Shown here: positions 1 through 36,682 of the stretch, piece by piece
Position numbering within the stretch: position 1 is the first letter of the stretch
How the letters are laid out: every line of letters starts with the position of its first letter
Source of the DNA: a virus
DNA: 36,682 nt
Strand: one strand, 5' to 3'
Virus record (IMG/VR): IMGVR_UViG_3300037010_000295
Location: 1-36,682 of that record
The notes under the pieces: generated by a model
The model's database searches: none
What the model was told of the DNA's origin: nothing
Seen by the model: the letters and a program-made list of their open reading frames with translations, nothing else
Program-made: the position numbers and the translations under genes

Positions 1-678
1 ACCTTAAATACAGAATATCCAAAGTTATTTGTAATACACATTATATTAGGTTACAGGGTCCCACTAGTTGGTACCAACCCTGACGGTAAAGATATGGAAA
101 AACTATATGGAATTGCTAAATCAGATAAAGTCCGTATGTTTAACAATATGAAAACAAATAAAAAGTTCCAAAATATAATAGGGTATTGTTGGAAAGTGCG
201 CTATACGGCAGTACGTGGATTTCACTACCAATTCTTTTTCTTTTATGATGGCACAGTGGTTAGTGCTGAGTCACAAGTAGTTACAGATATCACAGACTAC
301 TGGCATAAAGTTACTGGTGGGAGAGGTAGGTTTTTTAACAATGTATTTCTATACGGAAACACGTGGTTATTTAACTCTACAAATTTATCAGTGATTGACA
401 ACCTAAAAAAGAAATTAGCTGAGATCGCTGATTTAAGTGACTACTCGTTAGTCGAGGAAACTATCAAGGGTAAGACGTTTGGTAAATCAGAATCTCGACC
501 AAAATGTAAAAAGGTCGAAAAGCCATTAGAGTGTGACATTAAAAGTGTTGCAGAGCGATATGATGAGTTAGAAGCTAGAAGTAAAAAACAAACACAAGCT
601 CTGCCGATAACAGTTGGTGAAGCATATCGAGGTAGGTTTATACAGTTAGACCCACCACTTCGGAAAAAAGGAAAATGA
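1..678 (+). CDS. YagK/YfjJ (inovirus Gp2)-like protein, 5' end outside the window
   Basis: The frame is open from the first base to TGA at 676-678 (225 codons), so the gene begins upstream; the ATG at 94 is internal or an alternative start without a clear ribosome site. The central part reads GY-x-WK-x2-Y, then RGFHY, FFFYDG, DI-x2-YW and GGRGRFFNN. That order and spacing match the YagK/YfjJ C-terminal family, also called inovirus Gp2, found in prophages, satellites and filamentous phages and thought to act in replication. The C-terminal ~60 residues are charged and lysine-rich with no recognised fold. The next gene starts one base after the stop, so the two are probably co-translated. The family call is from motif recall; the role here is unknown. 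Confidence 0.6.
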   Translation, partial: TLNTEYPKLFVIHIILGYRVPLVGTNPDGKDMEKLYGIAKSDKVRMFNNMKTNKKFQNIIGYCWKVRYTAVRGFHYQFFFFYDGTVVSAESQVVTDITDYWHKVTGGRGRFFNNVFLYGNTWLFNSTNLSVIDNLKKKLAEIADLSDYSLVEETIKGKTFGKSESRPKCKKVEKPLECDIKSVAERYDELEARSKKQTQALPITVGEAYRGRFIQLDPPLRKKGK

Positions 679-679
679 A

Positions 680-1090
680 ATGATTAAAGAAGATGACTTA
701 AAAGAAGTGTTACGTGAAAAACGGGTTGCATTACGACTCCTTAGATACATGAATAAGACGTTGGCTAAATTGGAAGAAATCATTGGTTTCCCCTTAGACA
801 ATCTAAGGTTAGATGACTTAGGTACAGACAATGACCTCTACTACCGCAACTCAAGGTTTACATATACATTTAGTGTACGTAGGTATTACATTTCATATAA
901 CCTTGAATGGTATTTTCGATACATACAAGGTAAGGGGTTTTATTATTGGATTAAAGAATCTGATAATAACCGTTACGATACGCGACAAGGATATAGTGAA
1001 AATCTAGCAGTTAAACTAGGTACTATGGTTAACAACACTACATTAATTAACACGCTGATATCACACAAAGTGGCTATCGGTAGATATTAA
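680..1090 (+). CDS. hypothetical protein (136 aa)
   Basis: I do not recognise this protein. The start ATG follows the previous stop by one base and has purine-rich GGAAAA upstream. The first ~45 residues are charged and probably helical. The middle is rich in Tyr, Phe and Arg (for example FTYTFSVRRYY), as in many small phage proteins with a beta core. There is no signal peptide or membrane segment. Its tight spacing with the Gp2-like gene suggests the two share a transcript. Confidence 0.7.
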   Translation: MIKEDDLKEVLREKRVALRLLRYMNKTLAKLEEIIGFPLDNLRLDDLGTDNDLYYRNSRFTYTFSVRRYYISYNLEWYFRYIQGKGFYYWIKESDNNRYDTRQGYSENLAVKLGTMVNNTTLINTLISHKVAIGRY

Positions 1091-1115
1091 ACATTTAAAT
1101 TAAGAGGTTATTATC

Positions 1116-1605
1116 ATGGCACAAACATTTGGTATTGATGGAAGAAAAAGAGTTTAACTCTGTGTTAAATAAAATCGTATCGAACGATACACTTTTTTCG
1201 GAGTGTGTTACACGTGTGGCTTCAGCCGATTATGAAACTGTTACTAAATGGTTACAATGGACAAGTCCAACTGAGCAGAAGATTGAAACGTTTATCGGTT
1301 TGTTCATTTGGGTACAACACAATTTTACAACACCGAATGCCATGTATCCCATTGAGGAGTATAATCTTTGCAATGGTCCTGTAAATCATAATTTTTAACA
1401 GGACAGTATACCTCTTACCGGAACTAAATATTCCGATGGATATTACTCGTACTATCGCGACGATAGTAAACGTAAAGTGTCTACAGAACCCTCCGTCCAA
1501 GCAGTTGTGGTTACTACAGCTAACCCTGAAGCAGCGGGAGAATTAAAAGCCGAAAGAAAGGCTGCTAAAGCATTAGCGGGTGCTGCTAAAAAAGCAAAAG
1601 TCTAA
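1116..1605 (+). pseudogene. broken small gene: frame change near the start and an in-frame TAA
   Basis: A good ribosome site (AAGAGG, 1102-1107) precedes ATG 1116, but that frame ends after 13 codons (MAQTFGIDGRKRV). Another frame, with an ATG at 1138, then encodes about 86 residues to TAA 1396-1398. The same frame continues open for 68 more codons to TAA 1603-1605 and ends in an Ala/Lys-rich tail (AAKALAGAAKKAKV) typical of a real C-terminus. The simplest reading is one gene of about 160 codons carrying one frameshift and one nonsense change. Sequencing error, programmed frameshifting with readthrough, or separate tiny genes cannot be excluded. Product unknown. Confidence 0.5.
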
Positions 1606-1620
1606 AAGTCTATACTGTCA

Positions 1621-1667
1621 ATAGTGGACATGAGGAATATTCCTCATGTCCACTATGTTTTTTTTTT
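1621..1667 (+). terminator. intrinsic terminator, perfect palindrome plus T-run
   Basis: Bases 1621-1656 form a perfect 36-nt palindrome (GTGGACATGAGGAA with its complement), followed by ten T from 1658. It closes the transcript before terL. Its stem core GTGGACATGAG recurs in the terminator at 8252. Confidence 0.9.
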
Positions 1668-1746
1668 GATTCAAACCCGAACAATACTGTGACTCTACAA
1701 CGCACGCCTTTACTAGCGTGCTTAACTCTAATTCACGGTGTAAAAC

Positions 1747-3903
1747 ATGATCCTACATTTAGCAGATTGGGATAAATACCCTAAAGCTATAGTTGATGAC
1801 CAGACCACTAACAGCACATGGTTACGTACAGCTAAACTGTTACATTCAATGGGAGTTAAAAACTACTACTTCCACCTAGCACTTTTAGACCCTACACTTC
1901 AAGGTGTAGATCCGTTCTCACCAGATTTAACAGCAGAACAAATCTTTCGTATTCAACGAGAACTTAAAACAAACCCATGGTATTACTTTAGGGAAATCGC
2001 CAGATTACCAGATGGTAATAACCCGGTCCAATTTAGATTAACTAGACCAATTCTTGCGTTGTTCTGGTGTATCTTTATCGGTATCACATTCTTTTTAATT
2101 ATGCCTCGACAGATTGGTAAGACTGCAGCTATGACACACATGCACAATTACCTTAGAGATTACTATTATCGTAACCGTAGTACGTTTCTTTTTACTAAAA
2201 GTAGTAAACTTTTAAAAGAAACAATTGGTGATATGAAAGCGTATCAGGATTTATATCCTCCGTTAATATCGCCGGTTATAAAACATGGTAAAAATAAAGA
2301 TGCAGATAATTACGAGCTAGTGACCTGTAATATGTGGAATAATACTACAGCAACAGACATTGGTCACGAGCCAGTGGTGGCGGCAGAGAACGTTGCTCGT
2401 GGTGGCAAATACCCATTTATCCATGCTGATGAACCTTGCTGGACAGTTAACGCGCATCTTTCCATTCCACAGATGCAATTTGCAACTGGTGCATATAGAG
2501 AACAAGCTGAGGCCAATGGTGAAATTAACTGTGACGTATACACTAGTACACCAGGTTACTTAGACACTCCACATGGGGCATTCGCATACGGTATGTTAAT
2601 GGCAGGTATGTACTGGAACGATATGTTATATGACGCTGGTAGCAAAGAAGCTGCTAGAGAAATGGTGATGCAAAACTCACCTAGTGGAAAGTGTATTATC
2701 AACGGAACATTTAACCATAGACAATCTGGTAAAGATGATGCGTGGTTACGTAACCGTATATCTAAAACCACTGCTGATATTGAAAACATAGAAAACAACC
2801 TTTTAAACAAATGGTCTAAAGGTTCACTAGCTATGCTTTTAACTAAAAGACAAGTGGACATTGTCTCACGGTCTGAGATGGATGTATTGCACACTGAGGT
2901 TAGCAACGACAAATTCTTATTTGATTGGTTTATAGAAGAATCTGAAATTGCTAGTTTTATGGCAAATGGTCAGTTTGGGATTGGGCTTGATACAAGTCAA
3001 ATCGTTGGGCAAGATGCTAACGGTTTAGTGTTATTAGATTTTAAAGATTTAGCGGTAGTAGCTAGATGTCGTGTATCGGTTGGTAACATATTCACGTACG
3101 TTGAATGGCTACTGGCTGTACTAATAGCATACCCCACTACAACCCTTATCATTGAGAATAAACAGTCTGCCCAGTCTATGTTAGACATTATTGCTTTGCG
3201 TTTAATAGAAGCCGGTATAGACCCATTTAAACGCATATATAACCGGGTGGTTAGTGAACACGAGGGGGTACCAGAGGATTACGAGTTTATTAAACTCAAC
3301 TGGCGGAACCCCACAACGTATGAAACATACAAAAAGTATTTTGGATTCAGTACAAACAAAGCTAATAGACAGTTTTTATATGATACTGTTATTCAGAATG
3401 CATTAGATTCTGCTGGTCACTTAGTGAGAGACCCACAACTCTCAGAAGAATTACGTGGGTTGGTTGTTAAGAACCGTAGAGTAGACCACGCTAAGGGTGG
3501 ACATGACGATTTAGTGTTTGGTTGGATGTTAGCACACTGGTTTATTAAACATAGTAAGAATTTACAGTATTATGGAATTACATCAGCTTATGCTTTGTCT
3601 ATGGTTTCAGATAATGGCGCAGTGTTAACTACACATGAGTTAGCAAACAGATGCACTGCTAATATTTTAAAACTTGAGATTAATAAACTTAAAGAAAATC
3701 TTAAACAAAGCATCTCTGTAATTGAAAACATGAGAGATGAAAAGATATTGGCGATAAAATTAAACGAGCTAAAGTTAACTGGCGACACGTCGTTATCGTT
3801 AGATTCAATAATGACAGAGATAGCTGAAAATAAATCTGGTCGTACTAACCTAAGAAACTCTATGGTAAAGTTACAGCAACAACGTATGTATAATCGTAGG
3901 TAA
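1747..3903 (+). CDS. terL: terminase large subunit (packaging ATPase/nuclease)
   Basis: This is the motor that cuts and pumps phage DNA into the prohead. The P-loop is PRQIGKT at residues ~120-126 and the Walker B segment FIHADEP at ~224-230. The RNase H-like nuclease has LDTSQ at ~414, IIENK near residue 469 and a GGHDD signature at ~584-588. At 718 aa it fits phiKZ-like large terminases (phiKZ gp25). The C-terminal ~110 residues are helical and charged. The ATG at 1747 has only a weak GGTG ribosome site. The 140-nt leader after the previous terminator holds a small hairpin with arms GCACGC and GCGTGC. There is no sign of a frame break or intein. Confidence 0.93.
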   Translation: MILHLADWDKYPKAIVDDQTTNSTWLRTAKLLHSMGVKNYYFHLALLDPTLQGVDPFSPDLTAEQIFRIQRELKTNPWYYFREIARLPDGNNPVQFRLTRPILALFWCIFIGITFFLIMPRQIGKTAAMTHMHNYLRDYYYRNRSTFLFTKSSKLLKETIGDMKAYQDLYPPLISPVIKHGKNKDADNYELVTCNMWNNTTATDIGHEPVVAAENVARGGKYPFIHADEPCWTVNAHLSIPQMQFATGAYREQAEANGEINCDVYTSTPGYLDTPHGAFAYGMLMAGMYWNDMLYDAGSKEAAREMVMQNSPSGKCIINGTFNHRQSGKDDAWLRNRISKTTADIENIENNLLNKWSKGSLAMLLTKRQVDIVSRSEMDVLHTEVSNDKFLFDWFIEESEIASFMANGQFGIGLDTSQIVGQDANGLVLLDFKDLAVVARCRVSVGNIFTYVEWLLAVLIAYPTTTLIIENKQSAQSMLDIIALRLIEAGIDPFKRIYNRVVSEHEGVPEDYEFIKLNWRNPTTYETYKKYFGFSTNKANRQFLYDTVIQNALDSAGHLVRDPQLSEELRGLVVKNRRVDHAKGGHDDLVFGWMLAHWFIKHSKNLQYYGITSAYALSMVSDNGAVLTTHELANRCTANILKLEINKLKENLKQSISVIENMRDEKILAIKLNELKLTGDTSLSLDSIMTEIAENKSGRTNLRNSMVKLQQQRMYNRR

Positions 3904-3962
3904 ACGGTTTACAATATTTTGTAACAAAACAATGTTATATTTTTTTACATAGGAGAAACACA

Positions 3963-4805
3963 ATGGCAATTCAAAAAGGTTCAACCGGTGATAACGTTAA
4001 ACGTTTACAAACACGTTTAGGTATAACGTCAGACGGTGTTTTCGGCGACGCTACTACCATGGCAGTTAAGGCTTGGCAAAAAGCAAACAATTTAGAAGAC
4101 GATGGTATTGTCGGTAACATTAGTTGGAATATGTTATTTCCAAATACGGACACCGCCACCTATATGGTTACTGAAAAGTACACTGCTGGTACAATGAAAG
4201 AGGTGTTAGATAATTTTTTTTCTCACGTTATCCCAACCAAAATACTAAATCAAATTCCAGACGTTTGCATTAGATACAAAATTGATACGCCGCTACGCTT
4301 AGCACATTTTCTATCACAATGCGCAGTGGAAAGTGCTACGTTTACTAAACTTGAAGAGGATTTAAGATACTCTGGTGAACGTTTATACGAAGTGTTTAAA
4401 TCGCACTTTAAAAATCAATCAGAAGCTAATGGGTTTGCTAAACAACCGCAGCGTATAGCCAACCGAGTGTATTGTGATAGAAATGGTAACGGCTCTGAAA
4501 TAAGTGGTGATGGATGGTTATACCGCGGCAGAGGTCTAATAAACACCACTGGTAAATCCAACTATAACAGTTTGATGAAGGCCATAGGTGTAGACTTTGT
4601 AACTCACCCTGAATTAGTGGCTACAGACTACTGTGTTGAAGCGGCTGCATATTTCTTTAAATCAAATGAAATATTACCGGTGTGTGATAGAGGTGCGGAT
4701 ATTTCAACTGTAAAGAAAGTTACTAAAATTGTAAACGGTGGTTACGAGGGGTTAGATGCAAGACTGAGTATCTTCATTAAATATTACGATTTGTTATCAA
4801 ATTGA
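3963..4805 (+). CDS. endolysin: peptidoglycan-binding domain plus GH19 chitinase-like lysozyme
   Basis: Residues ~4-60 form a PG-binding type 1 domain (GSTGDNVKRLQTRLG, GVFGDATTMAVKAWQ, DGIVG). From ~65 to the end is a glycoside hydrolase 19 (lysozyme/chitinase-like) domain: FLSQCAVES, where the Glu is the likely catalytic acid, then EEDLRYSGERL, NRVYCDRNGNG and GWLYRGRGLIN. It would degrade the host cell wall at lysis. No signal peptide is visible, so release would need a holin or another route not seen here. A strong AGGAGA ribosome site lies just before ATG 3963. The gene stands alone between terL and a hairpin at 4823. A GH19 enzyme with an N-terminal binding domain differs from the transglycosylase endolysin of phiKZ (gp144). 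Confidence 0.9.
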   Translation: MAIQKGSTGDNVKRLQTRLGITSDGVFGDATTMAVKAWQKANNLEDDGIVGNISWNMLFPNTDTATYMVTEKYTAGTMKEVLDNFFSHVIPTKILNQIPDVCIRYKIDTPLRLAHFLSQCAVESATFTKLEEDLRYSGERLYEVFKSHFKNQSEANGFAKQPQRIANRVYCDRNGNGSEISGDGWLYRGRGLINTTGKSNYNSLMKAIGVDFVTHPELVATDYCVEAAAYFFKSNEILPVCDRGADISTVKKVTKIVNGGYEGLDARLSIFIKYYDLLSN

Positions 4806-4822
4806 GTAGTTAAAAACACACA

Positions 4823-4855
4823 GTCACACCGACACAAAGTTTGTGTCGGTGTGAC
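4823..4855 (+). terminator. 16-bp hairpin after the endolysin gene
   Basis: GTCACACCGACACAAA pairs with its complement across a single-base centre. No T-run follows, so it may be a processing site or transcript-end stabiliser rather than a classical terminator. Confidence 0.6.
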
Positions 4856-4880
4856 CTAGTTAAGTTATATGAGGTGTATA

Positions 4881-5396
4881 ATGGCTAATGTAAAACCGGG
4901 TGCTTCAGGGTCGGTTAATTTCCCTGAGCTAATGTCAGATGAAAAGTTTTATGGGTACATCAAATTGTACCATTTTATTGCTAGGCCGAGTAAAATAAAC
5001 CCACGAATAATTGAGTATAGGCCACATGAATCGTTAAACGATACAAATATACATGAGTTGCGAGATGAGACCATAGTGCTACTTAGAGACGCCTTTAACG
5101 CATATGCCCCAGACGGGTTTGAGTTTGTGGAATTTAAGTTTGTTCGTAAATCACTTAACCCACCAAAAATATTACACCGGCCAGAAGAACCGATTGTTTG
5201 TTTCTATAACGATTTATCTAACGTTGTAGTGTATAGACATGGTAAGGATATAACCAACACTATGTTCGGTATACGATTACGTTTAGCATTAGTGTGTGAA
5301 TACCCAAGGTTAAACGTAAATTATCAAATCATGTTATTGGTTAACATAGTTCGTAAACCACTTAAGAATTTAGAAACTGAAAAGTTGGATATTTAA
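4881..5396 (+). CDS. hypothetical protein (171 aa)
   Basis: I do not recognise it. ATG 4881 (MANVKPGASG) is chosen because GAGGTG lies 4 nt upstream; an in-frame ATG at 4869 would include that ribosome site. The sequence is mixed alpha/beta with hydrophobic strands (FEFVEFKFV, YQIMLLVNIV) and no membrane-length segment. It lies between two palindromic hairpins and looks like a single-gene transcript. Confidence 0.7.
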   Translation: MANVKPGASGSVNFPELMSDEKFYGYIKLYHFIARPSKINPRIIEYRPHESLNDTNIHELRDETIVLLRDAFNAYAPDGFEFVEFKFVRKSLNPPKILHRPEEPIVCFYNDLSNVVVYRHGKDITNTMFGIRLRLALVCEYPRLNVNYQIMLLVNIVRKPLKNLETEKLDI

Positions 5397-5410
5397 TAGT
5401 CGTAAAAAAG

Positions 5411-5448
5411 CACCAGTGCCTACACAGACATCTGTGTAGGCACTGGTG
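5411..5448 (+). terminator. 18-bp hairpin after the 171-aa gene
   Basis: CACCAGTGCCTACACAGA pairs perfectly with its complement. The tail is AAAATTC rather than a T-run, so the role (terminator or stabilising 3' end) is uncertain. Between here and 5595 I see no supported gene. Confidence 0.6.
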
Positions 5449-5601
5449 TAAAATTCACTTAAAACATTTAGAGGTAGGTATTACGACTGTATCAGTTGCG
5501 CGTACGTTGGCATTCGAGTGTGCAACCTTGCAGTGTCTAACATTACATTCGTGGGCGTAAATTAACTAGCGAGGTCAGACTAATCAATTTGAGAATGTGG
5601 T

Positions 5602-5706
5602 GTACCGTAAGCGCGAATTTGGCTCAGCTGATAAAAGAATTGTTGGCTGAAAAACGTGTTCGCCATCGGAATAAGCATGTAGCACAATATTCACGCGCTT
5701 CGGTAC
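5602..5706 (+). ncRNA. candidate structured RNA closed by a long stem
   Basis: GTACCG (5602-5607) and AAGCGCG (5609-5615) pair with CGCGCTT (5694-5700) and CGGTAC (5701-5706). They are separated only by one bulged T, and AAT (5616-5618) can add three more pairs with ATT (5689-5691). The ~70-nt interior is richer in G and C than the flanks and holds further short complementary pieces (GGCTCAGC, GGCTGA). A T-run follows at ~5726-5733. A 50-codon open frame (5595-5747) overlaps it but has no good ribosome site and no protein-like composition, so a structured RNA is preferred. No family is recognised. Confidence 0.35.
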
Positions 5707-5753
5707 ATAGTATTAACTATAACTTATTTTTTTATGTACATTTGTAATTCAAA

Positions 5754-5827
5754 AAAATACTTACTTATATACCATCTATTGGAGTTACCACATTAGTTTA
5801 ATTTATCTTGCTATTAGATTGTAATAG
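5754..5827 (+). repeat. 74-nt promoter/leader repeat, copy A
   Basis: This aligns without gaps to 7277-7350 with about a dozen mismatches. Shared blocks include AAAATACTTACTTATATA, CATCTATTGGAGTTA, CACATTAGTTTAA and TTGCTATTA. Both copies sit directly upstream of a plus-strand gene and carry a variant of the TATATTATCT motif. Confidence 0.85.
5768..5777 (+). promoter_or_regulatory. variant promoter motif TATACCATCT
   Basis: This occupies the same place in repeat copy A as TATATCATCT in copy B. It differs at two bases from TATATTATCT found six times elsewhere. It is 73 nt upstream of ATG 5851. Confidence 0.5.
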
Positions 5828-5850
5828 CTAATTATATTTTGGAGTAAGTT

Positions 5851-6018
5851 ATGAAAGGTTTCAACTGTGTAAAGATTGGAACGATTACTGAGTGTGATGG
5901 GTTATCTAACCTGTTTTCTAACTCGTTGTCAAATGAGACCTTTATTGGTCTAAGTGTTGATAACGAGTCCGTACTGCTTTTTTTTTACTTTGCTAATAAT
6001 GCGCGTAACGCTATATAA
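5851..6018 (+). CDS. small hypothetical protein (55 aa)
   Basis: A clear ribosome site (TTGGAGTAAGTT) precedes ATG 5851, and a promoter-like leader lies just upstream, so translation is likely. The product starts MKGFNCVKIG and ends with a hydrophobic stretch (VLLFFYFANNA). Its last 34 bases overlap the 3' end of the convergent minus-strand gene. It may be a full small gene or a 5' remnant of a longer one interrupted by that neighbour. No family recognised. Confidence 0.5.
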   Translation: MKGFNCVKIGTITECDGLSNLFSNSLSNETFIGLSVDNESVLLFFYFANNARNAI

Positions 6019-7214
6019 AAGACTACAGCGATTCGTGTACTTACCACCACGTTTACATGGACATTAATCAGTGAGTGTTCCGTAATAAAATCTATCTTTT
6101 CTTTTATGTCATCGTATTCACGTGACTTAAACCGACTAGACGATAATACGTTCTTTAATTTATTTGCCACTTCAGGAATGTTAGTTAAATGTATATTTTC
6201 TCGTTTTAATAAGGACAGCGTGAACATTATGATTTCATCTACCAATTCCGGTATATCAATGTGGTGCCCCTTTATCTTTGTGGCAGTGTAATTCTCTGAC
6301 ATAAACTGTAACACTTTAGTCAAATAGAATTCGGTTGCTGTTTTAACAGTCAATATAACTGCTTCCACTAAATCGGTTTTAATAAAGTTGTTCTTATCTG
6401 GAACAATGTGATACATTGCGTTCTTTGTATGCGCGTATGAGTTAACAGAGTCTTTTAAAATAGCCTCCCCCTCTAATACTGTAAATTTAGAGGTGGTAAT
6501 TAACTTACTTTGCTTTTCCTTAATCTCATAGAACTTATCAGTAAGACTTTGTACTAACGAGCGTAAACGTGTACTAATGTCATTTAATGCAGCAACTAAC
6601 CCTAAGTCCGGTTCAAGTGTTCTAATAGTCTTAGCGTGTAATGCGTCGTGCGCTAGGATACTTTCTGCTCTGTCATCTAACATAGCTTGCCATGAGCCAA
6701 ATCTTTTTAATTGGGATTTGTTATCCAGTGACTCATACACCATTTGTGCAACCCCTTCATCTGCTGGGTATGGGAATCGTCTGGTATGTAAGCTACTTAA
6801 AATTTTATACTGTAAACCCATTAACGCAGCGGTAGCTAAAATCATTTTTTCTTTTTCGGGTAGGTCAGAAATCAACGCTCTATAAACTACCCATAGAAAC
6901 GATAAGTTAATTGCATCAGATGACACCTTATATGAACGGTTAATATCAGGTAAGTCATATAAGTCGGATTGTAGTTTATCGTAATCGATGATTTGTAAAA
7001 CTTCATGTTTCCACATATAGAAATCTTCATTGACCATTACAAACGGATATGTGCCGATTAAGTTTCCACCTAAAAAATTAATGTGGTCGCGTAGTCTGTC
7101 TGATTTTCTTGCAATATCTCTAACCCAAGATACAACAGCTAGTGAAAACTTTCTATCGATCGGTCTCGTGCAGTGTTCATTAAATATAGCTAGAACGGAA
7201 TTTTCTTTAATCAT
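5985..7214 (-). CDS. hypothetical protein (409 aa)
   Basis: I do not recognise it. ATG at 7214 has AAAAAGGAAAC as ribosome site on the minus strand. The protein looks mainly alpha-helical with charged helices; residues ~205-250 (from ISTRLRSLVQ on) could form a short coiled coil, and the C-terminus is hydrophobic (VVFYIALRALLA). It is one of four minus-strand genes in the window. Its start lies back to back with the promoter-like region at 7277-7350. There is no catalytic motif to assign a role; a virion or internal head protein is possible but unsupported. Confidence 0.75.
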   Translation of the reverse strand: MIKENSVLAIFNEHCTRPIDRKFSLAVVSWVRDIARKSDRLRDHINFLGGNLIGTYPFVMVNEDFYMWKHEVLQIIDYDKLQSDLYDLPDINRSYKVSSDAINLSFLWVVYRALISDLPEKEKMILATAALMGLQYKILSSLHTRRFPYPADEGVAQMVYESLDNKSQLKRFGSWQAMLDDRAESILAHDALHAKTIRTLEPDLGLVAALNDISTRLRSLVQSLTDKFYEIKEKQSKLITTSKFTVLEGEAILKDSVNSYAHTKNAMYHIVPDKNNFIKTDLVEAVILTVKTATEFYLTKVLQFMSENYTATKIKGHHIDIPELVDEIIMFTLSLLKRENIHLTNIPEVANKLKNVLSSSRFKSREYDDIKEKIDFITEHSLINVHVNVVVSTRIAVVFYIALRALLAK

Positions 7215-7276
7215 TGTAGTTTCCTTTTTAAACTAGGGTTTGTACCATATAAGATTTACAACTGAAGTTAACTCGA

Positions 7277-7350
7277 AAAATACTTACTTATATATCATCT
7301 ATTGGAGTTAACACATTAGTTTAACTTCTGTTGCTATTACAGGTTAATAG
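7277..7350 (+). repeat. 74-nt promoter/leader repeat, copy B
   Basis: Second copy of the leader at 5754-5827. It lies between a minus-strand gene (start 7214) and a plus-strand gene (start 7370), so duplication may have created or moved a divergent promoter. Confidence 0.85.
7291..7300 (+). promoter_or_regulatory. promoter motif TATATCATCT
   Basis: One mismatch from TATATTATCT; 70 nt upstream of ATG 7370 and 77 nt from the divergent start at 7214. Confidence 0.6.
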
Positions 7351-7369
7351 TTTATTACATAGGTGTATT

Positions 7370-7930
7370 ATGAAAAAGTTAAATTCGATCTTCAATACTG
7401 AAACTATAGAACTGGCAAATATTTTGCCGTTATTAATCACTTCCACAAATTCAGAAACCTTAACCCGCAATTGGGTTAACGGTAAGCGACTAGGTCGCAA
7501 AAACCCACTGACCATCTTTATGCTGGGTGGGCTACTTAAAATGGTTCACGACGACCTTAAGTATATTAAATTAAGTCAAACGACTGAATTAGAAAGAGAG
7601 TTTGACACCGCTATATCTGCGGTGGTGGCGGTAGTTGAATTCTCTAAGTTCGATGTCAGTAAGTTAGATGTCGATAAACTATGGCATGATATATCGTATC
7701 ATGTAAATGTGTATCTAGTAGAGCGTAATGCTCCACGTTTCATAGGTAGAGTATGGGATACAATCAGCGGCGCGATATATTTAGTTGATGTAACTATAGC
7801 CTCTGCAATAGAAGCACAATTAAACGAACACATTGTACATCACGTTATGACGGTACTTGATCGCATAGTACCTAAAACTAAATGGTCGTGGTTAGACCGC
7901 ACGGGAGGTTCACGTGGTAATCGTCGATGA
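7370..7930 (+). CDS. hypothetical protein (186 aa)
   Basis: I do not recognise it. ATG 7370 (MKKLNSIFNT) is chosen because AGGTG lies 4 nt upstream; a longer TTG-start frame from 7331 would run through the leader repeat. The protein is mainly helical with hydrophobic segments (ILPLLITS, FMLGGLLKMV) too short or too polar for clear membrane helices. Its end overlaps the next gene's GTG start by 17 nt, so the two are translationally coupled. Confidence 0.7.
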   Translation: MKKLNSIFNTETIELANILPLLITSTNSETLTRNWVNGKRLGRKNPLTIFMLGGLLKMVHDDLKYIKLSQTTELEREFDTAISAVVAVVEFSKFDVSKLDVDKLWHDISYHVNVYLVERNAPRFIGRVWDTISGAIYLVDVTIASAIEAQLNEHIVHHVMTVLDRIVPKTKWSWLDRTGGSRGNRR

Positions 7931-8246
7931 AGGTGTTTCAAGGTTCATTACATACCTACTTGTTCGTGCAGGTAGTTGGACTTGCATTGTATACGCAAAC
8001 CACAACTACATCACCCAGAAATTTACCATCGGCGATATAGCCCCCGGTAAAAATGGGGAACTTCCAGATTGGAGAAGTTTGGAAGATGTAGAATTTGACT
8101 GCAAACGAGACCTTCGTGAAGCAGTCAAAAAGCTCTTGATTAAAGCAAGATCTAACATTGCCGACGGGTATATGGCTATTACAGTCGTAGTACCACGTAA
8201 GAAAATATTGGAGGTTAGAAAGTACCTCCACAATTTAGAAGCGTGA
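7914..8246 (+). CDS. hypothetical protein (110 aa)
   Basis: GTG 7914 is the start: a strong GGGAGG sits 6 nt upstream, inside the previous gene. The sequence looks alpha/beta (TYLLVRAGSWTCIVYANH, then a helical REAVKKLLIKARS and a strand MAITVVVPRK). No family recognised. It ends just before a strong terminator, closing a two-gene unit with its upstream neighbour. Confidence 0.7.
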   Translation: MVIVDEGVSRFITYLLVRAGSWTCIVYANHNYITQKFTIGDIAPGKNGELPDWRSLEDVEFDCKRDLREAVKKLLIKARSNIADGYMAITVVVPRKKILEVRKYLHNLEA

Positions 8247-8251
8247 CAATC

Positions 8252-8299
8252 TGTGTGGACATGAGAATATTCTCATGTCCACACATTGTTTTTTTTTTG
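8252..8299 (+). terminator. intrinsic terminator, perfect palindrome plus T-run
   Basis: Bases 8252-8285 are a perfect 34-nt palindrome (TGTGTGGACATGAGAAT and complement), then 11 T. It shares the GTGGACATGAG core with the terminator at 1621. It separates convergent genes; the T-run serves the plus strand. Confidence 0.9.
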
Positions 8300-8300
8300 T

Positions 8301-9044
8301 TTAAGATGGAACTATTGAACGTATATGTCTCGCCCACGCAGTCTTATCAGCCATTAAACTTATCGGTATATATTCTTTCATTTTGTCATTGTACATGCTG
8401 GCAGCATCTGAATATGATTCTACTAACGCTTCAATGTAAGGTAAGTCTTCACCGTTCTTTACAATAGCGTTCTTTAATTTAATTCCTCCGTTTGTATAAA
8501 TATACATTTTAGTGGCTAGGATAACAGCCTCAGCTAAAAATGGTAGTACCCTTGGGTTTGTATCATTTAAAAAAGCGTCATGTTCTAATACGACTCTCAT
8601 TGTCATAACTGGCATCCCAACATACCCATCTAGGTACACTGTGTTTTTACCAACTAACTGTACACGTGAATCACCAACTATCATTGGGTCTGATACAGCG
8701 GACGCAATAGTCGGTTTGATACTACCTACGCCAGCGTATCCATACCCAACATCTAACACAGACATAATTTCCTTGCCATTGGTTGGTCCATAACCAATGT
8801 TGTAAATTTGTCCAGTTGTGGTATGTTTAATCTTGCACCCCTGTACATTAATTTGCTCTTCTTTACCAGCAGTAACGTTCATGTCGGTGATAAGTATATC
8901 TAAAATAATCTCCTGTGTTATTCTTGCATCTAGTGTAATTGGTACCCCATCAAATTTCTGCATACCTTGTACAAAAATCATGTTTAGTAAGGGTAGTGGT
9001 ATCTCGCGTTTAATTCGTTGCAACAGATAGCTTCTATGGTTCAT
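8301..9044 (-). CDS. hypothetical protein (247 aa), possibly virion-associated
   Basis: I do not recognise the family. ATG at 9044 has AAAGGATG as ribosome site on the minus strand. The middle is Gly/Val-rich with beta strands (GYGPTNGKEIMSVLDVGYG, GYVGMPVMTMRVVL), and the C-terminus is helical. This composition resembles phage neck, tail-completion or adaptor proteins, but no specific motif confirms it. The gene is divergent from the TATATTATCT motif at 9107 and convergent with the unit ending at 8246. Confidence 0.7.
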   Translation of the reverse strand: MNHRSYLLQRIKREIPLPLLNMIFVQGMQKFDGVPITLDARITQEIILDILITDMNVTAGKEEQINVQGCKIKHTTTGQIYNIGYGPTNGKEIMSVLDVGYGYAGVGSIKPTIASAVSDPMIVGDSRVQLVGKNTVYLDGYVGMPVMTMRVVLEHDAFLNDTNPRVLPFLAEAVILATKMYIYTNGGIKLKNAIVKNGEDLPYIEALVESYSDAASMYNDKMKEYIPISLMADKTAWARHIRSIVPS

Positions 9045-9106
9045 AAATGCATCCTTTAATATTAATGGTACACCGCTATAGTGTAGGTTGAAAGATTACT
9101 TAGGTA

Positions 9107-9116
9107 TATATTATCT
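9107..9116 (+). promoter_or_regulatory. promoter motif TATATTATCT
   Basis: Exact copy, 54 nt upstream of the ATG at 9170 and 63 nt from the divergent start at 9044. Resembles the phiKZ early promoter core TATATTAC. Confidence 0.7.
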
Positions 9117-9169
9117 ATGTAGTAAAGTAATCAACTTTGCTATTTAAACTCATTTAACTGGAGAACACA

Positions 9170-9448
9170 ATGCCCAATACCGAAAATGAAATAGTGGACG
9201 CTATTAATGAAAAAAAAAATGGTTTAGAGAAATTATCATGGCACAATCCACATCAGTTCAGGATCGGAAACTGTTAAAAGTTTACGATTAAACAATGGTA
9301 TGCTAGTGGAAGAAACATGTGTAAACTTATGCTTCAAAAATTAATTGACCGTATAATCACTGATCCAGAAATACGTTTTACTTTAACTAACCGTCTGTTC
9401 GAACTGGAAAAAAGACTTGCTGTTTGCTACGACGCATTTGGCAAATAA
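9170..9448 (+). pseudogene. small gene with apparent compensating frameshifts
   Basis: ATG 9170 has a strong GGAGAAC ribosome site and encodes 35 residues to TAA 9275-9277. The same frame reopens and encodes a helical C-terminus (LIDRIITDPEIRF, LFELEKRLAVC) to TAA 9446-9448. Between them another frame, open 9228-9344, gives a plausible segment (SSGSETVKSLRLNNG, MLVEETCVN). A coherent ~90-residue protein would need one frame change near 9235 and the reverse change near 9330. A third frame starts MAQSTS at 9238, with an upstream sequence like that at 1116. Tiny overlapping genes, pseudogenisation or indel errors are all possible. Confidence 0.45.
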
Positions 9449-9514
9449 CAATTAACTTTACTATGTGCGGGTAACACCGTATAAACATTTTATCAACTAA
9501 GGAAAAAAAATATT

Positions 9515-10468
9515 ATGAAAAAGAATGTAACGAATGTCTATTTATTTGGTGGCTGTGGTTTAAGTTTAGGTGCGGCTTGTGACGTTGAGCAAGTTGGTGA
9601 CTTCAGTGGATTTGGTCAGCCCAATATGATTTATTTCGATTCATCAAAAGCAAATATCCCTGGGGGCGATACAAACGTTACACTCAGATCAGGCACTGAT
9701 GGTTTCGGTAAAGACCGCGAAGAAGCAAAGCGACTAATGGGTGACCAAATTGATCCGTTTTTAAGAGAAAACCCACCGACAGAATTCAATATTCTAGTGT
9801 TCTCATTATCGGGCGGCACGGGGTCTGTACTTGGTCCATTGGTAGTTGAAGCTATCAACCGATTAGGTAAAAACGTAGTTTCGATTGTTGTCCAAGCAGC
9901 TGAATGTGAAAAGTCAACTTCCAACACTCTGGAAACTATACGCGATCTGAACAAGGTGTCTAATCGTTTGAAAAAACCAGTTGTTGTTAGCTTCCACGAT
10001 AACTTCGGTCCAGACTGTACTATGGAAAGTGTGAATAAAGCAATCCATCAAGAATTGCGTACATTGATGATTTTGTGTAGCCAACAAAACGTAGGTCTTG
10101 ACAGTAGCGATATGGAAAAACTACTTGACTACACAACTGTTGTTCCCAACGTGAAACATCGGCTGGTTGATTTACTGATTAATTTCGGTAACGAACTCGA
10201 AGTCACAGGTGCAGTTTCCACAATTTCATTACTTGTAGACCCAATGTCACCCCCTCTGAACATCATTAAACATTGGGGTAAAAATGCATATATCCCAAGT
10301 AGTACAGTCGGTGCCACTAAAGTGCCAATGACCGATATGCACTTTATAACCACGCCTGTACTTATGGCAGCCCGCATGATTGAGTTAGAAAAATATCTGT
10401 CACATTTTCCGGCACATTTAAAAGCCATGGAAGACGCGGCGTATGATTTTGGTGATGACGAAGAGTAA
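9515..10468 (+). CDS. phuZ: PhuZ-type phage tubulin
   Basis: This is the phage tubulin/FtsZ-family GTPase that polymerises into a spindle, centres the phage nucleus and moves capsids. The N-terminus has FGGCGLSLGAA. The tubulin signature is LSGGTGSVLGP, with GGTGS at residues 100-104. Around 145-170 are the helices and strand expected of the GTPase core. The C-terminus ends acidic (DFGDDEE), as expected of the tail needed for filament contacts in PhuZ. At 317 aa it matches phiKZ gp39. Codon use is richer in G/C-ending codons than most neighbours, suggesting strong expression. An AAGGA site lies upstream and a terminator follows. Confidence 0.95.
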   Translation: MKKNVTNVYLFGGCGLSLGAACDVEQVGDFSGFGQPNMIYFDSSKANIPGGDTNVTLRSGTDGFGKDREEAKRLMGDQIDPFLRENPPTEFNILVFSLSGGTGSVLGPLVVEAINRLGKNVVSIVVQAAECEKSTSNTLETIRDLNKVSNRLKKPVVVSFHDNFGPDCTMESVNKAIHQELRTLMILCSQQNVGLDSSDMEKLLDYTTVVPNVKHRLVDLLINFGNELEVTGAVSTISLLVDPMSPPLNIIKHWGKNAYIPSSTVGATKVPMTDMHFITTPVLMAARMIELEKYLSHFPAHLKAMEDAAYDFGDDEE

Positions 10469-10478
10469 GTAAACACTG

Positions 10479-10521
10479 GAGTGGTGGGTTTTATTACCAC
10501 CACTCTTTCTTCTATTTTTTT
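10479..10521 (+). terminator. intrinsic terminator after phuZ
   Basis: GAGTGGTGG (10479-10487) pairs perfectly with CCACCACTC (10497-10505), followed by a pyrimidine stretch and seven T. Confidence 0.85.
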
Positions 10522-10536
10522 ACGGATATTTTGAAT

Positions 10537-11208
10537 ATGCAGTACATTAGTGAAACGTTATGTTTCAACTGGCCATCGTTAGTTGAACAGATAGTTATGA
10601 ACTTCTGTAATAGATATAAATTGGTAGGAGGGAAAGAGTCGTATGACAAGTTATCATTGGCTATTCGTGACGCCATAGTTAACCTAATCAAACTTGAAAT
10701 TGAAGAAGCCACCGGTGGAGCACAAGGATTTAACCAAACTGGTTTCCTTAGAGAAAATGTATACGAAGCATTATTTGAACATCTTGGCGTTAGTATGCGT
10801 GGCGGTGACACAGTGTACAATTTTATACATGAAACGTTTTACGACCATACGGACTTTCACTATATAATCCGCGAGTTAACTAAAGCTATTGAAGAAAAAG
10901 GGATTTATTCACTATGGGAAGTGTCGATAGTTGCTGAACGATTTGATATACTTGAAACAGGTGACATTCGATTACTACAGTGGGAAGCTCTAACGCATAG
11001 GAATGACGAATGGTGTCAGGATGTGTATGAAGCTGCACGTAAAGCATCACAGCAGCAGATATGTAACATGGAAAACGAAGACGTTATTGAAGACGTCAAT
11101 ATCACTTGTTTAGCACACCCGATGGTAAACCGCAACCCAAAAGACATTAAGCCGAGCTGGGCAGCAGAGATGGATATACTTCGTCAACTACGAAGCCAGC
11201 GGTGGTGA
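10537..11208 (+). CDS. hypothetical protein (223 aa)
   Basis: I do not recognise it. ATG 10537 (MQYISETLCF) is preferred over a TTG six bases upstream; the ribosome site is weak (GGA at 10524). The protein is acidic and predicted mostly helical, with segments such as LIKLEIEEATGG and IIRELTKAIEEKG. There are no membrane segments or catalytic motifs. It starts a three-gene run with the next two genes, separated by 1 and 9 nt. Confidence 0.75.
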   Translation: MQYISETLCFNWPSLVEQIVMNFCNRYKLVGGKESYDKLSLAIRDAIVNLIKLEIEEATGGAQGFNQTGFLRENVYEALFEHLGVSMRGGDTVYNFIHETFYDHTDFHYIIRELTKAIEEKGIYSLWEVSIVAERFDILETGDIRLLQWEALTHRNDEWCQDVYEAARKASQQQICNMENEDVIEDVNITCLAHPMVNRNPKDIKPSWAAEMDILRQLRSQRW

Positions 11209-11209
11209 T

Positions 11210-11596
11210 ATGTTTTCCAGCATTTTTATTCCTCATGCAGTAGAAGACGTTTACATATTCGAATACGGTTCACTATACAACGTTTATAAAAGCGTAGTGT
11301 TACCGTACTGTAATTTATCTTGGTTTGGATTTGATGTAAAGAATTTACTTGGGAATCTCCTACTTGAAGCTTTACACCTCCATCCAAAAAGAACGATTGA
11401 TACCAGTTGTCTAAATGAGTACATACCGTCTGATATACTAAAGTGCTTCTTAACGCAAATTGAACACTATGCAGATGGTGTGTCACATATAGCGTATGAA
11501 AACCTACATGATAAAGGTCTAATAATAACCCACTACACATTAGAAAATAATAACCTACTGGTTCACACTGTGAACTACGTATACACTTACAGATAA
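11210..11596 (+). CDS. hypothetical protein (128 aa)
   Basis: I do not recognise it. Its ATG follows the previous TGA by one base, with GGTGGTGAT as likely ribosome site, so it is coupled to the upstream gene. The sequence is rich in Tyr, Leu and His and has an N-terminal strand-like region (FIPHAVEDVYIFEYG). It has no recognised motif. Confidence 0.7.
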   Translation: MFSSIFIPHAVEDVYIFEYGSLYNVYKSVVLPYCNLSWFGFDVKNLLGNLLLEALHLHPKRTIDTSCLNEYIPSDILKCFLTQIEHYADGVSHIAYENLHDKGLIITHYTLENNNLLVHTVNYVYTYR

Positions 11597-11605
11597 GGAG
11601 AAGTT

Positions 11606-12028
11606 ATGGCTGAAATGATACACACTGACCAAATTCTTTCAAACGATGTCATTTCGTTTACGACATACGGTAGTAGCATTATACCCAATGTCGTAAACGC
11701 AAAAGTTTTAGCGATTGAAAGCGGTGACGGTTTAGTTAACCCAACACAAGCGGCTGTTAATGCCGCTAACATTTACCCGGCGATACCAAATGCACCCGGT
11801 GCAATTTTATCACGAGACTATCTAAGTTATAGATACTTTCGATTAAGGTTAGCCGATGGCTCTCAGGTTGAAATAGCTGAACCGTGGATTAACCCTGTTA
11901 GTTTATCCAGAATGGTCCGCTCCACAGCAACAGTGGTGATTCACGATTTTGACCCCACCCAACAACAAAACCTTTTAAGTATTTTAGCAGCTAAGGGTTT
12001 TATTAAAGTAGAAATCTCAGTACAATAA
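11606..12028 (+). CDS. hypothetical protein (140 aa)
   Basis: An AAGGAGAAG site precedes ATG 11606. The N-terminal half is Ala/Val/Asn-rich. The C-terminal half looks like a small beta-rich domain (FRLRLADGSQVEIAEPWI, then STATVVIHDF and a helix LLSILAAKGF). It is not recognised. It ends the three-gene run that follows phuZ and is separated from the DNA polymerase gene by a hairpin. Confidence 0.75.
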   Translation: MAEMIHTDQILSNDVISFTTYGSSIIPNVVNAKVLAIESGDGLVNPTQAAVNAANIYPAIPNAPGAILSRDYLSYRYFRLRLADGSQVEIAEPWINPVSLSRMVRSTATVVIHDFDPTQQQNLLSILAAKGFIKVEISVQ

Positions 12029-12036
12029 CCTAGTAT

Positions 12037-12073
12037 GTGTATTGTCTATACTGTAATGGTATAGACAATACAC
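12037..12073 (+). terminator. 15-bp hairpin upstream of the DNA polymerase gene
   Basis: GTGTATTGTCTATAC pairs with GTATAGACAATACAC around a 7-nt loop. No T-run follows, and the end is only 11 nt before ATG 12084, close to its GGAG ribosome site. It could therefore influence polymerase translation as well as mark a transcript end. Confidence 0.6.
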
Positions 12074-12083
12074 TGGAGCATTT

Positions 12084-14360
12084 ATGTTACACAATAGAGA
12101 TTTATTCATACAGGCACCAGAGTGCTACAGCCGAAACTTAGACATTATTGAAGAGTCCATCTTAACGTATGCTCATTTTTTTCATTTAAAATCTGGAAAT
12201 CCGATGGATGTATGCGTGGACTACATCCGTAAGAAAACATCTGCTGGTGAAAAGTTTGAATTAAAACCAATCACGTTAATGGGTTTACAACAAGATGAAA
12301 ACGGTGACAGAGTTGTAGCGCATATTAATTTTCATAAGTTCATTACTTCTACTAAGCGTAATAGACACATCTTAACCCCCAACGTTGCGCTGTACTATCA
12401 CCCAGACGTCAAACAATCTCCGCTAGTTAAATACATTAAAGGTAAAAAGAAAAAACGTAAGGCGGTTAAACGCGCTGGACAAATCGCTGAACAACTTGGT
12501 GACTATGAAGAATTTGCGATTAACAATAACTTAGAGTATGCTATTAAGATTCTAACAAATAGTTTATCCGGTGCACACGCTTCGAAATACAACCCGCTGT
12601 GGAACGAGTCGGCACATAGTACACTCACTTCAATCTCGAGAGTGTTTGTATCATACTCTAATGCTAGCACTGAACGTTTCCTTATGGGTAATCGACATTA
12701 CTGGTCTAAAGATGTAGTATTAGAAAACATTTTAACAATCACTCGCAACACAGATTACGTTGCGCTAAAGCAAATCGTTGATAAATATAACCTGCACATT
12801 CCCACCGCCGATGAAGTGATGGAAATGATTGAACGTTCTACTACGTTTTATTGGTATAGCCAACAACAACTATTAGACATTAGACTTCTAGTTAGTAAAC
12901 TTAATAAACTACAGAGAGTGTCGTTTTTGTATACTGGTGATTTCTACAGTCTTTATACATTAAATGATAGTTTTGTAAGAGAATTCTTAGACGACTTAAT
13001 GTCAGTGAGTAACGTCATTGATAATTATCCAGATGCTAACTTAGACGATATTGTTGCAGGTACAAATACCGGTATCGCATCATTGGCGTGTATTTACTGT
13101 ATGGAGTTCTTAAAAGGCTCTATGGTTTCCAAAGTTAAAGTTGAGTCTCCAGAAAATTACAGAGTTTATGTTAATACGATTCTACATATCGAGTTAACTC
13201 TGTTGAAATACGAAGACTTATTAGTAACGTTCTACCGTACTGAAAATTTACCATCTTCAATCTTTTCATTTCCGTCATCTATTCGTAGAGCTGTTATTGG
13301 GTCTGACACTGACTCAGTGATGTACACTGTTCAACAACAAGTAATCTGGAAGTATGGTAGATTAGAATTAGGTCCAGACACACCTAAGTTTTCAAACACT
13401 ATATCGTTCCTGAACAATGTGGTAGTTGACCACTGCTTAGTTGTTATTGGTAAACAAATGGGTGTTGCTGATTCTGAGCTACTTACATTAAGAATGAAGA
13501 ATGAGTTTGAGTTCTACGTGTATATGCGTGCGAATAGAGCTAAACACTATGCAACATTAATGACATCTAAAGAAGGTCTTGTGTTTAGTAAACCGAGGTC
13601 TGAGATTAAAGGGGTGGGTTTAAAGGATTCAAAGATACCAAAATTTGTTATGAGTTCGTTAGATGATGAACTTGTAAAGATTATGACACTGTTATCTAAC
13701 GATGGTACTATTGAAGCGTTTCCGGTTATGCAAAGAATCGCTAACTTTGAACATTTAATTTATCAGTCTTTACTAAAAGGTGATATCACCTACTTAGTTG
13801 GTATAAATATAAACACTAAGGAGGGATATAAAAACCCAATGTCCAGTAACTATTTACATTACAAGTTATGGACTGAAGTATTTGCTCCAATCTTTGGTAA
13901 CATTTCTGAACCACCATATCGTGCAGTTAAGGTTTCAACTGTAGTTGGTAAAAAGAAGTTATTTGCAGAATGGTTGGCTACTGCTGATAAACATATCGCA
14001 GAGCCTCTAATGGCGTGGATGGCAGATAATAATAAAGATTGTTTTAAACAGATACTACTACCTTTAGAAATCGTCGCTGGAGGCGTTCCTAAGGAGTTTT
14101 TATCAATGCTAGATTTACGTAGCACCGTAGCAGATATATCGGCTGGCTATTACATAGTCTTGGAAATGATGGGGTTCTACTTTGATAACGTGCATAACAC
14201 GCAATTGGTATCAGACAGAATGCCATATCGTGAAGAATTTGGTTTACCTGGAGGTAGAACTATCGAGAGTATTATTGGATCTAGTATGGAAGTGGATGAC
14301 GACGAGGAAGATGCCTTTGCTGAATTTACTGAAGTTGAAGAACCAGAAGAAGAAGATTAA
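12084..14360 (+). CDS. family B DNA polymerase, catalytic (C-terminal) part
   Basis: This replicative polymerase subunit carries family B motif B as ILTNSLSGA (N159 onward) and motif C as SDTDSVMY, with the catalytic aspartates at D408 and D410. The N-terminal ~150 residues hold a very basic stretch (GKKKKRKAVKR). No 3'-5' exonuclease motifs and no clear motif A (DxxSLYP) are visible, so these must lie in another polypeptide, consistent with a split polymerase as in phiKZ-like phages. The distance between motifs B and C is unusually long (~250 residues), indicating an insertion. The C-terminus is strongly acidic. The start ATG has GGAG upstream. Confidence 0.85.
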   Translation: MLHNRDLFIQAPECYSRNLDIIEESILTYAHFFHLKSGNPMDVCVDYIRKKTSAGEKFELKPITLMGLQQDENGDRVVAHINFHKFITSTKRNRHILTPNVALYYHPDVKQSPLVKYIKGKKKKRKAVKRAGQIAEQLGDYEEFAINNNLEYAIKILTNSLSGAHASKYNPLWNESAHSTLTSISRVFVSYSNASTERFLMGNRHYWSKDVVLENILTITRNTDYVALKQIVDKYNLHIPTADEVMEMIERSTTFYWYSQQQLLDIRLLVSKLNKLQRVSFLYTGDFYSLYTLNDSFVREFLDDLMSVSNVIDNYPDANLDDIVAGTNTGIASLACIYCMEFLKGSMVSKVKVESPENYRVYVNTILHIELTLLKYEDLLVTFYRTENLPSSIFSFPSSIRRAVIGSDTDSVMYTVQQQVIWKYGRLELGPDTPKFSNTISFLNNVVVDHCLVVIGKQMGVADSELLTLRMKNEFEFYVYMRANRAKHYATLMTSKEGLVFSKPRSEIKGVGLKDSKIPKFVMSSLDDELVKIMTLLSNDGTIEAFPVMQRIANFEHLIYQSLLKGDITYLVGININTKEGYKNPMSSNYLHYKLWTEVFAPIFGNISEPPYRAVKVSTVVGKKKLFAEWLATADKHIAEPLMAWMADNNKDCFKQILLPLEIVAGGVPKEFLSMLDLRSTVADISAGYYIVLEMMGFYFDNVHNTQLVSDRMPYREEFGLPGGRTIESIIGSSMEVDDDEEDAFAEFTEVEEPEEED

Positions 14361-14369
14361 CATAGAGGT

Positions 14370-14708
14370 GTGTTTGAGAATACGGTATATTCGATTTATA
14401 ACACTGGCATTGTGGAAAACTTATGTGTTAAACGAGAAACAACTTATCACGACGAAACACCAACTGGTAACGATTGGTTCTTCACACCTCTACTTGGGAA
14501 CGTTGATGCGGACTCGAGTAGGGACACGTCATACTTATTTGATAAGATGGAAACTGACCATTCACCAAATGTACCTATGTCCTTCCATACATCTGAGAGA
14601 GATGATTGTTAGGATGAGGCTGATATGTTCATTATCTGGTCTGAAGATGATGTACATGGTTTAATAGATAGGTTGTTTAAAGCTTTAACTACTGTAGACA
14701 CCGCATAA
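14370..14708 (+). pseudogene. small gene(s) downstream of the DNA polymerase, split by an in-frame TAG
   Basis: After the polymerase TAA the same frame is open for 83 codons, to TAG 14610-14612. It has acidic, protein-like composition (for example RDTSYLFDKMETDHSP). It then stays open to TAA 14706-14708 (MFIIWSEDDVHGLIDRLFK). The first part lacks a good start: AGAGG lies too close to GTG 14370. The last 27 codons could be separate, since AGGATGAGG sits 4-5 nt before ATG 14625. Options are one gene with a nonsense codon, two small genes, or a former C-terminal extension of the polymerase. The overlapping frame 14182-14664 has implausible composition. Confidence 0.4.
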
Positions 14709-14770
14709 ACTTATATTTTAGTTTATCGTGTGTTTACAGAGCTGTTAACTGTTATCTTAGAGTGTCGATT

Positions 14771-14797
14771 ACGCCAATAGGATTTTTCTATTGGCGT
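14771..14797 (+). terminator. hairpin ACGCCAATAG / CTATTGGCGT
   Basis: Ten perfect pairs around a 7-nt loop, without a downstream T-run. It sits between the broken region and the next small gene. Confidence 0.6.
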
Positions 14798-14842
14798 AAC
14801 GAAATATGTAACTGAAAATATAACAACAAAAAGAGGTTCGTA

Positions 14843-15031
14843 ATGCAAAGAAAGTTCAGTATCGTTCGAAGAGCTGCTGTAAAAAACGTAATATGTTGGC
14901 CCACTGAATCAGATATACCTGAGACCAGAATACCCAGAGATAGACACACGTTGTTGATGATGAAAGAGTTAGATTTATACCAGTTAAACCACAATAGTGT
15001 ACCGTTACAGAACTACAAGAGTTGTCACTAA
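14843..15031 (+). CDS. small hypothetical protein (62 aa)
   Basis: ATG 14843 has an AAGAGG ribosome site 6 nt upstream. The product is basic at the start (MQRKFSIVRRAAVKNV) and polar after. It is flanked by hairpins on both sides and so forms a single-gene unit. No family recognised; it is longer than chance would favour and has a good start signal. Confidence 0.55.
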   Translation: MQRKFSIVRRAAVKNVICWPTESDIPETRIPRDRHTLLMMKELDLYQLNHNSVPLQNYKSCH

Positions 15032-15048
15032 GTTATAACCCTATAGTC

Positions 15049-15074
15049 AACCCACCAAGTATGAATGGTGGGTT
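15049..15074 (+). terminator. 9-bp hairpin after the 62-aa gene
   Basis: AACCCACCA pairs with TGGTGGGTT around an 8-nt loop. It is the first of two hairpins between convergent genes. Confidence 0.6.
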
Positions 15075-15094
15075 AGTAATAAACAGATAACCGT

Positions 15095-15128
15095 AGTAGC
15101 ACCCAGTCATTAATGACTGGGTGCTACT
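15095..15128. terminator. perfect palindrome between convergent genes
   Basis: The 34-nt perfect palindrome (AGTAGCACCCAGTCATT and complement) lies two bases from the stop of the minus-strand gene, so it can act in both directions. There is no long T-run on either strand. Confidence 0.65.
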
Positions 15129-15130
15129 AG

Positions 15131-16195
15131 TTAAACGTTTTCAAAGAACTCTTTTATTTTTTTGTACTTTAACATCGTTGCATCTAACATTGCAGGACTC
15201 ATGTGTGTAAGTCTACTATGGTCGTTTACAAACCTATCCACCTTATGCAATATAGTTACCGCATTGGTTGCATTACCCTTACTATTATCAACCATAAAAG
15301 TTAACGGAAATGCCCAATTGACAAACGTATAGAACATTACCCAATACGTATAACTGTTTGATGAACCAATGCACATTGGCATTGCTGTTAAGTAATCCGG
15401 ACTGTAGATTAATGGTATTTCAGAGAGTCCTTTAATGTAAGGTTTATTACTAGTCTTAATGCTCGAAATAATCGTTTTAAGCGGTTTTTCAATCACACCC
15501 TCATAACCTATCACAAAACTTCTTTCGTGTCTCTCATAAGGCATAGGTTCACGATTTACGATATAATAGAGTCTGTTTCTAACTGCGATGTCAATGTACT
15601 CATTTACTAACCCAGGGACTACCCATTTCATAATGAAATCCACTAGGTTATCCCTATCACTTTCTGGAAGTAACAATTGTGCGTTATTCCACTGTTGTAG
15701 CTGATATGCAAATAAAGGCAAATCGATTCCAATAACCGAATAGTTTTCAGTGGTTTTTATCTGGTGATCTAACTGAGCTGTGAAGATTTCCATTGATGTA
15801 AATGGATGGTCTAAGACCCGTAAAGCCCTTATCTTATCCCAAGGTACATCCGTAAACTGATCGTCGAATGTAGTAGCTACTACAGCACTATTTTCGGTAT
15901 ATATAAACTTGTGGTGTAACTTACCAAACCCATTTCTATTCGTTATAGCTAACGGGTTACATATCTTGTCTAGTGAATTATCTACTACGCCATATATGTC
16001 CTTTAAACTCATAAACTCAGATAGCACGTAACATAACTTAATTAAAAGATGGTTACCAGATAGTGTTCCACCTGACATTCGGTGTAGTGAATTCTGATAG
16101 TCTACTCGTTCAGAGATTAAGTCTCTTAATCGCGGTAGTTGGCTGGAAACTAATGTTCCGGTATTCGCAATAGACCTCGTAAATAATCGGTACAT
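15131..16195 (-). CDS. hypothetical protein (354 aa)
   Basis: I do not recognise it. ATG at 16195 (MYRLFTRSIA) is chosen because AGGAGG lies 4 nt upstream on the minus strand; a GTG at 16216 would absorb that ribosome site. The protein mixes helical and beta regions, with aromatic-rich segments (SYTYWVMFYTFVNWAF) that are hydrophobic but probably not a true membrane helix. The start is divergent from the TATATTATCT motif at 16247. A virion role is possible but unsupported. Confidence 0.75.
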   Translation of the reverse strand: MYRLFTRSIANTGTLVSSQLPRLRDLISERVDYQNSLHRMSGGTLSGNHLLIKLCYVLSEFMSLKDIYGVVDNSLDKICNPLAITNRNGFGKLHHKFIYTENSAVVATTFDDQFTDVPWDKIRALRVLDHPFTSMEIFTAQLDHQIKTTENYSVIGIDLPLFAYQLQQWNNAQLLLPESDRDNLVDFIMKWVVPGLVNEYIDIAVRNRLYYIVNREPMPYERHERSFVIGYEGVIEKPLKTIISSIKTSNKPYIKGLSEIPLIYSPDYLTAMPMCIGSSNSYTYWVMFYTFVNWAFPLTFMVDNSKGNATNAVTILHKVDRFVNDHSRLTHMSPAMLDATMLKYKKIKEFFENV

Positions 16196-16246
16196 AGACC
16201 CTCCTAATAATGACACAGGATTAGAAACTGAACTATGTGTGAAGCA

Positions 16247-16256
16247 TATATTATCT
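16247..16256 (+). promoter_or_regulatory. promoter motif TATATTATCT
   Basis: Exact copy, 52 nt upstream of ATG 16309 and 51 nt from the divergent start at 16195. Confidence 0.7.
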
Positions 16257-16308
16257 GTGTGTAATCGTAACTAGATTACAACCGTTTACTTTACTAGGAG
16301 ATTAAATT

Positions 16309-16815
16309 ATGGCACATTACATAGGTAAGCTAGCACGACCTAAAAAACAAGCAGTTAAAGTTATGTACACTGGGTACGATATATTCGTATGGAAATCTGA
16401 TTGTGACAACGGAGTGTATTATTATAATGCTTTAAACTTTAAAACCAAATGTGAATTATCTGCTAAAGTTGTATCTGATATTGCATTAGCCTTAAGTCAG
16501 TTCCCTGAAAGATTCTCACACGGTGTTCGTATAACGTTTAAATGCTACCCACGGTTTGCTACTGGAACTGTAACCCACGTGTATGATATAGTCGATTACA
16601 TGACCGTAAAAGATGGTATCGTGGAATACGGAAGTGAATGGAAAGAAATACTTAGGGTACTTAATGGAACGTTTGACAAGCAGGACTTTGATAAATTTGA
16701 TTTTGTTAGAAAAGAATACAAAGGTGTCATTGGTAAATTAACCCCATTGACTAACCAATTGTCTTTCACAAGACTTCGTGGACATGAACCAAAGTCTCTG
16801 TTTGTCACAATCTGA
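16309..16815 (+). CDS. hypothetical protein (168 aa)
   Basis: ATG 16309 has AGGAGATTAAATT upstream and a promoter motif 52 nt away, so expression is well supported. The protein is alpha/beta with many Tyr, Lys and Val residues and a strand-rich N-terminal half (YDIFVWKSD, VYYYNALNF). I recognise no family. It stands alone before a terminator. Confidence 0.75.
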   Translation: MAHYIGKLARPKKQAVKVMYTGYDIFVWKSDCDNGVYYYNALNFKTKCELSAKVVSDIALALSQFPERFSHGVRITFKCYPRFATGTVTHVYDIVDYMTVKDGIVEYGSEWKEILRVLNGTFDKQDFDKFDFVRKEYKGVIGKLTPLTNQLSFTRLRGHEPKSLFVTI

Positions 16816-16825
16816 ATTTGAATTT

Positions 16826-16878
16826 ACATAATGGATCCACTTGTAACTTGAGTGTTTCCATTATGTATTTATTTTTTT
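16826..16878 (+). terminator. intrinsic terminator after the 168-aa gene
   Basis: ACATAATGGA (16826-16835) pairs perfectly with TCCATTATGT (16857-16866); the loop can pair further (CACTT with AGTG). Seven T follow at 16872. Confidence 0.75.
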
Positions 16879-16964
16879 ATTACCATTGCTTGTTATATGT
16901 AGTAAATTTTACAACCCCCCTGTTACCCTAGTACCCTACCTATCTAAAATGTCATAGTAAATAT

Positions 16965-17184
16965 GGGGCGTAGCCCCCAAAGGAAATACTTAGTAATAAC
17001 TATACAGATGCAGAATCATTAGATTCTGCATCTACTATTACGTTTGAGATTAGTTTAAGCTTGTAATCTAATTGTCAATACTCCTTCAGTGAAAGCATAG
17101 TCTTTCACTTACATTAGCAGTATTCCTTTAATGTTCTTAAAGAAGGAATTACTTGTTACTATACGAATGCAACAAAGCATTCGT
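16965..17184 (+). other. gene-free stretch with a run of six stem-loops
   Basis: From 16879 to 17223 there is no supported gene. The stretch holds consecutive hairpins: GGGGC/GCCCC (16965-16977), AGATGCAGAAT/ATTCTGCATCT (17006-17033), AGATTA/TAATCT (17047-17069), AGTGAAAG/CTTTCACT (17088-17109), ATTCCTT/AAGGAAT (17122-17149) and ACGAATGC/GCATTCGT (17163-17184). The last five are spaced 37-41 nt apart centre to centre, except the first gap. No tRNA or known riboswitch is recognised. It may be a non-coding RNA, a processed leader or a protein-binding array. Confidence 0.4.
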
Positions 17185-17223
17185 TAAAGTGATAATTGGT
17201 ATTTGTAAATATTGAATTAGAGA

Positions 17224-17343
17224 GTGTTAGGAGCTAACTTAACTATAGTTAGATTAAAAATACATAATGGTACAGTGGACACATATGTTAGTAGAATGTA
17301 CGATATACGACGAGTTGGGAAAATAGAGATATTTTCAAAGTAA
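17224..17343 (+). CDS. possible tiny protein (39 aa)
   Basis: A GTG-initiated frame gives a protein-like sequence (LTIVRLKIHNGTVDTYV), but the only ribosome-site candidate, GAGA, is too close to the start. It could be a small gene, a fragment, or chance. Confidence 0.25.
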   Translation: MLGANLTIVRLKIHNGTVDTYVSRMYDIRRVGKIEIFSK

Positions 17344-17390
17344 GAATTGGTAGAAGAGAAATTTAAGAAGTATTTTATTGGAGAGGTTGT

Positions 17391-17780
17391 ATGGCAGGTA
17401 TAAAGAACACATCAAGACTTGAGTTTAAATCATTTGATGATTTTTATAGGACGGTTAAAATAGAGGTTTTGTACGACGGTACATATCGTGTTGTTAAAAT
17501 TAATGGAACTGGGACTGTGTTCTTTGCAGATGAGGAGGATTTCTACGTTAAGTTAATTAAAGACAAGGTACTTAAAGATAAGTGTATGGTTGGAGTACGT
17601 TACTTCTACGATACCATTGATAAAGGTGTTGAGAATACTGGTATTTTTGTTATTGATTTAATGACAGGGTTGTTTTTAAGCGACACATGTAAGTGGGAGT
17701 CTGCATATGGTATTGTTACAGATAAATACGAATTACGTGACGATGGTACTGTTGTTAGAGTGGGAAGGGGTATTCCGTAA
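17391..17780 (+). CDS. hypothetical protein (129 aa)
   Basis: ATG 17391 has GGAGAGG 6 nt upstream. The protein begins MAGIKNTSRLEF and is rich in beta-like segments (VLYDGTYRVVKING, TGIFVIDLMTGLFL). I recognise no family. It precedes the broken zinc-ribbon gene by about 60 nt. Confidence 0.7.
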   Translation: MAGIKNTSRLEFKSFDDFYRTVKIEVLYDGTYRVVKINGTGTVFFADEEDFYVKLIKDKVLKDKCMVGVRYFYDTIDKGVENTGIFVIDLMTGLFLSDTCKWESAYGIVTDKYELRDDGTVVRVGRGIP

Positions 17781-17839
17781 AGTAGTGTAGATGTGAATAT
17801 GTACACTTAACTAAAAAACGTTTAAAGAGGTTTAAAGAC

Positions 17840-18016
17840 ATGAGTAACGAAATGAGAACTATGTGGACATGGAGAAAGTTCTGGATTTATTCAAAGTCGT
17901 AACTCCAGTTCCAGATACAGAACTTCACCTGTGATAACTGTGAAACTATCTTTTCTGTACAGGATAAACGTACAGTTAAAGTATACTGTCCCACCTGTGG
18001 TGTACTTGGTCAGTAA
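17840..18016 (+). pseudogene. broken small zinc-ribbon gene
   Basis: AAGAGG precedes ATG 17840, whose frame ends after 20 codons at TAA 17900-17902. The same frame reopens and encodes a zinc ribbon: CDNC, 15 residues, then CPTCG, with stop 18014-18016. The missing middle is best read in another frame (17863-17931), giving VDMEKVLDLFKVV and TPVPDTE. One frame change near 17850 and the reverse near 17915 would restore a ~59-residue protein with a treble-clef-like metal site. Such small zinc proteins often bind nucleic acid or RNA polymerase; that is inference. Confidence 0.5.
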
Positions 18017-18035
18017 CCCATAGATTTTTAAAACA

Positions 18036-18045
18036 TATATTATCT
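18036..18045 (+). promoter_or_regulatory. promoter motif TATATTATCT upstream of chmA
   Basis: Exact copy, 151 nt upstream of the chmA ATG, the longest spacing of the set. Early expression would suit a protein needed to build the phage nucleus. Confidence 0.7.
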
Positions 18046-18047
18046 AA

Positions 18048-18196
18048 GTGAGTTAGATACAATTTAACTCACCGTTTTATATTTGGAGGTATTAAATAAA
18101 AAAATATTACAGATATCAATAATCTGTAAAGGGTGTTATACCCACTTATCGAAAGATAAGTGTATTTCTTAATAATTATTTTAGAGGTTAAAAACC
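18048..18196 (+). promoter_or_regulatory. structured 5' leader of chmA with an orphan ribosome site
   Basis: Three 8-bp hairpins lie in the leader: GTGAGTTA/TAACTCAC (18048-18072), TTACAGAT/ATCTGTAA (18107-18129) and CACTTATC-GAAA-GATAAGTG (18143-18162), the last with a GNRA tetraloop. GGAGGT at 18085-18090 is a perfect ribosome site without a start codon at the right distance. Its context, TTTGGAGGTATTA, is the same as in front of the gene at 23836. The true chmA site is AGAGG before ATG 18197. The leader may set stability or translation of a highly expressed mRNA. Confidence 0.5.
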
Positions 18197-20140
18197 ATGA
18201 GTGAATTAATTGACGAACCAACCGTTCCAAGTAGAAGACAACCTGGTGTGAATACCCAGTCTACACAAAAACCCCAAACGCCTATTGGTGGTCGTCGCAA
18301 CGTTAATAGTCTGTTTGGAATGGCAATGTCTGGCAATCGACAATCGGCAGACATGGGTGAAATCCACGAATCGTTTAGTACACTGTGTACCGGTTACTAT
18401 AACGCGACTGGTGTAACTATTGAAGCTATAGCTTTCGACGACATCTCGCTATTAATACCTGCCGAAATGTTAGTGGTGCGAGAAGGCAACCGACTATACG
18501 TCGGTGTATTTTTAATATCACATTTGCTGCGTAGTCCGATTCCGGATTTTGTGGAAGGTGGCGTATACGGTCGTGAAATTGTATTGCCTCAAACTGAGGA
18601 GTCCCTATGGACTTCTCCGTTAATGCGTGAACGTGCATTTTCCTTATTAAGTCGCACTTTCTTTTCTGACAAAAATTATTCGATGGCAGAATTGGAAAAA
18701 CAAATCGTGATAGCGAGCGTACAGCGTTTATCACCATCAAAACGTTATATTACAACTGGCGATTGTGAAGTCCCATTTGACCACGCAATGGCTAGCATTT
18801 TAGCTTACATTAAGTTGGCTCGTGGCGAAGGTACCTCATTGTTCACGGCCGATGATTTGCGTAGTGCTGGTTATAGCATGATGGTGCGGCACAAAATTAA
18901 TCCCACAGGTATGTCGGTGAACACCTATGGTGAGCCGATGGCTTGTGATATCGAATTAACGTTAGTGGCGCGTTCACAAAAGCGAGCCGATTCACTGCAT
19001 CAATCTGAAGTTGACCAAATCATCTGTCAGGTTTCGTTGACGATTGATTTCCTACCAATGAAACCAGGTAGTGAGGTGGTGCGGTTGAGTAATCGACTTG
19101 AGTATCACCCATTGGTTGTACCAATATTTATTATCCGTCAAGCGACCACGGTTAGTTTAGGTACAACGAATAACGATTCATTCCTAACGCAGATTTTGGC
19201 GTTAAGTATGGTTAAGGCGTATTCCGAAGATCCACAACGTTGGGGTCAGCTCTTTGAACCTGGTGCGATGTCAAACTGTATTAATAACATCGGTCTGTTG
19301 GGTAAATTGGGTGACCCAAATCCATCGTCAAATGAAATCCCTGGTGTTATTACAATTTTGCCACGCGGTTCATATTCTACTGAACCAAAAAGTAAAACTG
19401 TATTACAGGTAATCGAACAATACTGTTCTTCAACTCCAATAATCGCGATGGACATTGTTCGCGCTGGACCAATGCAAGGTCTGCAAGAGCTGTTCACGTA
19501 CACAGACGCTGAAAACTTACTTAACACTGAGTTGTCATCGTTTGTTATGGAGTACAATGAAACAACCCAAACGCATGAAATTGATAAGGATGCGTTTTTC
19601 AAGTTCTGGCACGGTGAATTCGGTGGTCCCATTAAAGCACCTATCTTTGACCCGAATCATGATTTGTCTGGGCACGTTGACCAGTACGAGGGTACGTTTG
19701 TTGGAAGTGATAACCAACTTCACGACATCAATGAAGTTGATTTACTGGCGTTCTTGTACGATGACTCAGTTAGTGAAGAGACACTTGTTAAATATGCAAA
19801 CTGTAGTGTGCCATCTGACAATTCAATGATAGACCTCGACAACCGCTACCAACTGATTACAGGCATCTTGCCACATGCCACTATCACCGGTAAATCAATG
19901 CGTTATTTCTTCAACCCACACCTGCTGTTTGTAATTGATCGTTATTTGACATCATACGGCGTTGGTTTTGAGTTGGACGAAAACATGCTGCATGTTCGCA
20001 GCTCGTTTGGTCTGAACCGCGACTACTTACTGGAAGGGAATGAACATTCATCTGCTTTCCGATCAGCCGGTATTCGTCGTGGCGACACACGTGGGAATGA
20101 ACAGTTCCAACCAATCAACCCACGTAAAAAGTTCTACTAA
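18197..20140 (+). CDS. chmA: probable chimallin (phage nucleus shell protein)
   Basis: I infer this is ChmA, which assembles the proteinaceous shell enclosing replicating phage DNA. The 647 aa are close to known ChmA lengths (631 aa in 201phi2-1). The gene sits directly upstream of RNA polymerase beta', as phiKZ gp54 precedes gp55, in a genome that also has PhuZ. The first ~50 residues are polar, Pro/Gln/Arg-rich and likely flexible. The last ~30 are polar and basic, also likely flexible, which suits a protein that links neighbours through its termini. Codon use is shifted to G/C-ending codons more than nearly any other gene here, a sign of very high expression. It has its own promoter motif, leader and terminator. 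Another abundant structural protein is the alternative. Confidence 0.7.
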   Translation: MSELIDEPTVPSRRQPGVNTQSTQKPQTPIGGRRNVNSLFGMAMSGNRQSADMGEIHESFSTLCTGYYNATGVTIEAIAFDDISLLIPAEMLVVREGNRLYVGVFLISHLLRSPIPDFVEGGVYGREIVLPQTEESLWTSPLMRERAFSLLSRTFFSDKNYSMAELEKQIVIASVQRLSPSKRYITTGDCEVPFDHAMASILAYIKLARGEGTSLFTADDLRSAGYSMMVRHKINPTGMSVNTYGEPMACDIELTLVARSQKRADSLHQSEVDQIICQVSLTIDFLPMKPGSEVVRLSNRLEYHPLVVPIFIIRQATTVSLGTTNNDSFLTQILALSMVKAYSEDPQRWGQLFEPGAMSNCINNIGLLGKLGDPNPSSNEIPGVITILPRGSYSTEPKSKTVLQVIEQYCSSTPIIAMDIVRAGPMQGLQELFTYTDAENLLNTELSSFVMEYNETTQTHEIDKDAFFKFWHGEFGGPIKAPIFDPNHDLSGHVDQYEGTFVGSDNQLHDINEVDLLAFLYDDSVSEETLVKYANCSVPSDNSMIDLDNRYQLITGILPHATITGKSMRYFFNPHLLFVIDRYLTSYGVGFELDENMLHVRSSFGLNRDYLLEGNEHSSAFRSAGIRRGDTRGNEQFQPINPRKKFY

Positions 20141-20165
20141 CAACACACGTTAGCCGTAGTTAAAT

Positions 20166-20204
20166 TGAGTACCAGCGAATATTCGCTGGTACTCATATTT
20201 TTTT
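20166..20204 (+). terminator. intrinsic terminator after chmA
   Basis: A perfect 30-nt palindrome (TGAGTACCAGCGAAT and complement, 20166-20195) is followed by seven T. Confidence 0.9.
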
Positions 20205-20224
20205 CTGTATATTGAGAGGGTTAT

Positions 20225-21577
20225 ATGGGTTTACACACGAGGTTACCAGATTACGACGCAATATTTAAGAGTTTAAATAACTCTATATTGTTAAATGAAG
20301 TACCGTATGTGACAAAGGAAGATAGAGTGTTATTTAATTCTCTATTGATAACAAAAACAGAAACTGATGTACTATGTAGCGTCCCTACATGTGAGTGTGG
20401 AAAATACACTTACGGTTATAATGAGGGGCGTGTATGTGATAACTGCAATACAACAGTGCAGTTACAAAATGAAAGTATTATTGATACAAAGGTGTGGATA
20501 CAGTGTCCAGAAGGCGTACACGGCTTTATATCCCCATTCCTGTGGATAAAACTAAAACACCTGACTGCTAATTCAGGATACAATATTTTACTGTGGGCCA
20601 TCGACCCAAAAAGTGTACCACGTCCACGAAAACCAACTAAGTTAGTTAAGTTACGAATAGATGCTTTGGAGAGAGCGGGGTGGCAGCGTAGCTTAAATTA
20701 TTTTATTGAACATTGGGAGGCTTACTTTATCATTATGGCTGAAACTTTAGTTGGAAAAGCTAAGGCCAAAATGTATTCGGAGTTAGATTTATTAAGTAAG
20801 AACAAGGCAATGTTTTTTCCTAAATATCTGCCGGTGCCAACAAAAGCTCTGATGGTTATTGAGAAAACGAATCTTGGTAATTACGCTGATACATCCACCA
20901 TGAGTTATGCAGTAGCAGCTGCGAAAACAATTGGTGTTATCAGTATGCCACGCAACCCACCGATGAAACCATTGTCGGTTAAGTATTTGGAAAGTAAAAT
21001 TGTCGGAGTGTGTGAAAACTTGACAATCTACTCAGCTAACACATTTAAGAAAAACATCTGTCCGAAAAGCGGTTGGTTGAGAGGTCATGTTTATCGCGCA
21101 AGGTCAGACTTTACCGGAAGAGCAGTAATTACATCAATACCAACCCCACATTGGTATGCGGAGTTGCACCTCCCATGGACTATGGGGGTTGAGATATTTA
21201 AGTTTCATATCATCAATATTCTTAGAAATAAATACGAGTACTCTAGAAAAGAGTATACCACTTTATTGAATTACGCGGGTAGCAACTACGACCCAATAAT
21301 AGATGACATATTACAATCGCTTATTGCTAGTGGCGAAAAGTTACCGAGACGTATAAAATTTGATGAAGGGTTTCACCGTTGGCGTGGATTAACGACTGAA
21401 CAAATTAATCAAATACGCTTACCGGAACACGGTATATGTAGCGCATTTCAACGAAACCCAACGCTAGGTTTGGGTTCTATGCAACGGTTATATGTCACTA
21501 AATTCAAAACAGACTTAACAGATAAGTCTATTTCTATGAGTGATTTGATTGCCGCCGCATTTAATGCAGACCATGAT
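20225..21577 (+). CDS. RNA polymerase beta' N-terminal subunit, exon 1
   Basis: This encodes the beta' part of the phage multisubunit RNA polymerase, probably the non-virion enzyme (phiKZ gp55 position). A zinc ribbon is visible at C56, C58, C71 and C74. The double-psi barrel region has RSDFTGRAVIT, equivalent to the bacterial VDYSGRSVI. RNPTLGLGSMQ matches RxPTLHRxSIQ, and AFNADHD is the start of the NADFDGD catalytic loop. Without splicing the frame ends NADHDI-stop, lacking the third catalytic aspartate. Exon 1 ends at T21577; joined to 23452 it restores NADHDGDEMN. The spliced product is 512 aa. GAGAGGG precedes the ATG. Confidence 0.93.
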
Positions 21578-21674
21578 ATTTAATAGTGTGTTAAACGTAG
21601 TGTTTTTAGGACTACGTCTTGATATAGCTTAATACTATAGTGTGTAAACACTTCATAAATATAGGGAATAGGTT

Positions 21675-23078
21675 ATGTATAAGACTATACCAAATGCTAC
21701 AGAATATGAAATTTCAATAAAAGACGAAACAATACGAAGAAAAGACGGTGATATTTGCGAATTACCGTTTACTGTAATAAACGAATCAAAATGCGTTACA
21801 TTAAAAATATACGGTATCGTTAGAACTGTGTCCACTGAATGGTTAAAATTATTAGCTAACTTTGAGGTAGATGTAGAACGATGTTATTTCTTTAATATAG
21901 ATTTTGTGCCAATGAAAGATTGGAAGTATGCCAATTCTGTAAAGAAAGTTATGGTTTTTAGAAATAGTCACCCCGAGTATAAACCTGGGTTTAGATTAAT
22001 ACCAAATTACACTCGATATGCTGTTTCCGAAGAAGGGGTGGTACACGACACATACCTTAACATTTTAGTAAAACCTTTAAACACAAAAGGTTTATATACA
22101 CGAGTTAATATTTACGATCCAGATAAAAATAAGGTTGTACACGTGTTACTGCATCGATTAGTTGCATTGGCCTGGAAACCGAATAAATCACACACAGTCT
22201 TTTATTTAGTTAACCATTTAGATGGAGATAAATGCAACCCACACGCTTCTAACCTAGAGTGGACTAACCATCTAGGTAATATCGATCCTGCATTTAAGAC
22301 CGGATTACGTTCAGAAAACTTACCTTGTAAAGTTCGTAATGTTGATACTGGTGAAATCACTGAATTCAATACGATTGTTGAAGCCTGCACGTTTATAGGT
22401 ATAAGTCATGTACCGTACACTGAAATATTAACTCGTAGTAAACATAGACCGCTTAACGGGTTATATGAGTTAAGGGTTTCATCTGATACCACACCTTGGA
22501 ATTTGTCTTTACAAAAACTAACTGACCCAAACTGTAGATCCGTTATAACACTAACTGATAAAGAAGGTGCGATTACAGTATATCGCGGCTATAGAGAAGT
22601 GTGTAAAAGTGTTGATATTCAATTTCGTAGAACGTGTAGAGAAATGAATAATCAATTGAAACGTTTGGGGTACACAGTGGAAGTTAAAAAACTTACACCA
22701 CACACCAAAGATGATAAACCGATACAAGTTAGAACTGTTGAGACTGGTATAGTTCAAACCTTCGATAATATCCGTGAAGCTAGTAAAATGTTGAACATTC
22801 ACGTAACTGTAATACGTAACTATTTAGGTAGGGACGAAACATCAGTTTCTAAAGGTTTGCAGTATAGATACAAATGTGATAAACCGTGGAAAGAAGGTGT
22901 CAATGAAGCTACAAATATACCAAAACGCATATTGGGTGTTTGTACAGATGGAAGAGAAATTGAGTTTACATCTTTATTAGATGTATTACGACAAACCGGC
23001 GTTAATAGTAAAGCCGTAGTTAGAGCAATAAATACAGGAATACAGGTCTCGTCCACCTGGAAGTTTTATAAGAATTAA
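21675..23078 (+). CDS. intron-encoded HNH homing endonuclease with repeated NUMOD-type DNA-binding modules
   Basis: The enzyme should cut intronless copies of the beta' gene to spread the intron. Two NUMOD4-like modules are visible (residues ~1-60, and ~97-165 with YAVSEEGVV and LLHRLVALAWKPN). The HNH core VNHLDGDKCNPHASNLEW spans residues 179-196 with N180, H181 and N193. Four NUMOD1/IENR1-like helix-turn-helix repeats start near V220, S289, V352 and I419 (for example FDNIREASKMLNI), an unusually long recognition array. GGGAATAGG precedes ATG 21675. The frame is intact at 467 aa, so it looks active. Confidence 0.92.
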   Translation: MYKTIPNATEYEISIKDETIRRKDGDICELPFTVINESKCVTLKIYGIVRTVSTEWLKLLANFEVDVERCYFFNIDFVPMKDWKYANSVKKVMVFRNSHPEYKPGFRLIPNYTRYAVSEEGVVHDTYLNILVKPLNTKGLYTRVNIYDPDKNKVVHVLLHRLVALAWKPNKSHTVFYLVNHLDGDKCNPHASNLEWTNHLGNIDPAFKTGLRSENLPCKVRNVDTGEITEFNTIVEACTFIGISHVPYTEILTRSKHRPLNGLYELRVSSDTTPWNLSLQKLTDPNCRSVITLTDKEGAITVYRGYREVCKSVDIQFRRTCREMNNQLKRLGYTVEVKKLTPHTKDDKPIQVRTVETGIVQTFDNIREASKMLNIHVTVIRNYLGRDETSVSKGLQYRYKCDKPWKEGVNEATNIPKRILGVCTDGREIEFTSLLDVLRQTGVNSKAVVRAINTGIQVSSTWKFYKN

Positions 23079-23128
23079 CACACTAATTATGTCCTACACA
23101 CAGGTAACTGTGTGATAGATTCTTCTTG

Positions 23129-23451
23129 AATTGCTGAAACCCCCTAAAGCTGTCTCACTACAATAGCTGCGAAAGCAGGCTATGAATGTCTGAAAACGAG
23201 ACGGATATTACAATGGGCAATCGTGGACTCTAAGAGTCCCTTTAGCAGCTAAGGTTCTAAGTCACTATGTGATATGAACAAAGTTCAACGATCAACCGCT
23301 AATGACGGTGTAGAGCCTCTAGTTATAAAATGAGGAAGAAGTGGGAAGCACCCTGATATATCAGGGTGAAGATATGATCTGACCACACATGAGAATGTGT
23401 GCGGGTGTCTTAGCACACCGCATTAGTGTAACGAGCTAATGGGACAACGTG
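23129..23451 (+). ncRNA. group I intron 1 catalytic core
   Basis: The core begins near AATTGCTGAAA. P7 can form between GATCA (23290-23294) and TGATC (23375-23379). P8 is CCTC (23316-23319) with GAGG (23332-23335). Then follow the conserved segment TCTGACCACACATGAG, and a P9-type stem (CATTAG/CTAATG) before the 3' splice site. The matching P7 pair in intron 2 is GACTA/TAGTC, a compensatory double change. This is a phage type group IA-like arrangement; the subgroup is not established. Confidence 0.88.
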
Positions 23452-23637
23452 GGCGATGAGATGAACTTTACTTTAACTCTGTTAGCTAAGTTTATCAACG
23501 CTATGGAAGTGTTAGATGTTAAGTACGCCATTCACGACCCTATTAAATTAGGTAAGTTGAATGGAAACATTAAGTTACCAGACCCAACTCTGGAAACTCT
23601 CGCAAACTTTTTAAATGTACGGTATTATGACAATTGA
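23452..23637 (+). CDS. RNA polymerase beta' N-terminal subunit, exon 2
   Basis: It continues directly from exon 1 with GDEMNFTLTLLAKF, equivalent to the bacterial GDQMAVHVPLS after NADFD, and ends 61 codons later at TGA. The third catalytic aspartate lies in its second codon. A GTG at 23449 gives a spurious independent start without a ribosome site. The rest of beta' must be encoded by another gene, as in phiKZ-like phages. Confidence 0.92.
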   Translation, partial: GDEMNFTLTLLAKFINAMEVLDVKYAIHDPIKLGKLNGNIKLPDPTLETLANFLNVRYYDN

Positions 23638-23818
23638 TACAGTCGCTATAGGGGATGGTGTTGAACATTCAGTTTTAGGTTGTGGGGTGGTTAAAACAGT
23701 TACGTTTGATATTAAACATATACGTATCGATGTGTTTTTTACTGATATCAATGATGTTAAACAATTAAAGTTTAAAAGGAATGCCAACTCTAACGTTACT
23801 GTTAGAATTATAAAATAA
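23627..23818 (+). CDS. small hypothetical protein (63 aa), Tudor/SH3-like pattern
   Basis: ATG 23627 (MTIDTVAIGDG) overlaps the end of beta' exon 2; an in-frame ATG at 23615 gives four more residues. Neither has a strong ribosome site, so translational coupling is likely. The pattern GDGVEHSVLGCGVVKTV resembles small SH3/Tudor-like domains. No specific family is claimed. Confidence 0.6.
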   Translation: MTIDTVAIGDGVEHSVLGCGVVKTVTFDIKHIRIDVFFTDINDVKQLKFKRNANSNVTVRIIK

Positions 23819-23835
23819 TAATTTTTGGAGGTATT

Positions 23836-24459
23836 ATGGCGAAACTAGTGCTATTAGATGATTTTAATCACGCTGGTGATTTAACGTTTTATAACGTAGA
23901 CGATAGTGTTCAAAGACACATTAGTTCAAAATTCGAAACATTTGTACGTGTGGCTAGAGATGTTGGTGATGGTTTTGTCACTTCGATGCGTGAGCTGTAC
24001 GACGAATCGGTAAGCGACAGAGCGTTGAATGTTGGCGATTTAATGAGACAGAAAATCGGTCATATCTTTGATATGGATATGATACGGAAACTAAACACCA
24101 TACCTACGATTAGATCCGCCCCAAACACTATGCGACGTTGGATTATGGCAGAACCAACTATCCGCGATAGATTTCGTGCAGGGGCAGTGTCTGGTTACGA
24201 TAAAGATTTTGAAAACTTGTATCCAGACGAAAAAGGTGGGGTGTCACATTACGACTACCGCCGAGTCATTAATGGTGTAACTCAAATTGATGACGATGGC
24301 AAAGGTTTTACAGAGTGGTTCCATGAAGTGGTTCCAGAAGAAGACGTTTTGTCAATCACACAAAAGGCTATAATCTTGAATTCATGGGATGTTATTAAAA
24401 ATTCTATTAAATCAGGAAACACTGAAGATCCAACCTCCATGTGGGGTGGAACACTATAA
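23836..24459 (+). CDS. hypothetical protein (207 aa)
   Basis: GGAGGTATT directly before ATG 23836 is a strong ribosome site. The protein is polar and rich in Asp, Arg and Met, mixed helical, with a segment RRWIMAEPTIRDRFR. It has no signal, membrane segment or known motif. Position (just after beta') and codon use suggest a conserved core gene of this phage group with unknown role. Confidence 0.75.
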   Translation: MAKLVLLDDFNHAGDLTFYNVDDSVQRHISSKFETFVRVARDVGDGFVTSMRELYDESVSDRALNVGDLMRQKIGHIFDMDMIRKLNTIPTIRSAPNTMRRWIMAEPTIRDRFRAGAVSGYDKDFENLYPDEKGGVSHYDYRRVINGVTQIDDDGKGFTEWFHEVVPEEDVLSITQKAIILNSWDVIKNSIKSGNTEDPTSMWGGTL

Positions 24460-24513
24460 CCGATTACGCCTTAGTAAAATGGGGCGTTTCAATTTATCAA
24501 CAAAGGAAAAGAT

Positions 24514-25179
24514 ATGAGTTTGTTTTTATTGTTACCTGGCGAAATACATGGTCGTAGAATTTGTGCACACATTGACGAAGTCTATGATACGAAAGAAGAG
24601 TTAGATAAGATGAAAATGGTTTATGTACAGACATACTACCAGAGCCATGGAATCATCACAACGCCTGTGTACGTTCCGGAAGCCATGAATGAAATTTTAA
24701 CAAAGATGTTGTTCGGCAGTTTGATTGTCGGCATGGATATTAACACTGCACGCCAAACCCTGTTACCGGGTACAACGGTTTTAGAAAACAACGAAATTCC
24801 TGAACGCATAGAGCAGTCGTTATATGCACTGTATTGTGCCCGATTAGACGTATCAAAATTTGTACAGACGTTAAACGAACCAGAGTTTTCAATGGTGGCG
24901 CAATTATTGGTTAAACGGTACACTGCCGTTATTGACAACATTATCGAAACTATTGCTAAGCAATCGCTAACCGTTAGTATGGATGATGTGGATTTGACCG
25001 AGCAACAGCTCATCGACATCGACCTCGTTTCAGCTGACCACGACCATTTCTATCACCAGCATGAACAGTTGCTTGCTAAAACAATCAAAGAGCGTGAAGA
25101 AGCTGCATTGGCTCAAGTAAAAGCCAATGTCGAACAAACCCAAGTGGAAGATGAAACTAGTGTAGAAGCAACCACTTAA
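24514..25179 (+). CDS. hypothetical protein (221 aa), probably well expressed
   Basis: AAAGGAAAAG precedes ATG 24514. The first half is alpha/beta; the C-terminal ~60 residues are a charged helix rich in Glu, Gln and Ala (LLAKTIKEREEAALAQVK) ending in an acidic tail, which suggests a coiled coil or interaction tail. G/C-ending codons are more common than in neighbours. A terminator follows. No family recognised. Confidence 0.75.
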   Translation: MSLFLLLPGEIHGRRICAHIDEVYDTKEELDKMKMVYVQTYYQSHGIITTPVYVPEAMNEILTKMLFGSLIVGMDINTARQTLLPGTTVLENNEIPERIEQSLYALYCARLDVSKFVQTLNEPEFSMVAQLLVKRYTAVIDNIIETIAKQSLTVSMDDVDLTEQQLIDIDLVSADHDHFYHQHEQLLAKTIKEREEAALAQVKANVEQTQVEDETSVEATT

Positions 25180-25202
25180 ACACACACCGAATAATATCTG
25201 CC

Positions 25203-25247
25203 GCGTAAGATACAGGTTAACTGTATCTTACGCTCTATATTTTTTTA
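25203..25247 (+). terminator. intrinsic terminator
   Basis: GCGTAAGATACAG pairs perfectly with CTGTATCTTACGC around GTTAA (25203-25233), and a T-run follows at 25240. Confidence 0.85.
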
Positions 25248-25251
25248 CACA

Positions 25252-25261
25252 TATATTATCT
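25252..25261 (+). promoter_or_regulatory. promoter motif TATATTATCT
   Basis: Exact copy, 65 nt upstream of ATG 25327 and just behind a terminator, which fits a new transcription unit covering the nuclease and SSB genes. Confidence 0.7.
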
Positions 25262-25326
25262 TTTTGTACCTATAGATAGTGTGGCTGCACAATACAGTGT
25301 ATTTAGGTATTTACGTGAGGTATAAG

Positions 25327-25728
25327 ATGAGTAAAAATGTAGCATGGCCTACGTTAACTACAAATGAAGGTTGGGTGTTAGATCCAGCCCGACAATTAAA
25401 TTTATCGTTTGCGCACACACTGACATCGGATAGATTCCAATCAATCATTTACAGTGGTAAGGTGACTTCGTTAATGAATCTTTTAATAAGATTCCAACAC
25501 GACCCAGACCGACTAATGGATGCGATTATAGAAAGTTATACTAATTTCTATAATCGTATATTTGATTCTGCTGATGTAGATGCAACATATACGATGAATC
25601 CAGATGAATCATATTCAGTACAATTATCAATTATTGTAACAAAAAACGGGACCAAGTATTCGTTAGCGTATACTGGTGCATTAGATAAATCCTCTTTATA
25701 CGAAGCATTAAAAGGTATGACATTATGA
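25327..25728 (+). CDS. hypothetical protein (133 aa)
   Basis: ATG 25327 (MSKNVAWPTL) has GAGG 8 nt upstream; a GTG at 25279 without a ribosome site is disfavoured. It shares 18 identical start-region bases with the beta gene at 34010. The sequence is mixed, with a C-terminal beta segment (SVQLSIIVTKNGTKYSLAY). It overlaps the next gene by four bases (ATGA). Unknown role; first gene of the unit that holds the SbcD-like nuclease. Confidence 0.7.
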   Translation: MSKNVAWPTLTTNEGWVLDPARQLNLSFAHTLTSDRFQSIIYSGKVTSLMNLLIRFQHDPDRLMDAIIESYTNFYNRIFDSADVDATYTMNPDESYSVQLSIIVTKNGTKYSLAYTGALDKSSLYEALKGMTL

Positions 25729-26234
25729 AACAACACTTTCCGGATGTATCTACAACGATCGACCTTGTAGCTCTAAAACTAGAAACTTTAAATCGAATAC
25801 CAAAAGACGTGTTCATACGAAATTATGCGCCTTTAATTTTTGATAAGGACCCATTGGTTTTTAATTTACGATGGATTGCTGAAGTGGCTAGTAGCCCTGC
25901 ACATGAAGTTATTATGGTAGACAATGAAGATAACGTGTTATGTATTATACCGCCATTGCGTGCTACTACAATCAGGTCAGTTAATCTAGGACCTGAGTTA
26001 TCTTCTGAGTTAGAAATTTATGGAATACAGAAGCCTGTTAAACTGAACATTGCTGAAAATAGATTGATTAAAACATTAAACAAGTTAGACTTGGATATAT
26101 CAGTTACACCAGAGTTAGAACTCCGATGGCGTAACTTATTAATCGATTGTGGGTTTGGAGAAATGATTGACCAATACTCGGTTGAAAAATCTGTACAGGG
26201 TGAAGTAGACCTTGATGTGTGGGAGACTTTTTAG
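25725..26234 (+). CDS. hypothetical protein (169 aa)
   Basis: The ATG overlaps the upstream TGA (ATGA), and its TAG overlaps the downstream GTG (TAGTG), so it is coupled on both sides. The protein is alpha/beta with a strand-like centre (HEVIMVDNEDNVLCIIPP) and helical C-terminal half. There is no catalytic motif. Its place directly ahead of the SbcD-like nuclease suggests a partner role, which is inference only. Confidence 0.7.
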   Translation: MKQHFPDVSTTIDLVALKLETLNRIPKDVFIRNYAPLIFDKDPLVFNLRWIAEVASSPAHEVIMVDNEDNVLCIIPPLRATTIRSVNLGPELSSELEIYGIQKPVKLNIAENRLIKTLNKLDLDISVTPELELRWRNLLIDCGFGEMIDQYSVEKSVQGEVDLDVWETF

Positions 26235-27379
26235 TGAAAATAAAAACCCTTTGTGTTAACGATATCCATTTAGGACACCACACAACACCGACTTGTAGAA
26301 TCGTAGAAAATCTTCAAAGGGAATTTAATAGAAACACTTTAGTTGACGTTGATATACTCTGTTTACCAGGTGATATTTACGAAAAACAAATACGGTTATC
26401 CGACCCTGATACAGACATGATATATTCGTGGATGTATCAGCTACTTAGAGACTGTATGTTAACAAATACGCTTCTCAGAGTGTTACACGGTACACACTCT
26501 CACGATTTTAATCAAGCTAGATTGTTTGAAACAATTAATGTTGATTCTGGTATTAATTGTGACGTAAGGTATGTTAACGAGTTATCGATTGAGCACATTT
26601 CACAATTTGATATACATATCCTTTACATCCCAGATGAATGGCGCGGTAGCTGTAAGCAGACACAAAAGGAAGTAGAAGATTTAATGTACGAAATGGATTT
26701 AAGTATGGTGGATATAACCCTCATGCATGGGTTCTTTAGCTGGCAAACGCCGGATAAAAACGTACACGATGAAAATTTTTATAGTTCTATCACTCGGTAT
26801 TATGTAAACATAGGACATGTCCACACTTACTCTGAGTGGAAAAACATAAGGGCGCCAGGTAGCTTTGATTGTACCCGCCATGGTGAAACGTATCCTAAGG
26901 GGTATATGGAGTATACGTTTGACACAAGTGTTCCATATAACGTACATTACACATTCCGTAAAAACAACTACGCTACGCAGTATAAAACAATTAGAGTATC
27001 TAACTGTAATAGTAAAATGGAAGTGGAAAACCGCGTGGTCTCAGTTATACAAGAGTGGAGAGATGTATTTTCAAATGTAGTATTACGTCCACTGTTATTT
27101 ATTAAGGTGGTTTATAATCTAGAACAAGATTTTGAAGACCTGTTTCTATCATTTAAAGAAAGATATAAATCGATGATTACATGGAGTTTTGTAAAGGAAG
27201 ATGTTATTCGAGTTACTGAATTTGTTGAAATTCAAGATGTTGATTTCGAGCCGATTCCGCTAACTGAAACCACTATACTGGGTGTCTATGAGGATCTGAT
27301 AACTAACTTTCCAGGGGTCGATAGATCGGCAATAATGAACGTTGTAATGGACACTAAACGAAGACTGGAGGGCCATTAA
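26234..27379 (+). CDS. SbcD/Mre11-like metallophosphoesterase nuclease
   Basis: The calcineurin-like phosphoesterase motifs appear in order: VNDIHLGHH (D10, H12), LCLPGDIYEK, LRVLHGTHSHD in place of the usual GNHD, MHGFF, and GHVHTYSEW. This is the arrangement of SbcD/Mre11 nucleases that process DNA ends and hairpins with an SbcC/Rad50 ATPase. No SbcC-type gene is in the window. GTG 26234 is preferred because it overlaps the previous TAG and has GGGAGAC upstream. The C-terminal ~150 residues are a capping-type region. It probably acts in recombination or replication repair. Confidence 0.85.
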   Translation: MKIKTLCVNDIHLGHHTTPTCRIVENLQREFNRNTLVDVDILCLPGDIYEKQIRLSDPDTDMIYSWMYQLLRDCMLTNTLLRVLHGTHSHDFNQARLFETINVDSGINCDVRYVNELSIEHISQFDIHILYIPDEWRGSCKQTQKEVEDLMYEMDLSMVDITLMHGFFSWQTPDKNVHDENFYSSITRYYVNIGHVHTYSEWKNIRAPGSFDCTRHGETYPKGYMEYTFDTSVPYNVHYTFRKNNYATQYKTIRVSNCNSKMEVENRVVSVIQEWRDVFSNVVLRPLLFIKVVYNLEQDFEDLFLSFKERYKSMITWSFVKEDVIRVTEFVEIQDVDFEPIPLTETTILGVYEDLITNFPGVDRSAIMNVVMDTKRRLEGH

Positions 27380-28224
27380 TGGCAAATAAAACTGATAAAG
27401 ATTATGTACCGCTTATAAAAGACGGTAGAGTAATTGGTGAGACCGTACCAGTTTCAATTGGGACATCAATCCCAATTGAAACTATAATTAATAATCAAGT
27501 TTTACAGGAAAAATATAATGCACTATATATAAACGTTAGAACTGTTTTACGAAATTTGATAGGGGCGTATGAAAAAGCCCCAACCAATTTTGAAACTGGG
27601 GCTGTAATTGACGCATTCATTGAGGAAATAGATGTTCTACTAAATTTAAGTAAGACATATTTTTCTAAAGGTTTTAGTGTTACATTGTATTACCCGTCGT
27701 ATGGATCAGTTGTAGATTTGTTTACTCGAGCAAATGTGAAGGAGCCTATAACTAAATTGCAACGAGAAAAGTATCAGCTTGAAAGAAAGTGTTTTGAACG
27801 AATGTTTAAGGATAGACCGGCGGTTATAAAAACAAACTGCAAATTATCAGGTGCTAATTCTGAAGCATTAATCATTACACATTACCCGATTGACTTATTG
27901 TCTTTCACGACTTTCCGTAAACTAACACTGTTGGAGAGTCACACAGGACACACTAAAGATAAACCACAGTGGATTACTAAACTATCAACAAAGAGCGAAC
28001 ATAGTAACTTGCCATTTAATATCCTAACGTTACAAATATTAGGTGATGGTAAAATGTTTGGGTCTATGGGGGCTAAGTATATTGGGGTTTTGAACAAGTT
28101 AGCCGAATCTGGACAGTGGACTGCGTTAACAACTAAAGAACGTGTGAGGTTTGACATTAATGTAATGGCTGACAAGTTGTCTGAAATGATATTAAAAGAA
28201 ATGTTGAGCATCACATTGAAGTAA
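27379..28224 (+). CDS. hypothetical protein (281 aa)
   Basis: The ATG overlaps the nuclease stop (TAATG), with GGAGGG just upstream, so the two are tightly coupled. The protein is mainly helical with a basic middle (KLQREKYQLERKCFERMFKDR). I recognise no family. Coupling to the SbcD-like nuclease and the following SSB-like gene points to DNA metabolism, by context only. Confidence 0.7.
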   Translation: MANKTDKDYVPLIKDGRVIGETVPVSIGTSIPIETIINNQVLQEKYNALYINVRTVLRNLIGAYEKAPTNFETGAVIDAFIEEIDVLLNLSKTYFSKGFSVTLYYPSYGSVVDLFTRANVKEPITKLQREKYQLERKCFERMFKDRPAVIKTNCKLSGANSEALIITHYPIDLLSFTTFRKLTLLESHTGHTKDKPQWITKLSTKSEHSNLPFNILTLQILGDGKMFGSMGAKYIGVLNKLAESGQWTALTTKERVRFDINVMADKLSEMILKEMLSITLK

Positions 28225-28283
28225 ATATTAAATAATGGCTAATCATTATTATTTGTAACTATGGAATATAGAGGTAAAATCGC

Positions 28284-29012
28284 ATGGCATTTGTAAATAA
28301 AAATGAACACTGGTCGCCACTAAAGTGTGGCAACTTGACACTATATGGGGAACGCCCACCAAATTCAAAGGGTGCGCCGAGTTGCAGCCTTATCATAACG
28401 TATGGTGGTAACACTAAGTTTGTGGTGTACTTAAACAATGGCACTGATTCAAAACCGTTGGAGTTCACACTGGGTAGTAGTGGTCGCGGTAGATCGCAAA
28501 ATTTACACGCTATTATTAATGCGTTAGAGGCGGCGATTAAAGACCGGAGTCACACGGGACTTGTGAAATCGTATCAGTGTAAAGAGTGGTTTGGTCGTGA
28601 TAATGTGCGGTATGAAAAACCCAAAACGGCAGGTGTCATTAGCGTAGTTCGTGATGACAAAGGTCGCATCTGCTTAACGTTTCAAGTTAGAAATGACGAA
28701 CCAGTTATGTTCCCATTCCGTTGTAATGAAGACTTCGTAATGCTGGAAGCCAACGGTGAACGCACTTCGACCATTGATGAATCTGAAGAAATGGCAATGG
28801 CGTGGGTTGAACAAACACGTGGACTTATAAACTCGTTCTTGGCTGTTATGTTGAAACAACCAGAACCAAAAGAAGAGAAGCCAAACAAATATAGCGGTGG
28901 CGGAAATCGCGGTGGTTACAATAACGGCGGAAATAACAATTCTAAACCCGCAGCTATGGCTAACAGCGGCGGTGGAAACTTCGGCGACTATGATGATGAT
29001 GTAAATATGTAG
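28284..29012 (+). CDS. single-stranded DNA-binding-like protein
   Basis: The N-terminal ~190 residues are beta-rich with many aromatic and basic residues. The C-terminus is a Gly/Asn/Lys-rich flexible linker (YSGGGNRGGYNNGGNNN) ending in an acidic tip (DYDDDVNM). That layout is typical of SSB proteins, whose acidic tip recruits partners. GAGG precedes ATG 28284. Codon use is G/C-shifted, as expected for an abundant protein. It lies next to the SbcD-like nuclease. The OB-fold itself is not provable by eye, so the call rests on architecture and context. Confidence 0.65.
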   Translation: MAFVNKNEHWSPLKCGNLTLYGERPPNSKGAPSCSLIITYGGNTKFVVYLNNGTDSKPLEFTLGSSGRGRSQNLHAIINALEAAIKDRSHTGLVKSYQCKEWFGRDNVRYEKPKTAGVISVVRDDKGRICLTFQVRNDEPVMFPFRCNEDFVMLEANGERTSTIDESEEMAMAWVEQTRGLINSFLAVMLKQPEPKEEKPNKYSGGGNRGGYNNGGNNNSKPAAMANSGGGNFGDYDDDVNM

Positions 29013-29017
29013 CACGG

Positions 29018-29051
29018 ACATGCCACACGCAGATATCTGCGTGTGGCATGT
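29018..29051 (+). terminator. perfect 34-nt palindrome after the SSB-like gene
   Basis: ACATGCCACACGCAGAT pairs with its complement; no T-run follows. It closes the 25.3-29 kb transcription unit just before the next promoter motif. Confidence 0.65.
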
Positions 29052-29071
29052 ATTCATTAGTAGTTTAAAAA

Positions 29072-29081
29072 TATATTATCT
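29072..29081 (+). promoter_or_regulatory. promoter motif TATATTATCT
   Basis: Exact copy, only 26 nt upstream of ATG 29108 and directly after a palindromic hairpin. Confidence 0.7.
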
Positions 29082-29107
29082 AGGTAGTATAATTAACGGA
29101 GTTCGAT

Positions 29108-30535
29108 ATGAAGTTTGGTTGGCGGGGTTATGGTAAAAACAATTCCATTGTAATTTCTGGTGAAAATTGGGAATCGTTATGGAACGCAGATGCGTGGTCT
29201 AAAAGTAAACTAAAGGGCGGTTCAGTTATTGAAGGTGAGAATTTAAGCTACACAGTGTTTGCTGTATTAAACGACTTTTTATTAACATTAAACCAAGTGG
29301 ATGCAACTACACTTGAAAATATTTATCGTGATTTAAACGAGTTGTTAAATGACTCTGTTGGAGTACCAGTTTTAGATTTAAACAATGTACTATATACGTT
29401 AATTAATGAAATTTGTGTATTGGTTAACTACGAGTCATTTCGAGAATGGTGTTTATTAAATGGCAAAATAAACATAGCTATTGGAACCAAGGATACATTG
29501 AATGAAACTGATTCAGCAGACATTACGTATTTTACACAGGACTACACTGAGCTAGCTGTGTTTTCAACATACTTAAAGTTGTTAACGCCTATACTTGGTA
29601 TGTACCATTCGGTGCAAAAACAAGCACTGGGTGACGAACAGGTGTTGTTAAATATATTAACTTTAATTAACAATGAAGTGATAGCTAACAACGTGGCATT
29701 TGTTAGGTTGACAGAGTACGCCATTACATTATGTGCAAAGCGGTTAGACTCTATTAACTACGTGTTATTAACAGAATTATCCACGGATGAGTTAGTTGAT
29801 TATTGCATTGTGGTTGTTTTGTGGAAACGAATAATCCTGTTTGACGTTCGTTCACAAGTTTCACTTGTTAGAAACGTTTATAATGGGTTTAAAGACCAGT
29901 TAGCTAAGTTATCTGGCGCAGGGCCTACAGAAAAGTACCATAAAGGTTCTACGTCTAGCGGTAGAGAAGATCAGTCCGTGGCAGATGTTTATAAGGTCAT
30001 AATTGAAATACCTCCAGCAACAGTAGTTGACATTTGTACATACATCAGACATAATGGTTTCTTAAAGAAATTAAACCCTAATGTCACTGAGCGAGAGGTT
30101 AGTGAGATTCATTCATTCATTGATACGTTAGATATCCGTCCATCACATTTAACTATAATTGCTGCAACGTGTAAACATGTGATACCAAAGCGGGATGTTC
30201 AGTACACTGATTACCTGACAACTAAACATTTGATAGCAATGTCGGCAGCATGCTTGTATGATTGGGGACTACCCACATTAGCTGAGTTCATCACCCTAAT
30301 CCCAACTGTAAAGATCGCCTCGATTGTAGTGGGTGGCGGTGTTTTAATTAAACCAGTGGAATCCGAGTTACAGGAGTTGGCAAATAAAAAGTATAGTGTT
30401 ATTGGTGGGCCAATGGCACTATTGGAGTTACGCGATGAGTTACTAAAAGAACTAACGTGTTACGAGTGGAGATTTACAAGAGGTAACGTAGGTGATTTTA
30501 ACAATGAATTGTTTAAACTCATTTTACGTGACTAA
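29108..30535 (+). CDS. hypothetical protein (475 aa), position of phiKZ gp68
   Basis: I do not recognise a domain. The protein is largely helical with Leu-rich segments (LLTLNQVDATTLENIYRDL), plus one low-complexity linker near residues 270-295. In phiKZ the gene three places before the beta C-terminal gene is gp68, the fifth subunit of the non-virion RNA polymerase, which has no bacterial counterpart. Gene order makes this the best candidate for that role here. The assignment is by position only. CGGAG precedes the ATG, and a promoter motif is just upstream. Confidence 0.6.
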   Translation: MKFGWRGYGKNNSIVISGENWESLWNADAWSKSKLKGGSVIEGENLSYTVFAVLNDFLLTLNQVDATTLENIYRDLNELLNDSVGVPVLDLNNVLYTLINEICVLVNYESFREWCLLNGKINIAIGTKDTLNETDSADITYFTQDYTELAVFSTYLKLLTPILGMYHSVQKQALGDEQVLLNILTLINNEVIANNVAFVRLTEYAITLCAKRLDSINYVLLTELSTDELVDYCIVVVLWKRIILFDVRSQVSLVRNVYNGFKDQLAKLSGAGPTEKYHKGSTSSGREDQSVADVYKVIIEIPPATVVDICTYIRHNGFLKKLNPNVTEREVSEIHSFIDTLDIRPSHLTIIAATCKHVIPKRDVQYTDYLTTKHLIAMSAACLYDWGLPTLAEFITLIPTVKIASIVVGGGVLIKPVESELQELANKKYSVIGGPMALLELRDELLKELTCYEWRFTRGNVGDFNNELFKLILRD

Positions 30536-30573
30536 AACTAGTCATAATCATTTAAAACAGTTAAGAGGTTAAC

Positions 30574-32235
30574 ATGAATAACAGATATGGAAATGTGGAT
30601 ATATTAGAAGAAAAAGATACATTTCATGACGATGCGTATATGACAAGGTTGTCACTATATTACACACCCGCGCAACAGGAACAGTATCACCGACCATTTG
30701 TGGCAAGTGGGGATGTCGATGCATTTTACAATTGTACAGCGGGTGGTTCAAGGTTGCAAGCTTCTCAAATCGCTAATTCGGCTGGACAGTTTATTCGCCC
30801 AGCGTTTCAACATGGTGCACGGGTAGACATAGCGAACGGTTTTAGTAACATTCGATATGCGTTTTTCTTAGAAATTGTTGCGCCTTTACATGGTTCGCTT
30901 GATGGCGATGAGATGGTCGAAGTGATTTCAGGTTACACAAGTAGTGACTATGAAGACGGTGGTGTGAAACGTAGTTTTATGAATAATGATAATGTACTTA
31001 TTTCACCCGACTTGGTGTTTTACGTTAATAACCGTATCCGCTTTACCCGGCACACAGCCAGAGGGTCTATAGCCCGGGTAAAGTATGATTTAGAAGCACC
31101 GTGTATGTTGGTGCATGACCAAGGTAATCGAAACACCAATATTCGCACATTGCGTCCAGAGGATGTACTTTATCATCAGGAAACAAGACTGGCAACTGGT
31201 TCGCCTAGAGTAATCAAACGAATCGATATGCGTGCCAATATAGTTGGTACTACGGTAGCAAACGCTAGATATAATTCACCTAGTCACTATGTATCGGATT
31301 TGTTAAGAGCGCATTTACGAGCAGCTGACCCAGAAGTGAATCAAGACACACCCTATGGTAATTACCATAACCGTGTGACAGATACTATTTCTCAGCTTGC
31401 GGCTATGGATGGGGCTTGTAAATCTGGTGCTGAATCGTTGTACTATAGAACGGTATGTAAATCAGCAATGCACAAATCTGCCCAGTTTACATTTAGTATG
31501 CTTTGTGATACGTGGACATTCAATTATGTAGACGATAGAACTGTTGTATATGACCCAAAATCAAGTTTAAGTTTAATTGATCCAATGGATACAAAACCTT
31601 GGCACGGGTCTAATGAAGAAGTTATGATAGCGTATCAGTTAACGCACATCATGCCGTATATCCTAATGCAACAGTTGTTATCTGAACTTACTATAACAAT
31701 AACCAATCGTACAATGGATAACCGGGTAAACATAACTGTATTTGACCCAAAAGAAATATCGCAGGGGTTCTTTACCATTGCTCGAGAGGAATGGTTATGT
31801 GGTGCTATTCAAATGGAAGTGGTTGAGGGTGTGTTAAGAAACTGTAACGTCGATGACTACACCATTCAAATGACTTTTAGATTGTGTACTAATAGTGACA
31901 TTCGAATCTCCCTTGATGGTCGCCCATTTAGCGACTATTGTGCACCAATGTTTTGTTCATCCATTTATTCACCACAGGTGGCGACCAATGAAGCAGATAT
32001 TAACAATGTGTCGGATAGTATCGTCAGTATGACCGAGTTAATAAGCTGTAGTAGCCACCCATACAGTTCAAACTACGGCAGTCTTCCAGATTTCACTGCT
32101 GGTGAGAACAGATTAAATGGTCGGTTTATAAACACCCCTGAAACTTGGGATACATATAACCGTACCAGTGAAAGTACAGGTTTCGGTACCGAAGACAACA
32201 GTCTATGGAGCCGAATTGTAGACACCCATAAATAG
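30574..32235 (+). CDS. hypothetical protein (553 aa), position of phiKZ gp69
   Basis: AAGAGG precedes ATG 30574. The protein is beta-rich with many Asn, Thr and Arg residues and no membrane segment; the C-terminal ~60 residues are polar and Ser/Asn-rich. No catalytic motif is visible. By gene order it corresponds to phiKZ gp69, reported as a factor for protein import into the phage nucleus (Imp1/PicA). I offer that as a position-based hypothesis, not a homology result. An abundant structural role is the alternative. Confidence 0.6.
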   Translation: MNNRYGNVDILEEKDTFHDDAYMTRLSLYYTPAQQEQYHRPFVASGDVDAFYNCTAGGSRLQASQIANSAGQFIRPAFQHGARVDIANGFSNIRYAFFLEIVAPLHGSLDGDEMVEVISGYTSSDYEDGGVKRSFMNNDNVLISPDLVFYVNNRIRFTRHTARGSIARVKYDLEAPCMLVHDQGNRNTNIRTLRPEDVLYHQETRLATGSPRVIKRIDMRANIVGTTVANARYNSPSHYVSDLLRAHLRAADPEVNQDTPYGNYHNRVTDTISQLAAMDGACKSGAESLYYRTVCKSAMHKSAQFTFSMLCDTWTFNYVDDRTVVYDPKSSLSLIDPMDTKPWHGSNEEVMIAYQLTHIMPYILMQQLLSELTITITNRTMDNRVNITVFDPKEISQGFFTIAREEWLCGAIQMEVVEGVLRNCNVDDYTIQMTFRLCTNSDIRISLDGRPFSDYCAPMFCSSIYSPQVATNEADINNVSDSIVSMTELISCSSHPYSSNYGSLPDFTAGENRLNGRFINTPETWDTYNRTSESTGFGTEDNSLWSRIVDTHK

Positions 32236-32243
32236 GTAGCATT

Positions 32244-33509
32244 ATGACAACTATATTGTCTTTTTATAAAGCACTCTTACACTCAGTAGACTGTGTAGTG
32301 GACCACTCTCCAGATTTTACAATCCGATTCAAGTTAAAAACTATCAGTGAATTAGTTCAAGCTAAGTCTGGAAAAACACTGATTTTTCCAACAAAGGAGT
32401 TGTTGGATTCCGATGTAGACTGGGAAAAGTATGTAGCTTTTCATCCAGCGTGCGAAAGTATACTTGGTGGGCAATCAGAAGTGTTAAATGCACTTCTTGA
32501 TTTAATCAATTCAAAAGTATACAGAACACTAATCGATACCGCTGCAACGATTGTGTCGCTAGCACAGAAAGAAGAGTTACGTAGTTCTTTGTCTCTAGCA
32601 CAAAGTGAATTGACTTCGCGGTTCAGCTTTAACAAAACCGCATACACACTGTTAGGACAGGTCGCAAAAAGGAATACTCAGTTTACTGGGGAGTTCCCAA
32701 TGCTGTCGGTTCGTTTAGATAGGGGGGGTGAAATTGGGGATGTTAAATATTCTCGCTTATGCACTATCATCCCCCACTTTAACTTAAGTGAAAAAACAAT
32801 TTGTGGTTGTACATCTAGTTCTAAATCCGCTATGGCTTCCATTCGGGAATTATTCATGTATCTATTACCGGAACAGTTGGTGTTTGGTACAAACTGTAAA
32901 CATCAGCCATACCTTACAGTTCTATTGGAGGGGTTTTACCACATAGCTATTAAACTTAACTCTGTAAACAAAATACTCGGAAAACACACCGAGGTTGAAC
33001 AAATCAATGTGTCATGGCACGATGACATTCCCGATCTACAAACGTTGTATAAGCAGGGTTTACCGCAGTCTCTAGCTGGTAATATGGGTGATCCGATATG
33101 TACAACAAAACCAGTGGCTAAACAAACCGAAAAGGAAGAATATATTCTCCCAGCAGAAACTGTGTTGCGTCAGGAACGAGTAACAAATAAACCACCGCCG
33201 TGGGAAAGTGAAACTGAAGTTGAGACCACTCCAGCGGCTTCAACCGAGGTACACAAGAGTCCATTTGGGTTAGTGTTCCCGAAAAATGAAACTCCGTTAA
33301 ACTCACGTCAAACAAATCAGGGTCATAGACAAGAGGTGCGTCGTAGCGATATTGGTGAACCCAGACGACTACCACCAGAGTTAAATCTTAATTTGAACAA
33401 TAGGTCGTCTAATCAAAGACAACCAACACAAAGTAGATCAAATTACGGTGCACCACCAGCATTTGTATTAGGTGGCGGAACGTTACCGTTTGGTAGACGT
33501 AACGGGTAA
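32244..33509 (+). CDS. hypothetical protein (421 aa) with long disordered C-terminus
   Basis: The start follows the previous stop by eight bases, with only AGGTAG as ribosome site. Residues ~1-275 look folded and helical. From ~285 the sequence is low-complexity, rich in Pro, Glu, Thr, Asn, Arg and Gln (LNLNNRSSNQRQPTQSRSN), and likely disordered, ending GGGTLPFGRRNG. It is co-transcribed with the two large genes upstream. No family recognised; its place is that of phiKZ gp70. Confidence 0.65.
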   Translation: MTTILSFYKALLHSVDCVVDHSPDFTIRFKLKTISELVQAKSGKTLIFPTKELLDSDVDWEKYVAFHPACESILGGQSEVLNALLDLINSKVYRTLIDTAATIVSLAQKEELRSSLSLAQSELTSRFSFNKTAYTLLGQVAKRNTQFTGEFPMLSVRLDRGGEIGDVKYSRLCTIIPHFNLSEKTICGCTSSSKSAMASIRELFMYLLPEQLVFGTNCKHQPYLTVLLEGFYHIAIKLNSVNKILGKHTEVEQINVSWHDDIPDLQTLYKQGLPQSLAGNMGDPICTTKPVAKQTEKEEYILPAETVLRQERVTNKPPPWESETEVETTPAASTEVHKSPFGLVFPKNETPLNSRQTNQGHRQEVRRSDIGEPRRLPPELNLNLNNRSSNQRQPTQSRSNYGAPPAFVLGGGTLPFGRRNG

Positions 33510-33513
33510 AAAC

Positions 33514-33549
33514 GTATCAGGTACGTGGCTATAGCCACGTACCTGATAC
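33514..33549. terminator. perfect 36-nt palindrome between convergent genes
   Basis: GTATCAGGTACGTGGCTA pairs with its complement. It starts four bases after the plus-strand stop and ends just before the minus-strand stop, so it can serve both. No strong T-run. Confidence 0.65.
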
Positions 33550-33553
33550 ACAT

Positions 33554-33925
33554 TTATATAGTTGTGGAGTTTAAGTACCTTCGTAATAACATTTCGACCT
33601 CACTACGGCTAGGTAATATAACAAATCCAAGTGCACCATTATAATCTAGTGGTGAAGTTAAGTTGTTAATACGCATAACAACCCACAACATATCTTGTCG
33701 TATGCTGAATTCGTTATATAGTAGGTTGTAAAAATCACCGAGATAACTATGTTCTTTTTTTGGGTCAATGGGTAAACGTTTTGTACTAGGTAAAATTTTT
33801 AATACACCCAGATGGTTTTCTATTAAGTTTCTAAACCCTACACTGTACATATTTGTGTCACCTGGGTTTATTTGTAAATCACTAACTGATAACGTTAACA
33901 ATTTGTCCGGAATAATAATGTTCAT
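33554..33925 (-). CDS. possible baseplate wedge (T4 gp53-like) protein (123 aa)
   Basis: ATG at 33925 (MNIIIPDKLL) has TAGAGTG as ribosome site; a longer frame from 33991 would cross the promoter motif and is disfavoured. The order YLGDFYNLLYNEF, MLWVVMRINNLTSPLDYNG, FVILPSRSEVEMLL follows the pattern of gp53/LysM-like baseplate proteins (a 'lwWvI..aNnI.dP' core, then an IPs motif). Match is by eye and moderate. It is a lone minus-strand gene divergent from the beta gene. Confidence 0.5.
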   Translation of the reverse strand: MNIIIPDKLLTLSVSDLQINPGDTNMYSVGFRNLIENHLGVLKILPSTKRLPIDPKKEHSYLGDFYNLLYNEFSIRQDMLWVVMRINNLTSPLDYNGALGFVILPSRSEVEMLLRRYLNSTTI

Positions 33926-33952
33926 GGTTAACACTCTAAATAAAGGTAAATA

Positions 33953-33962
33953 TATATTATCT
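33953..33962 (+). promoter_or_regulatory. promoter motif TATATTATCT upstream of the beta gene
   Basis: Exact copy, 47 nt upstream of ATG 34010 and 27 nt from the divergent start at 33925. Confidence 0.7.
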
Positions 33963-34009
33963 AAATGGTACACACCGATGTATCTAAACATTTCTAATAG
34001 AGGTAGAAA

Positions 34010-35251
34010 ATGAGTAAAAATGTAGCAGAAGACACAGAGTCTGTAGAGGCAGAGGGATTAATACGTGAATTCTTTGAGGTCAAGAATTCGTTGATTGGAT
34101 TAATAGCCTTAATTAATCCGTTTGCAATATATGACAGTAGCCCACGTTTGGCTATGTTGCATAACCATATTAGGCAAGCACCACCCGTATTAAAACCTGA
34201 CATACCATTGATATTAAATGGTAATGAAACACAGTTGGTAGCATACGATATTCGTATGCCAGATGATGGAACTATAGTTTCAGTTCATAGAAAGTATAGA
34301 AAAACATTAGATACATCTAGTGTAAAAAACAATCCGTTGACGACTATTATCTATCGAAACTTCCATACAAACGAATACGATTGTGTACATATACATGAGT
34401 TTAACACAAATCACAAAACGTATGGTGCACGGTACATAATACAGCCAATCGTTGCGACTTTACATGAGGGTATGCTTATACCAAAAGGTACGTTATTTGC
34501 AAGAAGTCCATCGAAGCTGGAGGGTGATATCTATTCAACCAGTGTGACCTGTAATGTGCTAGCGGTTGGTAGTCCGGATGTTATTGAAGATGGGTTTGGT
34601 GCAAGTGATTTGTTTTGTGAAAGAGCAGGTTTACTGGAATTGAAGACTGTTACTCGGTCGTGGGGAAAGTTTAAATATCTTTTAAGTGCCCACTCGAGAG
34701 ATCCGAATGTATTTAAGGGTTTACTGGATATTGGTGACATGGTTGGACCCGATGGTATTCTGATGGTATTCAGAACAAAGAATCCACTATTCGACGCATT
34801 AGACGTTACGAATGAAGCGTTGATGGAAATAGACCACGATCATGACACGAAAGTACATTGTGAACCAGGGTTTATAGTTTATGATATTACAATAGAAAGT
34901 GGCAATGGGGAAACCACAAGTAAACCGACAACACCTAGAAATATTGCTGCCCAATCTGAAAAATATATCAGTGGACTTAGCGCATACTACAGTGGGTTGT
35001 TGGAATCACACGATAACTTGTCTAAGGACCCCCAAGGTCGTATTAATAGAAATGTAGTGTTTTCACCAAGATTAACCCAGTTGCTAACGCGAGCTATTGC
35101 AGATAAACCAAATGCACCAGCTAATAAAGTTGCTGCTGGTGGTAGAGTACGTAGAGCAAGAAAGAAAGAAAAGTTAGATGAGTATACAGTTACAATTAAA
35201 CTATATAAACCAAAACCACTTGGTATGGGTGCAAAGTTAACAGACCTCAAT
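34010..35251 (+). CDS. RNA polymerase beta C-terminal subunit, exon 1
   Basis: This encodes the C-terminal half of beta of the phage RNA polymerase, in the position of phiKZ gp71-73. QPIVATLHEGMLIPKGTLFA and CNVLAVGSPDVIEDGFGASD match the bacterial beta region around GYNFEDSI; GDMVGPDGILMVFRTKNP corresponds to VKPGDILVGKVTPK. The exon ends GAKLTDLN, just before the GNKGV-type motif. Without splicing it ends NGK-stop after 416 residues. Joining T35251 to 36039 gives LTDLNGKGVICNIRP. GAGG precedes ATG 34010. The first 18 coding bases are identical to those of the gene at 25327. Confidence 0.9.
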
Positions 35252-35321
35252 GGTAAATGACAGTTCAAGTCTACACAAGTAACACTATGTATTGGATTTT
35301 TAATTTTAATATGATATTGTA

Positions 35322-35656
35322 ATGTTTAAATTAATTCCAGGAAATAGTGCTTATAAAATTTCATTAACTGGTAAAGTTGTAAATGGTAGTGGCGTAGAGT
35401 GCATTCTGCCTACTACAGGTGATAAAGTTTCAATAAAGTTATACGGTATAAAACAGATTTACCGTGGGATACAAATTTTACCAGATGTAAAAACAGTAAA
35501 GTGTGCATACTTGCTGTTAACCTAAACACAAATGAAAACGTTAAGTTTAATTCGATATCTAAAACTGCTCATAAACTTGGTGTCAGTCGAGATGTTATAA
35601 AAATGCGGCTTAATAAACAAATTTCATTTAATGGATGGGTGTTTAAAGAAATATAA
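35322..35656 (+). pseudogene. degenerate homing endonuclease remnant in intron 2
   Basis: The first frame (35322-35525) encodes MFKLIPGNSAYKISLTGK and KVSIKLYGI, matching the N-terminus of the intron 1 endonuclease (MYKTIPNATEYEISIKD, VTLKIYGI). A second frame (35513-35656) encodes its last NUMOD1-like repeat (FNSISKTAHKLGV, GWVFKEI against STWKFYKN). A large internal deletion has removed the HNH domain and the other repeats, and a frameshift separates the two ends. It cannot be a nuclease. Confidence 0.85.
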
Positions 35657-35713
35657 ATCGTGTAGAAAACTGTTCTGCCTTAGTATAAAGTAATTTATAT
35701 TAATTATCTCTTT

Positions 35714-36038
35714 AATTGCTGGAAACTCTCGTTAGACTAATCAACTACAATGTTCTCGAAAGAGTGAAACTAGGTATAAATACCTAGAACATGAATGTTT
35801 GAAAATGATTAGGTAGAGACAATCTGCATCCAAGTCCCTAAGTCGAAAGATACGGGAAAGGTTCAACGACTAACCGCTTATTACGGTGTAAAGCCTCTAG
35901 TTATAAAATGAGGAAGAAATGGGAGACGCCCTACCTGAGACGGTCTCAGAGGGCGATGATATAGTCTGACCACACATGAGAATGTGTGCGGGTGTCTTAG
36001 CACACCGGGTTGAATTAACGACTCAACTGGACAACGTG
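35714..36038 (+). ncRNA. group I intron 2 catalytic core
   Basis: It begins near AATTGCTGGAAA. P7 is GACTA (35868-35872) with TAGTC (35962-35966), inside the typical GATATAGTCTGA segment. P8 (CCTC/GAGG) is identical to intron 1. The P9-type stem is GTTGA/TCAAC where intron 1 has CATTAG/CTAATG, so helices are kept while bases differ. This is strong evidence for a functional fold. Confidence 0.88.
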
Positions 36039-36682
36039 GGAAAAGGTGTGATTTGTAATATACGTCCACATAACGAAATGCCACACGATGAAGCGGGTAA
36101 TATCGCTGACTTAACCTACTATTATAAAGCTGGGGTGGCTCGATTAAACACAGGTGGTTTAGTCGAGGGTTTCATAGGTGCTAGTATTCGTGATATAAGT
36201 TTTGAAATAAAAGATTTGTATAATGGTGAATTAATAGTTGGTGAATGGAACGGTAAGCATCAATTGGCGTGGGATAGGGTTGTGTCGTTTTATGAACAAA
36301 CTTCGCCGTTGTCGTATGGGTGGTCTCAATCTCCAGAACTCACGAACAATGATCGAATCTACCATTTGAATTCGATAATTGAAACTACAGTTAGAATTAT
36401 GTTCCCGTTGGATAACCCAAAGAACGGAATTGGAATTATTGATGATATACGCACTATAATAAATCCGACATTTGGAACCATCTGGTTTACCGATTTCTTA
36501 GGTAGAAAAATACCACTGAAACAAACTGGTATGATTCAGACAAAACAAATTATCGTTCTGGAGAAAACAAAGTTGGATCCGATGGCTGTAGCTGGTGCCA
36601 TAAGACAAATCCACGGCTTACCATCGGGTGCAAATAAAAACACTAGAGATTCACATGCGTATAAAGTCCACGCCCTTAGAAA
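36039..36682 (+). CDS. RNA polymerase beta C-terminal subunit, exon 2 (3' end outside the window)
   Basis: The frame is open to the last base (214 full codons). It starts GKGVICNIRPHNEMPHDE, equivalent to bacterial GNKGVVSKINPIEDMPYDE. Near the window end, GMIQTKQIIVLEKTKLDP and DSHAYKVHAL align with the bacterial GYMYMLKLNHLVDDK and FGEMEVWAL, so little of beta is probably missing. Confidence 0.9.

Follow-up and report, generated by a model that had tools for sequence, protein, structure and literature searches.

The catalytic NADHD↓GD loop of a phage non-virion RNA polymerase (nvRNAP) beta' subunit (arrows mark insertion points) is interrupted at positions 21578-23451 by what is very probably a mobile group I intron. 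The window, the whole stretch of DNA that was analysed, is an IMG/VR record of 36,682 bp and covers part of the genome of a phiKZ-like phage that forms a nucleus, a chimallivirus. Along with the nuclear shell protein, tubulin PhuZ and a divergent family B DNA polymerase (Table 1) it codes for an SbcD-like nuclease and two nvRNAP subunits. The insertion site, the junction, the fold, the intact ORF and the intronless alleles are read from the sequence itself. An intergenic near-perfect inverted repeat at 5410-5449 is probably a terminator; its weak match to a microRNA model is surely due to chance.

Table 1. Features of the window and of related beta' loci. Positions refer to the window except for micro-exons, which are numbered in their own loci; F, D1, D2 and D3 denote residues of the NADFDGD loop.
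Feature	Position	Strand	Details
PhuZ tubulin	9515-10468
Divergent family B DNA polymerase	12084-14360
Nuclear shell protein	18197-20140
beta' exon 1 (gp55-type, N-terminal subunit of nvRNAP)	20225-21577	+	451 aa, ends NADHD
Group I intron 1, IA-like	21578-23451	+	1,874 nt; last base G; 5' exon ends U
P1 5' strand, GAU↓AU	21575-21579	+	pairs with 23089-23093; U21577. G23091 at splice site
P1 extension, 5' strand UAGUGUGUUAA	21584-21594	+	perfect 11-bp stem with 23075-23085
HNH/NUMOD1 homing endonuclease ORF	21675-23078	+	467 aa, intact, inside P1 loop
P1 extension, 3' strand	23075-23085	+	overlaps ORF stop codon
Internal guide sequence AUGUC	23089-23093	+	pairs with P1 5' strand
P2 hairpin	23097-23114	+	GUAA tetraloop; fully re-paired in L128a, L131a, L141b
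P4	23131-23136 / 23243-23248	+	covariation
P7, GAUCA / UGAUC	23290-23294 / 23375-23379	+	predicted guanosine-binding helix; 5/5 paired in 8/8 introns
P9, P9.1, P9.2 hairpins	23384-23441	+	covarying
beta' exon 2	23452-23637	+	GDEMNFTLTLL...YYDN; stop at 23635-23637 included
beta exon 1 (gp71-73-type)	34010-35254	+	ends ...KLTDLNG; PHROG 3295, E 2.1e-73
Group I intron 2	35255-36038	+	784 nt; Rfam 76.8 bits; junction from comparison with L187
Decayed endonuclease ORF of intron 2	35322-35656	+	N- and C-terminal remnants, HNH part gone
beta exon 2	36039-36682	+	GKGVICNI...; runs past window end; PHROG 3295, E 8e-32
Insertion RN↓PTL			KTN4, L134, L141, L143, L158
Insertion A↓PN			LucasX
Insertion N↓A			phiKZ, KpGz_1, AerS_266
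Insertion A↓D1			Proteus phage 7, L141
Insertion D1↓F			L119, L125, L126, L128, L144
Insertion one base into F			L117, L120
Insertion two bases into F			Goslar
Insertion D2↓G			window, MS32; L114 (5' side only)
Insertion G↓D3			AerS_266, L121, L126, L128, L130, L131, L135, L142
Insertion D3↓Q			PA7
Insertion DGDA↓M			Goslar
Extra insertion in L131			just before loop, inside codon preceding NAD
Micro-exon, L126	7141-7149		9 nt, TACGACGGT
Micro-exon, L128	7118-7126		9 nt, TTTGACGGT
Micro-exon, L141	7422-7433		12 nt; follows two introns, contig ends inside third
Micro-exon, Goslar (L015)	6134-6146		13 nt, CGACGGTGACGCT
Micro-exon, AerS_266 (L103)	5086-5100		15 nt, GCAGACTTTGACGGT
Micro-exon, L131	7153-7172		20 nt

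The identity of the interrupted gene is clear from exon 1, which matches PHROG 2987 'RNA polymerase beta subunit' (E 7e-101), chain A of the phiKZ nvRNAP structure (PDB 7OGP; E 1.8e-60) and, in tblastn searches, sequences in 272 phage records, including phiKZ gp55. Its last bases (...AATGCAGACCATGAT) encode N A D H D, and exon 2, which opens at 23452 with GGC GAT GAG (G D E), continues to the C-terminus expected of such a subunit. The intron therefore lies, as the initial annotation had placed it, between the second and third Mg-binding aspartates (GAT ↓ GGC GAT), with the second catalytic Asp on its 5' side and the Gly on its 3' side, and its removal restores the conserved protein across NADHD↓GDE. 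The joined exons align without a gap at the junction to two intronless beta' genes, one (GACCATGATGGGGATGAA; L106, IMGVR_UViG_3300035661_000011) with 95% amino acid identity over the N-terminal 370 residues and the other (GACCATGATGGGGATGCG; L107) with 53% identity, so that the proposed 21577/23452 junction is exact. This restoration counts for splicing, as the polymerase could not work without the DxDGD that spliced beta' contains. The unspliced frame does stop one codon further on (ATT TAA; Ile, stop), but the idea that no partially active subunit could then be made was overstated, as the unspliced mRNA would still give a 452-aa N-terminal fragment.

A co-conversion tract near the site was considered, given that identity to L106 is 74-78% there versus 84-88% at 600-1400 nt upstream; it was dismissed because identity to this relative varies equally elsewhere (61-85%) and the difference hence provides no evidence.

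The Rfam model RF00028 (Intron_gpI) matches positions 23072-23401 with 42.8 bits (E 8.4e-8), which is below the curated gathering score of 50 bits, likely because a 1.4-kb ORF sits in the P1 loop, where the P1 of the model cannot fit. The intron reading thus came through the group I model search that had been suggested as a check, albeit with a match under the gathering score, and it gains further support from a covarying core. The splice sites have the form characteristic of group I introns, with exon U21577 opposite guide G23091 and with G23451 as the end of the intron. The exon part of P1 has only three base pairs, which counts against the assignment; the exon-guide pairing covaries, though, with GAU/GUC in intron 1 versus GGU/GCC in a second intron of the window (intron 2, described below), and elsewhere with GACGGU/GCCGUC versus GAUGGU/GCCAUC. 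The 11-bp P1 extension, equalled in one of 2,000 shuffles, closes off the whole ORF. Two other guides, one at the ORF start (GUUAUG, 21672) and one with a longer pairing inside the ORF, were dropped because the guide placed directly after the P1 extension gives the U.G pair and covaries with intron 2.

Covariation with related introns supports the splice sites, P1, P2, P4, P6, P7, P8 and P9. In a MAFFT alignment of intron 1 with seven related introns 83.5% of cells were paired and two-sided changes occurred in 43 of 66 pairs (the helices were taken from intron 1, whose row pairs by construction, unlike the other rows). None of 500 shuffles reached the observed values, and sliding the helix partners lowered pairing to 34-49%. 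P7 shows a double compensatory change, from GAUCA/UGAUC in intron 1 to GACUA/UAGUC in intron 2 and most relatives. Support from the alignment is weak for P3 (63% of cells paired), and the intron 2 counterpart of the P2 hairpin was picked by eye. Group IA features are present, namely P7.1/P7.2 (23295-23335) between P7 and P3, with good support for P7.2 in introns 1 and 2 alone, and the P9 extensions (23384-23441). A conserved P3-P9 core with P7 is thus recognizable from covariation, together with the Rfam match below the gathering score.

We considered whether there is no intron at all, the subunit being truly made as two separate polypeptides whose genes flank a free-standing HNH gene. RNA polymerase genes of jumbo phages are naturally split elsewhere (PMC7598289); here, however, the break sits within the Mg-binding loop, the ribozyme core is complete and covaries, the intronless alleles join exactly, and the corresponding phiKZ protein was solved as a fused product, all of which make a split subunit so improbable that we reject it.

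The ORF of the group I intron is similar to PHROG 59 HNH endonucleases (E 2.6e-29) and to Pfam NUMOD1 (E 1.7e-9), in agreement with the initial annotation of an HNH endonuclease ORF within a phiKZ-like RNA polymerase gene. A match to HNH_3 reaches 13 bits only, below the cut-off of 24.8, and was counted against the assignment; the N-H-x-D and NLEW motif residues do align with the HNH region of phiPA3 gp210. The protein thus combines an HNH motif (sub-threshold for HNH_3) with NUMOD DNA-binding modules and is likely to be a working endonuclease. A search of IMG/VR for relatives of the ORF or for the exact intron tail found none. A broken HNH ORF akin to the window ORF is present in the closest relative (G001), with a group I core nearby on the other strand (51399-52426 and 52870-53180).

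From this anatomy we infer the following course of events. In the folded RNA the GAU that ends exon 1 would pair with the guide GUC, the 11-bp stem would loop the endonuclease ORF out of P1, and P7 would bind guanosine; the ribozyme would then cut after U21577 and join it to G23452, restoring NADHDGDE. The 467-aa HNH protein would probably nick or cut the empty site, GACCATGAT↓GGCGATGAG (the joined exon sequence, its predicted target), in intronless relatives, and repair would copy the intron in. Introns may land preferentially in the catalytic loop because it withstands neither imprecise loss nor drift of its sequence. The site had been described as a conserved target that lets the endonuclease find related phages; this holds for near relatives (17 of 20 bases kept in both L106 and L107), whereas the median over 65 intact loops is 12 of 20.

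It is also conceivable, though in our judgement unlikely, that the intron splices while its endonuclease is inactive or immobile, the element being a neutral passenger. Intron 2 of the same window has lost the HNH part, the ORF is present in decayed form in one relative, and many loop introns in other loci (295-428 nt) are too short for such an ORF. The ORF of intron 1, on the other hand, is open over 467 codons with its N-H-x-D and NLEW residues kept, and the closest relative is intronless, which fits a recent gain.

Intron 2, absent from the initial annotation, interrupts the nvRNAP beta gene at LTDLNG↓GKGV; the gene is uninterrupted in both relatives (open frames of 716 aa in G001 and 708 aa). 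The cores of introns 1 and 2 are 81% identical, and tblastn with the intron 1 ORF gave two fragments in intron 2, in different frames. The sequence comparison suggests that both are copies from a single mobile family, sited in two active-site loops of the polymerase.

Introns of this type are already known from phiKZ and phiPA3. The phiKZ genes gp55, gp56 (HNH) and gp56.1, a precedent that the initial annotation lacked, are an exon, an HNH ORF and an exon of one nvRNAP beta' gene, and the joined protein PHIKZ055-PHIKZ056.1 appears in PDB 7OGP, 7OGR, 8QUE and 9RJS. As in the window, the intron has a group I core (75.6 bits) with an HNH ORF 5' of it and lies in the same loop of the same gene; it differs in its position, N↓ADFDGD, four codons upstream of NADHD↓GD, and gp56 is about 24% identical to the window ORF. 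The terms splic-, HNH and 56.1 were absent from the phiKZ nvRNAP structure papers that were searched, as were splic- and 56.1 from a 2015 biochemical paper on this polymerase. Vibrio phage vB_VmeM-Yong MS32 has a gp55-type intron, carrying no such annotation, in the same gene and at the identical point (NADFD↓GD), whereas its ORF is only about 18% identical to that of the window. The phiKZ gp71-73 and phiPA3 065 introns (nvRNAP beta) lie in the same beta region as intron 2, one codon off (TDFHGG↓KGV). In phiKZ the virion beta' gene, gp180, is likewise interrupted at GAD↓FDGD (D1↓F; L104, phiKZ 184800-188800), gp179 being the HNH ORF there; the deposited gp180 consequently lacks FDGD. Because gene callers end the gene at the intron, catalytic residues are missing from the annotation of a number of phage polymerase genes in the databases. 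Group I introns of Bastillevirinae also occur several per phage gene, and cDNA shows a small exon flanked by two of them, but they lie in rNDP reductase, DNA polymerase and terminase genes and not in an RNA polymerase loop (PMC11878797).

Like the window ORF, phiPA3 gp210 is an HNH endonuclease in an RNA polymerase gene, and over 94 nt the core of its intron is 76% identical to intron 1 and 87% to intron 2; its location is different, in the virion RNA polymerase beta gene (gp211/gp209) after a conserved Asp pair. Experimentally, gp210 is a nicking homing endonuclease that nicks the phiKZ virion RNA polymerase beta gene (gp178) and acts in competition between co-infecting phages (PMC11620839). 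The initial annotation invoked such competition, which is thus documented for gp210 and not for the gene or site studied here. As an addition to homing rather than a replacement for it, the window endonuclease could also be a co-infection weapon, damaging the gene for nvRNAP beta' in relatives that lack the intron. This precedent, the empty-site alleles of close relatives with their largely conserved target and the kinship of the intron cores make the idea a tentative possibility, one that we put below an even chance given that the published target is a different gene and that simple homing explains the same anatomy.

The site in the window is one of many. Sampling with an N-terminal query independent of the loop yielded 80 IMG/VR gp55-type loci, of which 58 were intact, 21 had an interruption at the loop or just before it and one was cut by a contig end (the fraction 21/79 is rough, as near-duplicates are included). 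Most interrupted loci have Rfam group I matches above the gathering score. Introns enter at about ten different points within a stretch of nine codons at or near the NADFDGD loop (Table 1), and the matched gp55 segments showed none upstream of roughly residue 330. The 5' junction in L108 ends in C, not U. In Erwinia phage SNUABM_54 (L005, about 4264 and 5620) a loop intron follows DFDG, and in the deposited sequence the exon after it does not join in frame, possibly owing to a sequencing error or an extra intron.

Stacks of two or three introns occur in six loci, two of them from cultured phages; the introns are separated by micro-exons of 9-20 nt that encode parts of the NADFDGD loop and hold catalytic aspartates. 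Joining across two introns restores the unbroken conserved motif in L126, L128, Goslar, AerS_266 and L131. In four of the six loci Rfam detected a core on either side of the micro-exon; in L126 and Goslar the second of the two cores scored weakly or under the threshold, and Goslar intron B (Rfam 16.7 bits only) rests on its motifs and the restored reading frame. Since Goslar and AerS_266 have complete genomes and grow in culture, their genes with micro-exons must be read somehow. Our literature search, with subscription journals mostly outside its reach, found no description of the loop hotspot or of micro-exons. We therefore regard the hotspot with its stacked introns and micro-exons, seen in relatives and not in the window itself, as provisionally new; it had no place in the initial annotation.

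The window intron offers a clean case, with an intronless near-twin, of a kind of element that is known to influence how giant phages compete. Beyond this single case, what stands out is how densely insertion points crowd into one catalytic loop, together with the stacking of introns around micro-exons. With the arguments evenly balanced in our view, the NADFDGD loop may be a recurrent intron battleground in many lineages, where occupancy of the site may itself be protective against rival endonucleases, so that stacking would record an arms race over a single essential target. The pattern would make two questions testable: whether a phage whose target site holds an intron is protected from rival homing endonucleases, and how a pair of group I ribozymes with only 9-20 nt of exon between them can splice correctly in the gene of an essential enzyme.
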